Source of the DNA: Leucobacter sp. CX169
GTDB taxonomy: Bacteria; Actinomycetota; Actinomycetes; Actinomycetales; Microbacteriaceae
DNA: 64,000 nt
Assembly (NCBI RefSeq): GCF_017161405.1
Contig: NZ_CP071051.1
Coordinates: forward strand, 2,790,001 to 2,854,000
Reading direction: 5' to 3'
Positions 1 to 64,000 of this stretch are shown in pieces (position 1 is the first letter of the stretch; each line of letters starts with the position of its first letter). The translations under genes and the position numbers were made by a program. The notes beneath the pieces were generated by a model. The model did not search any database. It saw only the letters and a program-made list of their open reading frames with translations, and had not been told where the DNA came from.

Positions 1-533
1 ACGGGACCGCGCGCGCCGAAGCGCACCCAGATGGCCCCGAACAGTCCGCCGACACTCAGCGCGGTAAAGGTGCCGAGGAACGCGGTGAGGCCGAGCTGCA
101 GGAAGTTGCCCGAGCCGAGCGAGAACGTGTCGAGGACGTAGATGTTCGCGAACCAGTGCCCGGTCGCCAGCTCGATGGCGAGCAGGATCATCATGACGAC
201 GGCGACGTACGCCGCCAGGATGACGTTTGCGACCGCGGTCCCGGCAACGTAGGCCCGTCGGGTGCTGCCGAGGGCGAGCGCGAAGGGGAAGGTCGTCGCG
301 ACGGCCTGCACCCCGAGGTAGACCAGGAATCCCGGAAGCGACCAGGTTGCCCCGCCGTTCATGCGGGCACCCTCGGCAAAATCGGGGTTACTCGGATCGA
401 GGCCGACGCGCTGCAGCGTGAGGCTGATGATGGCCGAGATGACGAGCACCAGGAAGAGGATGAACAGGGGCACCAGGAAGGTGACCTCTGGCTTGTTGAG
501 GTGAAGTCGGACGACGTTCTGTACGTGACGCAT
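1..533 (-). CDS. ABC transporter permease, partial (3' end outside window)
   Basis: The reading frame opens at 533 with ATG behind an AAGGAAA ribosome binding site and runs off the left edge, giving about 177 residues without a stop. It has hydrophobic stretches near residues 17-40, 67-90, 95-120 and 140-165 and no catalytic motif, as expected for an integral membrane permease subunit. It is the third gene of a same-strand set with an ABC ATPase 17 bp upstream and a GntR/YtrA-type regulator, so it is inferred to be the membrane partner of that ATPase in a small YtrABC-like exporter. The substrate cannot be read from sequence. YtrA-type systems in Bacillus respond to cell-wall antibiotics, but carrying that over is only an analogy. 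Confidence 0.75.
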   Translation of the reverse strand, partial: MRHVQNVVRLHLNKPEVTFLVPLFILFLVLVISAIISLTLQRVGLDPSNPDFAEGARMNGGATWSLPGFLVYLGVQAVATTFPFALALGSTRRAYVAGTAVANVILAAYVAVVMMILLAIELATGHWFANIYVLDTFSLGSGNFLQLGLTAFLGTFTALSVGGLFGAIWVRFGARGP

Positions 534-550
534 GATGGTTTCCTTCCGGG

Positions 551-1453
551 CTAGCGAGCGGTCGGGGCTGATGAGGGGGTGTCGGATCCGTCGAATCCGT
601 AGGCGGCGACGAGCTCTTGCAGCGTCACCTGGCCGATCTCGAGACCGGCCGACTCGGCGGCCACCCGATCCTGCGCCGTCAAGCGACCCTCGACGATGAC
701 CGAGCCCAGGCCGCCGACGACGTGGCGGGAAAGCACTGTGCGACCCTCGCTGTATGCCTGGACCGCGGACTCGAGGCCGGAGACTCGGTGCGAGGCTCCT
801 CGCAGCTCGTCGACCTCGGCGTCATGGAGCACCCGGCCCTGGTCGAGGATGATGACGCGCTCGAGCAGCTGATCCATCTCGTCGATGAGGTGGGTCGAGA
901 GCACGATCGTGCGGGGGTGAGCGAGGTAGTCGCGCATCAGCACGTCGTAGAAGTGTCCGCGCGCCGTCGCGTCGAGACCCAGGTACGGCTCGTCGAAGAA
1001 GGTGATGGGGGCGCGGCAGGCGAGGCCCACCACAATGCCGACGGCCGAGAACTGCCCGCGTGAAAGCTTCTTGACCTGCTGCTTCTTCGGAATGCGAAAG
1101 AGCGCCACAAGCTCGTCGGCGAGCGCCTGGTCCCAGTTCGGGAAGAACACCTTCCCTGCCCGCAGCACGTGGCGCAGCGCGTAGTCGTCGGGGTAGCGCT
1201 GGTTGTCGCGAATGAAGCACATGTCCTCGAGCACGTTCGCGTTCTCGAAGGGGTGTGCGCCTTCGACGAACACCTCGCCGGCTGTGGCGCGATCCTGCGC
1301 GGTGACCAGCGACATGAACGTGGTCTTGCCCGCGCCGTTGCGGCCGAGCAGGCCGGTGATGGAGTCGCGCTTGATCTTGACGGAGACGTTGTCCAGGGCA
1401 CGCACTTCGCCGTGGGTGCGGGTCAGGCCGCGGGTCTCGATTGCGTAAGTCAT
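551..1453 (-). CDS. ABC transporter ATP-binding protein (GntR-linked exporter)
   Basis: A 300-residue nucleotide-binding subunit. Walker A is GRNGAGKT (residues 37-44), the signature is LSRGQ near 130-134 instead of LSGGQ, Walker B is ITFFDEP near 150-156, and the switch histidine lies in STH near 187. About 75 residues follow the ATPase core and match no domain I recognise. The start overlaps the stop of the GntR-family regulator by 4 bp, so the two are translationally coupled, and the permease follows 17 bp downstream. It should hydrolyse ATP at the inner face of the membrane to power the permease. The Arg in the signature loop is seen in other YtrB-like ATPases, so it is probably functional. 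Confidence 0.88.
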   Translation of the reverse strand: MTYAIETRGLTRTHGEVRALDNVSVKIKRDSITGLLGRNGAGKTTFMSLVTAQDRATAGEVFVEGAHPFENANVLEDMCFIRDNQRYPDDYALRHVLRAGKVFFPNWDQALADELVALFRIPKKQQVKKLSRGQFSAVGIVVGLACRAPITFFDEPYLGLDATARGHFYDVLMRDYLAHPRTIVLSTHLIDEMDQLLERVIILDQGRVLHDAEVDELRGASHRVSGLESAVQAYSEGRTVLSRHVVGGLGSVIVEGRLTAQDRVAAESAGLEIGQVTLQELVAAYGFDGSDTPSSAPTAR

Positions 1454-1809
1454 CGTGTGGCTTCCTGTTCTATGAGGGAAAGTGTTTGGGGGAGGGAGAG
1501 CTGGAGCGCGGCGGCCTCTGCGAGCAAGGGGCGCACGAAGTCGGCGACAAAGCCGGACTGACGTTCGGCCGCGATCTTGGCCTTCGCGCCATCCGAGACG
1601 AACATCCCGATGCCGCGCTTCTTAAAGAGAATTTCCTGGTCGACCAGGAGGTTGACACCCTTGCCGGCCGTCGCCGGGTTGATGCGGTAGAAAGCCGCGA
1701 ACTCGTTCGTGGAGGGAACCTGCGCGCCCTCCGCATACGTGCCCTGCAGGATGTCGTCCGCGATGCGTTCGGCCAGTTGCAGGAAGATGGGCTTCGTATC
1801 ATCGAACAC
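1450..1809 (-). CDS. GntR-family transcriptional regulator, YtrA subfamily
   Basis: A short (119 aa) winged-helix regulator with the N-terminal signature FDDTKPIFLQLAERI, typical of YtrA-type GntR proteins, which lack a large effector domain. I chose the GTG at 1809 because GGAGG lies 6 nt upstream at 1816-1820; an ATG at 1830 is in frame but has no such site. The helix-turn-helix spans roughly residues 30-60 (VPSTNEFAAFYRINPATAGK). It is first in the regulator-ATPase-permease operon and overlaps the ATPase gene by 4 bp. An inverted repeat just upstream suggests autorepression relieved by an inducer. Family is clear; the inducer is unknown. Confidence 0.87.
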   Translation of the reverse strand: MFDDTKPIFLQLAERIADDILQGTYAEGAQVPSTNEFAAFYRINPATAGKGVNLLVDQEILFKKRGIGMFVSDGAKAKIAAERQSGFVADFVRPLLAEAAALQLSLPQTLSLIEQEATR

Positions 1810-1824
1810 TCGGCACCTCCGCTC

Positions 1825-1854
1825 GTTCATTGGTTAGTTACTTCACTAATGAAC
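1825..1854. promoter_or_regulatory. Probable operator of the YtrA-type regulator
   Basis: Two inverted repeats lie in the spacer before the regulator: TTAGT-N6-ACTAA (1834-1849) and, with a slightly shifted centre, GTTCAT (1825-1830) facing ATGAAC (1849-1854). Spaced short half-sites immediately upstream of the gene fit autoregulation by a GntR dimer. Binding is inferred, not shown. Confidence 0.5.
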
Positions 1855-1907
1855 CTAGTGACCTCGCGTCGCGGTTGTCAAGCACCAGTTCGTCACCGGC
1901 GCGCCGG

Positions 1908-1920
1908 TAGGCTGGCGCCC
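1908..1920 (+). promoter_or_regulatory. Putative -10 element for a leaderless aldolase mRNA
   Basis: TAGGCT at 1908-1913 is followed by 7 nt and then the GTG start of the threonine aldolase. No Shine-Dalgarno precedes the GTG. The spacing puts the transcription start at or next to the start codon. No convincing -35 hexamer is visible. Confidence 0.4.
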
Positions 1921-3015
1921 GTGAATGCATCCCTCTCAGGCGCCGCCGTGCTCTCCTCCCCCGCCGACCGGTCCTTTGCCTCGGACAATTACGCGGGCGC
2001 ACACCCCGAGGTACTCGATGCGGTCGTCGCGGCGAGCACTGGCCACGCCCCCGCGTACGGTGACGACGGCTGGACCGCGCGCCTCAGCGAGGTACTGCGC
2101 GGCCACTTCGGTCCGGATGCCGAAGCGTTCCCCGTCTTCAACGGCACGGGCGCGAACGTGCTCGCACTGCAGGCCGCGCTTCCCCGCTGGGGTGCCGTCA
2201 TCTGCGCCCAGACCGCACACATCAACGTCGACGAGAACGGCGCCCCCGAGCGGGTCGGCGGCGTCAAACTGCTCACCGTCCCGACCGAGAACGGCAAGAT
2301 CACGCCCGAGCTGATCGACCGTGAGGCCTGGGGCTGGGGCGACCCGCACCGCGCGCAGCCGCTCGCCGTCTCGATCACGCAGACCACTGAGTACGGCACC
2401 TGCTATTCCGTCGACGAGATCCGGGCGATCACCTCGCATGCGCACGATCGCGGCATGATCGTGCACATGGACGGCTCGCGCATCTCGAACGCGGCCGCGC
2501 ACCTGGGCCTACCGCTCGCCGCGTTCACGACCGACGCCGGCGTCGACCTGCTCAGCCTCGGCGGCACGAAGAACGGCCTGATTGGGGCCGAGGCCGTTGT
2601 CACCTTGCGCCCCGGAGCCGCCCCCGGCTTCGAATACGTCCGCAAAATGAACATGCAGCTCGGCTCGAAGATGCGCTTCCTCTCGGCCCAGCTGCTCGCC
2701 CTGTACGACGGCGACCTCTGGCTGCGCTCGGCGACCCAGGCGAACGCGATGGCGACGCGGCTGCGCGCCGGCATCGACGCACTCGAGCCACTCGGGGCGC
2801 GCGCCTTCCAGGCCACCGAGGCGAACGGGGTGTTCGCGACGCTGCCCGCGGGCGTCGCCGATCGGGTGCGCACCGAGGCGGGATTCCACTTCTACGACTG
2901 GCCGGGTGTCACAAACGCCGTCCGCCTGATGTGCGCGTTCGACACGACGGAGGCCGCGGTCGACGCGCTGCTCGCCGAGCTGGGTGCGGCGTCGCGGGCC
3001 GCCTCAAACGCGTAG
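1921..3015 (+). CDS. ltaE: Low-specificity L-threonine aldolase
   Basis: A 364-residue fold-type I PLP enzyme that splits L-threonine or allo-threonine to glycine and acetaldehyde in the cytosol. Homology begins at RSFASDNYAGAHPEVL. The aldolase signature HMDGSRISNAAAHLG is near residues 180-195 and the PLP-binding lysine is K217 in LSLGGTKNG. The open frame extends 480 nt further upstream, but that part is antisense to the GntR gene and has no homology. GTG 1921 is chosen because a TAGGCT box sits 7 nt before it, as at several other starts here; GTG 1951 is an alternative. Glycine produced here could feed the glycine cleavage operon at 31-35 kb, though the genes are unlinked. Confidence 0.9.
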   Translation: MNASLSGAAVLSSPADRSFASDNYAGAHPEVLDAVVAASTGHAPAYGDDGWTARLSEVLRGHFGPDAEAFPVFNGTGANVLALQAALPRWGAVICAQTAHINVDENGAPERVGGVKLLTVPTENGKITPELIDREAWGWGDPHRAQPLAVSITQTTEYGTCYSVDEIRAITSHAHDRGMIVHMDGSRISNAAAHLGLPLAAFTTDAGVDLLSLGGTKNGLIGAEAVVTLRPGAAPGFEYVRKMNMQLGSKMRFLSAQLLALYDGDLWLRSATQANAMATRLRAGIDALEPLGARAFQATEANGVFATLPAGVADRVRTEAGFHFYDWPGVTNAVRLMCAFDTTEAAVDALLAELGAASRAASNA

Positions 3016-3188
3016 CCCACTGAGGCGTAGCGGGATCCTGCTGGGCGTCCAGCCCGAGGCGGAATGCCCCCCTGCCAGACGCGTCAGTTCCTCTCCATGT
3101 GACGCAAAGTACGGGTGTGAGGCCCTAACACCGCAAGTATCTGACGCGCCGAAAGCCAGGCGGCGGGAGGCCGCCCCGACCGCCCGAA
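3016..3188. other. Convergent spacer with CGCGTCAG inverted repeat and GC hairpin
   Basis: This 173-bp spacer between the aldolase and lysE holds a perfect 8-bp inverted repeat (CGCGTCAG at 3080-3087, CTGACGCG at 3141-3148) enclosing AT-richer sequence with two related GACGC/AAGTA blocks. A GC hairpin follows (GGCGGC 3159-3164, GCCGCC 3170-3175). The hairpin may act as a terminator between the convergent genes; no T-run follows. The longer repeat is not explained by any gene I recognise. Confidence 0.45.
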
Positions 3189-3791
3189 CTACCCGAACGC
3201 GATGCGGATCGCGAGCACGACCATGATCACGGCGACGCAGATGTCGAGGATCTGCCACGAGCGGGGGCTCGCGAAGAAGCGGGTGAGGTAGCGCGAGCCG
3301 TACCCGAGCGCGGCGAACCACCCCACGCTCGCGATCGCGCCGCCGACCGCGAACCACCAGCGCCCGGGGTCGCCCTGGGCGTTGCCGATCGAGCCCATGA
3401 GCACCATCGTGTCGAGGTAGACGTGCGGGTTGAGGTACGTGATCGCGAGGCAGGCGAGCACGGTGCGGCGCAGCGAGCCGGCCGAGCCGTCGCCGGCCAC
3501 AAGCGCCTCGGGCTTGCGCGCCCGCATCGCCGCCGTGAACGCGTACCAGAGCAGGAAGGCGACGCCGCCCCAGCGCACGATCTCGAGCACGACGGGCGCC
3601 CGCTCGATCACGAAGCCGATCCCGGCGACTCCCGCGAACTCGAGCAGCGCGTCGGTCAGCCCGCAGATGAGCACCACCGGCAGCACGTGCTCGCGGCGAA
3701 TGCCTTGGCGCAGCACGAAGGCGTTTTGCGCGCCGATCGCCATGATGAGCGACAGCCCGCTGCCAATACCGACGAGAAAGGGGAGGAGCAT
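3189..3791 (-). CDS. lysE: LysE/ArgO-family amino acid exporter
   Basis: A 200-residue polytopic membrane protein of the LysE family, which exports basic amino acids (lysine, arginine) through the inner membrane. The N-terminus reads PFLVGIGSGLSLIMAIGAQN with the conserved GAQNAFVLRQG motif, followed by several hydrophobic segments and the conserved YLNPHVYLDT motif near residues 118-127. It diverges from a LysR-type regulator 90 bp away, the lysE/lysG layout known from Corynebacterium glutamicum, which supports the call. The ATG at 3791 has no Shine-Dalgarno but has TAACGT exactly 6 nt upstream, suggesting a leaderless transcript. The exact substrate (Lys, Arg or both) cannot be read. Confidence 0.93.
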   Translation of the reverse strand: MLLPFLVGIGSGLSLIMAIGAQNAFVLRQGIRREHVLPVVLICGLTDALLEFAGVAGIGFVIERAPVVLEIVRWGGVAFLLWYAFTAAMRARKPEALVAGDGSAGSLRRTVLACLAITYLNPHVYLDTMVLMGSIGNAQGDPGRWWFAVGGAIASVGWFAALGYGSRYLTRFFASPRSWQILDICVAVIMVVLAIRIAFG

Positions 3792-3797
3792 GCTTCG

Positions 3798-3803
3798 ACG
3801 TTA
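3798..3803 (-). promoter_or_regulatory. Putative -10 box of lysE (leaderless)
   Basis: TAACGT on the minus strand ends 6 nt before the lysE ATG, mirroring the box of the divergent lysG. The -35 is not clear, consistent with an activator-dependent promoter. Confidence 0.4.
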
Positions 3804-3845
3804 CGATGCCGAGGCGTCTCGCAACGAATTGAGCAGGGATCATTC

Positions 3846-3875
3846 TTCTGATGCAGATGAAGCATTGCTTAAGCT
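3846..3875 (+). promoter_or_regulatory. Putative lysG promoter (leaderless)
   Basis: TTCTGA (3846-3851), an 18-nt spacer and TAAGCT (3870-3875) form a plausible sigma-70-type promoter whose -10 ends 6 nt before the ATG at 3882. The ATG lacks a ribosome binding site. Confidence 0.45.
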
Positions 3876-3881
3876 GGGCCT

Positions 3882-4781
3882 ATGGAGCTTCCCATCGAAC
3901 ACCTCGCCACGTTCGCTGCGATTCTCGACGAGGGCAGCTTCGAGGGCGCAGCGAAGCGGCTGCGCATCACGCCATCCGCCGTCAGCCAGCGCGTGAAGGC
4001 AATGGAGCAGCGGGTCGGCTCAGTATTGCTGCAGCGCACCCGGCCCGTCGCGGTGACTGCCGCGGGGGCGACGGTGCTGCGCCTCGCCCGCCAGCTCGAC
4101 CGCCTGGTCGACGACGCGGCGCGCGAGCTGGGCGCCGGGCCCGCCGGGGCAGGATCCGGCCCCGCGATCATCCCGATCGTCGTGAACGCCGACTCGCTCG
4201 CCACCTGGTTCGTGCCGGCGCTCGCCCGCGCGGCCCGCGAAACCGGCGCGCACTTCGAGGTGCTGCGCGCCGACGAGACCGTCTCGACCGCCGCGCTTCG
4301 GAGCGGCACGGTCGTCGCCGCGCTCACGGCGACGCGCGAGCCCGTCCCCGGTTGCATTTCCACCAGGATCGGCGCCGCCCGCTACCGCGCCGTCGCGAGC
4401 CCCGAGTTCATCGCCCAACACTTCCCGAACGGCACCTCGGCTTCGAGCCTCGCCGCGGCGCCGATGCTCGAGTTCGACCGGCATGACACGTTTCAGCAGC
4501 GCTACCTGCGCGCAGCCACCCGGGCCCGCGTCGACCCGCCGCGGCACTACGTGCCGTCGTCCGCTGAGTTCGCACGCGCGGTCGAACTCGGCATGGGGTG
4601 GGGCATGCTGCCCGAGGCGCAGAGCGCGGAGGGGATCGCCGCCGGACGCCTCGCCGAGCTCACCCCGTCGCGATCGCTGAAGCTGCCGCTGTACTGGCAG
4701 CGCTGGAACCTGCACTCGCCCGTGCTCGACGCGCTGTCCCAGATCGTGGAGGAGGAGGGCAAGGCAGCGCTCGAGGCATAG
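3882..4781 (+). CDS. lysG: LysR-family regulator of amino acid export (LysG/ArgP-like)
   Basis: A 299-residue LysR-type protein. The N-terminal winged helix (residues 1-60) reads LATFAAILDEGSFEGAAKRL and ITPSAVSQRVKAME, the classical LysR HTH, and the rest is the periplasmic-binding-protein-like effector domain. In this subfamily (LysG, ArgP/IciA) basic amino acids are co-inducers and the target is the divergent exporter gene. Here lysE starts 90 bp away in the opposite direction, as in C. glutamicum, so it is inferred to activate lysE when lysine or arginine accumulates. The start has a TAAGCT box 6 nt upstream and no ribosome binding site. Confidence 0.9.
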   Translation: MELPIEHLATFAAILDEGSFEGAAKRLRITPSAVSQRVKAMEQRVGSVLLQRTRPVAVTAAGATVLRLARQLDRLVDDAARELGAGPAGAGSGPAIIPIVVNADSLATWFVPALARAARETGAHFEVLRADETVSTAALRSGTVVAALTATREPVPGCISTRIGAARYRAVASPEFIAQHFPNGTSASSLAAAPMLEFDRHDTFQQRYLRAATRARVDPPRHYVPSSAEFARAVELGMGWGMLPEAQSAEGIAAGRLAELTPSRSLKLPLYWQRWNLHSPVLDALSQIVEEEGKAALEA

Positions 4782-4868
4782 CGCCACCCGGGCCTTCGTG
4801 CCACGATGGGTGAACACAGGTGCAGCGGCACGGGTCGATGACGACACGCGTCGGGATTGGAGTCCGTC

Positions 4869-5219
4869 ATGCGATACCTCCTCTTGGCCAGCGAGCCCGA
4901 GACCCCGCAGCACCACACCGACTCGTGGGCCGTGCACATCGAGGCGGCCGTTGCCTTCTGCGCACAGCTGGAAGACGAGCTCGCGGCCAGCTCCGAGCTC
5001 GAATGGTCCGAGGTGCTCGCGCCGGCGGATCACGCGCGAAGCTTCGCCGCCGACGGTTCGGTGACCGAGGGCACCGCGGGAGCACCCGGGCTCACCCGCC
5101 TGTGGGCGATCCGGGTCGCCGACGCCGCCCGCGCGGCGGAACTCGCAGCGCGCATCGCCCGCGAGCTCACCGCCCGGGTCGAGCTGCGGGAGTGTCTTGC
5201 GGGGGCGCAGCGCCCCTAG
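4869..5219 (+). CDS. YCII/DGPF-domain protein
   Basis: A small protein of 116 residues. The start MRYLLLASEP with a C-terminal segment pairing a conserved Trp (RLWAIRVADAARAAELAARI) resembles YCII-related (DGPF) proteins, small ferredoxin-fold dimers of mostly unknown function, some linked to extracytoplasmic sigma factors. The DGPF motif itself is absent. ATG 4869 is preferred because GGAG lies 6 nt upstream; a TTG at 4857 is in frame but lacks a site. The last four bases overlap the stop of the convergent response regulator gene. No sigma factor gene is adjacent, so no role is assigned. Confidence 0.62.
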   Translation: MRYLLLASEPETPQHHTDSWAVHIEAAVAFCAQLEDELAASSELEWSEVLAPADHARSFAADGSVTEGTAGAPGLTRLWAIRVADAARAAELAARIARELTARVELRECLAGAQRP

Positions 5220-5920
5220 GCTTGGCCCGCGCCCCTGACGCTCGAGGCCACGCCATGCGTGTGGGCCCAGACGATGGCCTGGATGCGGTCGCGCGCGCCG
5301 AGCTTCTGCAGCAGGTTCGAAACGTGGGTCTTGACCGTCGCCTCGCCCACGAAGAGTTGTTCGGCGATCTCGGAGTTCGTCGCCCCGGTCGTGAGCAGCC
5401 TCAGCACGTCTTGTTCGCGATCCGTCAGCCCGGCGGTGGCGAGCGGACCGTCTGCCTGCGACGGGCGCGGCGCTGGGGCGGCATCGCGGGTGGCACGTTC
5501 CATGACGGCGCGGGTCACGTCCGGGCCGAGCAGCGCGCCCCCGGCCGCGAGCGTGCGGACAGCATCGATCAGCTGATCGGCCCGCGCGGTCTTGAGGAGG
5601 AAGCCGCTCACCCCCGCGGCGAGCGCGTCGAAAAGGTACTCCTCGTGCCCAAAGGTGGTGAGGACCAGGATCGCGGGCGTGGGCCGACTTTCCCCCGAGG
5701 CTGCCCCCGCGAGAATCTGCCGCGACGCCTCGATGCCGTTCATCTCGGGCATCTCGACATCCATGCAGATCACGTCGGGCGCGAGCCGCGAGGAGAGCGC
5801 GACCGCCTCGGCACCGTTGGCCGCCTCGCCGACCACGTCGATGTCCGGTTCGGTCTCGAGGATGATGCGGAACCCCGACCGCACGAGCACCTGATCATCG
5901 GCGACGAGCACCCGGATCAT
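5216..5920 (-). CDS. Two-component response regulator, NarL/LuxR family
   Basis: A 234-residue regulator. The receiver domain (residues 1-120) has the acidic pair D8/D9, phosphoacceptor D54 in CMDVEMP and the conserved Lys in LLKTARADQL near 111. A C-terminal LuxR-type HTH follows (LTDREQDVLRLLTTGATNSE then VGEATVKTHVSNLLQKLGAR). Its start overlaps the stop of the upstream histidine kinase gene by 4 bp, so the pair is co-translated. The kinase is divergent from a NatAB-like ABC exporter, which is the most likely regulatory target by context. The inducing signal is unknown. Confidence 0.94.
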   Translation of the reverse strand: MIRVLVADDQVLVRSGFRIILETEPDIDVVGEAANGAEAVALSSRLAPDVICMDVEMPEMNGIEASRQILAGAASGESRPTPAILVLTTFGHEEYLFDALAAGVSGFLLKTARADQLIDAVRTLAAGGALLGPDVTRAVMERATRDAAPAPRPSQADGPLATAGLTDREQDVLRLLTTGATNSEIAEQLFVGEATVKTHVSNLLQKLGARDRIQAIVWAHTHGVASSVRGAGQA

Positions 5921-7287
5921 GCCGTCACCTCAGACGTCGCCGGCAGGCCCGCGTCTGGCAACCCTGCGCCTGGCAGCTCCGAACCAGGCAACACCACGTC
6001 AGGCAGGTCGCCCCGCAGCGGGATCCTGGTCCGCACGAGGAACCCGCCCCGCTCACGGGCGACCGTCTCGACCGTGCCGCCGACCGCTCCCGCGCGCTCG
6101 CGCATACCGCGAAGGCCGAGCCCGCCGCCCCCGCCGTCGCGCGCCGAACCGAGACTCTGCGCCACTCCGGTGTCGCTGATCTCAAGCTCAACGGCACCCG
6201 CTTCAAAGCGCAGCCGGACCGCCGCCTCGGCCCCGCGGCCCGCGTGCTTGCGTACATTGGTGAGCGCCTCTTGCGCGATGCGGTACAGGGCAACGTCCAC
6301 GAGCATCGGCACCGGGCGCGTCTCGCCCGCGACGATCAGGGTGGTCGAGAGCCCGGCGCTCTGCGAGGCCGCGACGAGCGCGGGAAGCTGGGCAATGCCG
6401 ATGGTCGAGGAACGCTCATCGGGCTCGGGCGCACGCAGCGTACCCACGAGCCCGCGGAGTTCCGCGATCGCGGCCTCGGCGCTCGACTCGACGATTTCCA
6501 GCGCCGCGCTCGCCCGCTCGCGCCCCCGCTCGGGGTCTTTCTCGAGCAGGCGTCTTGCCGCAGCCGCCTGGATGCCCATCACCGAGACGTGGTGCGCGAC
6601 CACGTCGTGCAACTCTCGAGCGATCGCGATGCGGTCGAGCGCTACGGCCTGCTCGGCGCTCGTGCGCCGTTCGAGATCGAGCTCGCGGCCCTGCGCCTCG
6701 AGCTGCGCCTGGGTGCGGGCGGCCAGCCACGAGCGCTCCCCGAAGATGAACGCGCCGCCGAAGTACAGCAGGTTCGTGAAAATCTGGATGACCGCGTAGG
6801 TCGCAAACGCCGAGAAGAGCCCGCTGCGTGAGATCCCCGGCAGCGCTTCGGTGTCGGAAGACACGACGATGAGGGACGTCACGAGCCACACCACCATGGC
6901 GACGCTGATGCCGAGCCTGCTCCAGAACGCGAGCGGGCGCCTGGGCTCCCACGCCCCCACCGAGTACAGCGCGATGAAGAGTCCGATGTTCGTGATGAGC
7001 AGTTCGGGGACCCCGAACTGGCCGCAGACGAAGAAGCCCACCGACACCGCGATCGCGACCGGCACGGGCCACCGCCGTCGCGCCACGAGGGGCAGCGTGA
7101 CGAGTCCCAGCCCGAGCACCCACACCCAGGGCTCCGCGGTCTCTGCATAGATGCCGGTGCGCTGGTAGAGCAGCGCACTCGTGATCGCGGCGAGCGCGAG
7201 ACCGAGCGCCAACGCGGCGTCCAGGCGGAGGTCGCTGCGGGTCGGACGAGGCCGAGTCCACTCGCCCGTGTCCCGAGTCGTGATCAT
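5917..7287 (-). CDS. Sensor histidine kinase (HisKA_3 family)
   Basis: About 456 residues. The N-terminal half has five or so membrane segments (for example LDAALALGLALAAITSALL and VPELLITNIGLFIALYSVG) with no large extracytoplasmic domain, which suggests sensing within the membrane. The dimerisation/phosphoacceptor helix has H227 in IARELHDVVAHH and the C-terminal HATPase has its G-box in GGGGLGLRGMRERA. I chose ATG 7287 over an upstream GTG at 7416 because the extra 43 residues are proline- and arginine-rich without homology, and TACGCT lies 7 nt before 7287. It is coupled to the response regulator gene by a 4-bp overlap. Confidence 0.9.
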   Translation of the reverse strand: MITTRDTGEWTRPRPTRSDLRLDAALALGLALAAITSALLYQRTGIYAETAEPWVWVLGLGLVTLPLVARRRWPVPVAIAVSVGFFVCGQFGVPELLITNIGLFIALYSVGAWEPRRPLAFWSRLGISVAMVVWLVTSLIVVSSDTEALPGISRSGLFSAFATYAVIQIFTNLLYFGGAFIFGERSWLAARTQAQLEAQGRELDLERRTSAEQAVALDRIAIARELHDVVAHHVSVMGIQAAAARRLLEKDPERGRERASAALEIVESSAEAAIAELRGLVGTLRAPEPDERSSTIGIAQLPALVAASQSAGLSTTLIVAGETRPVPMLVDVALYRIAQEALTNVRKHAGRGAEAAVRLRFEAGAVELEISDTGVAQSLGSARDGGGGGLGLRGMRERAGAVGGTVETVARERGGFLVRTRIPLRGDLPDVVLPGSELPGAGLPDAGLPATSEVTA

Positions 7288-7294
7288 GCGATCC

Positions 7295-7300
7295 AGCGTA
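7295..7300 (-). promoter_or_regulatory. Putative -10 box of the sensor kinase gene (leaderless)
   Basis: TACGCT on the minus strand ends 7 nt before the ATG at 7287, and no ribosome binding site is present. It lies in the 143-bp divergent spacer shared with the ABC exporter genes. Confidence 0.4.
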
Positions 7301-7430
7301 CCGAGCACCCCGCGGCGGCGGATCCCCCGCGAGGCGGAGACACTCCCCACCGACCGAGGGAAACTCAGCCAGCCGGGGGAAGCGCCGCCCCGACCGCCCT
7401 GCCAGGCTGGACCCAACGAAAGGAACCTTC

Positions 7431-8348
7431 ATGATCGAGATTCAGGGGATCAGCCGTTCGTTCGGCGACCGCCGCGTACTGGACGACGTGAGCTTTGGCG
7501 TCCAGAGCGGCCGCATGACCGGCTTCGTCGGGGGCAATGGTGCGGGAAAGACCACCACGATGCGCATCATCCTCGGGGTGCTCGCGCCCGACTCGGGCAG
7601 CGTCGCGCTGAACGGCACGCCAGTCACGGCGGATGATCGCGCGGGCTTCGGCTACATGCCTGAGGAGCGGGGGCTCTACCCCAAGATGAAGGTGCTTGAG
7701 CAGCTCGTCTACCTGGGCCGCCTGCACGGCATGAGCTCCTCAGCGGCGAAGGCGTCGGCGGAGGGGCTCCTCGACCGCCTCGGCCTCACGGAGCGCGCGA
7801 ACGACACCCTCGAGAGCCTCTCGCTCGGCAACCAGCAACGGGCCCAGATTGCCGCGGCCCTCGTGCACGAGCCCGCCGCCCTCGTGCTCGACGAGCCGTT
7901 CTCTGGCCTCGACCCGATGGCCGTCGAGGTCGTGCTCGGGGTGTTGCGCGACTACGCCGCGGCCGGCGCCCCCGTGCTGTTCTCCTCGCACCAGCTCGAT
8001 ATCGTCGAGCGCCTCTGCGACGACGTGGTCGTCATCGGCGGGGGCAGGATCCTGGCCGCAGGCTCGCGCGAGTCGCTGCGCGCCGAGCACTCGGGGCAAA
8101 GCTACGTGATCGAGCTCGAGGGCCCGAGCGCCGACGCGGGCTGGGTGCGCCAGCAGGCAGGGATCACGGTCACCCACCTCGACGGCGGCACCGCCCGATT
8201 CGATGCCGAGCACCCGCGGGACGCGCAGGCGGTCCTGGCCGCAGCGGTCGCGCAGAGTCAAGGAGCGGACGCCACGGGCATCGCGGTGCGTCGCTTCGGC
8301 CAAGAATTCCCCACGCTCGCCCAGATCTTCAAGGAGGTAGTGCGATGA
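7431..8348 (+). CDS. ABC transporter ATP-binding protein, NatA-like
   Basis: A 305-residue ATPase. Walker A is GGNGAGKT (residues 34-41), the signature is LSLGNQQR, Walker B is ALVLDEPFSGLDP and the switch is SSHQLD. The LSLGNQQR signature and the C-terminal extension of about 90 residues match NatA/YhaQ-type exporters. The ATG is preceded by AAAGGAACCTTC, a good ribosome binding site, and the stop overlaps the permease start by 4 bp. It is divergent from a two-component system, a common layout for stress-induced efflux ABC systems. It is expected to drive export by the ABC-2 permease that follows; the substrate (Na+, peptide or drug) is not determinable. Confidence 0.92.
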   Translation: MIEIQGISRSFGDRRVLDDVSFGVQSGRMTGFVGGNGAGKTTTMRIILGVLAPDSGSVALNGTPVTADDRAGFGYMPEERGLYPKMKVLEQLVYLGRLHGMSSSAAKASAEGLLDRLGLTERANDTLESLSLGNQQRAQIAAALVHEPAALVLDEPFSGLDPMAVEVVLGVLRDYAAAGAPVLFSSHQLDIVERLCDDVVVIGGGRILAAGSRESLRAEHSGQSYVIELEGPSADAGWVRQQAGITVTHLDGGTARFDAEHPRDAQAVLAAAVAQSQGADATGIAVRRFGQEFPTLAQIFKEVVR

Positions 8349-9463
8349 GCACCCAGACCCCGAGCCTCTCCGACCACCGGCGCCTCGGCCCCGCACAGGC
8401 CTCCTGGCTGATCGCGGAACGCGAGATCACCACGCGCCTACGCAGCAAGGCGTTCCTGATCTCCACCGGGATCCTGCTGCTCATCGTGCTCGCGAGCGTG
8501 CTCGTGAGCGGGTTCATCGCCCAGTCCGGAGGCATCGGCGACCCGGCCAAGGTGGCCGCGGTCGGCGAGGCCGCCGCGCCCCTCGAGGCCGCTGGCTTCG
8601 AGGTCACGAGCGTCCAGGATCGTGCCGCCGCCGAGCAGCTCGTCCTGGATGGCGAGGTCGAGGCCGCGGTAGTGCCGGGCGGAGACACCCCGGTCGACCT
8701 GACTGTGCTCGCGAAGGACAGCGCTCCCGTGGAGGTCATCCAGGCGCTGTCCGCGGCCCCGACGCTCGAGCTGCTCGTGCCGAGCGAGACCAGCCAGTTC
8801 CTCGCCTACCTGATCGCGATCGCCTTCGGCGTCGTGTTCATGATGAGTGCGATGACCTTTGGGACGACCATCGCGCAGAGCGTGGTGGAGGAGAAGCAGA
8901 CGCGCATCGTCGAGATCCTGCTCGCCACGGTGTCGGCACGCAGCATGCTCGCGGGCAAGATCCTCGGCAACAGCATCCTCGCGCTCGCCCAGGTGGTCGC
9001 CATCGCGGCCCTCGCATCGGTGGGCATGCTCGCGACGGGCCAGGACCTGCTGCTGGGCGAACTCGGCAGCGCGCTGATCTGGTTCGGCATCCTCTTCGCG
9101 TTCGGCTTCGTGCTGCTCGCGGCACTCTACGCGGCGCTCGCATCGCTCGTGTCGCGCCAGGAGGACATCGGCTCGGTGACGAGCCCGGTCATGATGCTGG
9201 TGATGATGCCCTACATCGCCGTGATCGTGTTCTACAACAACCCGACCGCGCTCGCGATCATGAGCTACATTCCCTTCTCAGCCCCGGTCGGCATGCCGAT
9301 GCGGATGTACCTCGGGACCGCCGAGTGGTGGGAGCCGCTCGTCTCGATCGCCATCCTCATCGTGTCGATCGCGATCGTCTGGGTGCTCGGCGCGCGCATC
9401 TACTCGGGCTCGATCTTGCGCACCGGGCCGCGCGTCAAGCTGCGCGACGCCGTCAAGGGGTAG
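8345..9463 (+). CDS. ABC-2 type permease, NatB-like
   Basis: A 372-residue membrane protein. One transmembrane helix (residues 35-60, FLISTGILLLIVLASVLVSG) is followed by an extracytoplasmic region of about 100 residues, then a C-terminal bundle of five or six helices starting at LAYLIAIAFGVVFMMSAMTF. The motif VVEEKQTRIVEILLATVSAR after the second helix is the conserved ABC-2/NatB coupling segment. A strong AAGGAGGT site precedes the ATG, which overlaps the ATPase stop by 4 bp. It forms the membrane part of the exporter with the preceding ATPase, probably as a dimer. Confidence 0.92.
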   Translation: MSTQTPSLSDHRRLGPAQASWLIAEREITTRLRSKAFLISTGILLLIVLASVLVSGFIAQSGGIGDPAKVAAVGEAAAPLEAAGFEVTSVQDRAAAEQLVLDGEVEAAVVPGGDTPVDLTVLAKDSAPVEVIQALSAAPTLELLVPSETSQFLAYLIAIAFGVVFMMSAMTFGTTIAQSVVEEKQTRIVEILLATVSARSMLAGKILGNSILALAQVVAIAALASVGMLATGQDLLLGELGSALIWFGILFAFGFVLLAALYAALASLVSRQEDIGSVTSPVMMLVMMPYIAVIVFYNNPTALAIMSYIPFSAPVGMPMRMYLGTAEWWEPLVSIAILIVSIAIVWVLGARIYSGSILRTGPRVKLRDAVKG

Positions 9464-9501
9464 CGGGCGAACTCACCCGCCCCTAGCCCGCCCGAACGCA
9501 A

Positions 9502-9560
9502 TCGAGGGGTCTCAATCTGCGCCTTCGCACGAAGCGATGCAGCAGATTGAGACCCCTCGA
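9502..9560. repeat. 59-nt inverted-repeat element A between convergent genes
   Basis: A perfect 19-nt inverted repeat: TCGAGGGGTCTCAATCTGC (9502-9520) and its exact complement (9542-9560), with a 21-nt loop that itself contains CTTCGCACGAAG. It sits between the convergent natB-like and nhaC-like genes, so it can act as a bidirectional terminator. A second element of the same size and inner-stem sequence lies at 47449-47507, which makes this a repeat family and not a lone hairpin. Confidence 0.85.
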
Positions 9561-9579
9561 CGGTTCAGCCCGGCGAAAC

Positions 9580-10959
9580 CTACGCCATCACGAAGCCCGC
9601 GATCAGGTACGAGATGAGCGTCAGCACCGCGGCGGCCCCGGCATAGGGCAGGATCGCCGTCATGAGCGACACCGGCTTTACCCCAACCGACTTCGAGGCG
9701 AGGATCATCCCGTCGCCGTAGAGGCAGGTCGTCGAGCCGAGGGCCGCACCCGAGAACACGGCCGTGCCGGCCAGGATCGGGTCGACACCCATCGCGATCG
9801 CGAGCGGCAGCACCACGGGGGTGACGACCGCGGCGAGGTCCCAGAACGCGCCGGTGGCGTAGGCGTACACGCCACAGACGAGGAAGACGACGGCGGGCAG
9901 CAGCGCGCCGGTCATCACGGGCTCGGTCACACCGATCACGTACTCGGCGAGGCCCATCTCCGTGTTCATGTACTGCAGCATGAACGCGAGGATGAAGAGG
10001 ATGACGACGTAGCCCATGTTGACGACGCCCTCGTAGACGGCGTCGGGCAGGCGGCGGAACGTGATCTTGCGCTGCGGCAGGTAGAGCGCGAGCGCGACCA
10101 CGACGGCGGCGGCGGCACCCGAGAGGATGTCGATCTCGCGCACCAGCGTGACGACGATGAGCGTGATGATCGGGATCAGGAAATTGAACGGCAGCGGGCG
10201 GCCGCGACGCGGGGCCTCGTCCTCGGAGGCGAGCTCGACGGCGCGCTCCTCCTCGGTGAGCCCGGCGGGCAGGGTGTCGCCCGTCTCGTCCGCGAGCTGC
10301 TGCGCGCGCTTGAGGGGGCCGACCAGGGGCAGCACGCCGAGGGCGAGCAGCAGGCCGATCGCGAGGGCGAACCATCCGAAGAAGATGAACGGGATGCCCT
10401 GCACATACGCGGCGAAGCCCGAACCGTTGACCGTGACGCCGTCAGCTTCGAGCAGCGCCGCGAAGAAGATCGCCCAGGTCGAGAACGGGATGATGACGGC
10501 GATGGGTGCCGAAGTCAGCTTGACGACCGAGCCGAGCATGGTGCGTGGAACCCGGTAGCGGTCGGTGACGCGCTTCATGGAAGTACCCACCGTCAGCGCG
10601 TTCAGGTAGTCATCGATGAAGAGGACGATCGTCAGCAGCCAGGTGAGCAGCAGCGACTTCCGCCGCGTGTTCACGAACGACTCGGTCCAATCGGCGAAGT
10701 CGCGGACGGCGCCCGAGGCGCTGAACAGTGCGATCAGGACGCCGAACAGCACGACAACAATGGCGAGCCAGTGCACGGTTGCGTCCGAGAAGGAGATGCC
10801 GACGTATTCGACGAGCGTGTCGAAGAAGCCCCAGCCGCCGAGCAACAGTGCTCCGACGACGGTGCCCGAGAAGAGGCCGAGGAGTGCGCGTTTGGTGAGC
10901 ACCGAGACCACGAGCACCGTGGCGATGGGTAAGAGGGCGAGAGCGCCAAATTCAGTCAT
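9580..10959 (-). CDS. NhaC-family Na+/H+ antiporter
   Basis: A 459-residue transporter with 11-12 hydrophobic segments and the family signatures FIDDYLNALTVGTSMKRV (residues 114-131) and SAPIAVIIPFSTWAIFF, plus STTCLYGDGMILASKS near the C-terminus. Such proteins exchange Na+ for H+; some relatives move organic acids or amino acids. The ATG has GAAAGGCAAGC upstream. The gene lies 77 bp downstream of a YtcJ-like amidohydrolase on the same strand. That linkage suggests it may import the amidohydrolase substrate or export its product, and not serve general sodium homeostasis. This is inference from context. Confidence 0.9.
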   Translation of the reverse strand: MTEFGALALLPIATVLVVSVLTKRALLGLFSGTVVGALLLGGWGFFDTLVEYVGISFSDATVHWLAIVVVLFGVLIALFSASGAVRDFADWTESFVNTRRKSLLLTWLLTIVLFIDDYLNALTVGTSMKRVTDRYRVPRTMLGSVVKLTSAPIAVIIPFSTWAIFFAALLEADGVTVNGSGFAAYVQGIPFIFFGWFALAIGLLLALGVLPLVGPLKRAQQLADETGDTLPAGLTEEERAVELASEDEAPRRGRPLPFNFLIPIITLIVVTLVREIDILSGAAAAVVVALALYLPQRKITFRRLPDAVYEGVVNMGYVVILFILAFMLQYMNTEMGLAEYVIGVTEPVMTGALLPAVVFLVCGVYAYATGAFWDLAAVVTPVVLPLAIAMGVDPILAGTAVFSGAALGSTTCLYGDGMILASKSVGVKPVSLMTAILPYAGAAAVLTLISYLIAGFVMA

Positions 10960-11036
10960 GCTTGCCTTTCAAATGGGAAATTTAGTGGGGCTTTGGGGCC
11001 CTGCACAGCCCGGCAGGATCCGCCGATCGACACGCG

Positions 11037-12674
11037 CTAGGCCGCGTTGTCGAGCCGTTCGCCGTCGAGATAGGTCGCCTCGACCGGCAGGCCGATCAGG
11101 TCGTCGCCGTCGACCAGGGTGGGGTCTGCGCTCCAGAGCGCGAGGTCCGCCCGGGCGCCGGCCCGGATGACGCCGAGGTCGTCGTCGCCCTGTGCGATCG
11201 CCGCGCCCCGGGTGTACCCGTGCAGCGCCTCGGCGTTCGTCAGACGCTCGCCGGGCTCGTACACGAAGCCGTCGCGGTCGCCCGGGTGGCGGCGCAGCAC
11301 CGACCAGGCGAGGCCGAAGCGGGCGTCGAGGTCGGCGATCGGCCAGTCCGAGCCGAGCGCGAGGGGGACGCCCGCGCGCAGCACGGATCCGGCGTTCCAG
11401 CCCTGGGCAGCGCGTGCCGGGCCGAGCCGCCGCGCCCACTCATCACTGCCGTCGGCGATGCGCCACTGCAGGTGCGGAAGCTGCATCGAGGCGGTGATGC
11501 CGTTCACCGCGAGGCGCGCGACGTCTGCGGGGTTCAGACACTCGAGATGCTCGATGCGGTGCACCGCGCGGCCCTGGGCCCGGCTGCCGACCGTCTCGTA
11601 CGCGGTGATGGTCTCGCCAACGGCGCGGTCGCCGATCGCGTGCGTCGCGATCTGGAAGCCCGCCTCGGTGAACTCCTGCACCGCACGCACGAACTCGGCC
11701 TGGTCTCCCCAGAACCCGGCGAGCCCCTGCCCGTCGACGTCCGCCTCGTACAGCCACCCGGCACCCGTGTCGATGACGCCGTCGGCGTAGAGCTTGATGA
11801 CGCCGCCGCGCCAGCGCGCGCCAGCGCGATCACGCTGGGCGGCGATGGTGGCGCGGTCTTCGGCGGTTGCGGTGGGCTTGACGTCCATCGCGCTGACGAT
11901 GCGGACGGGCAGCCCGGTGCCGCTCGAGTCGAGCGCCTCGAGCAGGTCGAGCGTGCCCGAATTGCCGTCCATGATGGTCCCGCCGGTCAAACCCGAGCGG
12001 CGCATGCCGGCGAGGATCTCACGGGCCGACGCGAGTGTCTCGTCGCGGCTGAGCTCGGGCAGGATCGCGAGGATGGGCGCGTAGGCACTGTCCTCGCGCA
12101 GCTCGCCGGTCGGGCGTCCCGAGCCGTCGACGACGACCTCCGAGCTGTCCTCGAACGAACGGGCTCCGGTGATGCCAGCCAAACGCAGGCCCTCGCTGCT
12201 GGCGAGCGCCGTGTGGTAGTCGAAGAAGAAGATGATCGCGGGCAGCCCGTCGACGGCGTCGTCGATCATGCTCGCGCTGAGCGCCTCGCCGCCGAACGCG
12301 GCGTAGTCGAGGTTCCACGCGCGCACCCACCCGCCGCTCGTCTCGCGGCGCACGCGGGCGGCCTCGCCACGGAGAGCATCGAGCATCGCGCGGCGGTCGC
12401 CGATTCCCCCCAGGTCAATCCCCTGCGTCAGCTCGACTCCCTGAATCGGGTGGAGGTGGGCGTCGATGAGTCCCGGGGTGAGCGTGCGGCCGCTCGCGTC
12501 GTCGATGCGGGTGGCGGTGCCGCGGAATGCGTCGGCAATCTCGTCGGGCGCGCCCACGGCCAGGATCCTGCCGCCCGCGATAGCGACCGACTGCGGGGCG
12601 GCCACGTCATGCCCGGGAAGCTGCGTGCGCAGCTGGGCGCCCTCGATGATCAGTTCGGCAGTCATCAGCGACAT
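11037..12674 (-). CDS. YtcJ-like amidohydrolase (Amidohydro_3)
   Basis: A 545-residue metal-dependent hydrolase. After a small beta-sandwich segment comes LTPGLIDAHLHPIQG (about residues 80-94) with the HxH metal motif, then a TIM barrel with RGGVIKLYADGVID, THAIGDRAV and IEHLECLNP motifs, and LGSDWPIADLDARFG carrying the late catalytic Asp. ATG 12674 is chosen because GGAGG lies 4 nt upstream; the longer frame to 12716 adds 14 residues with no homology. It is divergent from a TetR regulator and followed by an NhaC-type transporter, so it is inferred to be an inducible catabolic hydrolase acting on an N-acyl or cyclic amide. The substrate is unknown. Confidence 0.88.
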   Translation of the reverse strand: MSLMTAELIIEGAQLRTQLPGHDVAAPQSVAIAGGRILAVGAPDEIADAFRGTATRIDDASGRTLTPGLIDAHLHPIQGVELTQGIDLGGIGDRRAMLDALRGEAARVRRETSGGWVRAWNLDYAAFGGEALSASMIDDAVDGLPAIIFFFDYHTALASSEGLRLAGITGARSFEDSSEVVVDGSGRPTGELREDSAYAPILAILPELSRDETLASAREILAGMRRSGLTGGTIMDGNSGTLDLLEALDSSGTGLPVRIVSAMDVKPTATAEDRATIAAQRDRAGARWRGGVIKLYADGVIDTGAGWLYEADVDGQGLAGFWGDQAEFVRAVQEFTEAGFQIATHAIGDRAVGETITAYETVGSRAQGRAVHRIEHLECLNPADVARLAVNGITASMQLPHLQWRIADGSDEWARRLGPARAAQGWNAGSVLRAGVPLALGSDWPIADLDARFGLAWSVLRRHPGDRDGFVYEPGERLTNAEALHGYTRGAAIAQGDDDLGVIRAGARADLALWSADPTLVDGDDLIGLPVEATYLDGERLDNAA

Positions 12675-12712
12675 TGCCCCTCCGCGGTGCATAGTTGAAA
12701 CGAGTCGTATCG

Positions 12713-12734
12713 TCAATTAATTTACGTTGATTAA
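12713..12734. promoter_or_regulatory. Probable TetR operator between amidohydrolase and regulator
   Basis: An AT-rich island in the divergent spacer contains TCAATTAA (12713-12720) and TTGATTAA (12727-12734), giving TCAA-N10-TTGA symmetry. Its position between the two divergent starts fits an operator controlling both. The symmetry is imperfect. Confidence 0.45.
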
Positions 12735-12777
12735 ATAGTTCTTGCAAACGGAGCGACTGAGGTTGGGAGGCCGCACC

Positions 12778-13449
12778 ATGGATGAGCCGGACACGAAGCG
12801 CCGCGCGGGGCGCCCGAGCACCGCCGTACTGACCCCCGAACGCATCATCGACGCCGCCTACCTGGTGGCGGATCGCGCGGGCGGAAACTTCACCATCGCG
12901 GGGATTGCGCGCACGCTCGGGGTGAAGCCGCCCGCGATCTACAACTACTTCACCAGCAAGGACGACGTCATCGCCGGCATGCGTGGCCAGCTCACCCTGC
13001 GCATTGGCGACCACGGCTTTGATCGCCTGCCCTGGTACGAAGCGGTACTGCCCTGGGCTCGGGCCTACCTCGAGGTGCTCGGTCGCAGCCCGGGCACGAT
13101 CGCGGCCCTCGCGACACACCCGGTCGACAGCGAACCCGCGTCGATCGCTGACTACGAGCGGATCGTCCAGTCGATGCGGCGGGCCGGGGCCCCCGAGGCG
13201 CTTGTCGTGCCCGCCCTCGTCGCGCTCGAGTCCTTCATCATCGGATCGGCCCTCGACGCGCTCGCCCCGGAGGTAAACATGCGGCCAGAACGCAGCCCCG
13301 AGCGTGCGCCCGGGCTCCTCCGGGCCGAAGAGCTCGCGCGAGAATCGGCGCGAGAGCGCGGTCTGAGCATGGCGCGCGGCAACTTCGAGTTCGGACTGTC
13401 CGCCCTAGTGGCCGGCCTGCGCATGCAGTTTGGTGAAAGCTACAAGTAA
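12778..13449 (+). CDS. TetR-family transcriptional regulator
   Basis: A 223-residue regulator. The N-terminal HTH is clear: RIIDAAYLVADRAGGNFTIA, then GIARTLGVKPPAIYNYFTSK. The C-terminal part resembles the TetR_C_11-type ligand domain (tetracycline repressor C-terminal helices) with PWYEAVLPWARAYLEVLGR. ATG 12778 has GGGAGG 7 nt upstream; a longer frame to 12742 adds 12 residues and is not preferred. It diverges from the amidohydrolase-antiporter operon and is inferred to repress it, with the hydrolase substrate or product as inducer. Confidence 0.9.
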   Translation: MDEPDTKRRAGRPSTAVLTPERIIDAAYLVADRAGGNFTIAGIARTLGVKPPAIYNYFTSKDDVIAGMRGQLTLRIGDHGFDRLPWYEAVLPWARAYLEVLGRSPGTIAALATHPVDSEPASIADYERIVQSMRRAGAPEALVVPALVALESFIIGSALDALAPEVNMRPERSPERAPGLLRAEELARESARERGLSMARGNFEFGLSALVAGLRMQFGESYK

Positions 13450-13549
13450 AGCGGGAATAGGTGCGCGGCCTCGGCCGTTACACCCAGAGCTCCCCCGAAT
13501 GAATCGCGGCCCTGGGCATTGCCCGCAGGACCAGAAAGTGTTGCCTCGA

Positions 13550-14137
13550 ATGACCCTGACGACTCCCTCTCGCCTCGCCGACACCAGCGCCCCCGTCCTC
13601 GATCACATCGCCGAGCGCTGGAGCCCGCGCGCGTTCGACACGGACTTCACGCTCGAAGAGGGCGCCCTGCGCGGCATTTTCGAGGCGGCCCGCTGGGCCC
13701 CGAGCGCGAGCAACACCCAGCCCTGGCGTTTCGTCATCGCCCGCCGCGGCTCGGAAGCGTTCGGCAAGATCACCGCGAACCTCATGGGGTTCAACCAGAC
13801 CTGGGCCGGTTCGGCCTCCGCTCTCGTGGTGAACATCGCCGAGACCCAGACCGTCGACGGCAACCCCCAGCCGTGGGCCGTGTACGACCTCGGCCAGGCC
13901 GTCGCCTACCTCTCGCTGCAGGCGCAGTCAGAGGGACTGCACCTGCACCAGATGGGCGGCTTTGACGCCGACGCGATCGCCGCCGCCTTCGACCTCGACG
14001 AGCGCCACTCGGTCATCTCGGTGACCGCGATTGGCCGCCTGGGCACACCCGAGCAGCTGCCCGAGCAGCTCGCCGAGCGTGAGACCGCGCCCCGCGCCCG
14101 CATGGCGCTCGAAGAGCTCGTGCTCGTCAACGACTAA
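13550..14137 (+). CDS. Nitroreductase-family FMN oxidoreductase
   Basis: A 195-residue protein of the nitroreductase fold. VLDHIAERWSPRAFDTDF and EAARWAPSASNTQPWRFVIA are the conserved FMN-contacting segments near residues 15-60. AVYDLGQAVAYLSLQAQSEG is the dimer helix. Members reduce nitroaromatics, quinones, malonic semialdehyde or flavin; the precise substrate is not visible. ATG 13550 has no good Shine-Dalgarno; GTG 13538, four codons upstream, has AGGA at 7 nt and could be the true start. The longer frame back to 13430 overlaps the TetR gene and lacks homology. A GC hairpin at 14150-14169 follows and probably terminates the transcript. Confidence 0.87.
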   Translation: MTLTTPSRLADTSAPVLDHIAERWSPRAFDTDFTLEEGALRGIFEAARWAPSASNTQPWRFVIARRGSEAFGKITANLMGFNQTWAGSASALVVNIAETQTVDGNPQPWAVYDLGQAVAYLSLQAQSEGLHLHQMGGFDADAIAAAFDLDERHSVISVTAIGRLGTPEQLPEQLAERETAPRARMALEELVLVND

Positions 14138-14149
14138 CTCACACTGCGC

Positions 14150-14169
14150 GCCCAGGGCTACCCCTGGGC
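14150..14169 (+). terminator. GC hairpin after the nitroreductase gene
   Basis: GCCCAGGG (14150-14157), loop CTAC, CCCTGGGC (14162-14169): a perfect 8-bp stem 12 nt after the stop. There is no T-run, as is common in high-GC actinobacteria. Confidence 0.5.
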
Positions 14170-14187
14170 AAAGTGCCGGGGGCGGCG

Positions 14188-14193
14188 TACCGT
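14188..14193 (+). promoter_or_regulatory. Putative -10 box before the isocitrate-lyase-family gene
   Basis: TACCGT ends 6 nt before the ATG at 14200. The intervening GAAGGT abuts the ATG too closely to act as a normal ribosome binding site, so a leaderless mRNA is likely. Confidence 0.4.
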
Positions 14194-14199
14194 GAAGGT

Positions 14200-15036
14200 A
14201 TGACTGCCCCCGAACTGACTCCTGAGCACCACGAACTCGCCCTCCGCCTCGCCACCGAGCGGGCCCGCCTCGACGCCGCAGTACTTCACGGCCTCTACGC
14301 CGCCCCCGAGGTTCTGCGCGTCGTCAACGTGTGGGACGCCGTCAGCGCCCGCGTCGTCTCCGACCTCCCTCACACCCGGGCCATTGCGACCGCCGGGCAC
14401 GGCATCGCCGCGAGCCACGGGTACGCCGACGGCGAGAAGATCCCCCTCGAGCTCATGCTCGCCTCGATCGCCGAGATTGTCGGCCAGACCGCGCATCCCG
14501 TGACCGCCGACCTCGACGGCGGCTTCGGTGACGCGGGCGAGACGACTCGTCGCGCGATCGAGATCGGCGTCTCGGGTGCGAACATCGAGGACCAGCTGCG
14601 CCCGATCGGTGAGGCTGCCGCCGTCATGTCCGCGGCCGTCCGCGCGGGCGAACACGCCGGAGTGCGATTCGCCCTCAACGCCCGCACCGACGCCTTCACG
14701 ATCGGGGGCGGGCGCGAGCTCGACGTGAGGATTGCCGACGCGATCGAGCGCGGCCGCGCCTATCTTGACGTCGGCGCCACGGCGGTCTTTATCCCCGGCG
14801 TGCTCGACGCCGAAACCACCCGCCGGCTCGTCGAGGGCATCGGTATCGGCAAGATCAGCGTGATCGGCCTGCCTGGCGCGCTCAGCGCCGCCGAGTACGA
14901 AGAGCTCGGCGTCGCGCGCGTCTCGTACGGACCGATGCCGCAGAACGTCGCGCTCACGGCACTCAAACGGCTGGCCCTGAGCCTGCAGGCGGACGGCGTG
15001 ATCCCGGCCGACACGGAGAAGCTGAACAACCTGTAG
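14200..15036 (+). CDS. Isocitrate lyase / PEP mutase family protein
   Basis: A 278-residue alpha/beta-barrel enzyme. VLRVVNVWDAVSARVV matches the family N-terminus (normally LxxPNxWDAxSAR), IATAGHGIAASHGYADGE follows, VTADLDGGFGDA supplies the Mg-binding Asp residues, and GANIEDQ with FALNARTDAF are canonical. It is the short PEP-phosphonomutase-like subgroup, not glyoxylate-cycle isocitrate lyase: the KKCGH catalytic loop is absent, and neither a phosphonate gene nor a methylcitrate gene is nearby. It probably makes or breaks a C-C bond in a 2-oxo or 2-hydroxy acid. ATG 14200 is preferred over an upstream in-frame start at 14173 because of the TACCGT box. Confidence 0.85.
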   Translation: MTAPELTPEHHELALRLATERARLDAAVLHGLYAAPEVLRVVNVWDAVSARVVSDLPHTRAIATAGHGIAASHGYADGEKIPLELMLASIAEIVGQTAHPVTADLDGGFGDAGETTRRAIEIGVSGANIEDQLRPIGEAAAVMSAAVRAGEHAGVRFALNARTDAFTIGGGRELDVRIADAIERGRAYLDVGATAVFIPGVLDAETTRRLVEGIGIGKISVIGLPGALSAAEYEELGVARVSYGPMPQNVALTALKRLALSLQADGVIPADTEKLNNL

Positions 15037-15051
15037 CCGGGATCCTGCCGC

Positions 15052-16452
15052 TTACTGCATCATTCCGATGTTGATCGGGCCGGTGAGGTCGGGGGCTTTC
15101 ACGCGGAACCCGCGCGTCGTGACGACGAGGAAGACAACCCCGATGGCGATCCAGATACCACCGATGATCATCGAGACCGAGTCAAGGCTGAGCCACAGCC
15201 ATACGTTGATCACGACGCCGACCGCGGGAACAAAAACGTACCCGAGAACCTGGGCCACGCCGCGCTGCTGCATGAACTTGAAGAACACGAAGATCACCGA
15301 GAGATTCACAAACGTAAAGGCGATGAACGCGCCGAAGTTGATCATCGATGCGGCCTGATCCAGGTCGACGAAGATCGCGGACAGGGCGATCACGGCGACG
15401 AGCAGGACGTTCCACGCGGGCACCCCGGTCTTCGGGTTGACCCGCCCGAACACGCGTCTCGGCAGCGCGCCGTCGCGACCCATCGCGTAGAGCAGGCGTG
15501 CCGCGCTGAGCTGCTGCGTGATGCCGCAGCCGAGCACCGCCATCATGTACCCGCCGACGAAGAACGCCTGGAACGCGGCGCCGCCGATGTACTTCGCCAT
15601 CTCGGGGGACGCGCCGACGATGTCGCCGAGCTGGCTCACGTCGGGGAAGAGCACCTGCATGACGTAGGTGATGCTGATGAAGAAGAGCCCGGCGACGCCG
15701 ACGATGATGAAAATCGCGCGAGGGATGTCGCGGGTGGGCCGCTCGGCCTCCTCCGCCAGGGTCGAGACGGCGTCGAAACCGAGAAACGAGAGCGCCAGGA
15801 TCGCGGCGCCCGCCGTGATCGCCACCGCCGAGATGTCCGCCGAGTAGAACGGGGCGAACGAGAACTCGGCGCCGTTGGCACCATCGACGATGTTCTTGAT
15901 CGTGAAGACCACGAACGCCACGGCCACGACGAGCTGGATGATGACGAGCAGCACGTTCGCCTTCGCCGCGATCTTCACGCCGAACAGGTTCAGCACGGTG
16001 CACACCGCGATCGTGAGGACGATCCAGATCCACATCGGCACGTCGGGGAAGACCGCGCTCATGTAAATGCCCGAGAGCAGGGCGTTGATCATCGGCAACA
16101 GCAGGTAATCGAGCGTCGCCGCCCAGCCCACGAGGAAGCCGAGGTGGGGGTTGATCGCCTCGCGCACGTAGGTGTACGCCGACCCGGCGATCGGGAAGAA
16201 GCGCACCATCTTCGCGTAGCTGAAGGCGGTGAAGAGCACCGCGACCAGCACCACGAGATACGCGAGCGGCACATGGCCGCTCGTCACGTCCGCGACGATC
16301 CCGAACATGTCGAACACCGCGAGCGGCGCCATGTAGGCGAGCCCGATGAAGACGAGGTGGTGCAGCTTCAGCGAACGCCGCAGCCCACCCTCCGTCGTCG
16401 GGGCAACGGATTCGACCGGTTCAGCGGTCGAGCGGGTGGGCAGCAGGGTCAT
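15052..16452 (-). CDS. APC-family amino acid/amine permease
   Basis: A 466-residue permease with 12 predicted transmembrane helices. The N-terminus has LRRSLKLHHLVFIGLAYMAP (TM1 with the unwound GLA region), then FFPIAGSAYTYVREAINPHLG and LSFLGFDAVSTLAEEAERPT, the classical APC signatures. The pattern resembles PuuP/YbeC-type permeases that import putrescine or amino acids by proton symport. GAAGGAACACCC precedes the ATG. The gene lies 57 bp downstream of an amidohydrolase on the same strand and is inferred to import that enzyme's substrate. It should be co-controlled by the TetR operator at 18190. Confidence 0.9.
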   Translation of the reverse strand: MTLLPTRSTAEPVESVAPTTEGGLRRSLKLHHLVFIGLAYMAPLAVFDMFGIVADVTSGHVPLAYLVVLVAVLFTAFSYAKMVRFFPIAGSAYTYVREAINPHLGFLVGWAATLDYLLLPMINALLSGIYMSAVFPDVPMWIWIVLTIAVCTVLNLFGVKIAAKANVLLVIIQLVVAVAFVVFTIKNIVDGANGAEFSFAPFYSADISAVAITAGAAILALSFLGFDAVSTLAEEAERPTRDIPRAIFIIVGVAGLFFISITYVMQVLFPDVSQLGDIVGASPEMAKYIGGAAFQAFFVGGYMMAVLGCGITQQLSAARLLYAMGRDGALPRRVFGRVNPKTGVPAWNVLLVAVIALSAIFVDLDQAASMINFGAFIAFTFVNLSVIFVFFKFMQQRGVAQVLGYVFVPAVGVVINVWLWLSLDSVSMIIGGIWIAIGVVFLVVTTRGFRVKAPDLTGPINIGMMQ

Positions 16453-16509
16453 GGGTGTTCCTTCACGTCGTTGTGCGGGTGGTGCGAGGTGGTGCGTAGC
16501 GCGCGGCGA

Positions 16510-18141
16510 CTACGCGTCGGGCAGCTCGCCGTGCACATCGTGGATGGCGCGGCCGCCCACGATGGTGAGGTCGGCGCGCTGCTCGAGCAGCGCCGCAGGC
16601 TCGACCGCATACAGGTCGGTCGACCAGACGACAATGTCGCCGAGGTAGCCGGCCGTCAGCTTGCCGAGCTTGTCCTCGGTGTGGAACGCCTCAGCGCCGC
16701 CGAGCGTGTACGCCCGCAGCGTCGGGTCGAGTCCGAGGCGCTCGTCCTGCGTCCAAGCACCCGAGCCGTCAAGCCCCGCGCGGGTCATCGCGCTGTAGAG
16801 CCCGACGAGCGGGTCCATTTCGCCAACCTGCCAGTCGCTCGAGAAGGTGACGCGGGCGCCCGACTCGATCATCGAGCGGAAACGCCAGGCGCGATCCCAG
16901 CGCTCCTCGCCGACGTTCTCCATCCAGGTGCCGGCGACGAGGTCGGGCGATGCGTGACGGGGCTGCATCGCGGCGACGACGCCGAGGTCATTGAATCGCG
17001 GCAGGTCTTCGGGCGCGAGGCATTCGACGTGCACGATACCGTGGCGGCGGTCGACCGTCTGGTTCGCGCGCTGCGCCGCCTCGATCGAGTCGAGGGTGAG
17101 CTGGATGCCCCAGTCGCCGGTCGCGTGGGTGTGCACCTGGTACCCCAGACGGTCGAGCTCGATGAAGAGCTTCGTGAACTCCGGCGGATCCATGCTCGGG
17201 TAGCCCTGGTGCCCGGGACGATTCGCGTAGTCCTGGAGCATCGCTGCGGTGTGCGGCTCGATCACGTCGTCGGCGTAGAGCTTGACCGGTCCGAGCGTGA
17301 AGCGCTCGTGCTGCGGGGTCTCGCGGATGGCGTCGGTGATGCGGCTGCGGAAGTCGCCGTCGGCGCCGACCGGGTGGAAGATTGCGGCAGTGACGCGCGA
17401 GGTGAGCTTGCCCTCGCGCTCGGCACGGGCGAAGAGGTCGAGCTCGGCGAGCGGGACCTGCGGCTCGACGACGCTCGTGATGCCCACTTCGGCGGCCATC
17501 TCGAGGCTCGAGAGGATCTTCCGGTAGCGGCGGTCCGGCGAGTACATCGGAATGTCCCGCTGCAGGCCGGCGAGGCCGTCCGTCGTCATCGCGCTCGTGT
17601 AGAAGTCGGTGACCCAGCCCGTCGGCTCGCCTGTGCGGGCATCGATCTCGGGACGGCCCCAGGCGATCTCGTTGCCGCTACGGATGCCGAGCGCCGCGAG
17701 GGCGGGGCGGTTCAACCAGACCGAGTGCTGATCGTAGGTGGTGATGAACACCGGGCGATCGGTGACGCCAACGAGGTCGTCGGCGTTCGGGCGGCGGCCC
17801 TCGACGACCGAGTACAGCGCGTTCTCGGCGCAGATCCAGTCGAGCTCGGGGTGCTCCTCGGCGTGCGCGGCGATGCGGCGGCGCACCTCGTCGAGGCTCG
17901 TGACACCCTCGAGGCTGACGGCGAGATCATCGAAGCCAAGCAGCAGGTGGTTATGCGTGTCGTTCACGCCGGGGGTGACCAGGCGCCCCTCAAGCTGCAC
18001 GGTGCGGCGGGCGGGCGGCGCCTCGGAGGCGGGGCCGACGTAGGTGATGACTCCGTCGGTGAGCGCGATGGCTTCTGCCCACGGCTGGCCGTCGTCGAAT
18101 GTCCGGATCCGTCCGCCGGTGAGCAGGGTATCTGCCAGCAT
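16510..18141 (-). CDS. YtcJ-like amidohydrolase (Amidohydro_3), second paralogue
   Basis: A 543-residue metal hydrolase related to the one at 11037-12674. LVTPGVNDTHNHLLLGFDDL holds the HxH motif (residues 60-80), GPVKLYADDVIEPHTAAM the barrel Lys/Asp region, HTHATGDWGIQL and IVHVECLAPEDLP the metal histidines, and FSSDWQVGEMDPLVG the late Asp. AAAGGAG lies 7 nt before the ATG. It is divergent from a TetR regulator and followed by an APC permease. A perfect 24-bp palindrome lies in the divergent spacer. Family members hydrolyse imides, N-acyl or aryl amides; the substrate is unknown. Confidence 0.88.
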   Translation of the reverse strand: MLADTLLTGGRIRTFDDGQPWAEAIALTDGVITYVGPASEAPPARRTVQLEGRLVTPGVNDTHNHLLLGFDDLAVSLEGVTSLDEVRRRIAAHAEEHPELDWICAENALYSVVEGRRPNADDLVGVTDRPVFITTYDQHSVWLNRPALAALGIRSGNEIAWGRPEIDARTGEPTGWVTDFYTSAMTTDGLAGLQRDIPMYSPDRRYRKILSSLEMAAEVGITSVVEPQVPLAELDLFARAEREGKLTSRVTAAIFHPVGADGDFRSRITDAIRETPQHERFTLGPVKLYADDVIEPHTAAMLQDYANRPGHQGYPSMDPPEFTKLFIELDRLGYQVHTHATGDWGIQLTLDSIEAAQRANQTVDRRHGIVHVECLAPEDLPRFNDLGVVAAMQPRHASPDLVAGTWMENVGEERWDRAWRFRSMIESGARVTFSSDWQVGEMDPLVGLYSAMTRAGLDGSGAWTQDERLGLDPTLRAYTLGGAEAFHTEDKLGKLTAGYLGDIVVWSTDLYAVEPAALLEQRADLTIVGGRAIHDVHGELPDA

Positions 18142-18189
18142 CGCTGTGCTCCTTTGCGTTGAAGTACTCAGGGCCTCGCCCCATATTGT

Positions 18190-18213
18190 TTATTTGACGG
18201 TTGCGTCAAATAA
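18190..18213. promoter_or_regulatory. 24-bp perfect palindromic TetR operator overlapping both -35 boxes
   Basis: TTATTTGACG, a 4-nt spacer GTTG, then CGTCAAATAA: two exact 10-bp arms. TTGACG, a good -35 hexamer, is present on both strands inside the palindrome, so a bound repressor would block both divergent promoters (amidohydrolase-permease and the tetR gene). This is the clearest operator in the window. Confidence 0.8.
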
Positions 18214-18253
18214 CTACTGCAGAGTTTCGCACGGGACTGGCATACTGTCAAAC

Positions 18254-18871
18254 ATGGCCCGCCCCAACACCCAAGAACAGCGCCGGATCGAAGTGATTCA
18301 GGCAGCGCTCGATGCCGCGGCGGCGCGCGGCTTGCGCCATGTCTCGCTCACCGACGTCGCGAATCAGGCCGGTGTGACGCGCGGTGCCCTGCTCTATTAC
18401 TACGACGACTTGGACGCGATCCTGGTCGAGGCGCACTCAGCGGGCATGGCACGCGTGGGAGCGGAGCGCGCGGCCCTCGTCGCCGCGGCGCCGACCCCGC
18501 GTGAGCAGCTCTCGACCGCCATTGACGCCGGGCTGCCGAGCGGCCCCGACGACGCGCTCATGCGACTGCTCTACGAGTTCGACGTGCTCGCCGGAAAGTC
18601 CCCGCTGCACGACGAACTGGTGCAGCGGCTCTACCGCGAGCAGCTTGCGCTGTACCGCGACATTCTTGCGCGAGGCGTCGAGGCGGGCGACTTCGCACTC
18701 ACCGGGGCTCTTGAAGACATCGCGATGAACTTCGTCGCGCTCGAGGACGCGTACGGGCTGCACATCGTCGCGGGCGGCAGCATCACGGTCGCTCAAGCCA
18801 CACGGGCCATCAGGCTGTACGCGGCACAATCGGGAGCCGCAGTCGATACCCCGAGCGGGGCAGCGGGCTAA
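18254..18871 (+). CDS. TetR-family regulator, BetI-like
   Basis: A 205-residue TetR protein. The HTH is RRIEVIQAALDAAAARGLRH followed by VSLTDVANQAGVTRGALLYYYDD, and the C-terminal domain is all-helical of BetI_C type. ATG 18254 is chosen because homology begins at MARPNTQEQRR; the open frame extends 210 nt upstream but crosses the operator and promoter region. A TACTGT box lies 5 nt before the ATG and no ribosome binding site is visible, so the mRNA may be leaderless. It is divergent from the amidohydrolase-APC permease operon and is inferred to repress it through the palindrome at 18190. The stop overlaps the next convergent gene by 4 bp. Confidence 0.9.
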   Translation: MARPNTQEQRRIEVIQAALDAAAARGLRHVSLTDVANQAGVTRGALLYYYDDLDAILVEAHSAGMARVGAERAALVAAAPTPREQLSTAIDAGLPSGPDDALMRLLYEFDVLAGKSPLHDELVQRLYREQLALYRDILARGVEAGDFALTGALEDIAMNFVALEDAYGLHIVAGGSITVAQATRAIRLYAAQSGAAVDTPSGAAG

Positions 18872-19290
18872 GCCTCGATCGAAACGACCTCGGGCTCGTC
18901 GCCGCCGAGACGCAGCGCGCGAATGAGTTCTGCGGCGTGCGTGGTCGAGACGATGACGCGCGAGAACCCGCTGAACTCGTTCACCCAGGCGCCGTCCTCC
19001 TCGACGCCGGTGGGCACGTCAATGTCGATCACGATCGCATCGCGACCAGCGCGCGCGATCACGAAGTCCTTGCCTGCGAGGTTGCGCCACGTGCCAATGG
19101 CCATGCGGCCCGGCAGGTGCGTCCCCGGGGACCGCACGCCCCGGATCCAGATCCACGGGTCGTCCGTAATGAGCGCGGAGGTGATAGCCGAACGGTCGAT
19201 CACGACGTCGTGACGACGCAACGACAGGGTCTTCTCTGAGGCCGTCAGTCGAATCACCACTCGGTCCGCATGCACCTCAATTCTCGCCAT
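18868..19290 (-). CDS. Hypothetical protein, bacterial PH-like fold
   Basis: A 140-residue soluble protein. The start MARIEVHADRVVIRLTASEK, alternating beta strands, the motif RGVRSPGTHLPGRMAIGTWR near residues 49-68 and the tail FSRVIVSTTHAAELIRAL resemble bacterial PH-like domain proteins common in Micrococcales. There is no signal peptide or membrane segment. I chose ATG 19290; the frame to 19329 adds 13 basic residues with no homology. The stop overlaps the convergent TetR gene by 4 bp. The function is unknown; the fold call comes from the strand pattern only. Confidence 0.6.
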   Translation of the reverse strand: MARIEVHADRVVIRLTASEKTLSLRRHDVVIDRSAITSALITDDPWIWIRGVRSPGTHLPGRMAIGTWRNLAGKDFVIARAGRDAIVIDIDVPTGVEEDGAWVNEFSGFSRVIVSTTHAAELIRALRLGGDEPEVVSIEA

Positions 19291-19336
19291 GCCTCTAGTC
19301 TGCCCCTTCGCACGTACGCGCGCACGCATCCGTCCA

Positions 19337-19353
19337 GGATTCCTCGGGAATCC
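19337..19353 (-). terminator. Short hairpin after hemD
   Basis: GGATTCC (19337-19343), loop TCG, GGAATCC (19347-19353): a perfect 7-bp stem in the spacer after the hemD stop on the minus strand. No T-run follows. Confidence 0.35.
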
Positions 19354-19404
19354 GCAGCGGGGGCCGGGCAGGTCGCCGGAGAACGGGGCCGGGGAGGACG
19401 CGAG

Positions 19405-20196
19405 TTAGTCGAGCATGTCGCTCGGATCGATCACAGACTCAACTGCGTCGATCAGCGACTGGGCGGTGCGCTCGTTCGCGACACCGTCAATGCGCAGGCC
19501 CTCGGCCTCGGCCTCGCGCTGGGTCTGCGGGCCCACGCACACCAGCAGTGTGCTGGTCGGGCGGACACGGAACTGCGTGGCAACCTCGTGCGCGATGGTC
19601 GCCGAAGATATCAGCAGCGCGTTGATGCGGCCCGACTCGACGTCCTCACGGATCCGCAACGACGCAGGGACGCCCACGGTACGGAAGGCAACGACCTGGG
19701 TGACCTCGTGGCCGCGGTCGATCAGCCCGCCGGTCAGTACCGGCTTTGCGACGTTCGAGCGAAGGGTGAGCACCTTGAGTCGATCGCCCGTCGAGATCTC
19801 GGGCCATTCCTCCAGCAAGCCATCGGCCGAGTTATTGGACGCGCTCGGCGTGCGGGCGACCGAGTAGCCCGCGGCCTGGAACGCGGCAGCAGTGGCCTCG
19901 CCGACCACGGCGACGCGGGTGCGCTCGGGAATGACGGCGTTGTGGTGCGCCAGCACGTCCACGACGGTTGCGCTCGTGGCGGTGATCCAGTCGAACTCAC
20001 CGGCTTCGAGACGCCGCAACGCGTCGATGAGCTTCTCTTCTTCGCTCGTGTGGGCGAAGTCGACGAGCGGCGCGATGACGGAGCTTGCCCCGCGCTCGCG
20101 CAAAGTCTTCGATACGAGCTCACCCCAGGATCCACCGCGTGGAACGAGGACGCGCAAGCCGGCGAGCGAATTGCCCTCAGCAGTCATATCCCCCAC
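19405..20196 (-). CDS. hemD: Uroporphyrinogen-III synthase
   Basis: A 263-residue cytosolic enzyme that cyclises hydroxymethylbilane to uroporphyrinogen III in haem, sirohaem and cobalamin synthesis. HemD sequences vary greatly, but the pattern is clear: LAGLRVLVPRGGSWGELVSK at the N-terminus, FDWITATSATVVDVLAHH and VAVVGEATAAAFQAAGY in the middle, and NALLISSATIAHEVATQF with LVCVGPQTQREAEAEGLRID in the second half. The GTG at 20196 is used; an ATG at 20187 is equally possible. No other haem gene is adjacent except a divergent HemY-like protein 1.3 kb upstream. Confidence 0.85.
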   Translation of the reverse strand: MGDMTAEGNSLAGLRVLVPRGGSWGELVSKTLRERGASSVIAPLVDFAHTSEEEKLIDALRRLEAGEFDWITATSATVVDVLAHHNAVIPERTRVAVVGEATAAAFQAAGYSVARTPSASNNSADGLLEEWPEISTGDRLKVLTLRSNVAKPVLTGGLIDRGHEVTQVVAFRTVGVPASLRIREDVESGRINALLISSATIAHEVATQFRVRPTSTLLVCVGPQTQREAEAEGLRIDGVANERTAQSLIDAVESVIDPSDMLD

Positions 20197-20270
20197 TCAC
20201 TCGGCTCGAGGAACCTCTCGAGACCATCCTCTGACGTGTTGTGATTGATCCGGCGTGCGGAACAACCGAT

Positions 20271-20336
20271 GGTCCCATTCTTACCGCGCGGGCCTCAGGA
20301 CGCAAAACGAGGGCGCCTCTCAGGCCTGATGGGACC
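20271..20336 (-). other. Nested inverted-repeat element in the hemD upstream region
   Basis: Within the 167-bp gap before hemD three stems nest: GGTCCCAT (20271-20278) with ATGGGACC (20329-20336), GGCCT (20291-20295) with AGGCC (20322-20326), and GAGG-GCG-CCTC (20309-20319). The outer stem is a perfect 8 bp. It could terminate the upstream membrane-protein operon or be a structured hemD leader. I match it to no known riboswitch. Confidence 0.45.
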
Positions 20337-20363
20337 CAAACGTTACCCGAGCGCGCGGCGGAA

Positions 20364-20642
20364 TTAGTTGATGCGACGAGAAATCCCCCGTGCCACGCCC
20401 CACACCACGAGGCCTGCCGCGACGGCAACTCCGGCGCAACCCGCGGCAAAGACGAGCGGGCGAGAGCGTCGCGTCTCGGCAATGCGCGCCTTCGCGTCGT
20501 CAACCGCATCGTCCACGCGCTGCGCGTAGTTGAGCCGATCGCGCAGCTGCGCAAGGGTCGTGTAGAGCTCTTCCCGCGCCATGGCGGCCTCGGCGACGCC
20601 TAGCGATCGCTCACTCGGTCGTGCACTCGTGTAATCGTTCAT
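20364..20642 (-). CDS. Small membrane protein, DUF3618-like
   Basis: A 92-residue protein with a soluble N-terminus containing AREELYTTLAQLRDRLNY and VDDAVDDAKARIAETRRSRP, then one transmembrane helix (PLVFAAGCAGVAVAAGLVVW) and a short basic tail. The REEL...TL..L.DRL pattern is that of DUF3618 proteins, which pair with YtxH and holin-like proteins in actinobacteria. The start overlaps the stop of the upstream holin-like gene by 4 bp. The molecular role is unknown; it probably sits in the inner membrane with its N-terminus in the cytosol. Confidence 0.72.
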   Translation of the reverse strand: MNDYTSARPSERSLGVAEAAMAREELYTTLAQLRDRLNYAQRVDDAVDDAKARIAETRRSRPLVFAAGCAGVAVAAGLVVWGVARGISRRIN

Positions 20643-21091
20643 GCGTGCCCGCCCTCATTTCCGGCTGTGCTGTTTCCGCGAGGCCTGACCTGATCGGCGT
20701 TCACGCGGACCTCACCAAATGCGTACACGTCGCCCTCGAGACGGCTGAGTGTCTCCTCCGGCACAGGGTTCCCCCGCTTGATCAGCAGGACCCCTGCCCC
20801 GATTGCCGCCGCCGCCAGCGCGAGCAGACCTGCGCCGACGACGAGCGCGGAGAGCCAGACCGGCCAGACGACCGAAAGCCCCGCGATGCCAGCTGCGATG
20901 AAGCAACCGAGCGCAAAGAACAGGAAGAACAGTGCAACGATGATCGCGAGCGCGCCGATTCCGGCGTTCTTCGCCTTGCTGACGACCTCACGCTTCGCGT
21001 TGTCGTACTCAACCTTTGCGAGCGTGACAATCTGCTGAGGTAAACGGGCGAGCAGCTCAAAGGTGCCCGCCTGATCCGAACGCCGGCTCAC
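20639..21091 (-). CDS. Phage-holin-superfamily-III-like membrane protein (Pfam PF07332 type)
   Basis: A 150-residue protein. An amphipathic N-terminal segment (TFELLARLPQQIVTLAKVEY) precedes two strong membrane helices (ALAIIVALFFLFFALGCFIA and SALVVGAGLLALAAAAIGAG) and a hydrophilic tail. This is the common actinobacterial holin-like/DUF1469 family, chromosomal envelope proteins and not phage lysis genes. I chose GTG 21091, which forms a GTGA overlap with the upstream YtxH-like gene; a longer frame to 21142 would bury the start in that gene. It is co-translated with the DUF3618-like gene downstream. Confidence 0.75.
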   Translation of the reverse strand: MSRRSDQAGTFELLARLPQQIVTLAKVEYDNAKREVVSKAKNAGIGALAIIVALFFLFFALGCFIAAGIAGLSVVWPVWLSALVVGAGLLALAAAAIGAGVLLIKRGNPVPEETLSRLEGDVYAFGEVRVNADQVRPRGNSTAGNEGGHA

Positions 21092-21390
21092 AACTCTGTC
21101 GCGTCGGCCTTTGCCCGGCGCGCCTCGTCGGTGCTCTGCCACGCGGTCTCATCGACACGACGGGTCACCGAAGTAAAGAAATCCTTGCTTGCCTGAGCGG
21201 CCGCACGCTGCACGGCCTCGACCCGATCGCCGACGACGCCTTTCACTGCGCTGACCCCGCTCTGCACAGGAGGAGTCGCCCACACAGCCTGTGCTCCGCG
21301 CTTGATCTGCTCGTAGCGCTCGCGTCCCGCGCGAGTTCCGAGCACGTATCCGACCGTCGCGCCAAGCACGAATGCGATCTTGCCCTTCAT
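21088..21390 (-). CDS. YtxH-like membrane protein
   Basis: A 100-residue protein. One N-terminal membrane helix (KIAFVLGATVGYVLGTRAGR) carries the YtxH signature GYVLGTRAGRERYEQI, then a cytosolic helical region follows. ATG 21390 has GGAGGAG 3-5 nt upstream. It is first of three overlapping genes (YtxH-like, holin-like, DUF3618-like), a set often linked to general stress or envelope functions in actinobacteria. A TAGGCT box lies about 45 nt upstream on the minus strand. No enzymatic role is known. Confidence 0.78.
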   Translation of the reverse strand: MKGKIAFVLGATVGYVLGTRAGRERYEQIKRGAQAVWATPPVQSGVSAVKGVVGDRVEAVQRAAAQASKDFFTSVTRRVDETAWQSTDEARRAKADATEL

Positions 21391-21517
21391 ATCTCCTCCA
21401 GACCCATGGCTCACCGCCACGTCATATTGACGAGCCTAACCCCGCGCGGGGCTCCAGCATATTCCGATCTTGACATACGCGCAGCTTTGGCGCCTCCCTG
21501 CGAGCGTTTGCAGGGCG

Positions 21518-22888
21518 CTAGGCGAGGCCCAGGAGCGTTCGTCTGAGCTCAATCATGCGCGGGCGGGCCTCGCCAACCGCGAGCGCCCAATCCCCTCCGG
21601 CCCACGCTGCGCCCGTCGGTCGAAGTGCGGCGTGCGCGACGTCAAACTCGGCAATTGCCCCGAGCCGTGCGTGCTCGTCGGGAATGCTCAACGGCGACGC
21701 AACGCTCGACCACTCGAGCCGACCGTCTCCCCCTCCCGGAAGTTCGGTGACCTGGGCTGCGGTGCACAGCGCGGCAACATCGGGCTTCGCGTGACGCGTG
21801 CCCGCGGAATGACGCGGGCCAGAGAATCGAACGCGCCAGGCGCCCTCGTGGGGTGCAAGGCGCGCCGTCCAGCCGACAACGCTTTCCGCCAATCCGTCCA
21901 AGGCCAAAAGTACGGGCAGCGCGTCGGCGTCGGCGTCATCCGACGCGAGCACCGGGGGCAGCCACGCTGGTCGCTGAATACCAATCTCGACATATGCACG
22001 AGCGTCCGCGGCCGTGAGCACCGGATCCTCAGCGAAACCGAGGGCGTCCGCGCGACACGTCGAGTCTGCAACATCGATGACTACGGCTCGCACGCGCTCG
22101 TCCGCGGTCGGCTCTGCGCCATGGCAGCGCACCAGCCAGCCGCTGCCTTCGGCAGGGCGCCCAATCGCCACCACTGGTCGATCCGCTACCAGCTCCACCG
22201 AGTACAGCGCGAGGCGAGCCAGCATCGCCTCCCGCAGCTTGCCCCAGCCGCCGACCGGCTCAACCGTCGTTTCACGTGCAACATTCCGGTCCCCGTATGA
22301 GAGCGCTGCGCCCGAAAGTGACCCCACCCGCGAGAGCGCCTCGTTCAGTCCCGGGGCCAGTCGAGCCGTATCCACCTCCGACGCGGGCACGCCGACGCGC
22401 TCGCGCACGATCGGGTCGACCAGCACGCGCTCCACCTTCGCCCCGAGGCGACTGCGCACGAGCGGCCCGAGGCGCTGTTCCTTCCCGATCTTGAGCAGCG
22501 GACGCAACCGATCGAGATACGCGCGGAACGCGCCGCCGCCACCCAGGAGTGCAATAGTGCTCTCGGCAAGGGGCGTGGTGGGAATGCCCAGCACCGCGGT
22601 CGCCTCGAGTGGGTGCAGAGCGCCGTCAACACCGCGCAGCAGCACGCCAGACGGCGGGAACACCGCGAGCTCGGGCGCCGGGTGCACCCCGGCGCTCTCC
22701 CCCGGCAACTCCGCGCCGACCCGCGCAACGAGCGCCGCGAGCGCTCCGTCGGAGTCTCGCTGCGGGCCGACGGGAAGACTGCTATCCGCCTGGTCGACGC
22801 TCACCCGCACCCTCAGGCCGACCTCGGCGAAAGCGAGTGCCGCGTCCAGCGCCGAGAGGCTTGATCCGGTTACCCATACGTCGATCAT
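21518..22888 (-). CDS. Divergent FAD-dependent, protoporphyrinogen-oxidase-like protein
   Basis: A 456-residue protein with the overall plan of HemY/PPOX flavoproteins. It has an N-terminal Rossmann strand (MIDVWVTGSSLSALDAALAF) in which the usual GGGxxGLxAA is eroded to TGSSLSALDAA, a central VEPVGGWGKLREAMLARL resembling the GGM..L..AL segment, and a C-terminal TGAAWAGGDWALAVGEARPR where PPOX has the FAD-contacting GD motif. GGAG lies 11 nt before the ATG. It is on the same strand as hemD but separated by three membrane-protein genes. It may be a rapidly diverging HemY or a neofunctionalised relative; active FAD binding is uncertain. Confidence 0.55.
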   Translation of the reverse strand: MIDVWVTGSSLSALDAALAFAEVGLRVRVSVDQADSSLPVGPQRDSDGALAALVARVGAELPGESAGVHPAPELAVFPPSGVLLRGVDGALHPLEATAVLGIPTTPLAESTIALLGGGGAFRAYLDRLRPLLKIGKEQRLGPLVRSRLGAKVERVLVDPIVRERVGVPASEVDTARLAPGLNEALSRVGSLSGAALSYGDRNVARETTVEPVGGWGKLREAMLARLALYSVELVADRPVVAIGRPAEGSGWLVRCHGAEPTADERVRAVVIDVADSTCRADALGFAEDPVLTAADARAYVEIGIQRPAWLPPVLASDDADADALPVLLALDGLAESVVGWTARLAPHEGAWRVRFSGPRHSAGTRHAKPDVAALCTAAQVTELPGGGDGRLEWSSVASPLSIPDEHARLGAIAEFDVAHAALRPTGAAWAGGDWALAVGEARPRMIELRRTLLGLA

Positions 22889-22938
22889 GCGTGTTTCTGC
22901 TCCACTTCGTCACGGCTGCGCCGCGGTCGGAAAGGCCG

Positions 22939-24054
22939 TTAGACCAGGCTATCCTGGCCGTTCGTGTGCGAACCGTATGCGGCGGGGGCCACCGGTTGGG
23001 ACCGCGGCGCAACGAAATCGACCCTCGTCCGAGACCAGCCGCCGCGCTTCCAGATCACTTCCGTCAACCAGGCGAACAGTGCGAGGCCGATGACCTGGGC
23101 GATCACGGTGCCCGGGCCTGCGCCCGTGACCGTCTGACCCGTTTCGCCGGTCACCCCGGTCGCCAAGACGCCGAATGCCACAAGGTTGTTGACCACGTGA
23201 ATCGCCACCGCCGCTTCGAGCCCGCCGGTGCGCCACGCGAGCCAGGCCGCAGTGAACCCCATCGCGGCGACGGCGAGCAGCCCCCAGATGTCGTAGATGT
23301 GCGCCAGGGCGAAGAGCAGGGTCGGCAGCAGCATCGCGAGCCATGGGCTGCGCACCCAGGCGCCGAGCACCTGCATCAGCATGCCCCGGAAGACATACTC
23401 TTCGGCGGCAGCCTGGAATGGCACGAGCAGCACGATAAAGAGGACCGACCAGAGCGCCAGTGTCGGATCAAAGTCGGGCGAGGCGGCGGCCGGAGTCGCC
23501 TCGGCGGAGAATCCGCTGAACAGGGGCGAGATCACCGTGTCGAGCAGGGTGATGACGCCCATGATGCCGATCGAGAGGAGCCCCGTGCGCCAGATCAGGC
23601 CCCAGCGCAGGCGCAGACCGACTGACCAGCCGCGCCCCAGGGGCCGAATCCCGAGGCAGAGCATCGCGAGCCAGACCGCCGGGATCATCAGCGCCACCGC
23701 GCCGAGCCCCACCGCAATGGACACGGGGTTCTGCGTATCGGGCACGACCAGGCTGTTGATGAACTCGAGGTCGAGCCACTGCGGCGCCACGATCACCGCG
23801 ACGATCCCGAACACGACCCCGATCACGACGTTGAACGCGAGGTAGAACGCGCCAGATAGCACGAGCATCAGCAGCGGCTTCCACCAGCGGTAGTTCCTGA
23901 TGCCTCGGTAGAGCCGGTGATACTCGAGCGGCTCGGTCTCCTGCAGCGGCTGGGATACCGCGGCACCGTAGCCCGCCGGCGGCACGACCGGCGGCAGGTA
24001 CGGCGCCGACGGCTGCTCCTGGTTCATGGGCTGTGGCGGGAACGCATCGGTCAT
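22939..24054 (-). CDS. CPBP-family intramembrane metalloprotease
   Basis: A 371-residue membrane protein with a proline-rich cytosolic N-terminus and about eight helices. The CPBP/Abi motifs are intact: AAAEEYVFRGML (EExxxR), LLFALAHIYDIWG (FxxxH) and HVVNNLVAF (HxxxN/B), consistent with the Rce1-type glutamate-histidine active site. ATG 24054 overlaps the stop of the preceding paralogue by 4 bp and has GAAAGGAAG 8 nt upstream; the longer frame to 24111 is not preferred. Bacterial CPBP proteins act in bacteriocin immunity, membrane-protein processing or signalling; the role here is unknown. Confidence 0.85.
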   Translation of the reverse strand: MTDAFPPQPMNQEQPSAPYLPPVVPPAGYGAAVSQPLQETEPLEYHRLYRGIRNYRWWKPLLMLVLSGAFYLAFNVVIGVVFGIVAVIVAPQWLDLEFINSLVVPDTQNPVSIAVGLGAVALMIPAVWLAMLCLGIRPLGRGWSVGLRLRWGLIWRTGLLSIGIMGVITLLDTVISPLFSGFSAEATPAAASPDFDPTLALWSVLFIVLLVPFQAAAEEYVFRGMLMQVLGAWVRSPWLAMLLPTLLFALAHIYDIWGLLAVAAMGFTAAWLAWRTGGLEAAVAIHVVNNLVAFGVLATGVTGETGQTVTGAGPGTVIAQVIGLALFAWLTEVIWKRGGWSRTRVDFVAPRSQPVAPAAYGSHTNGQDSLV

Positions 24055-25022
24055 CGCGCGGGCTTCCTTTCGGGTGGTGAGGCCACGGTGGCGCCGCTCC
24101 AGCGCGCCCACCCGCCTCGGTCGAAGATGGCAACGGCGGCCCAGGTGTAGCCGAGCAGCCCGATCGTCGTGACGACGAGGGAGAGCGGCCCCGCGGCACC
24201 CGCGGTCTGCGCGGTGACCCCGGTGATTCCGCTCGCCAGGAGCAGGTAGACGGCCAAGTTATTGATCACGTGCAATGAGATGGCCGCCTCAAGCCCGCCG
24301 GTGCGCCAGGCCAGCCAGCCAGAGAGGACGCCGAGCACGGCTACTTGCGCCAGGCCCCACCTGTCATAGACGTGCAGGCTCGCGAAGATCAGGGTCGGCA
24401 CAACAATCGGGATGATCGGGTTCTTGATCCACGCCCCCAGAGACTGCAGGAGCACGCCGCGGAACACGACCTCCTCGCCGGCAGCCTGCAGCGGCACGAG
24501 CAGCACCACGATCAGTACTGACCACAGAGCCAACCCGGCGTCAAAGCCGGCAGGGCGCCCGAGCTCGGCGCCCGGCGTGCCCCACACGGATACGCCCAAC
24601 GACACCGCCTCAATCGCTGCAAGCACGACCGCCGCAGGGACGAGACAGCGCAACAAGAGGCCCCAGCGGGGGCGCAGCGCGACGGACGTGATCCGGCCGA
24701 GTGGCGAGATGCCGACCGACCACATCGCTGCGGGAACCGCCAGCAGCCAGGAGGCGAGGCTCGCCAGGGTGACCAGGATCGCGACTGGATCCTGCGTGTC
24801 CGGGCCAGCGAGGCGCGCCGCGACCGCCGCCGGTGTGCCGCTTCCGGTCGCCGCAAGCAGTGGGGTGAGGAGCGTCTGCACCAGCGCCGACAGCGACAGG
24901 GCGTAGATCCCGGTGAGCGCGATCAACGCAAGCGGCCGCCACCAGCGGAACCGCGGCGCCTCCCGCAGCAAACGGTGGAAGGCGACGCGATCCGCCGGGG
25001 CGGCCGTCTCGGATGAGCTCAT
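24051..25022 (-). CDS. CPBP-family intramembrane metalloprotease, tandem paralogue
   Basis: A 323-residue paralogue of the next gene. The same three motifs are present: AAGEEVVFRGVLLQ, LIFASLHVYDRWG and SLHVINNLAVY. It lacks the long proline-rich N-terminus. The two proteins share RFRWWRPL/NYRWWKPL before the first helix, so this is a recent-looking duplication. It begins 21 bp after the glyS stop on the same strand and overlaps the second CPBP gene by 4 bp, so all three may share a transcript. The ATG has no clear ribosome binding site. Confidence 0.85.
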   Translation of the reverse strand: MSSSETAAPADRVAFHRLLREAPRFRWWRPLALIALTGIYALSLSALVQTLLTPLLAATGSGTPAAVAARLAGPDTQDPVAILVTLASLASWLLAVPAAMWSVGISPLGRITSVALRPRWGLLLRCLVPAAVVLAAIEAVSLGVSVWGTPGAELGRPAGFDAGLALWSVLIVVLLVPLQAAGEEVVFRGVLLQSLGAWIKNPIIPIVVPTLIFASLHVYDRWGLAQVAVLGVLSGWLAWRTGGLEAAISLHVINNLAVYLLLASGITGVTAQTAGAAGPLSLVVTTIGLLGYTWAAVAIFDRGGWARWSGATVASPPERKPAR

Positions 25023-25043
25023 GAGGGAGGGTAGGCGGGCGGG

Positions 25044-26429
25044 TTAGGCCCCGCGCAGGCGCTCCGACAGGTATGCGAACAGTTCGGTGCGGGGCACGCG
25101 CTCCTGCTGCATGGTGTCGCGGTCGCGCACCGTCACGGCGTTGTCTTCGAGCGAGTCAAAGTCGACCGTGATGCAGTACGGGGTACCGATCTCGTCCTGA
25201 CGACGGTAGCGGCGGCCGATGGCGCCCGAATCGTCGAAGTCGACGTTCCACTCCTCGCGCAACTCTGCGGCCAGCTCGCGGGCGAGCGGCGACAGCGCGG
25301 CGTTCCGGCTGAGAGGCAGCACGGCGGCCTTGACGGGCGCAAGGCGCGGGTCAAGGGCAAGCAGTGTGCGGGTGTCGGTGCCGCCCTTGGCGTTCGGCAC
25401 CTCCTCTTCGCGGTACGCGTCGACGAGGAACGCCATGAGCGAGCGGGTGAGGCCGGCGGCCGGCTCGATGACGTAGGGCGTCCAGCGCTCGTTCTGCGTC
25501 TGGTCGAAGTACGCCAGGTCCTTGCCCGAGGCCTTCGAGTGCGTCGCGAGGTCGTAGTCGGTGCGGTTCGCGACGCCCTCGAGCTCGCCCCACTCCGAGC
25601 CGGTGAACCCGAACTTGTACTCAATGTCGACGGTGCGCTTCGAATAGTGCGACAGCTTCTCGGCCGGGTGCTCGAAGAAGCGCAGGTTGTCCGGGCTGAT
25701 GCCGAGGTCGGTGTACCAGCGCATGCGCTCGGCCATCCAGTATTCCTGCCACTCTTCATCCGTGCCGGGCTGGACGAAGAACTCCATCTCCATCTGCTCG
25801 AACTCGCGGGTGCGGAAGATGAAGTTACCGGGGGTGATTTCGTTGCGGAAGCTCTTGCCGATCTGGCCGATGCCAAACGGGGGCTTCATACGCGCGGCCT
25901 GCAGCACGTTGGCGAAGTTCACGAAGATGCCCTGGGCCGTTTCGGGGCGGAGGTAGTGCATGCCGGCTTCGTCGTCGACGGGGCCGAGGTAGGTCTTGAG
26001 CAGACCAGAGAACGCGCGCGGCTCGGTCCACTGACCGCGGGTGCCGCAGTTCACGCAGACGATCTCGGCGAGGCCGCCTTCGGGGGCGCGACCCTTCTTC
26101 TCTTCGAACTCCTCGACGAGGTGGTCCTCGCGGTAGCGCTTGTGGCACTGGGTGCACTCGACGAGCGGGTCGGAGAAGACCTCGACGTGGCCCGAGGCCT
26201 CCCAGACCTGCTTGGGCAGGATCACACTGGAGTCGATGCCGACGACGTCCTCGCGCCGCTGCACCATCGTGCGCCACCACTGGCGCTTGATGTTCTCCTT
26301 GAGCGCGGTGCCGAGGGGACCGTAATCCCATGCCGAGCGGGATCCGCCGTAAATTTCACCCGCCTGGAAGACAAAGCCGCGGTGGCGGGCGAGGGAAATG
26401 ACCTTATCGAGGCGGGACTGCTCAGCCAT
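25044..26429 (-). CDS. glyS: Glycine-tRNA ligase (eukaryal/archaeal-type homodimer)
   Basis: A 461-residue class II synthetase that charges tRNA-Gly with glycine in the cytosol. The N-terminus reads [20 protein letters not shown] and [17 protein letters not shown] and CVNCGTRG form a zinc site; [14 protein letters not shown] and [20 protein letters not shown] are motif 2; [18 protein letters not shown] is motif 3. The anticodon-binding domain occupies the last 100 residues. It is the alpha2 type, as usual for actinobacteria. ATG 26429 follows GGAGAAAGAAG; the frame to 26477 adds 16 residues with no homology. Confidence 0.96.
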
Positions 26430-26551
26430 GTTCTTCTTTCTCCAAGGAGCAAGCGGGGATCTTGGGTGTGCGCACACTCAATCCTTGCGAACCGGGCGCA
26501 CGCGACCCAGTCTACCGCCCGCCAGTTCTTCGGGCGCGTGATCGCCCCGGA

Positions 26552-26557
26552 TAGGCT
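26552..26557 (+). promoter_or_regulatory. Putative -10 box of the 26564 gene (leaderless)
   Basis: TAGGCT ends 6 nt before the ATG at 26564, and no ribosome binding site is present. The box is identical to the one before the threonine aldolase gene. Confidence 0.45.
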
Positions 26558-26563
26558 TACGGC

Positions 26564-27176
26564 ATGGGGATCTTTCGACGACAGCCGCGCGGGCGGCACG
26601 CCGCCGCCGAGGCCGCTGGTTCTGAGCTGAGCGCCGAGGCAGGCTCCGACGTGTCGGTTGATTCCGGCGTGCCCGCTGATTCAGCACTGCCCGCCGATTT
26701 CGCAGCAGGATCCGCGCCGAGCGTCGTGGAGCTACCGCCCGAGGCGGCGCTTCGCCCGTCCGGGCTGACCCCTGACGCGGTGGTCGCCACGTTCGCGGCG
26801 GACGCCCAGCGATTTGTCGCGACGTTTCCCTACGCCGCCTCGCCCGTTCCCGAGGGTGGGCTCGACTTCACGCGCGCCTCGCTCGTGCACATCGAGGCGC
26901 TGCTCGGCGCACTGCACCTCGCCGGCCGGCCGTTGCCCGAGCGCCTGCACCAGAGCGTCGCCGTGTACCTCTTCGAGACGGCTCGCCGTGAGTTCGGCGG
27001 GCGCTACCTGCGCTTCGAGGCGCCCGACCCGATCATCTTGCTCATGGGCGAGCCTCGCGCCCACGTGGGCATGTGCGCGATGAGTCGAGTCGCGGGCCGC
27101 GTCGAGCGCGGGCCCGACGACTCGATCATCCATTTCTACGCGAGCATCGCCCCCCTCATTGCTGAGGGCGCCGAGG

Positions 27177-27190
<14 letters not shown>
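26564..27190 (+). CDS. Hypothetical protein with disordered Ala/Ser-rich N-terminus
   Basis: A 208-residue protein I do not recognise. Residues 1-60 are basic, then Ala/Ser/Asp-rich with low complexity (probably disordered). From about 65 a folded domain follows, with helices around [15 protein letters not shown] and [15 protein letters not shown] and a strand-rich end including [20 protein letters not shown] and [13 protein letters not shown]. No signal peptide or membrane helix is present. The stop overlaps the convergent clpB gene by 14 bp. Codon use is normal for the region, so it is a real but uncharacterised gene. Confidence 0.7.
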
Positions 27191-29333
<2,143 letters not shown>

Positions 29334-29359
29334 CTCGGGACTCCTTTCCTCGGTGAAAA

Positions 29360-29380
29360 CCTGAGTGAACTTGACTCAAG
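29360..29380 (-). promoter_or_regulatory. HAIR operator (HspR binding site) of clpB
   Basis: CCTGAGT-N7-ACTCAAG matches the HAIR consensus CTTGAGT-N7-ACTCAAG with a single mismatch and lies 27 bp before the clpB start. The cognate repressor HspR is encoded in this window at 63212-63649. This supports HspR/DnaK feedback control of clpB. Confidence 0.85.
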
Positions 29381-29423
29381 TTTAACAGGAGACTGGATGC
29401 GGGGCAAGGAACTCAGGCGATAC

Positions 29424-30848
<1,425 letters not shown>

Positions 30849-30932
30849 GATGCCTCCCGGTGCGATGGGTGCTGCAGGATCCTGCGGGGCGGGGTGCGCT
30901 GCCGTCGGTTGCCCCGGCAGCGCTCCCCGGGC

Positions 30933-31310
30933 TTACAGCTCTGCGTCGTTCGCGCTCGCGTACTCCTCGGCGCTCTGCAGCGGCCCCTCCTCAGTCACGG
31001 CGACTTTGAACAGCCAGGCGGCGCCGTACGGGTCGGAATTGATCAGCGCGGGGTCGGCGACGACGGCGTCGTTGACCTCAACGATTTCTCCGGCGACCGG
31101 CGAGTAGAGCGCCGAGACCGACTTGGTCGATTCGACCTCGCCGCACTCCTGGCCGACGGTCACGACGCTGCCGACATCGGGCAGGTCGACGTAGACGATG
31201 TCGCCGAGGGCATCGGCGGCCACCTCGCTGATGCCGATGGTGGCGGGGCTTTCACCCAGCACCCATTCGTGCTCGACGGAGTAGCGGCGGCCGGACTGTA
31301 CTTTGCTCAT
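30933..31310 (-). CDS. gcvH: Glycine cleavage system H protein
   Basis: A 125-residue lipoyl carrier that shuttles the aminomethyl group between P, T and L proteins. The lipoylated lysine is K63 in [12 protein letters not shown], with SVEHEWV at the start and [19 protein letters not shown] before the hairpin; the Cys at 56 is not conserved. GAAGGAAAG precedes the ATG. It lies 50 bp after gcvT and before sdaA on the same strand. The lipoamide dehydrogenase (L protein) is not in this window. Confidence 0.96.
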
Positions 31311-31360
31311 AGTGTTCTTTCCTTCGGTGTTTCGGTGACGTGTGATGGGTCGGGGGGGCG

Positions 31361-32473
31361 CTATGCGCCGCGCGTATAGAACGGCAGGGCGACGACCTCG
31401 AAGGGCTCGTCGGTGCCGCGGAGGTCGACGTCGACGCGCGTGCCCACTGCGGAGTGCTCGGGCGCGACGTAGGCGAGGGCGATCGGGTAGCCGAGCGTCG
31501 GGCTGGGCTGTCCGCTGGTGACGTGCCCGACATTCTCGCCCGCCACCCGTACGGCATAGCCGCCGCGGCCGGCCCGGCGACCCGTGCCCCGCAACCCGAC
31601 CAGCACCCGCTCGGGGGCGGCCTCTCGAAGCGGCTCAAGGTGAGCGCGCCCGACAAACTGCTCGTCCTTCTTGAACGAGACGACAGGTCCGAGGCCCGCG
31701 GCGAACGGCGTCACCTCGCGGCTCAGCTCGTTGCCGTAGAGGGGCATGCCTGCCTCGAGGCGCAGGGAGTCCCGTGAGGCGAGGCCGGCCGGGATAAGTC
31801 CGTGCGGCGCGCCAGCCTCGAGCAGCGCCCGCCAGAGCGCCGGCGCGAGGTCGTTGCGCACATAGAGCTCGAAGCCGTCCTCGCCTGTGTAGCCGGTGCG
31901 GGCGAGCAGCACCTCGATGCCGGCGACGGTCGCCGGGGACGCCGCGTAGTACCGCATCTCGCTCACGAGCTCGCGCTGCGACTCGGGCACGAGGCGGTGC
32001 AGGATCGCCACCGAGTTCGGGCCCTGCACCGCCACGAGGCTCGTCTGGTTCGACTCATCCACCACGGCGACGTCGAACCCGGCCGCGCGCTCGGCAAAGG
32101 CCGCGGCAACGACCGCGGCGTTGCCTGCGTTCGGGACGACGAGGTACTCCTGCTCGGCGAGCCGGTAGCTGATGAGGTCGTCGATGATCCCGCCGTCCTC
32201 GGCACAGATCAGCGAGTACTTGGCCCGGCCCACCTGCACCGCCGCGAGGTTGCCGACGAGTGCGGTATTCAGGAAGGTGGCGGCATCCGGGCCACTCACC
32301 CGAATCTCGCCCATGTGCGAGAGGTCAAACAGCCCGGCGCTCGCGCGCACGGCCCGGTGCTCGGTCAGTTCGGAGCCGTACTTGAGCGGCATGTCCCAGC
32401 CGCCAAAGTCGGTAAAGCTCGCGCCCAACTGCTTGTGTTCGGCGTGCAGCGCGGTGTGTTTCGGGGTACTCAT
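31361..32473 (-). CDS. gcvT: Glycine cleavage system T protein (aminomethyltransferase)
   Basis: A 370-residue folate enzyme that moves the methylene group from the H-protein aminomethyl arm to tetrahydrofolate and releases ammonia. [20 protein letters not shown] near the start, [20 protein letters not shown] with the folate-binding Asp region, and [11 protein letters not shown] and [18 protein letters not shown] are family hallmarks. GAGAGG precedes the ATG by 9 nt. It lies 42 bp after gcvP and 50 bp before gcvH on the same strand. Confidence 0.96.
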
Positions 32474-32515
32474 CGGTGAAAACCTCTCGGAAGATGTGCG
32501 GGTGGCTCGGTCGTC

Positions 32516-35365
32516 TTAGCTCTCGAACACTTCGGGCGGCGGGCACGCGCACACGAGGTTGCGGTCGCCGAACGCGCCGTCGATTCGGCCGACCGGCGGG
32601 AAGTACTTGTCGACGCGCAGCCGCGCGACCGGGTACGCCGCCTGCTCGCGCGAGTAGTCCCGGCTCCAGCCGTTGTCGATCACGACGTCCGCCGTGTGCG
32701 GCGCTCCGCGCAGCGGCGACTGCTCGACGCCCAGGCGCCCCGCGATCACGTCATCGATCTCGCCGCGAATGGCGATCATGGCCTCGATGAAACGCTCGAT
32801 CTCGACGAGGTCTTCCGACTCGGTGGGCTCCACCATGAGCGTGCCCGCGACCGGGAAGGCGAGCGTCGGCGCGTGGAACCCGAAGTCAATCAGGCGCTTC
32901 GCGACGTCCTCGGCGGTGACCCCCGACCGCGCGGTGAGGTCGCGCAGGTCGAGGATGCACTCGTGGGCGACGAGCCCGCTGTCGCCCGTGAAGAGCACGG
33001 GGAAGTGCTGGGTGAGGCGCGAGGCGATGTAGTTCGCGCTCAGCAGCGCGGTTTTCGTCGCCCGGGTCAGCCCCTCGGCACCCATCATCGCGATGTAGGC
33101 GTACGAGACGGGCAGCACGCCGGCCGAGCCGAACAGTGTTGCGACGACGGGCACGCCCCCGCTCACCGTGTAGGTGCCGGTCGGGTCGTTCGGGACGTAG
33201 GGCAGCAGGTGCTCGGCGACGCCGATGGGCCCGACGCCGGGCCCGCCACCGCCGTGCGGGATCGCGAAGGTCTTGTGGAGGTTCAGGTGCGACACGTCGC
33301 CGCCAAACTTGCCGGGCTGGGCGATCCCGACGAGCGCGTTCATGTTCGCGCCGTCGATGTAGACCTGGCCGCCGGCCTCGTGCACCATCTCACACACCGC
33401 GCGCACATCGGAGTCGTAGACGCCGTAGGTGGACGGGTAGGTGATCATGATCGCCGAGAGCTCGTGGCGGTGCGCCTCTACCTTCGCCGTCAGGTCGGCC
33501 AGGTCGATCGCGCCCGCCTCGGTGTTCTTCACCACGACGACGCGCATGCCGGCGAGCACGGCCGAGGCCGCGTTCGTGCCGTGGGCCGAGGCGGGGATGA
33601 GGCAGACCGTGCGCTCGGGCTCGCCCTGCGCCTCGTGGTAGTTCCGGATCGCGTTCAGGCCCGCGTACTCGCCCTGCGCGCCAGAGTTCGGCTGCAAGGA
33701 GACGCCCGCGTAGCCGGTGATCTCGATCAGGCGGCGTTCGAGGTCGGCGATGAGCGCGCGCCAGCCCCGGCTCTGATCCTCGGGAACGTAGGGGTGAATG
33801 CCGGCGAACTCGGGCCAGGAGATGGCCTCCATCTCGGCGGTCGAGTTGAGCTTCATCGTGCACGAGCCGAGCGGAATCATGGTGCGATCGAGCGCGAGGT
33901 CGCGGTCAGCGAGGCGGCGCAGGTAGCGCAGCATCTGGGTCTCGGAGCGGACCGTGTGGAAGATCGGGTGAGTGAGATAGTCGCTCGAACGGGTGAGCGC
34001 GGCGGCAAAGCCGTAGTCACCCGGGGCCGCCTCGACCGAGACGTCCGCTCCGAACGCCGCCGCGACAGCGCGGATGTGGGCGCTCGTCGTGGTCTCGTCG
34101 GTCGAGACGCCGACCGTATCGGCGTCGATGCGGCGGAGGTTGATGCCCGCGGCGAGCGCGGTCGCGATGACGTCGTCGGCCCGGCCCGGCACGCTGGCGA
34201 CGACGGTGTCGAAGAACGACTCGGAGGCGAGCGGGACGCCGGCGGTGGAGAGCGCCGCGGCGAGGGTGCGGGCGTGCGCGTGCGTGCGCTCCGCGATCGC
34301 CTTGAGCCCCGCAGGGCCGTGGTAGACGGCGTACATGGAGGCGGTGATGGCGAGCAGCGCCTGTGCGGTGCAGATGTTGCTCGTGGCCTTCTCTCGCCGA
34401 ATGTGCTGCTCGCGGGTCTGCAGCGCGAGGCGGTAGGCGGGACGCCCCGACGAGTCCTTTGAGACCCCGACGAGCCGGCCGGGCAGCGCCCGCTCGAGCC
34501 CCTCGCGCACGGAGAGGTACGCCGCGTGCGGACCGCCGAAGAACAGTGGGACGCCGAAGCGCTGCGTGCTCCCCACGGCGACGTCAGCGCCCTGCTCGCC
34601 CGGCGGGACGATGAGGGTGAGCGAGAGCAGGTCGGCGACGACCGTAATCATCGCGCCGCGCGCCTTGGCCGCGGCAATGACGCCTGAGTGATCGACGACC
34701 GCGCCGCGGTTTCCCGGCTGCTGCAGCACGATGCCGAAGATCTCGCCGTCCGGCAGCCCCTCCGACAGGTCTGCGATCTCGACCTCGAAGTCGAGCCCCG
34801 CGGCGCGGCCCAGGATCACGGCGATGGTCTGCGGGAACAGGTGCTGGTCGAGCACGACCTTCGCTGTCGCCCCGGCTCGGCTGGCCCGGCGCATCAGCAG
34901 CACCGCCTCGGCCGCAGCCGACGACTCATCGAGCATCGAGGCGTTCGCGAGAGGCAGCCCGGTGAGGTCTGCCACCATCGTCTGGAAGTTCAGCAGCGCC
35001 TCAAGCCGGCCCTGCGAGATCTCGGGCTGGTAGGGCGTGTACGCCGTGTACCAGGCGGGGGCTTCGAGCACGTTGCGGCGGATCACGGGCGGCGTGTGGG
35101 TGCCGGAGAACCCCTGCCCGATCATCTGCGTGTGCACGATGTTCTGCGAGGCGAGCTCTCGCAGATCAGACAGGATCTCCTCTTCCGAGCGCGCCGGCGG
35201 CAGGTCAAGGGGCTCGGTCGTCCGGATGCTCTGCGGCACCGCAGAGTCAACCAGTGCGTCGAGGTCGGAGAGGCCCAACTGCTCGAGCATGACGGCGATA
35301 TCGGCGGGCGAGGTCACACCGATGTGGCGGTCGGTGAAGTCACGTACTGCGGGGGTGATGCTCAA
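32516..35365 (-). CDS. gcvP: Glycine dehydrogenase (decarboxylating), P protein
   Basis: A 949-residue PLP enzyme, the fused alpha-beta form of P protein, which decarboxylates glycine and loads the aminomethyl group onto GcvH lipoate. [20 protein letters not shown] starts the homology; the PLP lysine is about K698 in [19 protein letters not shown] chose TTG 35365 because GGAG lies 6 nt upstream and homology begins just after; a GTG at 35398 extends 11 residues without a ribosome binding site. It is the first gene of gcvPTH-sdaA and lies 60-70 nt downstream of a tandem glycine riboswitch. A hairpin arm at 35366-35372 falls between the SD and the start codon. Confidence 0.95.
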
Positions 35366-35417
35366 GAGGATCTCCGTCGAAACAACGTGCGGGCGCACGA
35401 ATGGGCGTGGGATCCTC
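35366..35417 (-). promoter_or_regulatory. Possible riboswitch expression platform: SD-sequestering hairpin of gcvP
   Basis: On the minus strand GAGGATC (35417-35411) is exactly complementary to GATCCTC (35372-35366). The latter lies between the GGAG ribosome binding site and the TTG start of gcvP and includes the last base of the GGAG. A smaller GTGCG/CGCAC stem lies in the loop. Formation of the long stem would mask translation initiation, so a translational glycine switch is plausible. Confidence 0.45.
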
Positions 35418-35430
35418 CCCGCTCTGTGAT

Positions 35431-35602
35431 TGGACCTGAGAGATTCGGGTGGCCGAACGAGTCGGGCACCGTTGCACCGTCGGTGAGCGCGAACGCGCTG
35501 CTTTCCAGAGTTGCCATGCTGTGGCGGTACGGGTGCCTGAGAGATTCCCGGGGAGGGTTTGCTCCTACGGCGTCAGGAGAACCTGAACTCTCCCGCCACA
35601 GC
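35431..35602 (-). ncRNA. Tandem glycine riboswitch upstream of gcvPTH-sdaA
   Basis: Two consecutive glycine aptamers read on the minus strand. Aptamer 1 (about 35602-35521) has a P1 stem TGTGGCGG/CCGCCACA, GGGAGAG, the core GTAGGAGCAA and AATCTCTCAGGCA. Aptamer 2 (about 35515-35431) has CTCTGG, the core GACGGTGCAA and GAATCTCTCAGGTCC. The short linker between them is typical of cooperative tandem glycine riboswitches of gcv operons. Binding of glycine normally turns on glycine cleavage genes. It starts 28 bp after the stop of the essC-like gene; the promoter between them is not clearly resolved. Confidence 0.92.
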
Positions 35603-35629
35603 TTGATAGCCAATATTCACAAGTGAGGC

Positions 35630-38600
35630 TCACTCTAGCATCGGGGGTGACTGTGCGGGGAGCGCGACGTGAACCCCGCCAAGCTTCCCGCCCTCGACGA
35701 GGAAACCGCGGCCGGGCGGGAAGTTCGCTCGGCGCGCGTGAGTGAACGGTGTCGTGAACACGCTTGGCGCATCGTTCGCGTCGGGCTGCAAAGCGAGCGC
35801 CCAGCGGGCGCCGCGCAGCGGGCTTGCAAGCTCCCACACGGTCCCCATTGTCGCGTTCTCTCCTTCGACGATGACGGTCAAATCGCTGCGCCGCAGCAGT
35901 TTGAGTAGCCCGGCGAGTGCACGCTCGTTTCCGCTGCCGTCAAACCCACCAATGTCTTCCACCACAACCACCCCGCGATGCCCGGCGGCCGGAAACACCG
36001 CGGCCGCGGCGGACTCGGCTGCGACCGGCGCTTCAACCGGAAGGCCTGTGCCGATGAGTGGCAGCATCGTCAGGCCAACCGATGCCGGCGCGGTCCCGCC
36101 CAGGGCGCGCGTGAGGCGCTCAAAGACGGCCTCACGCGCGTCAGGGGTATCGGCAGTTTCCTGCCAGAGCGGCAGTTCTCGCAGCGTCGACCGATTCGGG
36201 GAGATGAGGATCGCGTCCAGGGCTTGCCCGCACATGCGAGCCTGCTCTTCGAAGGCCTCCAGGAGGGACTGGATCGCGGTCGTACGGCCGGATCCGGCCG
36301 GCCCGGTCACCAGCAAGAACCCGCTCTCGGGGGCGGGGACGGGCTCGAGCTGTACGGTGTCAATCGCGAACGGTGCCCCGTCGGGCTCCTCGACGCGCAG
36401 TTCGCTTCGCTGGATCGACTGCGGGATGCGGGGCACCGGCGCGGGTGCGAGCCCGTGGATCGCCCGCTGCTGCTCGGCGAGTTCTGCAAGAGCGGCGTCG
36501 GTGTCTGCGGGGTCATTGCTGGCCCCGGGCACGGCGAGCTGGATCTCGTCCTCCGCACCGATGCGCACGGCCCGCCCTGCCGGGGCGCCCTCAAACATTC
36601 CCGCCGAGACGCCAAGCATCTGATAATCGGTGTCTGCTGCAAGGCGAAGCACGAGGCGTTCCGGAATGCTCGAGGCAAGTGAGGCCGGGAACCCGTTCGC
36701 GCGCTCCGACGTGAACACGACGTGCACGCCAGCCCCACGCCCCGCTCGGGTGATCTCAACCAGGTCCGCAAATGGATCGGCGCCGCCGCAAAGGTGTTCG
36801 TACGCGTCGCGGAATGCGGAAAACCCATCGATCAACAGCAGCAATGGCGGAGTTGCCTGCTGAGCGGTCGAGCGTTCCGCAACGAGAGTTTTGAGCATGC
36901 CGAGCAGTCTGACGACCCGATCCTGCTCGTCGACCTGAATGATGTCGCCCGTGTTGGGCAGTTGCGCGAGCACGCCCAGTCGTCCACCGCTCGCGTCAAT
37001 GCCATACACATGCGCCGATGGGTCGGCTGCGATCGTCGCGGCTGCGATGGTGAGCAGCGCGGTGGTCTTTCCGCTTCCGCCGCCGCCGTAGATAACGACG
37101 TTGCCTGCCTCGCCCAGCTCGCAGACGTACGGCGATTGCCGTTGGAGGTGCGGTTCATCGATCAGGCCTGCGACAATGCTTAACGTGCCAGCCTGCCCCC
37201 GCGCCGGGCGGTCTGTTGGTGCATGGCGGGATGGGAGCGAGGAGAGCGAGATCGACTCGGGGAGTTGATCCACCCAAGGCTTGCGGGGTGCGGAAATCTG
37301 CGCACCCACCGCGGCCTGCTGAATGTTGGCCGTCAAGACCTCGATGTCGCGCGGCCCTTTCTTCGCGCTGCGCCGTTGGCTGCGCACCTCAGGCTGCATC
37401 GCCCACGGCGCCTGTTCACCAAACCCCAACGTGCGCACCTCGACCGGTTCTTGATGCTGCGCCTCGGAACGGCCCCCGAGATACCCGGTCTGGAAGTGGG
37501 TGAGCCTTCCGGCGCCGATCTTGACTGCGGCACGGCCCGGGGTGTCGGGTGCGAACTCTGCCGCATCCGTCACCCCGAGCACGTCGCTGCTGTCGGAGGG
37601 GTCGGCCATGCGCAACCCGATGCGCAGGTTTGTGTTCGCGCGCAGGTTGTCCTTGATGACGCCGGCCGGTCGCTGCGTCGCCATCACGAGGTGCAGGCCG
37701 AGCGAGCGGCCCCGCTGCGCGACATCGATCACGCCGTCGACGAACTCAGGAATCTCGCTCACGAGTGCCGCGAATTCGTCGATCACGATGACGAGCGTCG
37801 GCGGGGCCTCCGGGTCGGAGCGGCGCTCGAGCGCGATGAGGTCTTTCGCGCCCTTCTCTGCGAGCAGTTCCTCGCGGTAGCGCAGCTCTGCCCGCAGCGA
37901 GGTGAGGGCGCGGCGCACGAGGTGCGTGTTGAGGTCGGTGACGAGGCCGACCGTGTGGGGCAGGGTCGTGCACTCCGCGAACGCGGCACCCCCCTTGTAA
38001 TCAACCAGCAGAAACGTCAACCGGTCGGGCGAGTACTGCGCGGCCAGCGACAGGATCCAGGTCTGTAAGAACTCTGACTTGCCCGAACCGGTCGTGCCGC
38101 CCACGAGCGCGTGGGGGCCGTGCACCCGCAGATCGATTGCGACCGTGCCGGCTCCGCCTTGCCCGATGACTGCGGCGAGCTGTCCAGGCTCGCGCTCCCG
38201 GTCCGGCTCCCACCCCGCGACGAGACTGTCCGTGGTGCGCCAGTTCGACAACACCGCGTCACTCGCCCCCATCACGTCACTCTCAAGCAGCTGCCCAAGC
38301 GTGACGGAGCGCGGGAAATCGCTCTCATCGAGCACCCGCGCACCCGCATCGACGAGCGGTGCGATCGCCCGCCCGAACGTTTCAGCGACCGGAGTGTCCA
38401 CCGCGTCGAGCTGGCTCAACGTCACCGTTTCGCCCTGCCGCACGAAGTGGACCCGCCACCTGCTGTCGGTCACCTCGACCGTGGTGCGGCAAGCCGCCGG
38501 CACCGCGCCCAAGTGTTCCGCTAGCCAAATGAGGTGCACGCCCACATCGGCGCCGTCCTCCGCAAGGCCCACTAGGCGGGAGAGCTCGACCTGCGTATCG

Positions 38601-40240
38601 GCCAGCACCAGCACGACCACCGCCGGAGTGGGTGCCGGGGCCGACACCGCAGCGAGCCGCTCACTGCTGTCGGACGCACTGTCGTCGATGCGCGAACGCA
38701 CGGTCGTGCCCCGCGCGGCCTCCGCCCGGGTGGCGATCAATCCCTCGAGGGCGGTGAGCAGCACGGCCGAGCTGCGCTCATCATCGGCGAGGTGCGGCAC
38801 GCCCAGCGGGCTGTAGACAGAGTCGGCGTGCGGCAGCCACTTCAGCCATGACCAGTGGCCCTGAGCCTGGCGCCCGTCGGCAAACACCGTGAACACGAGA
38901 TCGGCAGGCGAATGCAGCGCGAGTAGCTGCACCAGCAGCGACCTCGCCACCGATTCCGACCAGAGGCGCGGGCCCGCGACGCCCAACGACCCGCACCGGT
39001 CGAGCCGTTCGAGCACCGGAACGTCATCGATCGTGGCGAACTGATCCTGCAATGCGGTCAGACGCTTCCACGTGTCTGCCGGGATCTTGCCGCGGGCAGG
39101 CATCTCGATCTCTTTGCGGCTCGGCAACGTCGCTTTGCCCAACCGCAGTTCCAGAAACGCTCGATGCTCGGGCCGGCGAGTCCAGAGCAGCCCATTGGGC
39201 TGCGACGGTAGCGCCAACAAATCGATGGGCGACACGCTTTCCAGAGTGCGTGCCTGCTGCTCGAGTGCACGGGCGGCAGCGAGCTCGTCCGTCGCGAGCT
39301 GCAGCCCCTCGTCGAACTCTGCCTGCTTCTGCCGGAACGTGCGCTTGCGCGTCAGCCGGTTGTCGAACCAGGTGCCGAGCATGATGATGGGCGACAGTGC
39401 GACAAAGATCAGACTCAGCGGCGACTTCGTCACCGCGAACAGCACCGCACCCATCACGAGTGGGGCGAGCATCGCGATCAACGGGAACCGGACAGGCTCT
39501 GCCGGGTCAGGCGGTGCGGGAAGCGAAATCGGTTCCGGCGTGTACACCGGGTCGACCCGCGGCGACTGCAAATGCGCGACGAACGCGTCCAGATCCGGCT
39601 CCGCCCCGGCCGGCGGCCCGGCATCGATGCGCACTTGCACCTCGCCCAGCAACACGACGCTGCTGCGCTTCACCTGCAGACGATTGACCTGCTGCTGGCT
39701 TCCGTCCATCGGGTTCAGTAGGAAGCTGCTGTTCGCTGACCCCAAGTCCTCAAACGACAGTGCCCCGTTCTCTGCACGCAGCACCGCGTGACGCCTCGAC
39801 ACACTCGGGTCATGCAGTTCAACCCGGTTCGCCCGGTCTCGGCCGATGAAGCTCTCGCCCTGCACGACGTTGAATGCCACCCCGGCCTGCTCACCCGTCA
39901 GCACCGTCACCGTGGCAACAGCCACTTTTGTCCGCCGACCCTCGCCCGCGTTCGACTCGAGTACCGGCTCGACCAAGCTGCCGGACTGGATCCCCGATTT
40001 TCCGAGGGGATCGCCCGCGTCCAGGATCAGGCCGGCCCGGCCCGGAAACGCCACACGAAGGGTGAACGGGGCATGCCGATGCAGCGCAAGGTGCAGCAGG
40101 CGTGGATCGCCGGCGCCCGCCCGCACCAGGGCCCGCGCGACCTCGCCGACGGTCGCGGTGACGTCGACGGTCAGTGTGACGTCAGTGCTCAGCTGACGAG
40201 ATGTCGCCGGGTACTCGGCCAGGGATACGCGAAGCTTCAT
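35630..40240 (-). CDS. Type VII secretion ATPase, EssC/EccC-like, with FHA domain
   Basis: A 1536-residue membrane ATPase. An N-terminal ubiquitin-like/FHA-like region (1-110) is followed by a canonical FHA domain (GESFIGRDRANRVELHDPSV near 125, SRRHAV), two membrane helices (about 255-300), then three FtsK/SpoIIIE-type domains: Walker A GGTTGSGKS (about 713) with VIVIDEF (about 817), GGGGSGKT (about 1049) with LLLLIDGF, and a degenerate GPAGSGRT (about 1310) with VVVVEDIGG. This matches EssC-type motors that secrete WXG100 proteins. I chose ATG 40240; upstream sequence in frame lacks homology. No WXG100, EccB/D/E, EsaA or mycosin gene is within reach on either side, so partners must be elsewhere. 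Confidence 0.88.
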   Translation of the reverse strand: MKLRVSLAEYPATSRQLSTDVTLTVDVTATVGEVARALVRAGAGDPRLLHLALHRHAPFTLRVAFPGRAGLILDAGDPLGKSGIQSGSLVEPVLESNAGEGRRTKVAVATVTVLTGEQAGVAFNVVQGESFIGRDRANRVELHDPSVSRRHAVLRAENGALSFEDLGSANSSFLLNPMDGSQQQVNRLQVKRSSVVLLGEVQVRIDAGPPAGAEPDLDAFVAHLQSPRVDPVYTPEPISLPAPPDPAEPVRFPLIAMLAPLVMGAVLFAVTKSPLSLIFVALSPIIMLGTWFDNRLTRKRTFRQKQAEFDEGLQLATDELAAARALEQQARTLESVSPIDLLALPSQPNGLLWTRRPEHRAFLELRLGKATLPSRKEIEMPARGKIPADTWKRLTALQDQFATIDDVPVLERLDRCGSLGVAGPRLWSESVARSLLVQLLALHSPADLVFTVFADGRQAQGHWSWLKWLPHADSVYSPLGVPHLADDERSSAVLLTALEGLIATRAEAARGTTVRSRIDDSASDSSERLAAVSAPAPTPAVVVLVLADTQVELSRLVGLAEDGADVGVHLIWLAEHLGAVPAACRTTVEVTDSRWRVHFVRQGETVTLSQLDAVDTPVAETFGRAIAPLVDAGARVLDESDFPRSVTLGQLLESDVMGASDAVLSNWRTTDSLVAGWEPDREREPGQLAAVIGQGGAGTVAIDLRVHGPHALVGGTTGSGKSEFLQTWILSLAAQYSPDRLTFLLVDYKGGAAFAECTTLPHTVGLVTDLNTHLVRRALTSLRAELRYREELLAEKGAKDLIALERRSDPEAPPTLVIVIDEFAALVSEIPEFVDGVIDVAQRGRSLGLHLVMATQRPAGVIKDNLRANTNLRIGLRMADPSDSSDVLGVTDAAEFAPDTPGRAAVKIGAGRLTHFQTGYLGGRSEAQHQEPVEVRTLGFGEQAPWAMQPEVRSQRRSAKKGPRDIEVLTANIQQAAVGAQISAPRKPWVDQLPESISLSSLPSRHAPTDRPARGQAGTLSIVAGLIDEPHLQRQSPYVCELGEAGNVVIYGGGGSGKTTALLTIAAATIAADPSAHVYGIDASGGRLGVLAQLPNTGDIIQVDEQDRVVRLLGMLKTLVAERSTAQQATPPLLLLIDGFSAFRDAYEHLCGGADPFADLVEITRAGRGAGVHVVFTSERANGFPASLASSIPERLVLRLAADTDYQMLGVSAGMFEGAPAGRAVRIGAEDEIQLAVPGASNDPADTDAALAELAEQQRAIHGLAPAPVPRIPQSIQRSELRVEEPDGAPFAIDTVQLEPVPAPESGFLLVTGPAGSGRTTAIQSLLEAFEEQARMCGQALDAILISPNRSTLRELPLWQETADTPDAREAVFERLTRALGGTAPASVGLTMLPLIGTGLPVEAPVAAESAAAAVFPAAGHRGVVVVEDIGGFDGSGNERALAGLLKLLRRSDLTVIVEGENATMGTVWELASPLRGARWALALQPDANDAPSVFTTPFTHARRANFPPGRGFLVEGGKLGGVHVALPAQSPPMLE

Positions 40241-40372
40241 CTGGATCTGCTCTCGGGAGGGGCCACGGAGCGAACGCTGGAACACCCCGCCCAGATTGCT
40301 CGCTGTCCGAGATCATTCCACGGTACGTCTGCGAGAGAAATGCCTTCGAAAAATTGCCACCCGGGAGGCAGC

Positions 40373-40407
40373 AAAAAGCGGCCGGATCAGGGATTGATCC
40401 GGCCGCT
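40373..40407 (-). terminator. Intrinsic terminator of the Eat-like permease gene
   Basis: On the minus strand a 13-bp perfect stem (AGCGGCCGGATCA at 40377-40389 with its complement at 40395-40407), a 5-nt loop and a following T5 run (40373-40377 read as TTTTT). It begins 24 bp after the stop of the permease gene and insulates the essC-like gene downstream. Confidence 0.85.
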
Positions 40408-40430
40408 CTCTGTGGATAACTTCCTGTGGC

Positions 40431-41972
40431 TTAGTCCTTGCCGTCGATCGCGAGCAGCTCGTCCTCGACCTCGCCGCCGTAACCCTCGGCCTGCGGGTCG
40501 CGGTGCACGCCGCCCGAGATCGCGTACTCCTCCTCCGGAGACAAGATCAGGCGGTGGCGAGTGTAGAGCCAGAAGACCAGCAAGAAGACGATGTAGACGA
40601 CGACAATCGCCACAATCGCTGGGCGGAATGCCTCATTGAGGAGGAACCCGAGGAAGATCAGCGCCGAGATACCCGCGGCCGCGACCGCCCCCGGAACGCC
40701 CCACGGGCTCTTGTACGGGCGATCCACGTTGGGGAACTTCTTGCGCAGAATGATGAACGACAGCATCTGCATGAAGTACGCGAGCACGGCGCCCCACACG
40801 GCAATGTTCAGCACGATCGCGCCGGCGACGCCGCCTGCACCACCCGCGGAGTCAACGACGACGAGGGCGACGAAGCCGATCAACGCACCGGCGATCAGCG
40901 CAATCCAAGGGGTCTGACGCTTGCCCGTGAGCGAGAGGAACTTCGGGTAGTACCCGGCGCGAGACAGCGAGTACAGGTTGCGCCCGTAGGCGAACATGAT
41001 GCCCTGCAGCGAGGCGAGCAGACCGAACAGGGCGAAGAGCGCCAGCACGCCGGCCACCCAAGCGAGGTCGTCGCCGAGAATCGCGCGGAATCCATCGAGC
41101 AGCGGCTCGCCAGCCACACCGGTGTCTTCCGCGCCGAGCACGGCCGTGTTCAGGACGAGCACGAGCATGCCCGTGAAGATCAGCGTTCCGCGAGCCCACA
41201 GGCCGGCGCGGGGGATGTCACGGACGGGGTTGTGCGACTCCTCCGCCGCGAGCGGCAGTTCCTCGATGCCCAAGAACAGCCACATGGCGAACGGCAGGGC
41301 GAACAGGATCGGCAGGACACCGTGCGGCAGGAACGCCGTCTGGCCGGCATCAGGTTCGATGTTGAAGAGGCTGCCCCAGTCGGCGGTACCGCTGACGAGC
41401 GCCATGATGCCGAACAGCACGAGCACGCCGATCGAGACGAAGGAGACGATGATGGCAAACTTCAGCGAGATCGCAGCGCCGGCGGTGTTCAGCCCGACGA
41501 ACGCGACGTAGAGGATGACCCACCAGATCCAGGCCGGCAGCGAGAAGCCCATCAGGCTTTCCGTCACGCCGTTTGCGTACCCTGCAGAGAAGTAGACGAT
41601 CACTGCGGTCGTCGCGACGTACTCGATGGACTCCGCAAGCCCGGTGACGAAGCCGCCCCAGGGGCCCATCGCGGCCCGCCCGAAGGAGTAGGCGCCGCCG
41701 GTGTGCGGCATGGCCGCGGCCATCTCGCCGATCGAGAAGATGAGGCCGTAGTACATGACGACCAGGATCGCGAAGGCGATGAGCATGCCGCCGAAGCCGG
41801 CTGCTTCGATGCCGAAGTTCCAGCCCGAGAAGTTACCCGAGATCACTGCCCCGACAGCGAGGCCCCACAGCCCCCATACGCCGGCAGATCGCTTGAGCTT
41901 TCGTTTTTCGAAGTATCCCGACTCGGCAGTGGTGTACGTCACTCCCGAGACTTTCAGGGTGTCCTTGGCCAT
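40431..41972 (-). CDS. APC-family permease, ethanolamine permease (Eat)-like
   Basis: A 513-residue transporter with 12 predicted helices. The N-terminal KRSAGVWGLWGLAVGAVISG and NFSGWNFGIEAAGFGGMLIA closely follow the ethanolamine permease (TC 2.A.3.5) pattern, and MPHTGGAYSFGRAAMGPWGG is the conserved APC loop. The C-terminal tail (about 50 residues) is acidic and cytosolic. ATG 41972 has GAAAGGGG 5 nt upstream; the longer frame to 42035 adds 21 residues without homology. It is divergent from a glutamine-synthetase-like ligase and the gamma-glutamyl amine operon, so the imported amine (ethanolamine or a small polyamine) is the likely substrate of that pathway. Confidence 0.88.
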   Translation of the reverse strand: MAKDTLKVSGVTYTTAESGYFEKRKLKRSAGVWGLWGLAVGAVISGNFSGWNFGIEAAGFGGMLIAFAILVVMYYGLIFSIGEMAAAMPHTGGAYSFGRAAMGPWGGFVTGLAESIEYVATTAVIVYFSAGYANGVTESLMGFSLPAWIWWVILYVAFVGLNTAGAAISLKFAIIVSFVSIGVLVLFGIMALVSGTADWGSLFNIEPDAGQTAFLPHGVLPILFALPFAMWLFLGIEELPLAAEESHNPVRDIPRAGLWARGTLIFTGMLVLVLNTAVLGAEDTGVAGEPLLDGFRAILGDDLAWVAGVLALFALFGLLASLQGIMFAYGRNLYSLSRAGYYPKFLSLTGKRQTPWIALIAGALIGFVALVVVDSAGGAGGVAGAIVLNIAVWGAVLAYFMQMLSFIILRKKFPNVDRPYKSPWGVPGAVAAAGISALIFLGFLLNEAFRPAIVAIVVVYIVFLLVFWLYTRHRLILSPEEEYAISGGVHRDPQAEGYGGEVEDELLAIDGKD

Positions 41973-42130
41973 TGCGGCCCCTTTCACGTCGTTGTGATTT
42001 TCCGGTTTCCTGCGTACGCGTCGCTGCAAGCACACAGGGAATGCTCATGTGTTTTTCGACTATATTCACGTCTTTTGGTTTAGTACAGCAACCTTTTCAA
42101 AGATTTTCGTTCTCGGATCCCAGCAGGGGC

Positions 42131-42178
42131 TTGCGGATCGCCGAGCCACACATGCTTTAATGGTCGAAATTCGTACCA
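42131..42178 (+). promoter_or_regulatory. Putative promoter and GntR operator of the amine operon
   Basis: TTGCGG (42131-42136) and TTTAAT (42156-42161), with a 19-nt spacer, could be the promoter of the glutamine-synthetase-like gene. Immediately after lies TGGTCGAAATTCGTACCA (42161-42178), a near-palindrome with TGGT/ACCA ends and CGAA/TTCG inside, resembling FadR-subfamily operators. The downstream FadR-type regulator at 46604 is the candidate ligand. The match is suggestive only. Confidence 0.4.
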
Positions 42179-42208
42179 TTTCTCAACGCAGAGAACCTAG
42201 GAGTGCAC

Positions 42209-43579
42209 ATGATTCCGGCGAGCGGCAATTTGACCCCGGACGAGCTACGAGAAGCAGTGACTTCCGGCGAGATCGACACCGTGATCGTCGCCTTCACCGA
42301 CATGCAGGGTCGACTGGTCGGCAAGCGCGTCTCGGCACGTCTTTTTCTTGAGGACGTGATGGATCACGGAGCCGAGTGCTGCAACTACTTGCTGGCGGTC
42401 GATGTCGAGCTCAATACGGTGGACGGCTACGCGATCACCAGCTGGGAGAGCGGCTACGGCGACATGGCCATGCTTCCGGATCTCTCTACCCTGCGCCGCA
42501 TGCCGTGGCTTCCGGGCACCGCCCTGGTGATTGCGGACCTCCGGCTCGCGGGCGACCACTCGCCCATCTCAGTCTCGCCGCGCGAGATCCTGAAGACGCA
42601 GGTCGACCGGCTCGCCGCGCACGACCTCGTCCCCCACGTGGCGACCGAACTCGAGTTCCTCGTCTTCGACGACGACTACCGCAGCGCATGGAAGAGCAAG
42701 TACCAGGACCTCACCCCCGCGAGCGACTACAACACCGACTATTCGCTGCACGCCTCAACCCGGCTCGAGCCCCTGCTGCGCGACATCCGAAACTCGATGG
42801 ACGCCGCCGGAATGTACTGCGAGGGCGTCAAGGGCGAGTGCAACCTCGGGCAGCAAGAGATCGCCTTCCGGTACGCACACGCGATCGCCACCTGCGACAA
42901 CCACTCGATCTACAAGAGCGGATCGAAGGAGATCGCCGACGCCCACGGCAAGAGCATCACCTTTATGGCGAAGTTCAACGAGCGCGAGGGCAACAGCTGC
43001 CACGTCCACTCGAGCCTGCGCACCACCGCCGGCGACCCGGTCTTCGCCGACGCTGACGCCCCGGACGGGATGTCGAAGATGTTCCGCCACTACATCGCCG
43101 GCCAGCTCGCAGCGATGCGCGAGTTCACCCTGCTGTACGCGCCAAACATCAACTCGTACAAGCGCTTCGTCGAGGGCAGCTTCGCCCCGACCGCGGTCGC
43201 CTGGGGCCACGACAACCGCAGCTGCGCGCTGCGCGTCGTCGGCCACGGCCAGGCGATGCGCGTCGAAAACCGCGTGCCGGGCGGCGACGTGAACCAGTAC
43301 CTCGCGGTCGCGGGCATGCTCGCCTCGGGACTCTATGGCATCGAGCACGAGCTTGAGCTCTGCGATCCGATCGTGGGCAATGCGTACATCAGCGACGTTG
43401 AGCGCGTCCCCACCACGCTGCGCGAGGCCGCCGACCTGTTCGAGCAGTCCGCGCTCGCGCGCGAGGTGTTCGGCGACGACGTCGTTGCGCACTACGTGCA
43501 TGCCGCACGAGTCGAGGTAGCCGCCTACGACGCCGCCGTCACCGATTGGGAGAGGATCCGCGGCTTTGAGCGCCTCTGA
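42209..43579 (+). CDS. Glutamine-synthetase-like gamma-glutamyl amine ligase
   Basis: A 456-residue GS-fold enzyme. The N-terminal beta-grasp region has VIVAFTDMQGRLVGKRVSAR and GYGDMAMLPDLSTLRRMPW. The catalytic domain has EGVKGECNLGQQEIAF (Glu metal ligands), FMAKFNEREGNSCHVHSSL with the ATP/metal histidine, and NSYKRFVEGSFAP with NRSCALRVVGHG (substrate loop). It lacks the adenylylation-site NLYxLP motif of true GlnA. Beside an Eat-like permease, a gamma-glutamyl hydrolase and an aldehyde dehydrogenase it fits GlnA3/GlnA4/PuuA enzymes that attach glutamate to a polyamine or ethanolamine. AGGAG precedes ATG 42209; a GTG two codons upstream is not used. Confidence 0.9.
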   Translation: MIPASGNLTPDELREAVTSGEIDTVIVAFTDMQGRLVGKRVSARLFLEDVMDHGAECCNYLLAVDVELNTVDGYAITSWESGYGDMAMLPDLSTLRRMPWLPGTALVIADLRLAGDHSPISVSPREILKTQVDRLAAHDLVPHVATELEFLVFDDDYRSAWKSKYQDLTPASDYNTDYSLHASTRLEPLLRDIRNSMDAAGMYCEGVKGECNLGQQEIAFRYAHAIATCDNHSIYKSGSKEIADAHGKSITFMAKFNEREGNSCHVHSSLRTTAGDPVFADADAPDGMSKMFRHYIAGQLAAMREFTLLYAPNINSYKRFVEGSFAPTAVAWGHDNRSCALRVVGHGQAMRVENRVPGGDVNQYLAVAGMLASGLYGIEHELELCDPIVGNAYISDVERVPTTLREAADLFEQSALAREVFGDDVVAHYVHAARVEVAAYDAAVTDWERIRGFERL

Positions 43580-44363
43580 CACCACTCGCGCGCCGATCAT
43601 CGGCATCACGAGCTACCTCGAGCAGGCCCAGACCGGGGTGTGGGACGTGCGCGCCGTATTCCTCCCACAGGTCTACGTGAACGCAGTCACCGCGGTCGGC
43701 GGCATCGCCGTCGTGCTGCCGCCCCAGCCTGTGAACGCGGACGTAGCGCGCGGGGTAATCGCCGGGCTCGACGGGCTGATCCTGTCGGGCGGAGCCGATA
43801 TCAACCCGGCGATCTACGGAGAGGCCGCCCACGAGCGTACCGGGGCGCCCCGCGACGATCGCGACGAGTTCGAGGCCGCCGTGCTGCAGGCCGCGATCGA
43901 CGCCGAGCTGCCGTTTCTCGGCATCTGCCGCGGCGCCCAGATGCTGAACGTCACGCGCGGCGGCACGCTCGTGCAGCACCTGCCCGACCTGGTGGGCGAC
44001 GACCGCTACCAAATTGGCCAGGGCATCTTCAACCCGATCGAGGTCGAGGTCGACCCCGAGAGCCTGATCGCCGAGGTCTACGGAGACGACCGGCGCGCGA
44101 CCGCGCACCTCTATCACCACCAGGGGATCGGCGAGATCGGCGACGGCCTCACGGTCACTAGCCGCACGGAGGACGGGGTCGTCGAGTCGCTCGAGCTTGA
44201 TTCGGTGCCGTTCGGGCTCGCGGTGCAGTGGCACCCCGAGGAACATGCCGACGACCGCCGCCTCTTTGCGGGGCTCGTGTCGGCTGCGCGAGACTATCGC
44301 GCGGCGCGCAACACCCCAGATCAGACGCCAACGGGCGCCGTCCCTTCGAAGGAGCAGTCATGA
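43566..44363 (+). CDS. puuD: Gamma-glutamyl-amine hydrolase, class I GATase (peptidase C26)
   Basis: A 265-residue hydrolase that releases the amine-derived acid from its gamma-glutamyl conjugate. The nucleophile Cys is in LGICRGAQMLNV (near residue 120), with the catalytic His and Glu in AVQWHPEEHAD (near 220). The sequence APIIGITSYLEQAQTGVWD at the start is typical of PuuD-like proteins. The start is TTG at 43566, overlapping the end of the ligase gene by 14 bp, so translation is coupled. The stop overlaps the aldehyde dehydrogenase start by 4 bp. The symbol is by family only; the amine substrate may not be putrescine. Confidence 0.88.
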   Translation: MSASDTTRAPIIGITSYLEQAQTGVWDVRAVFLPQVYVNAVTAVGGIAVVLPPQPVNADVARGVIAGLDGLILSGGADINPAIYGEAAHERTGAPRDDRDEFEAAVLQAAIDAELPFLGICRGAQMLNVTRGGTLVQHLPDLVGDDRYQIGQGIFNPIEVEVDPESLIAEVYGDDRRATAHLYHHQGIGEIGDGLTVTSRTEDGVVESLELDSVPFGLAVQWHPEEHADDRRLFAGLVSAARDYRAARNTPDQTPTGAVPSKEQS

Positions 44364-45715
44364 GCTACACCGTCATCAACCCGGCGACCGGGGCGGCCGT
44401 CACCGAGGTCGAGCATCTCGACGTCGACGCCACCGACCGGGCCATCGCTCAGGCCGCTCGCGCGCAGCAGGAATGGGCCCGGGTTGCCCCGGTCGACCGG
44501 GCGCGAGCACTGCGCCGCTTCGCCGACGCCGTCGATGGCGACCTCGAACGCCTTGCGCACCTCGAGACCGTGAACTCGGGCCACCCCATCTCGCAGTCGC
44601 GCTGGGAGGCCGGCCACGTCCGCGACGTGCTCGAGTACTACTCCGCGTCCCCCGAACGCCTGCTCGGACAGCAGATCCCGGTGGCTGGCGGCATGAACGT
44701 GACGTTCCACGAGCCGCTCGGCGTCGTCGGCGTCATCACCCCGTGGAACTTCCCGATGACGATCGCCGCCTGGGGCTTCGCTCCCGCGCTGGCCGCCGGA
44801 AACGCCGTCGTCCTGAAGCCGGCGGAGTGGACGCCGCTCACCAGCCTCCGCCTCGGCGAGCTCGCCCTCGAGTCGGGCCTGCCCGAGGGACTCTTCCAGG
44901 TGCTCAGCGGGCGCGGTTCGGTGGTCGGCGAGCGGTTCGTCACGAACCCCGAGGTGCGCAAGATCGTCTTCACCGGATCGACAGCGGTGGGCAAGCAGAT
45001 CATGTCCGGCTGCGCCGACCAGGTCAAGCGAGTCACCCTCGAACTCGGCGGCAAGAGCGCGAACATTGTGTTCGCGGATTCGGACATCGAGAAGGCGGCC
45101 GCCACCGCGCCGTACTCGGTCTTCGACAACGCCGGGCAGGACTGCTGCGCGCGCAGCCGGCTGCTCGTGCAGCGCAGCGTGTACGACCGCTTCATGGAAC
45201 ACTTCGAGACCGCCGTACAGAACGTGAAGGTCGGCGACCCCCTGGACGAGGCGACCGAAGTCGGGCCGCTCGTCACCCTCGCGCATCGCGAGAGCGTGGC
45301 CTCCTTCCTCCCAGAGGGCGCCCCGATCGCGTTCCAGGGATCCTGCCCCGACGGGCCAGGCGCCTGGTTTGCGCCGACCGTGGTGACCCCCGAGCGGGAC
45401 AGCCGGCTGGCCCGCGAGGAGATCTTTGGCCCCGTGGTCGCGGTGCTGCCGTTCGAGGACGAGGCCGACGCCATCGCGCTGGCGAACGACACCGAGTACG
45501 GGCTCAGCGGCTCGATCTGGACGAACGACCTCGCGCGCGGCATTCGCGTCGCCCGCGGCGTCGACGGCGGCAACCTCTCCGTGAACTCCCACTCCTCGGT
45601 GCGGTACTCGACCCCGTTCGGCGGCTTCAAGCAGTCGGGTCTCGGCCGTGAGCTCGGCCCCGACGCCCCGCTCAGCTTCACCGAGACGAAGAACGTGTTC
45701 TTCGCGTCCGAGTAG
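44360..45715 (+). CDS. NAD(P)+ aldehyde dehydrogenase (amine catabolism)
   Basis: A 451-residue dehydrogenase that oxidises the aldehyde formed from the glutamylated amine. VVGVITPWNFPMTIAAWGFA is the cofactor segment, FTGSTAVGK the Rossmann motif, VTLELGGKSANIVF holds the general-base Glu, and the catalytic Cys is C262 in NAGQDCCARSR. EEIFGPVVAVLPF is also present. It is 30-40 residues shorter than most ALDHs, with the deletion in the C-terminal half around residues 310-330 where the family usually has a loop. A strong AAGGAG site precedes the ATG, which overlaps the hydrolase stop by 4 bp. No dedicated amine oxidase gene is next to it. Confidence 0.92.
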   Translation: MSYTVINPATGAAVTEVEHLDVDATDRAIAQAARAQQEWARVAPVDRARALRRFADAVDGDLERLAHLETVNSGHPISQSRWEAGHVRDVLEYYSASPERLLGQQIPVAGGMNVTFHEPLGVVGVITPWNFPMTIAAWGFAPALAAGNAVVLKPAEWTPLTSLRLGELALESGLPEGLFQVLSGRGSVVGERFVTNPEVRKIVFTGSTAVGKQIMSGCADQVKRVTLELGGKSANIVFADSDIEKAAATAPYSVFDNAGQDCCARSRLLVQRSVYDRFMEHFETAVQNVKVGDPLDEATEVGPLVTLAHRESVASFLPEGAPIAFQGSCPDGPGAWFAPTVVTPERDSRLAREEIFGPVVAVLPFEDEADAIALANDTEYGLSGSIWTNDLARGIRVARGVDGGNLSVNSHSSVRYSTPFGGFKQSGLGRELGPDAPLSFTETKNVFFASE

Positions 45716-45763
45716 CGTCGCCCTTTCCCGTTCATCCACACGTCACACCACAAGGAAGTAACC

Positions 45764-46555
45764 ATGAGCGACATCACCCCCATCGATCTCACCCAGCGCC
45801 TCGCTGGCAAGGTCGCCGTCATCACCGGCGGCGCGAGCGGGATCGGCCTGGCCACCGCGAGGCGCATGCGCGCCGAGGGCGCGAAGATCGTCATCGGCGA
45901 CATGGACGTCGCCAGCGGCGAGGCGGCCGCGGCCTCGGTCGACGGCCTGTTCGTGCAGGTCAACGTCACCGATGAGGCCCAGGTCAACAACCTCTTCGAC
46001 ACGGCCGCCCGCGAGTACGGCTCGGTCGACATCGCGTTCAACAACGCCGGCATCTCGCCCGCCGACGACGACTCGATCGAGATCACCGAGCTGCCCGCGT
46101 GGGAGAAGGTGCAGGATGTGAACCTCAAGAGCGTCTACCTGTGCTCGCGCGCGGCGCTGCGCCACATGACGAAGCAGGGTTCGGGCTCGATCATCAACAC
46201 GGCCTCGTTCGTTGCGGTCATGGGATCCGCGACCTCGCAGATCTCGTACACCGCCTCGAAGGGCGGCGTGCTGGCGATGAGCCGCGAACTCGGGGTGCAG
46301 TTCGCCCGCCAGGGGATCCGGGTGAATGCCCTCTGCCCCGGCCCCGTGAACACGCCGCTGTTGCAGGAGCTCTTCGCCAAGGACCCCGAGCGGGCAGCGC
46401 GCCGCCTCGTGCACGTGCCGATCGGCCGCTTCGCGCGCCCCGAGGAACTCGCCGCTTCGGTCGCGTTCCTCGCGAGCGACGACGCGTCGTTCATCACCGC
46501 ATCGACCTTCCTCGTCGACGGCGGGCTCACGAACGCGTACACGACGCCGCTCTAA
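45764..46555 (+). CDS. Short-chain dehydrogenase/reductase (classical SDR)
   Basis: A 263-residue NAD(P)-dependent oxidoreductase. The cofactor motif TGGASGIG (about 20-27), NNAG, the catalytic Ser of NTASF and YTASKGG (Tyr-xxx-Lys) are intact. IGRFARPEELAASVAFLASD and the C-terminal STFLVDGGLTNAYT are typical of the FabG-like clade. Conserved Asp in the second strand (IGDMDVAS) favours NAD. AAGGAAGTAACC precedes the ATG and the gene lies 48 bp after the aldehyde dehydrogenase gene. It probably oxidises a hydroxylated intermediate of the amine pathway; the substrate is unknown. Confidence 0.9.
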   Translation: MSDITPIDLTQRLAGKVAVITGGASGIGLATARRMRAEGAKIVIGDMDVASGEAAAASVDGLFVQVNVTDEAQVNNLFDTAAREYGSVDIAFNNAGISPADDDSIEITELPAWEKVQDVNLKSVYLCSRAALRHMTKQGSGSIINTASFVAVMGSATSQISYTASKGGVLAMSRELGVQFARQGIRVNALCPGPVNTPLLQELFAKDPERAARRLVHVPIGRFARPEELAASVAFLASDDASFITASTFLVDGGLTNAYTTPL

Positions 46556-46603
46556 ACGGGCCTACACTCGCTGTGACGTAACGACGGCCCTGAAAGGAGC
46601 AGC

Positions 46604-47350
46604 ATGCACCCGCCGACCGACCGAGTGGAACTGCTCATCAGGGCCGTCCGCCCTACGAACGCCTACGAGGAAACGATGCAGCGCTTGCTGCAGTCGATCC
46701 GCCTCGGGCTGATCGCCCCCGGTGAACGGCTGCCGGCCGAGCGCGAGCTCGCCAGCATGCTAAAGGTCAGCCGGGACACCGTGCGGGACGCGCTCGCGAC
46801 CCTCGTCGAGGCGCACTACGTGGTGTCGCGGCGCGGCCGGACCGGCGGCACGTTCGTCGCCCTGGAGCTGCCGGTGAAGTCCACGCTGCACCCGCAGCGG
46901 GAGGAACTGGGCGAAGCCGACGTCGAGGACAACGCGGTGCTGCGCCGCGTCGTCGAGGTGGGCGCCGCCCGCGAGGCCGCGGGCCGCGAGCTCAGCGCCG
47001 AGGACCGCGCGGCGCTCGCGGGCGCGCTCGCGGCGTGCACGGAGTCGTCGGATGTCGATCACCGCCGGCTCGACTCTCGGCTGCATCTGCTGATCGCCGA
47101 GCTGTCGGGATCGCCGAGCCTCGTCCCGATCGTCGCGAACGCCCGCACCCGGGTCAACGCGCTGCTCGACGAGATCCCGATGCTGCGCCCGAACCTCACC
47201 CACTCCGACGCCCAGCATGCGGCGATCGTCACCGCGATCCTGTCGGGGCAACCCGACGCGGCGGCCGCGGCGATGCTCGAACACATCGAGGGGTCGACCG
47301 CGCTGCTGCGCGGCTTCTTCGCCGCGCGCGGCGGGGCCTCAGCGCCGTAG
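46604..47350 (+). CDS. GntR-family regulator, FadR subfamily (FCD domain)
   Basis: A 248-residue regulator. The winged HTH (residues 20-85) includes GLIAPGERLPAERELASMLK and VSRDTVRDALATLVEAHYVV, followed by an all-helical FCD ligand domain with LRRVVEVGAAREAAGRELSA and HSDAQHAAIVTAILSGQPDA, which carries the metal-binding His/Asp pattern. AAAGGAG lies 5 nt before the ATG and a TACACT box lies about 35 nt upstream. It closes the amine operon and is inferred to repress it, possibly by binding the TGGT/ACCA element at 42161. Confidence 0.9.
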   Translation: MHPPTDRVELLIRAVRPTNAYEETMQRLLQSIRLGLIAPGERLPAERELASMLKVSRDTVRDALATLVEAHYVVSRRGRTGGTFVALELPVKSTLHPQREELGEADVEDNAVLRRVVEVGAAREAAGRELSAEDRAALAGALAACTESSDVDHRRLDSRLHLLIAELSGSPSLVPIVANARTRVNALLDEIPMLRPNLTHSDAQHAAIVTAILSGQPDAAAAAMLEHIEGSTALLRGFFAARGGASAP

Positions 47351-47448
47351 ATCGCGCGGTTTTCAGCACTTCGGGCAGGATCCTGCCAGAGCGCGTGGTC
47401 GCCGCACCCAGGAGCGCGCGCCTCGCCCCTCAGGCCTCATTCCTTCGC

Positions 47449-47507
47449 TCGACCCGTCGCAATCTGCTGCTTCATTCGCCGGGAAGCCGCAGATTGAGAC
47501 GGGTCGA
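47449..47507. repeat. 59-nt inverted-repeat element B between convergent genes
   Basis: Arms of 19 nt: TCGACCCGTCGCAATCTGC (47449-47467) and GCAGATTGAGACGGGTCGA (47489-47507), complementary except one position, with a 21-nt loop containing GCTTC and GAAGC. Stem length, loop length, terminal TCGA and inner CAATCTGC/GCAGATTG are the same as in element A at 9502-9560. The outer stem differs with compensating changes. It lies between the convergent GntR and nucleoside hydrolase genes. Confidence 0.85.
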
Positions 47508-47534
47508 TGAGGTTTGGGGGCGCCCAGGGCCCCG

Positions 47535-48500
47535 CTACTTCTGCAGCACCGTCCCGAGGAAGAGCTCGAGCACCGCGTCAACGTCCACGCCGAGACAGAC
47601 GTCCGCGGTCGGCCACGGCTCGACCGTGCCGTGCACCGATTCCTCGCCACCGAACGAGCGGCGGTCGACGATCGTCTGCCCGCGGCTCAGACCGGGCGCC
47701 AGCTCGACCTGCAGGCGGCGGTGCTCCGTCGTGAAGAGCTCGGGCACGACGAGCGCGCACACGGCGCCGGCGTCGCCGATCAGCGTGTGGGTCACCTTCG
47801 TGCCATCGGCGGGGTCGGTCACCTCGAAGCCGAGCAGCGAGGCGAGCGCCTGCGCGACGGGATCCTGCACCGTGTGCAGCTCGGCCACCGTCTCGTTCGG
47901 CACCTCGACGACATTAAACACGTCGAGCCCGTAGAGCGTGAGCGGGACGCCTGAGTTGAAGACGACGTGCGCGGCCTCGGGGTCGTGCCAGACGTTGAAC
48001 TCGGCCACGGGCGTCGCGTTACCGATAGACGCCGAGCCACCCATGCAGACGATGCGCTCGATGCGGTCCGCCACCTCCGGGTGCATGCGCAACAGCAGCG
48101 CCAGGTTGGTGAGCGGCGCGAGGGCGATGAGGGTGATCTTCTCGGCGCTATCCGCAATCGTGCGGCGCATCAGCTCGACCGCGTGCACCCGCTCGACCGT
48201 GCGCGCCGAGGCGGGCAGGCTGAGGTTGCCGAGGCCGCTCTCGCCGTGCACCCACGAGGCGTCGCGCGCTTGCTCGACCAGCGGCCGGATCGCGCCCGCT
48301 GCGACGGGAATCTCGGGTGCGCCCAGCACATCCAGGATCTGCAGGGTGTTCGACACGACGCGCTCGATCGAGGCGTTGCCCGCGACACACGAGATCGCCT
48401 GCACGTCGAGCGCCGGGTGGCGCACGGCGAACATGAGTGCCATGGCGTCGTCAATGCCGGTGTCGACGTCGAGGATCACGGGGATGGGCGAGGAAGTCAT
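47535..48500 (-). CDS. Ribonucleoside hydrolase, IunH family
   Basis: A 321-residue Ca2+-dependent N-ribohydrolase that splits nucleosides into base and ribose. The metal-binding DVDTGIDDAMALMFAVRHP (residues 11-29) is intact, ITLIALAPLTNLALLLRMHP follows, and the late EFNVWHDPEAAHVVF segment is family-typical. The start is ATG 48500 with a weak GGACTCC upstream. It lies 39 bp after a ribokinase-family gene on the same strand, so released ribose can be phosphorylated. No nucleoside transporter is adjacent. The preferred base (purine or pyrimidine) is not evident. Confidence 0.92.
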   Translation of the reverse strand: MTSSPIPVILDVDTGIDDAMALMFAVRHPALDVQAISCVAGNASIERVVSNTLQILDVLGAPEIPVAAGAIRPLVEQARDASWVHGESGLGNLSLPASARTVERVHAVELMRRTIADSAEKITLIALAPLTNLALLLRMHPEVADRIERIVCMGGSASIGNATPVAEFNVWHDPEAAHVVFNSGVPLTLYGLDVFNVVEVPNETVAELHTVQDPVAQALASLLGFEVTDPADGTKVTHTLIGDAGAVCALVVPELFTTEHRRLQVELAPGLSRGQTIVDRRSFGGEESVHGTVEPWPTADVCLGVDVDAVLELFLGTVLQK

Positions 48501-48539
48501 TGAGGAGTCCGTTTCGTTGGGGCCGAGGTGGCCGAAAGT

Positions 48540-49520
48540 CTAGGAGCGGGCGAGGCGAAGTTCAGCAAGCGCCCCGTACGAGTCGACGGCGCCCGGAGCC
48601 TGCACGGACGCGGACCCGGCGGCAGCCCCCCAGGCCGCGGCGGCGGCGAGCGCGTCGCCCGCCGACAGGCGCGCAGCAAGCGCCCCGACGAACGCGTCCC
48701 CGGCGCCGGTCGTGTCGACAACGCGCTCGGGCTTGGGCGACGGCACGTGTGCGGCTGCCACCCGGCCGTCAGCGCCGTCGCGCCCAACGAACACCGCGCC
48801 GGCGGCGCCGAGCGTGATGACGACGGAGTGGCAGCGATCGACCAGGCGTTCGGCCAACAGCAGCGCCTCGCTGGTGCTGAGCTCATCCCGAGCGTCCTCA
48901 CCGAGCACGGCGAAGGCCTCGCCCTCGTTCACGATGAGCGGGTCGGCCTCGGCCAACACCTCGGCGGTGACCGCGATGGCCGGGGCCAGGTTGAGCACGA
49001 AGCGCGCGCCCTGTTCGCGGCAGAGCGCGGCGAACTCGGCGACCACGGCGGCGGGTAACTCGCCCTGGGCGAGGCCGACGACGGGCACCTGCGCGGATCC
49101 TGCGCCGTCAAACAGTCCCGCAACCGAGTCGCTGCGGACCCAAGCGGGGTCAAGCCGAGCGTTCGCGCCGCTCGCCACGATGATGGTGTTCTCGCCGGCT
49201 CCGTCGACGGCGATGGCCGCGGACCCCGTGAGCACGCCGGTCAACACCGACAGGGCCTCGAGTTCGACGCCGTGCGCCGCGAGGGTGCGCTGCACGAACT
49301 CGCCCGAGGCGTCGTCACCGACGGCGCCGGCGAAGCTGACCCGTGCCCCCGTGAGCGATGCGGCGGCCGCCTGGTTCGCGCCCTTCCCCCCGAGACCCGT
49401 TCGTGCGTCAAGCGCAAGGATGGTCTCGCCGGGCTGCGGGAAGGTGTCCACGTAGGTGACCGCGTCGACGTTGGCAGATCCCAACACGATGACGCGTCCG
49501 ATCTGAGTCCCAGCGGTCAT
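48540..49520 (-). CDS. rbsK: Ribokinase (PfkB family)
   Basis: A 326-residue sugar kinase that makes ribose 5-phosphate from ribose and ATP. VIVLGSANVDAVTYVDTFPQ at the start, LGGKGANQAAAASLTGARVS (PfkB signature 1) and VVDTTGAGDAFVGALAARLS (signature 2, catalytic Asp in GAGD) are intact. ATG 49520 has GGAG 7 nt upstream; the longer frame to 49583 is dropped. It is upstream of and co-oriented with the nucleoside hydrolase, forming a two-gene nucleoside salvage unit. Confidence 0.9.
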   Translation of the reverse strand: MTAGTQIGRVIVLGSANVDAVTYVDTFPQPGETILALDARTGLGGKGANQAAAASLTGARVSFAGAVGDDASGEFVQRTLAAHGVELEALSVLTGVLTGSAAIAVDGAGENTIIVASGANARLDPAWVRSDSVAGLFDGAGSAQVPVVGLAQGELPAAVVAEFAALCREQGARFVLNLAPAIAVTAEVLAEADPLIVNEGEAFAVLGEDARDELSTSEALLLAERLVDRCHSVVITLGAAGAVFVGRDGADGRVAAAHVPSPKPERVVDTTGAGDAFVGALAARLSAGDALAAAAAWGAAAGSASVQAPGAVDSYGALAELRLARS

Positions 49521-49623
49521 AGTGCGCTCCGTTTGTTTCGTTGGGGCGCCGCTTCTGGCGCAGGGTTCGAGTCTACGATCCAACCGGGCTCTCCGCTGCG
49601 CGAGGAACGGCAGGACGGCGGGA

Positions 49624-50286
49624 CTATTGGGGGTCTCCCACCGCCGCCGTCAACGCGAACAACACGTCCGCCACCCGCTCGCCGAGGTCCGCTGCCGTAG
49701 CGCTTGCGGCGCTACCGCCAGTGAGCACCGCTAGCCGCAGCTCGCGCTCGTAGATGCTCGTGAGGAGCGGCAGGGCCTCGTCCGCCGGAATCAGGAACCT
49801 CCGACCGGCAACCGCGACGATCTGCGCCACGACCTCGGCGAGGTCGGCGACGTACGCGGCCTGGTACCGGAGATAGTCGGGCGCCAGCTCGGGGTCACGC
49901 AGGGCGAGCAAGAGAAACTCCTGCTCAATCACGAACCAATCCGTCTCGAGCGACGAGGCGACGAAGAACTCCCTGATAAAGGCCGCGGCCTCCTCCCGGC
50001 CGATCCCGCTCGCTCGGCACGTCAGCTCGTCTCCGAGCAGCGTCATGCGCGCCTCGAGGTCTTCCGTGCGGCGCCGATACTCGCGAGCGAGCAGCGCGAA
50101 GAAGAGCTCCTCCTTTGAGGAAAAGTTGGAATAGAACGCGCCCCGGGAGAACCCGGCGGCGGCGCAGATCGCTTCAACCGAGGCGCCGCCGAGGCCGAGC
50201 TCGACGCAGACCCCGAAGGCAGCGTCCATCAGGCGCTCCTGGGTCTCCAGGCGACGCGCGCTTACGGGCTTCTGGGGCTCACTCAT
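49624..50286 (-). CDS. TetR-family regulator of the MMPL transporter operon
   Basis: A 220-residue TetR protein. The HTH is RLMDAAFGVCVELGLGGASV then EAICAAAGFSRGAFYSNFSS, and the C-terminal domain is a TetR_C_6-like bundle of unknown ligand. A CACAAT box lies 6 nt before the ATG, with no ribosome binding site except a GGAG abutting the ATG, so the mRNA may be leaderless. It is divergent from the MMPL/YhgE operon with an 87-bp spacer that holds two palindromes, one over its own -10 region and one between the genes. It is therefore inferred to repress both itself and the transporter genes. Confidence 0.9.
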   Translation of the reverse strand: MSEPQKPVSARRLETQERLMDAAFGVCVELGLGGASVEAICAAAGFSRGAFYSNFSSKEELFFALLAREYRRRTEDLEARMTLLGDELTCRASGIGREEAAAFIREFFVASSLETDWFVIEQEFLLLALRDPELAPDYLRYQAAYVADLAEVVAQIVAVAGRRFLIPADEALPLLTSIYERELRLAVLTGGSAASATAADLGERVADVLFALTAAVGDPQ

Positions 50287-50295
50287 GCTCCGATT

Positions 50296-50306
50296 GTGTC
50301 AGACAC
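50296..50306. promoter_or_regulatory. Short palindrome over the tetR -10 region
   Basis: GTGTC-A-GACAC is a perfect 11-bp palindrome 10-20 bp before the TetR start and overlaps its putative -10. It may be a second binding site for the same repressor, but it is short. Confidence 0.4.
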
Positions 50307-50322
50307 GGCTGGCTCCAAGGGA

Positions 50323-50348
50323 GTTTGCATACACTCGTGTATCGAAAC
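50323..50348. promoter_or_regulatory. Palindromic TetR operator before the MMPL gene
   Basis: GTTTGCATACAC-TC-GTGTATCGAAAC: two 12-nt arms with only two mismatches, the inner ATACAC/GTGTAT being perfect. It lies 25 bp before the MMPL start, the expected position for the divergent TetR repressor. Confidence 0.75.
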
Positions 50349-50373
50349 CTGAATCGCGCCCCCGAGGAGTCTC

Positions 50374-53256
50374 GTGTCATCTGTGCTGTACTCGCTTGGC
50401 CGCTGGGCCGCCAAGGCGAGATCACTTGTCCTCATCGGCTGGATCGTCATTCTCGCCATCTTCGGCGCGGGCGCGGTGTTCCTCGGACAGGGCGCGAACG
50501 CCCCGATCTCGATCCCCGGCACGGAATCGCAGGCCGCGCTCGATCAGCTCAGCCGCACGTTCCCCGAGGTGAGCGGCGGAAGCGCCCAGGTCATCGTGGT
50601 GAGCCCCGAGGGCACCCGCATCGATTCCTCGCCCTATCCCGACGAGATCGCCCGCACCGCCGACGAGCTGGCGGACCTTGACGGCGTCGCCGCAGTGCAG
50701 TCGCCATTCGGCGGCACCGCGGGCGCGAGCTCCGACAGTGCACTCTCCGAGGACGGCCGCGCCGCGCTCATCTCGATCACCCTCGACGGCACCTCCGTCG
50801 ACGCCCCGCCGGCCACCCTCGAGGGCATCAGCGCGGCCGTCGCGGACCTGCAGGATCGCCTTCCCGAAGGCGCACAGGCGGTCGAGGGCGGCGAGGCCTA
50901 CTCCACCTCGATCCCGGGCATCACTATCACCGAGGCTGTCGGCGTGCTGGTCGCGTTCGTCGTGCTCGTGCTGACCCTGGGCTCGCTGCTCGCGGCCGGC
51001 ATGCCGCTGCTCGCCGCGATCCTGGGCGTCGGGGTGTCGATCGCCGGCCTCTTCTTCGCCACCGCCGTGGTCTCGATCACGTCGATCACCCCGATGCTGG
51101 CGCTCATGCTCGGCCTCGCGGTCGGCATCGACTACACGCTCTTCATCGTCGCGCGCCATCAAGAGCAGATCCGCGACGGCATGCCGATCGAGGAGTCGAT
51201 CGCGCGCGCCACCGCCACCTCGGGCTCCGCTGTGATCTTCGCGGGGCTCACGGTGATCATTGCGCTCGCGGGGCTCGCGGTCGCCGGCATCCCGTTCCTC
51301 ACCGCGCTCGGCCTCGCCGCCGCGGCGGCCGTCGCGATCTCCGTGCTCATCGCGCTCACGCTCACCCCCGCAATCCTCGGCATGGCCGGCATCAAGATCC
51401 TGCCAAAGCGGCAGCGCGCGGCCCTGGCCGCCGGCACGCTTGCGTCCGCGGCCAACGCTCCCGCAGCGGCACCCGTCACGGGCGCACACGGCGCAGGATC
51501 CGGGCCGATCACCGAGCCTTCGAACGCCGCGGCCGGCGTCCCCGCCGCGCCCCGCAAGCCCTTCGCCGACCGCTTCTTCGGCGGCTGGGTCGCCGCGGTC
51601 ACGAAGATTCCGGCGCTCACGATCATCCTCGTGTTGCTCGGCGTCGGCGCCATGGCCGTGCCCGCGCTCGACCTGCGCCTCGCGCTGCCCAACGCCTCGA
51701 GCCTGTCGGAAGACGCCCCCGCGCGCATCAGCTACGAGCTCGTCGGCGAGCACTTCGGCGAGGGCGTGAACGGCCCGCTCCTGCTGACCGGCTCGATCGT
51801 CGCGAGCAACGACCCGCTCGGCCTCATGGAAGACCTCGCCGACGAGGTCCGCCAGGTCCCCGGCGTCGCCGAGGTCCCTCTGTCGACCCCCAACCAGGGC
51901 GCCGACACGGGCATCATCCAGGTGGTCCCCGAGGAAGGCCCGCACGCCGAGAGCACCTCGCAGCTCGTCGATGCGCTGCGCGCCAAGGCGCCCCAGTGGA
52001 GCGAGCAGTACGGCGTCGACCTCGCGGTCACCGGCTTCACCGCCGTCGGCATCGACGTGTCGAAGCTGCTCGGCGAGGCCCTCCTGCCCTTCGGCATCCT
52101 GGTCGTCGGCTTCTCGCTGATCCTGCTCGCCATGGTGTTCCGCTCGGTCTGGGTGCCGATCAAGGCGACCCTCGGCTACCTCCTCTCGGTCGGTGCCGCC
52201 TTCGGCGCCGTCGCCGCGGTCTTCGAGTGGGGCTGGTTCTCCGAGGCCCTGCACGTGGCAAGCCTCGGCCCCGTACTCAGCTTCATGCCGATCATCTTGA
52301 TGGGCGTGCTCTTCGGACTCGCCATGGACTACGAGGTGTTCCTCGTCGCCCGCATCCGCGAAGAGTACGTGCACGGCGCGAGCGCCCGCGACGCGATCCG
52401 GCGCGGCTTCGTCGGATCGGGCAAGGTCGTCACGGCCGCCGCGATCATCATGTTCGCCGTCTTCGCGGCCTTCATCCCCGAGGGCGACGTGAGCATCAAG
52501 CCGATCGCCCTCGGCCTGGCCGTTGGCGTGTTCGTCGACGCCTTCATCGTGCGCATGACGCTCGTGCCCGCGGTGCTCGCGCTGCTCGGCGACCGCGCCT
52601 GGCAGATGCCGCGCTGGCTCGACAAGATTTTGCCGTCGTTCGATGTCGAGGGCGAGGGGCTCAGCCGCGAGCTCGCCCACGCCCACTGGCCCGAGGATCT
52701 GCCCGAGGCACGCATCGCGAGCGAGGGGCTCGAGCTCGTCGCGGCCGACGGCACGCATCGCGTCGCCGATATGCGCGTCGGGCCGGGCGACGCCCTGCTG
52801 CTCTCCCCGCAGGATCCCGCCCACCGCCGCCTGGCCGAGGTGCTGACCGGGCGCGCGCCGATGCTGGTGGGCACCGCCAAGGTTGCCGGCCTCCTCCTGC
52901 CCGAACGGGCGTCGACGCTGCGCCGTCGTGCCGCGCGGACCCAGCTCGCCGGGCTCCGCGAGGCGCTTGCCGACCGGCCCCAACTCCTCGTGCTCGACCT
53001 CGCGCAGCTCGTCCCGACGTCGGAGGCGGCGATCCTGTCCGCCCGCTCGGCGCTCGAGGGTCGCGCGGTCGAGGCCGACCGGGGGGCGGCACCGATGCCC
53101 ACGCTCGTGTTGCTGAGCGACGCGGACACCGCGGCGCGGATCCTGCCCGCTGGCACGCACATCGTGCACGCCGAGACGCGCCCGTTGACCGCACCTGACT
53201 TCGCGGAGAGCTCGCTCCCCGCGGCCACCACTCTCACGGAAGGAGCCGCACGATGA
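50374..53256 (+). CDS. MMPL-family RND transporter with cytosolic ABC-like tail
   Basis: A 960-residue transporter. TM1 (17-37) is followed by a large outer domain, then two bundles (about 180-340 and 560-735) with the proton-relay motif GLAVGIDYTLFIVARHQEQI in the first and GLAMDYEVFLVARIREEYVH in the second, both MMPL hallmarks. The two membrane halves are joined by an Ala/Pro-rich linker near 350-390. Residues 750-960 form a long cytosolic tail. It contains GPGDALLLSPQDPAHRRLAE and PQLLVLDLAQLVPTSEAAIL, resembling eroded Walker A and Walker B surroundings of an ABC ATPase. The start is GTG behind GAGGAG. The stop overlaps the YhgE-like gene by 4 bp. It probably exports a lipid or hydrophobic compound. 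Confidence 0.9.
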   Translation: MSSVLYSLGRWAAKARSLVLIGWIVILAIFGAGAVFLGQGANAPISIPGTESQAALDQLSRTFPEVSGGSAQVIVVSPEGTRIDSSPYPDEIARTADELADLDGVAAVQSPFGGTAGASSDSALSEDGRAALISITLDGTSVDAPPATLEGISAAVADLQDRLPEGAQAVEGGEAYSTSIPGITITEAVGVLVAFVVLVLTLGSLLAAGMPLLAAILGVGVSIAGLFFATAVVSITSITPMLALMLGLAVGIDYTLFIVARHQEQIRDGMPIEESIARATATSGSAVIFAGLTVIIALAGLAVAGIPFLTALGLAAAAAVAISVLIALTLTPAILGMAGIKILPKRQRAALAAGTLASAANAPAAAPVTGAHGAGSGPITEPSNAAAGVPAAPRKPFADRFFGGWVAAVTKIPALTIILVLLGVGAMAVPALDLRLALPNASSLSEDAPARISYELVGEHFGEGVNGPLLLTGSIVASNDPLGLMEDLADEVRQVPGVAEVPLSTPNQGADTGIIQVVPEEGPHAESTSQLVDALRAKAPQWSEQYGVDLAVTGFTAVGIDVSKLLGEALLPFGILVVGFSLILLAMVFRSVWVPIKATLGYLLSVGAAFGAVAAVFEWGWFSEALHVASLGPVLSFMPIILMGVLFGLAMDYEVFLVARIREEYVHGASARDAIRRGFVGSGKVVTAAAIIMFAVFAAFIPEGDVSIKPIALGLAVGVFVDAFIVRMTLVPAVLALLGDRAWQMPRWLDKILPSFDVEGEGLSRELAHAHWPEDLPEARIASEGLELVAADGTHRVADMRVGPGDALLLSPQDPAHRRLAEVLTGRAPMLVGTAKVAGLLLPERASTLRRRAARTQLAGLREALADRPQLLVLDLAQLVPTSEAAILSARSALEGRAVEADRGAAPMPTLVLLSDADTAARILPAGTHIVHAETRPLTAPDFAESSLPAATTLTEGAAR

Positions 53257-55490
53257 GCGGCCTCGCCTCGAACCGCCGGCTCGGATGGAAGGCGGTGCTC
53301 GGCATCCTTCTGGTGCCCCTCACGATCGCCGGCCTGTTCATCTGGGGCCTCTGGAGCCCAACCGAACGCCTGCGTTCTGTCGAGGCCGCCGTCGTGAACC
53401 TCGATGTGCCGGTCGAGATCGACGGGCAGCTGACCCCGCTCGGCCGCGTCTTCGCGGGTGCGCTCGTGGGTGACTCGACCGTGGCTGACGACGAGACGAA
53501 CTTCACCTGGCACCTGACAAACGCGGAGGACGCCGCCGAGGGGCTCGACGAGGGCCGCTACTCGACCGTCGTCACGATCCCCGAGAACTTCTCGGCGGCC
53601 GCCACCTCGGGCGGAGACCCCGACACGGCCGAGCAGGCCACGATCGACATCGCGACGAGTGACCGCGGTCGCCTGATCGACTCGGCGCTCTCCAACGTCG
53701 TCACGAGCACCGCGACGCGCGTGCTCAACGAGCAGCTCGGCACGGCGTTCATTGACCAGGTGTTCGTCGGCATGGGGACGCTCCACACGAGCCTCGGCGA
53801 GGCCGCGGACGGCGCGGACAAGCTCGCGGACGGGTCGCACCAGCTGGCGACCGGCACGAGCGGTATTGCCGACGGTGCCGGAGCGCTCGCTTCGGGTGCA
53901 GGGCAGCTGTCGAGCGGGGCAAACGCTCTCGCCGGCGGCGTGGGCGGCATCGCTTCGGGCATGGGCGAGTACGCCAATGGGGTCACTGCCCTGGCTGGCG
54001 GTGCGGCGCAGGCTGCCGACGGCACGGAGAAGTATGTGGCAGGCGTCGGACAGCTGGTGGACGGGCTGCGTACTGCGCTTGCGCCCATCACCCAGGCGAT
54101 TACCGCCGCAAAGGACGCGATCGACAATCTGCAGATCGACCCCGCGACTGGGCTGCCCGTCGGCATGCCCGACCCGACCGCGCAGACCACCCTGCTGGGT
54201 GCGCAGCTCGCTGAGTTGCAAGGCTCGCTCGGCTCTGCCTCCGGTGGTGGCGCGCAGCTGAACGGCCTGGTCGCCGAGTGCGCGACTTCGGGCGCGAGCG
54301 AAGACTTCTGCGCCCGCCTTGCCGCTGCCACGTCCGCGACGAACAACTCGGTCGCTGCTGCGCAGACGCAGGCCGGCGCTGCCACGGCGACGCAGCAGCA
54401 GCTCGCGGTCGAGATGCAGGTCATCAAACAGACCATCCAGACCTCGGTTGCTGCCGTTTCAGCCGCCCGCCCCCAGCTGGATCAGCTTGAACAGCAGCTC
54501 GGCGGCTTGGACGCCCAGCTGGCGCAGCTCACGGCGGCTGGACCCCAGGTTGCTGCAGGTAGCCGTGGCATCGCGAACGGCGTTGGTGCGCTTGCAGCGA
54601 GTGGGCAAGAGCTTGCTGGCGGCGCGGGGGCACTCGCAACCGGCGCGGGCGAGCTCGCGGCGGGCACCCCGGCATTGGCTGATGGAGCGGCTCAGCTCGC
54701 CGACGGCGCCGCCCAGCTCGCGGAGGGCGCAGAGCAGGCCGCGACCGGCACCGATACCCTCGCGAGCGGGCTGGGCCAGGCGGTCGACGGTGTGCCGAAC
54801 TACACCGAGAGCCAGCGCGACGCGCTCGCCCGGGCGGCGCTCACCCCCGTGGTCGCCACAGGCAGCGGCGACGAGCTATTCAACGCCGCCGGGGTTCCGC
54901 TATTCACCGGCATCGCGCTGTGGGCCGGCGGGCTCGCGAGCTTCCTGATATTGAGCCCCCTCTGGCGCCGCACGCGCGAGGCCGCGCGCGGCCTCGGCGC
55001 CATCACGCTGCGGAGCGCCCTTCCCGGCTTCCTTGCGGGCGCGGCGCAGGGCGCCATCGTCGGCCTCGCCATGCCGATCGCGCTCGGCCTCGACCTGCCG
55101 GCGACGCTCGCGTTCCTCGGCTTCGGCGTGCTGGCCGGCGTGGCCTTCGCGCTCGTGAACCAGGGGCTCGCCGCGCTGCTCGGCGGCTTCGGCCGATTCC
55201 TGTCGTTCGTGACGCTGGTCATCGCGTTCGCGGGCGGCATCGTCTCGACCGCGCCTGCGATGCTCAGAGCCATCGGCGACGCCACCCCCATCGGGGCCGC
55301 GTTCTCGGGCTTCCAAGCGATCGCGTCGGGGGCAGCCGGGGCAGGGGGCGCGGCAGCACTGCTCGTGCTCTGGGGGCTCGTGGGCCTCGCGCTCACCGGC
55401 TTCGCCGCCGCGCGGGCGCGCACGTCAGACCGCACCTCGGCCGCCGAGCCGGCCCCGGTGGTCGCAGCTCGAGCGCTGCAGCACGCGTAG
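53253..55490 (+). CDS. YhgE/Pip-type membrane protein (ABC-2-like)
   Basis: A 745-residue protein with one N-terminal helix (about 11-34), a long outer region and 5-6 C-terminal helices (about 550-735) of ABC-2/DUF3533 type. The outer region has two blocks of Gly/Ala-rich 7-residue repeats (LADGA, LAxGA, GAGxLAxGA), near 180-270 and 430-510, typical of phage infection protein (Pip)/YhgE. They probably form a long periplasmic-side or cell-wall-spanning helical stalk. Between the blocks is a Gln-rich coiled-coil region. The start overlaps the MMPL stop by 4 bp, so both are coupled and probably work as one machine. A strong terminator follows. Confidence 0.88.
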   Translation: MSGLASNRRLGWKAVLGILLVPLTIAGLFIWGLWSPTERLRSVEAAVVNLDVPVEIDGQLTPLGRVFAGALVGDSTVADDETNFTWHLTNAEDAAEGLDEGRYSTVVTIPENFSAAATSGGDPDTAEQATIDIATSDRGRLIDSALSNVVTSTATRVLNEQLGTAFIDQVFVGMGTLHTSLGEAADGADKLADGSHQLATGTSGIADGAGALASGAGQLSSGANALAGGVGGIASGMGEYANGVTALAGGAAQAADGTEKYVAGVGQLVDGLRTALAPITQAITAAKDAIDNLQIDPATGLPVGMPDPTAQTTLLGAQLAELQGSLGSASGGGAQLNGLVAECATSGASEDFCARLAAATSATNNSVAAAQTQAGAATATQQQLAVEMQVIKQTIQTSVAAVSAARPQLDQLEQQLGGLDAQLAQLTAAGPQVAAGSRGIANGVGALAASGQELAGGAGALATGAGELAAGTPALADGAAQLADGAAQLAEGAEQAATGTDTLASGLGQAVDGVPNYTESQRDALARAALTPVVATGSGDELFNAAGVPLFTGIALWAGGLASFLILSPLWRRTREAARGLGAITLRSALPGFLAGAAQGAIVGLAMPIALGLDLPATLAFLGFGVLAGVAFALVNQGLAALLGGFGRFLSFVTLVIAFAGGIVSTAPAMLRAIGDATPIGAAFSGFQAIASGAAGAGGAAALLVLWGLVGLALTGFAAARARTSDRTSAAEPAPVVAARALQHA

Positions 55491-55500
55491 TACCGAGCGC

Positions 55501-55542
55501 ACGAAAGAAGGGCCCCGCCTGCTGGCAGGGCCCTTCTTTCGT
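55501..55542. terminator. Bidirectional intrinsic terminator
   Basis: A perfect 15-bp stem (ACGAAAGAAGGGCCC at 55501-55515, complement at 55528-55542) with a 12-nt loop and A/T-rich ends (GAAAGAAG/CTTCTTTC) that serve as T-tracts in both directions. It separates the convergent yhgE-like gene and the secreted-protein gene. Confidence 0.85.
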
Positions 55543-55584
55543 TGGGAACTCGGCGCGATGCGCCGGGCGTCGTGAGCTGGGAGG

Positions 55585-56901
55585 CTAGGCCGCCGCAACT
55601 CCCGTTTCAACCTTGACCGGCTTGGTCGGCTGAACGACGGGCTTCGCGAAGTTCGTCGTCTGGTTGTTGAACGTGACCGAGCTGACGGTCGCGTTCTGAT
55701 CGATGTTCACGTAGAAGCCGAAACCGATGACGTCGTGGACACCAACCGCTGCGACGAACTGATCGAGCGTGAACAGCGAGTTTGCGTCGGCCAGCTTGAT
55801 GGTCTTCGCGTCATCGGCCCAGATCGGGCTCGAGGTCGACCAGAGCGCGTTCGGGTCACCCAGATCCATCGCGTTATCCAGGCGGATGGTGGTGAAGCTC
55901 TCCGCACCTGCGCGGTTACCGCTCGGGTAGTAGAACACCGGGACCTGCGTGGCCACGGGGCCGGTGGCGTGGACGACGTCCACCTTCATATCCGCGGCGG
56001 CGCTCAGGCAGTTCGCCTGGAACTCAGCAGGGTCGGCGAGACCGTTGAGGATCTGCGCGTTGCCCGTGACCGCCAAGCCGGCCTCGGTGGTCACGAAGTT
56101 CTTGACGGTCTCCGTCTTGGTCAGGCCGTTGTGCCAACCCGGGTAGGCCGCCTCGTTCGGGCGGATGTTGGCCGCATCGACGAAGGTCGCCGACGCCGCG
56201 TTCGGCACGCAGCTCGGGATGGCCGGCGCAAACTGCGTCGTGCTCCCGTTCCCCGTGAAGGAGTTCACCTGGACACCGGCCGCGCCCGCCTCGATCAGGA
56301 AGCCGGTCGCGATCGCGCGGGGGTCGGAGCCCACCGGCGTCGCTGAGGGGTCCTCGCCGAGTGCGGCGAGCAAGGTAGCCATCGGGGTGGGCGTGTTTGC
56401 GGCCACCGTCCCCCCGATCGCCTGGCTTGAGATCCAGTCTCCGCCCGTCGCGGCGTTCTTGCGCAGCGTGGTGAACTTCCAAGGATTCACGGCAAGGGCG
56501 TCAAAACCGTAGAACACCGGTACCTGGTAGAAGACCCGCGAGGCGTCCAACCCGGCATTGACGTTCACGCCGTTCAGTGTGTCCTCGAGCGACATGGCAG
56601 GGGCCGTTCCGCCGGCAACATTGTTGTTTCCGTTGCCCACAACGGCGATCGATCGATCGGCGGCAGCGAAAACGAGGCCGCTTCCCCCCTGGGTCGCGCG
56701 CCCCGGGTAGCTCGCGCTGGGGCTGTAGTGCCACTCGTTGTACGCGGCCGTTTCAGAGGTCGGGTCGGTCGTGACCACGATGTCCGAGGCAAGCACCACC
56801 CCGCCCGCGGGAGCCGCACTTGCGGACGTCGTGGTCAGCGCAATGCCGCCCAGTGCGAGTGAGGCGGTGGCGATGCCCGCCAGTGCACGTCGTAGTGCCA
56901 T
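55585..56901 (-). CDS. Secreted protein of unknown function with duplicated QVPVFY module
   Basis: A 438-residue protein. A Sec signal peptide (MALRRALAGIATASLALGG, cleavage near TSASAAPA at 27-30) is followed by a mature region with no membrane anchor or LPXTG. It contains two copies of a module: QVPVFYGFDALAVNPWKFTT (about 125-145) and QVPVFYYPSGNRAGAESFTT (about 310-330). Each is followed by LR or IR and Asn/Ala-rich sequence, so the protein looks like an internal duplication. AAGGGGAACCC precedes the ATG. I recognise no family; it could be a cell-surface or adhesion protein. It is next to, but transcribed after, two glycosyltransferase genes on the same strand. Confidence 0.75.
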   Translation of the reverse strand: MALRRALAGIATASLALGGIALTTTSASAAPAGGVVLASDIVVTTDPTSETAAYNEWHYSPSASYPGRATQGGSGLVFAAADRSIAVVGNGNNNVAGGTAPAMSLEDTLNGVNVNAGLDASRVFYQVPVFYGFDALAVNPWKFTTLRKNAATGGDWISSQAIGGTVAANTPTPMATLLAALGEDPSATPVGSDPRAIATGFLIEAGAAGVQVNSFTGNGSTTQFAPAIPSCVPNAASATFVDAANIRPNEAAYPGWHNGLTKTETVKNFVTTEAGLAVTGNAQILNGLADPAEFQANCLSAAADMKVDVVHATGPVATQVPVFYYPSGNRAGAESFTTIRLDNAMDLGDPNALWSTSSPIWADDAKTIKLADANSLFTLDQFVAAVGVHDVIGFGFYVNIDQNATVSSVTFNNQTTNFAKPVVQPTKPVKVETGVAAA

Positions 56902-56969
56902 GGGTTCCCCTTAGTGTTCGTCACTGCAAAACTGTGTGCCCCAACGAATTGAGGCGTTCCCGCGAGAGA

Positions 56970-58229
56970 CTAACCCAGACCGCGCGCCAAATGTAAAGCT
57001 TTTTCATAGACTTCACCCATTTGTAACGTTCGGGCCGACTGGAGGAACGTCGAACCGGCCGCGCGAGGCACGCGCGCCGCGGGCTCCGCGGCCAGCTCGC
57101 GCACCGCGTCTGCCAGCGCACGCGCCAGCGGTGCGACCTCGTCCTCGCCCGGCCGCGCAGCCCCCACACGCCATGACGGCTCAACCCCCAGGTCGTCCGC
57201 GATGTCCGCATCTGAGAACAGCGTCGGGGTGCCGAGCGCCGCGGCCTCGAACGGGGTCATCCCCTGCGTCTCGAAGCCGCGCGAGGTCTGCACCAGCAGA
57301 TCCGCATCGCGCATTGCGGCGAGCGCCGCCGCGTAGGGCACCGGCCCCGGAATGGTGACGCGGTCGTCCAGCCCAAGCTCAGCGATGCGGCGGCGCACCT
57401 GCGGCAGCAAGAGGCCGGCTCCGTATAGTTCGACGTCCGCGTCGATGTCGCTGCGCGCAATCGCCTCGACGAACTCGAGCACCCGCTTCTCGGGGCTCAT
57501 CCGCCCGAGCCAAATCAGCTTGGGCCGCGCCCGTTCGCTGCGCGGGCCCGCGGCCAGCACGTCGGCGAGCACGTCGTCGTCGACCCCAGTCGGAGTGACC
57601 TCTACGAGGTCCGCAACCCCGTTCACCCGCAGCAGCTCCGCGAAGTGGTGCGACGGCGCCGTGACGGCCGCCGCCTCGGCGACGAGCTCGGCGAGATACC
57701 GCCACGCACCCCGCGGCCGGGCGGATCCTGCACCTGAAACGTTGCCGGCGAGCCGCGAGCGCCCGAGCGCGAGCGCCCGCCACAAGCGCAACCCCTGAAA
57801 GGCGATGGGCGCGGTCACCGCGGCAAGCGGGGCGACCGCCCGCGTGCCCGCATCGACGTGGTTGTGCAGGGTATGCACGACGGGAACGCCCAGGCCGCGA
57901 GCGGCGCGATAGCCGATCAAGGCACCCCAAAAGTCGCCCTGCACGTGCACGAGGTCGACGCGCGGGCGATCCCGTAGCGCGCGGGCGAGCACCCGGTCGG
58001 TGCGGCGTCCGGGCCACGACACCCCGTACTCGCGGTCGCGCGTGATGGGCAGTGAGGGAAGATCGAGGTAAGCCGGATCGCTCGCCACGTAGCCCGGCCG
58101 GTGCAGCGCCGAGGCCGCAACCGACACCGTGTGCCCCTGGCGCTCAAGGAAGCGCCGCTGCAGTCGAATCGACACCTGCACCCCGCCCAGCGACTCGGCG
58201 TGCTGGTCGGTGACGATCAGGATGTGCAT
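56970..58229 (-). CDS. Glycosyltransferase family 4 protein
   Basis: A 419-residue GT-B enzyme. The N-terminal domain starts HILIVTDQHAESLGGVQVSI (the G-G-V donor-loop pattern) with LVHVQGDFWGALIGYR. The C-terminal domain has LIWLGRMSPEKRVLEFVEAI (phosphate-binding loop) and the EX7E motif in GFETQGMTPFEAAALGTPTL, all GT4 features. It begins 2 bp after the stop of the upstream GT4 gene and has no ribosome binding site, so it depends on translational coupling. The two enzymes probably act in sequence on a lipid or polymer acceptor, for example a glycosyl-diacylglycerol membrane glycolipid, but donor and acceptor are unknown. Confidence 0.9.
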   Translation of the reverse strand: MHILIVTDQHAESLGGVQVSIRLQRRFLERQGHTVSVAASALHRPGYVASDPAYLDLPSLPITRDREYGVSWPGRRTDRVLARALRDRPRVDLVHVQGDFWGALIGYRAARGLGVPVVHTLHNHVDAGTRAVAPLAAVTAPIAFQGLRLWRALALGRSRLAGNVSGAGSARPRGAWRYLAELVAEAAAVTAPSHHFAELLRVNGVADLVEVTPTGVDDDVLADVLAAGPRSERARPKLIWLGRMSPEKRVLEFVEAIARSDIDADVELYGAGLLLPQVRRRIAELGLDDRVTIPGPVPYAAALAAMRDADLLVQTSRGFETQGMTPFEAAALGTPTLFSDADIADDLGVEPSWRVGAARPGEDEVAPLARALADAVRELAAEPAARVPRAAGSTFLQSARTLQMGEVYEKALHLARGLG

Positions 58230-58231
58230 GC

Positions 58232-59446
58232 TCAGGCCGCGGGAGTCTCGCCGCGATACAGCGACTCGAAGGTCGCGAGCGTTCGCTCGATGTCGTGCAC
58301 CTTGACCGCCTCGAGCGACGCCTCCTGCATGTGCACGTAGTCCGCGTGCGGCAGCTCCAGGATCTCAGCGATGCGCCGCGCGAGCTCGGCGTCGTCGCCC
58401 GGAGTAAAGAGGTAGCCGTTCTTGCCCTCCTCGACGAGGTGCGGTAACGCCATCGCGTCGGCCGCGAGGATGGGCAGGCCCGACGCCATCGCCTCGAGCG
58501 TCGCGATGGACTGCAACTCGGCGATCGATGCGATCGCGAACACGCTGCCGTTCGTGAGGGTGGCCCGCAGCTGCTGGTCGGACACCCGGCCGTGGAAGAG
58601 CACCCGATCGTCGATGCCCAGCTCGTGCGCCAGCCGTTCGAGGTTCTTGCGCTGGTCGCCGCCGCCGACGAGGTCGAGCTTGACGTTCGCCCCGAGACGC
58701 GCGACGGCGCGCAAGATCACGTCGATCTGCTTTTCCATCGTAAGTCGCCCGACGAACACGACCCGCTGTTCGCTGCGCTCCTCGAAGCTCGGCGTGTAGT
58801 CGGACGCGCGCAGGCCGCAGCTCACGGGGCGCACGCCGCGAATGGACGTGTTGCGCTCGAGGAACTCGGCGGCGCGTTTCGTGGGGGTGGTGACCGCCGA
58901 GGCAAGCCGCAGGATTTTGTCGGCCTGACGCCAGGCCCACTTGATGAACGACTGAATCGCGAAGTGCGGCAGCAGCGTGAAGTCGAGCACGTTCTCGGGC
59001 ATCACGTGGTTCGTAGCCACGATCCTGATGCCTCGCTTGGCGCCCTCGATCGCGAGGCCGCGGCCGATGATGACGTGCGACTGGAGGTGGATCACGTCGG
59101 GCTGCAACGCATCCAGCAACTGGCGCGAACGGTAGCGTGCGCGCCAGGGCAGGACGAAGCGGAGCCAGTCGTGCGGGTACCAGCGGAAGCTCGCCCAGCG
59201 GTGCACCGTGACGCGCTCGCCCTCGATCTCCTCAACGAATGTGCCGGCGGCGCCGTGCCCCATCGACGGGGCGGCGACGTGCACCTCGTGCCCGTCGCGC
59301 ACGAGACCGGCGGCGAGGCGCTCGGCGAACCGCGCGGCACCGTTTACATCGGGCAGGAAGGTGTCGCAGGCGAGCAGGATCCGCAGGGGCGTCTCAGTGT
59401 GTGCATCGGCTGGCGTGTGGCTTGCGAGGGTCACAGGTTTCGGCAT
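58232..59446 (-). CDS. Glycosyltransferase family 4 protein
   Basis: A 404-residue GT4 enzyme. LRILLACDTFLPDVNGAARF at the start, DVIHLQSHVIIGRGLAIEGA and ATNHVMPENVLDF (conserved acceptor His), then VVFVGRLTMEKQIDVILRAV and IAELQSIATLEAMASGLPIL (EX7E). NGxxRF followed by E..A.GL..DGHEV is typical of actinobacterial mannosyl/glucosyl-diacylglycerol-type enzymes. ATG 59446 is directly preceded by GAAGG with no spacer, so the start is uncertain; a GTG four codons on is possible. The next GT4 gene follows after 2 bp. Confidence 0.9.
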   Translation of the reverse strand: MPKPVTLASHTPADAHTETPLRILLACDTFLPDVNGAARFAERLAAGLVRDGHEVHVAAPSMGHGAAGTFVEEIEGERVTVHRWASFRWYPHDWLRFVLPWRARYRSRQLLDALQPDVIHLQSHVIIGRGLAIEGAKRGIRIVATNHVMPENVLDFTLLPHFAIQSFIKWAWRQADKILRLASAVTTPTKRAAEFLERNTSIRGVRPVSCGLRASDYTPSFEERSEQRVVFVGRLTMEKQIDVILRAVARLGANVKLDLVGGGDQRKNLERLAHELGIDDRVLFHGRVSDQQLRATLTNGSVFAIASIAELQSIATLEAMASGLPILAADAMALPHLVEEGKNGYLFTPGDDAELARRIAEILELPHADYVHMQEASLEAVKVHDIERTLATFESLYRGETPAA

Positions 59447-59649
59447 CCTTCATCAGGTCAACGGGAGCGGGATGTGCCCGTTCCATGGATTAGTGTACGT
59501 TGGCGGCCAGCCCGGTACCCGGGGGTTTACCCGCCACTTCACGCGAATCGCGTCGAATCTGCGCGCAAGTTTCACCCGCCAGGATCCTGGTCCCGCGCGT
59601 GCCCGTCCTCGACCGCAGCGAGACGCCCGAGGACTAGCCTGAGGGAATC

Positions 59650-60891
59650 ATGTCTGAACCCATCGGTCGCGCCCTCTGGCGCTTTGCCCCCGCGATCTAC
59701 GGGCCGACCGTATTGTTCGCGATCGGCGAGGGTGCAATCATCCCGCTTGTCCCGGTCATCGCGTCGCATCTGGGCGCCGACGTCGCGCTCGCGACGCTCA
59801 TCGCGGCGGCGCTCGTCGTCGGACAGTTGTGCGGGAATCTCCCCGCTGGCTGGGCCGTGGCGCGCTTCGGCGAGCGCCGCACGATGGCGGTCTCGGGCAC
59901 CCTGGCGCTCGCCGGGGCCGCCGGGGTGGCACTCGCGCCGAGCCTCTGGGTTCTCGCCCTCGCGGGCCTCATCATCGGGCTCTGCGCGTCGGCGTTCGGG
60001 ATCGCCCGGCACACGTTCATGACGACGCGCGTGCCGTTCGCGTTCCGCGCGCGCTCCCTCGCGCTGCTCGGCGGCACCTTTCGGCTCGGCATGTTCCTTG
60101 GTCCGTTTATCGCCGCGGCGCTGCTGGCGGCGACCGGATCGCCCGCCTCCGCGGCCTGGTTCTTCGCGGCCTGCCTCGTCCTCACCGTCGCGCTCGTGCT
60201 GCTCGCCCCCGACCCCGAGGGTGCGGTGGCGCTACGTTCTGCCAACGCGGGCACGCTGTCGGCCGCGGGTCATGTCCCCAGCGGGTCCGAGCGCGACGGC
60301 GTGTTTCGCACGATGCACCGCCACCGAGGGGTGCTCGTGCGACTGGGGTCTTCGGCGGCGTCGCTCTCGGCACTGCGCTCAGCACGCCAGGTGATCATTC
60401 CCGTCTGGGGTATCGCGATCGGCGCAGACGCCGGCACCATCGCCCTGGTCGCCGGGATCTCGGGGGCATGCGACTTCGCGTTGTTCTATGCGAGCGGGCA
60501 GGTGATGGACCGGTTCGGGAGGCTCTGGGCCACGATTCCCGCGGTATCGCTCATGAGCCTCGGCCTGATCGCGCTCGCGCTCACCTCGCCGCTCCCTGAC
60601 GCCTTCGCCTGGTTCGTGGCGCTATCCGCGGTGCTCGGCGCCGGGAACGGACTCTCAAGCGGCATCTTGATGACTCTCGGCGCCGACCTCGCGCCGCAAC
60701 ACGATCCCGCCCCGTTTCTGGGGTCCTGGCACACGATCTCTGACATCGGCGGAGCCGCGGCTCCGCTCCTGATCGCCGCGATCGCCTCAGCGGCGTCGCT
60801 GCCGCTCGCGGCCGCGGCGATGGGGGTGATCGGCATTGCGGGCGCTGCCGGGTTTATGCGCTGGGTGCCCCGGTTCGTGCCCAGGCGGTGA
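59650..60891 (+). CDS. Major facilitator superfamily transporter
   Basis: A 413-residue 12-helix transporter. LCGNLPAGWAVARFGERRTM is the MFS motif A loop between TM2 and TM3, and the second half has ASGQVMDRFGRLWATIPAVS, the symmetric loop. ARHTFMTTRVPFAFRARSLA follows TM4. The pattern fits a drug/metabolite efflux member (TetA/Bcr type). GAGGGA precedes the ATG. A 7-bp inverted repeat GTCCTCG (59605-59611) and CGAGGAC (59628-59634) lies next to a TAGCCT box (59635-59640) just upstream and may be an operator. It is divergent from the GT4 pair by about 200 bp. Confidence 0.88.
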   Translation: MSEPIGRALWRFAPAIYGPTVLFAIGEGAIIPLVPVIASHLGADVALATLIAAALVVGQLCGNLPAGWAVARFGERRTMAVSGTLALAGAAGVALAPSLWVLALAGLIIGLCASAFGIARHTFMTTRVPFAFRARSLALLGGTFRLGMFLGPFIAAALLAATGSPASAAWFFAACLVLTVALVLLAPDPEGAVALRSANAGTLSAAGHVPSGSERDGVFRTMHRHRGVLVRLGSSAASLSALRSARQVIIPVWGIAIGADAGTIALVAGISGACDFALFYASGQVMDRFGRLWATIPAVSLMSLGLIALALTSPLPDAFAWFVALSAVLGAGNGLSSGILMTLGADLAPQHDPAPFLGSWHTISDIGGAAAPLLIAAIASAASLPLAAAAMGVIGIAGAAGFMRWVPRFVPRR

Positions 60892-60959
60892 AGACTGCCC
60901 GCCCCGCAGCGCGACACCGCGGCCCGGGGTGAACAGGTGCGCTCGCTCCCAACCGTCAA

Positions 60960-60965
60960 TACATT
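60960..60965 (+). promoter_or_regulatory. Putative -10 box of the yihY gene (leaderless)
   Basis: TACATT ends 6 nt before the ATG at 60972, with no ribosome binding site. A -35 element is not evident. Confidence 0.4.
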
Positions 60966-60971
60966 GGCAGC

Positions 60972-61985
60972 ATGGACCATGAACCGCGGGCGAAGAACCC
61001 ACAGGGATTCGGCGGTCGCGCGATCGCGTGGGCGCTGCGGCTGAGCATCGTGCGCGCGGCGCTGCACTACGCCGCGCGGCGAGGCCCGCTCCTCGCCGAC
61101 AGCGTGACCTACCGCGCACTGTTCAGCGTATTCGCTGGCGTACTCTTGCTCTTCTCCGCCGCCGGGCTCTGGCTTGACGCCAACCCCGACGCCCGGCGTG
61201 CGCTCATCGACACGGTGAACGGAGCGATTCCGGGCATCGGTGATGCCATCGATCTGGACCAGGCGCAGTTGTCGGTTGGATTTACCCTGGTCGGCGCGGT
61301 TTCCGTGCTCGGTCTCGTGGCCGCGGCGATCGGCGCGATCGGCAGCCTTCGCGCCGCGTTTCGCAGCATCGCCGATGTCACCGTCGACGAAACCAACTTT
61401 CTCTGGATGCTGCTTCGCAACTTCCTTGTGGCGCTCGCGTTTGGCGGCCTGCTGCTGGCCGGCGCCGCAGTGAGCCTGCTGTCGTCGAGTGGTCGGTCGC
61501 TCTTGGCTGACTGGCTGGGGGTCTCCGAGGACGCTGTCGCTCTCGAGTGGGGAGCCCGGCTGGTGGGGCTCGGCGTGGTCATCGCCATCAACACCCTGGC
61601 CGTCGCGGTCGCCTTCCGGCTGCTGGCAGGCGTGCGGCCAGCACCGCGGGCGCTCTGGGCAGGGTCGGTCGCGGGCGGTGTCGGACTGCTCGTGCTGCAA
61701 GAGTTCTCCGGCCTGTTCGTGCGCGGCGCGGCCTCGAACCCTCTGCTCGCGTCGTTCGCCACGTTGATCGCGCTGCTGCTCTGGATCAACCTCTCGGTGC
61801 AAGTGATCCTCATCGCGTCGAGCCTGATCGTCACCCTCGAGGCCCAGGCGCACGACCGCGTGCACGAGAAATATGGCGCCCCCACACTCGCGGACTTCCG
61901 CCGGCGCGAGGCCGAGAAGGCGGTGGCCGCGGCCACCGCAGAGCTGCGTGCGGCGCAGGGCCTGCGAGGGTCACCCCCGCGGTAG
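60972..61985 (+). CDS. YihY/virulence factor BrkB family membrane protein
   Basis: A 337-residue inner-membrane protein with six predicted helices. LADSVTYRALFSVFAGVLLL corresponds to the conserved A-x-x-x-Y-ALFS-PLL motif at TM1 in the YihY family, with AGSVAGGVGLLVLQEFSGLF and ALLLWINLSVQVILIASSLI near the end. A cytosolic, Ala/Glu-rich C-tail (about 290-337) follows. The family was once misnamed RNase BN; its role is unknown, though some members transport lipids or act in stress. The TACATT box 6 nt before the ATG supports this start. Confidence 0.9.
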   Translation: MDHEPRAKNPQGFGGRAIAWALRLSIVRAALHYAARRGPLLADSVTYRALFSVFAGVLLLFSAAGLWLDANPDARRALIDTVNGAIPGIGDAIDLDQAQLSVGFTLVGAVSVLGLVAAAIGAIGSLRAAFRSIADVTVDETNFLWMLLRNFLVALAFGGLLLAGAAVSLLSSSGRSLLADWLGVSEDAVALEWGARLVGLGVVIAINTLAVAVAFRLLAGVRPAPRALWAGSVAGGVGLLVLQEFSGLFVRGAASNPLLASFATLIALLLWINLSVQVILIASSLIVTLEAQAHDRVHEKYGAPTLADFRRREAEKAVAAATAELRAAQGLRGSPPR

Positions 61986-62012
61986 CGCAGCGTGCACGCC
62001 GAACCGCGGAAT

Positions 62013-63215
62013 CTACGCCCGCGCCCCGCGCTTCGTCGCGACGACGACCGTGAACGTGCGGTCGCGCGCGACCTGGCGGGTCGGCCCGATCACGCGCTCG
62101 ATCAGCGGCCGATAGCCAAGGTGCGTGTTAAAGACCACCCACAGCTCTCCGCCGGGCGCGAGGGCGGGAGCCGCGGCGCGGATGAGGCGGTGCGCGACGC
62201 CCGCGTGCACGGTCGCGCCCGTGTGAAACGGTGGGTTCAGCGCGATGAGGTCGGCCCATTCCGCCGGCACGCCGTCGGCCGCGTCGGCGCGATGCACGCT
62301 CACGCGATCCTCGACCCCCGCGGCGAGCGCCGTCTCGCGCGCGGCGCGCACCGCGGCGGCCGACTGGTCGGTCGCGTGTACACTCGCCTCCGGGTGTGAC
62401 AGCGCGAGCGAGACCGCGATCGTGCCGTTGCCGCAGCCCAGGTCGACGATGTTTCGGGCCAGTCGCCCCCGGGCGGACTCCCCGAGCGCACGCAGCATCA
62501 ATCGGGTGCCGTGGTCGAGCGTGGGCCCGCCGAACGTCGCGCCATACGCGGCGAGCGCGAACGGCAGGTCGGGGTCCGTGCCCCAGAGCGGGAAGCGCAG
62601 AGGGCCGCGCTCGCTGGCGGCGCGCGGCGCGCAAGCGGTGAGCACGCGCGACTTGCGCACGGCCAACCCGGCGCTCACCTCACCGAAGGAACGACGCAGC
62701 ACGTCGTTCATGGCGAGCGCCATGTGCTTCACGCGCCCGCCCGCCAGCACCCAGACATCGGGTGCCGCCCAACGGGCGATCGCGCTCGAGATCTCGTCGA
62801 GCGCGTCGAGGCCGCGCGGCAGCTGCACGAGCACGAGGCGGGCGCCCGCCAGCAGCTCCGGGCCGAGCGGGAGGTTTGTGTATGCGCGAGCGCCCCCGAG
62901 GCGCTCTGCGTTGCGCGCGAGCGCGAGCTCGCCGAGCAGCGGATCCTGATGGACGCGAATGTCGGTCGCCCCGTGTCCGAGGGCTGCGCCGAGGGTCAGC
63001 GCGCCATGCCGATCGCCGATGACCACCAGCTCGCCCGGGCCCAGAGAGCCGAGCGTCTCGGCCGCGGTCGACAGCAGCAGTTCGTCGGTCGCATCGTAGG
63101 CGAGCAGCGCGTCATCCTCGACGTCGGGCTCGCGGCTCAGCGCCGAGAAATCAAAGAAAGTAGGATCTGCAGGGATCGCACCACTGGCAGGATCCTGCGC
63201 GAACACATCGCTCAC
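62013..63215 (-). CDS. rRNA guanine-N2 methyltransferase, RsmC/RlmG-like
   Basis: A 400-residue two-domain SAM enzyme. The N-terminal pseudo-methyltransferase domain (about 50-190) includes ELVVIGDRHGALTLGAALG. The C-terminal catalytic domain has NIVDLGCGNGTIAVSLALS (SAM motif I) and LIALNPPFHTGATVHAGVAH, whose NPPF tetrapeptide marks N2-guanine rRNA methyltransferases (RsmC, RlmG). Which rRNA base it modifies cannot be told. GTG 63215 forms a GTGA overlap with the hspR stop, so the gene is translationally coupled to hspR; a longer frame to 63248 would start inside hspR. Confidence 0.85.
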   Translation of the reverse strand: MSDVFAQDPASGAIPADPTFFDFSALSREPDVEDDALLAYDATDELLLSTAAETLGSLGPGELVVIGDRHGALTLGAALGHGATDIRVHQDPLLGELALARNAERLGGARAYTNLPLGPELLAGARLVLVQLPRGLDALDEISSAIARWAAPDVWVLAGGRVKHMALAMNDVLRRSFGEVSAGLAVRKSRVLTACAPRAASERGPLRFPLWGTDPDLPFALAAYGATFGGPTLDHGTRLMLRALGESARGRLARNIVDLGCGNGTIAVSLALSHPEASVHATDQSAAAVRAARETALAAGVEDRVSVHRADAADGVPAEWADLIALNPPFHTGATVHAGVAHRLIRAAAPALAPGGELWVVFNTHLGYRPLIERVIGPTRQVARDRTFTVVVATKRGARA

Positions 63216-63649
63216 GAGCCGTTGCCCGAGTGCCGCCCCGGCCGCCACACGACGACCTCTGCGCGTCGCTGTGTCCGCGTCCCGCGGCGCAGCGAAACGA
63301 CTTCGCCCGCACTTCCCGCCGCAAATACCCGTCGATCGGGGCGCTTGAGCATTTCGGCGGCGAGCGCGCGCTCGAGCTCGAGTACACGTCCCTCCAACTG
63401 CTCGACGCGGTCCTGAAGCGCCAGCACCCGCCGGATCCCTTCAAGACTCAGCCCCTCCGCCGACAAGCGGGCGACCTGACGCAACTGCGAAACGTCGTGC
63501 AACGAGTAGCGACGCGTGTTTCCGCGGGTGCGCTGAGGTGACACGAGCCCGATGCGGTCGTACTGCCGCAGAGTTTGCGGGTGCATTTCGGCGAGCTCGG
63601 CGGCAGCGGCAATCGCAAACACCGGGGTGTACTGGTCCATCTCCGTCAT
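63212..63649 (-). CDS. hspR: Heat-shock repressor HspR (MerR family)
   Basis: A 145-residue MerR-type repressor of heat-shock operons. The HTH is TPVFAIAAAAELAEMHPQTL and RQYDRIGLVSPQRTRGNTRR, followed by RYSLHDVSQLRQVARL, all diagnostic of HspR, then a coiled-coil (LQDRVEQLEGRVLELERAL) and a basic tail. AAGGAG lies 6 nt before the ATG. It lies 82 bp downstream of dnaJ, the classical dnaK-grpE-dnaJ-hspR order, and DnaK is its co-repressor in Streptomyces. It is expected to bind HAIR sites, one of which precedes clpB at 29360-29380. Confidence 0.95.
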   Translation of the reverse strand: MTEMDQYTPVFAIAAAAELAEMHPQTLRQYDRIGLVSPQRTRGNTRRYSLHDVSQLRQVARLSAEGLSLEGIRRVLALQDRVEQLEGRVLELERALAAEMLKRPDRRVFAAGSAGEVVSLRRGTRTQRRAEVVVWRPGRHSGNGS

Positions 63650-63731
63650 CTCAAGCTCCTTCCCACTCTGGCTGTACTGCAGTTGACGCGCGAAGGCGAG
63701 GCCATTGCTGGCCCCGCCTACGCAGGTGATG

Positions 63732-64000
63732 CTACCCGCGGGCCCGTGCGAGGAGATCCTCGCGCGGGTTGTCCTGCGGTTCGACTTCCCGGAACGTCTC
63801 GAGCGCCGCCTTCGCGTCGTCCGAGAGGTGCGCCGGAACGACGACCTGGACCTCAGCGAGCAAGTCGCCGGTGCCCTTGGCGGATTTGATGCCGCGCCCC
63901 TTGACGCGCAGCACGCGGCCGCTCGGGGTGCCCGGCTGCACTTTCAGCTTCACCGGGGGGCCGCCCAGTGTGGGGACCTCAACGGTCGCGCCCAGCGCGG
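63732..64000 (-). CDS. dnaJ: Chaperone DnaJ, partial (C-terminal end)
   Basis: The frame is open through the right edge and gives the last 89 residues of DnaJ. ALGATVEVPTLGGPPVKLKV, PGTPSGRVLRVKGRGIKSAK and GDLLAEVQVVVPAHLSDDAK are the C-terminal substrate-binding domain II and dimerisation region. The J-domain and zinc fingers lie outside the window. It is the upstream neighbour of hspR, so the dnaK operon continues to the right. DnaJ delivers misfolded substrates to DnaK. Confidence 0.95.
   Translation of the reverse strand, partial: ALGATVEVPTLGGPPVKLKVQPGTPSGRVLRVKGRGIKSAKGTGDLLAEVQVVVPAHLSDDAKAALETFREVEPQDNPREDLLARARG

Follow-up and report, generated by a model that had tools for sequence, protein, structure and literature searches.

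Organization and regulation of the locus

The window, that is, the whole 64-kb stretch of DNA analysed (G000:C1:2790001-2854000, in a genome of 2.94 Mb), contains an MMPL-family RND transporter gene followed by a gene for a YhgE/Pip family protein and preceded by a divergently oriented gene for a TetR-family regulator. The coordinates of TetR, MMPL and YhgE were confirmed, as was the 4-bp overlap of the latter two genes, whose junction is ATGA. The features of the locus are the following.

49624-50286, minus strand: TetR-family regulator (Pfam TetR_N, 8.1e-12), divergent from the MMPL-YhgE operon
50328-50343, no strand assigned: candidate TetR operator CATACACTCGTGTATC, consensus GATACACNNGTGTATC
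50374-53256, plus strand: MMPL-family RND transporter with C-terminal tail, 960 aa, GTG start (Pfam MMPL, 6.6e-83)
51130-51135, plus strand: first Asp-Tyr pair of MMPL, D253-Y254
52327-52332, plus strand: second Asp-Tyr pair of MMPL, D652-Y653
52576-52701, plus strand: linker after the last MMPL helix, residues 735-776
52702-53187, plus strand: pseudo-NBD, residues 777-938, an ABC-type nucleotide-binding core without helical subdomain (model aligned to ABC domains)
52804-52830, plus strand: Walker A remains SPQDPAHRR
52984-53001, plus strand: Walker B remains LLVLDL
53253-55490, plus strand: YhgE/Pip family protein, 745 aa (TIGR03061, 1.2e-30; TIGR03062, 1e-17)
53799-54791, plus strand: heptad-repeat helices (xxxLxxG) of YhgE, residues about 183-513
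54864-55433, plus strand: ABC-2 membrane domain of YhgE, residues 538-727
54957-55019, plus strand: first intracellular loop of that domain, residues 569-589

The convergent neighbour at 55585-56901 (minus strand) encodes a protein of 438 aa whose N terminus is signal-like.

Control of the operon by the TetR-family protein, which the sequence-only reading had claimed, is well supported by comparison of the upstream regions. A TetR homologue lies upstream of MMPL on the opposite strand in 38 of 60 relatives, and GATACACNNGTGTATC, with at most two mismatches, is kept upstream of MMPL in 37 of these 38 TetR-linked loci. The motif was found upstream of MMPL in none of the 22 loci without TetR and not once in shuffled sequences. 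Its sole match in the 64-kb window, with one mismatch, is the candidate operator at 50328-50343. The long-tail loci L078, L082, L083, L085-L091 and L093-L098 (see below) contain neither a homologue of the window's TetR nor a copy of the operator.

The MMPL protein affiliates with the MMPL transporters by two MMPL stretches, by a family score above the cut-off and by both Asp-Tyr pairs. Its best relative in the PDB is MmpL3 (7nvh, 1.2e-50), with which it shares the two pairs: the first aligns to the motif IDY and the second to DYEVFLV of MmpL3, and D and Y are present at both places in 61/61 aligned proteins. D253-Y254 presumably corresponds to the proton relay in MmpL3, and the proton-relay residues of MMPL are intact in the alignment. 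The stretches matched by MmpL3 structures stop at residues 752-754 (752 for the best match), short of the pseudo-NBD.

An eroded ABC-type domain at the C terminus of MMPL

The sequence-only reading had proposed that the roughly 210 residues following the last MMPL helix form an ABC ATPase core that has lost Walker A and the catalytic residues. The motifs concerned begin at MMPL residues 803 (GPGDALLL), 837 (VAGLLLPE), 865 (LADRPQLLVLD) and 911 (LVLLSDADT). Taken alone, the window's tail gave no Pfam or NCBIfam match up to E 1. A profile built from 61 tails matched 447 PDB sequences at E <=0.1, the top match being ABCA3 (1.6e-16); among the best 60 of these 447, we take 59 to be ABC proteins by their names, and one is labelled Lipase B. 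Individually, 11 of the 61 tails match Pfam ABC_tran and nine match the AAA family, the window's tail matching neither. The tail of relative L049 displays the ABC motifs openly, with GPHRSGKSALLLTLAGR and, later, VLVLDDVD.

The structure prediction that had been suggested for the tail, followed by a search against ABC domains, points in the same direction. The model, built with 74 relatives, is compact and confident (pLDDT 89.3, pTM 0.81). It matches ABCA1 with Z 12.5 (3.2 A over 152 residues) and 4yer with Z 12.0 (2.9 A over 151 residues), the ABC domains aligning over model residues 43-204. All of the best 50 structural matches by Z are presumably ABC systems, going by their titles or by general knowledge. 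Foldseek returned a best E of 1.1e-6, and on the same footing we take 48 of its best 50 matches to be ABC systems; the two others, 7ekl and 7ekm, carry the title mitochondrial outer membrane protein. The identity of the tail as an eroded ABC-type nucleotide-binding domain is hence considered secure on profile and predicted structure.

Two classes of tail were distinguished. The short class, to which the window belongs, comprises about 200-250 residues from residue 735 and has the helical subdomain deleted that normally sits between the Q-loop and Walker B strands. Tails of the long class, about 260-310 residues, retain a degenerate helical (signature) subdomain. The core motifs of an ABC ATPase are thus present as initially read, but their spacing in the window departs from that of a complete ABC domain. 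Most of the invariant columns in the linker-plus-tail alignments lie in the linker.

Loss of the catalytic residues

Catalytic columns were compared between 15 control ABC domains and 165 domains that partner YhgE, namely the window's tail, two partly overlapping sets of 64 and 74 fused tails, and 26 free-standing partners. In the controls, the Walker A Lys, the Q-loop Gln, the Walker B Asp, the catalytic Glu and SGG were each found in 15/15 and the H-loop His in 14/15. The partner domains had the catalytic Glu and SGG in 0/165 each, and the Gln and the His in 1/165 each. The Walker A Lys is kept in 8/64 and 2/74 fused tails and in 2/26 free partners, and the Walker B Asp in 57/64 and 66/74 fused tails and 16/26 free partners.

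The window's tail lacks the Walker A Lys, Q-loop Gln, signature, catalytic Glu and H-loop His of a functional ABC ATPase. The remains of its Walker A, SPQDPAHRR, have lost the Lys and the glycines and carry a His in the Lys column; in the Walker B remains, Asp875 is kept and a Leu occupies the catalytic Glu column. As far as these columns tell, the domain has lost the ability to hydrolyse ATP, and the loss of Walker A and of the catalytic residues that had been read from the window alone is confirmed by the counts against the 15 controls. The tail motifs differ stepwise among the relatives, and by its residues the window's tail is the far end of this erosion series. The least eroded fused tails, L099 and L240 from another family of the class, are of full length and have an intact Walker A, GPSGSGKT.

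Among the free partners, the Glu, Gln, His and SGG are absent in 26/26, and Arg is the commonest residue in the Walker A Lys column (14/26). Three free YhgE partners within the window's family, L229, L230 and L216, have no Walker A though they are unfused. The earlier proposal that a YhgE exporter lost its ATP drive is supported as far as the eroded tail goes, but since the free partners are already without these residues, the loss of normal ATP drive need not stem from the fusion.

The YhgE protein

The TIGR03061 model scores 106.3 bits against the window's YhgE (cut-off 96.15), and TIGR03062 scores 64.4 bits (cut-off 102.2), so the protein is a diverged member of the YhgE/Pip family by its N-terminal half. 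A further match, to the EsaA N-terminal model, stays under the cut-off of that model. The central heptad repeats (TIGR03057, 3.2e-22) are modelled as long helices, in part with low confidence, and are taken to be extracellular.

The structural model of YhgE is of moderate quality (pLDDT 76.6, pTM 0.52), and the best Foldseek match to it is weak (E 7.5e-3). Its C-terminal part nevertheless adopts an ABCG-type fold and aligns with ABCG2 (6hco) with Z 15.3 at 2.8 A over 188 residues, in agreement with the ABC-2-like membrane domain assigned earlier. The ABC-2 reading draws on this alignment of a predicted structure, on Pfam ABC-2 matches below the cut-off and on the names of the family.

Residues 569-589, the first intracellular loop, stand at what we take to be the ABCG coupling-helix position. 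When the 26 rows of the Leucobacter lineage to which the window belongs are compared with the 25 remaining ones, identity in this loop is 24%, against 79% within the former and 46% within the latter group. The shift of 0.389 is the largest, and lineage-specific, among 563 overlapping windows along YhgE (median 0.119, SD 0.077). It reflects one lineage event, the difference had been noticed in the alignment before the scan, and the comparison group included, unseparated, Leifsonia and Promicromonospora, in which Walker A is also lost. The shift is consistent with a partner surface that changed where the P-loop is most altered, a circumstantial hint.

Distribution and linkage of the two genes

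A protein search with the tail found it in 85 of 150 genomes of the window's family, nearly all in frames of more than 900 aa. This is probably a lower bound because G023 and G034, which have no listed tail match, have MMPL frames of 970 and 1223 aa, each with a YhgE downstream. A survey of MMPL-YhgE pairs for the tail, as the sequence-only reading had proposed, gave a nearly invariable association: a YhgE homologue follows the tail-bearing MMPL in 60/60 loci read in a first set and in 77/80 of a second (the best 80 of 266), the three misses (L149, L180 and L195) running into a contig end. The two sets overlap partly and are not summed as species; the second includes Leucobacter, Leifsonia, Rathayibacter, Plantibacter, Promicromonospora, Cellulosimicrobium, Cellulomonas, Microbacterium and others. 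In all 137 linked loci YhgE lies on the same strand and starts no more than 200 bases from where MMPL ends. Three of the 80 MMPL proteins in the second set had no linker pattern and three were incomplete, leaving 74 tails aligned beside the window.

Length of MMPL and presence of YhgE also go together. Among the matches listed in 30 relatives (78 MMPL and 53 YhgE places, one row per protein chosen by eye), 26/26 MMPL proteins with a downstream YhgE have frames of at least 918 aa, and 47/52 without one are shorter than 900 aa.

Free-standing relatives and origin of the tail

Searched against 296 genomes of the phylum, the tail profile matched 286, mostly through ordinary ABC ATPases, a result uninformative on the spread of the tail itself. 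The ten best free-standing relatives among the matches listed all adjoin a YhgE gene, as do 14 of the 17 examined, i.e. the ten best and a selection that passed over G378, G423, G272, G346, G322, G344, G396 and lower-scoring ones. No adjoining YhgE was found for the three others, L112, L116 and L117; the sole YhgE signal at L116, which has ordinary ABC motifs, was one of 19.7 bits in a frame that overlaps it. The window's own genome encodes a second pair (L107, G000:C1:459375-469929) composed of a free degenerate ABC-like protein (4944-5735 of that locus, 263 aa; 33.9 bits to ABC_tran) and a YhgE frame (5501-7951, 816 aa). Of 118 genomes of the class, 25 contain YhgE above the family cut-off. 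All 29 such matches have a tail-type domain directly upstream, 23 as a free protein and six as an MMPL tail; YhgE-like matches below the cut-off mostly stand alone.

In a tree of 57 chosen ABC domains, the YhgE partners (42, both free and fused, the window's tail among them) form one clade (support 100/99) apart from 15 ordinary ABC domains. Within it the fused tails take three positions: a short group (99/98), a long group (100/99) and L099 with L240. A single clade of all fused tails gave p-AU 0.25, and 0.35 without the L099 kind, so that by this test a single origin of the fusions is not rejected. In a quick YhgE tree, calculated without bootstrap and with L085 on a long branch, one branch divides the MMPL-linked (23) from the free-ABC-linked proteins (26) with SH-aLRT 99. 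Together, the neighbourhoods, the ABC clade and the YhgE split indicate that tail and YhgE travelled together, and the kinship of the tail with the YhgE-partner ABC domains is regarded as secure on these phylogenies.

Proposed function and alternatives

The most likely explanation, with a probability of roughly 0.55, is that MMPL acquired the ABC-type partner domain of YhgE and that this domain serves as a docking or coupling piece in an export operon. The dead ABC domain would sit below the membrane and bind the intracellular loop of YhgE, presumably like its free-standing relatives, and in this way link YhgE, long helical arm included, to the pump driven by protons. A cargo of amphiphilic nature, lipid-like or membrane-toxic, would be lifted from the membrane by MMPL, and YhgE would take it over or hand it on at the wall. 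The contact between tail and YhgE, the direction of energy flow and the cargo are inferred. In ordinary ABC transporters the helical subdomain helps to hold the coupling helix; its deletion in the window and the short class counts against the proposal and means that docking must use another surface. The hybrid exporter envisaged in the sequence-only reading, in which the proton-driven motion of the RND part would pass through the dead ABC domain to the ABC-2 coupling loop and proton force would power an ABC-type exporter, is possible but less probable; it would amount to a class of hybrid transporters. More broadly, coupling rather than ATP hydrolysis may be the task of all actinobacterial YhgE-partner ABC proteins.

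The evidence from linkage and fold would equally fit a tail that just holds YhgE beside MMPL without passing on motion or energy, the two proteins working independently or YhgE forming a conduit through the wall. The deleted helical subdomain and the lost catalytic residues suit such a tether well. The loop of YhgE that would receive motion is, however, most shifted where Walker A is most altered, which exceeds the need of a bare anchor, and we regard passive holding as a possible but tentative alternative. The tail might instead gate the pump by binding nucleotide without hydrolysing it, as the Walker A Lys in 8/64 and 2/74 and the Walker B Asp in 57/64 and 66/74 fused tails, together with the GPSGSGKT of L099 and L240, would allow. 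Since the whole P-loop is lost in the window, this sensor role could apply to some relatives only and is improbable here.

A fused ABC domain that lost its function and is drifting would account for the stepwise differences of the motifs among relatives and for the pace of tail evolution. Median dN/dS of the tail core was 0.49 in Leucobacter, 0.28 in Leifsonia, 0.30 in Rathayibacter and 0.20 in Promicromonospora, compared with 0.25, 0.20, 0.16 and 0.14 for the MMPL core. The tail is thus constrained, as far as substitution rates tell, but more loosely than the core, most so in Leucobacter. Faster evolution is what relaxed constraint would give and counts against a coupling piece. In-frame TGA codons within the tail-matched stretch of L047 (G119) and L072 (G052), which may be gene ends or breaks, also suit a vestige and likewise speak against a coupling piece. 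Nonetheless, dN/dS of the tail is below 1 in each counted pair (maximum 0.874), a compact fold with pLDDT of 89 is predicted from the tail's own alignment, and the tail occurs in the 85 family genomes counted above, all of which make a drifting remnant highly improbable.

Comparison with known systems

ABC and RND transporters are conventionally presented as distinct machines, each with a fuel of its own. At this locus, components of the two kinds are passed on jointly across genera, with a dead ATP engine and intact proton-relay residues, an arrangement suggesting the merger of two usually separate transporter types into a single machine. The window's system resembles ABCG2 in the fold of the membrane domain and in having an ABC-type partner domain; it differs in a partner without catalytic residues and in the long helical insert after the first helix of YhgE. 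With the YhgE/Pip family, the window's YhgE shares the N-terminal model, the heptad repeats and the C-terminal membrane domain, and it differs by a C-terminal model below the cut-off and by a partner ABC domain that is fused to MMPL rather than free. Proteins of this family are known mostly as phage receptors, and in the actinomycetes they hereby gain a defined partner domain.

In degenerate-site ABC exporters, one site of the pair remains active. These exporters, reviewed in PMC7756269, keep an impaired ABC domain as a working part, a likeness to the window's tail. Unlike in them, the catalytic Glu is missing from every YhgE-partner domain (0/165). In the accessible portions of the open-licence literature no description of an MMPL with an ABC-type tail was found; by this measure the fusion of MMPL with a pseudo-NBD appears new, the kinds of transporter involved being already known. 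YhgE/Pip and MmpL4 are named just as separate recombination hotspots in the accessible part of PMC12584985. The sole functional hint found is a joint rise in Saccharopolyspora hirsuta, where, by the accessible part of PMC9782250, a YhgE/Pip gene and an MMPL gene with neighbouring locus tags, the latter known as a family member only, were up-regulated 3.82-fold and 3.33-fold, respectively, with cholesterol.
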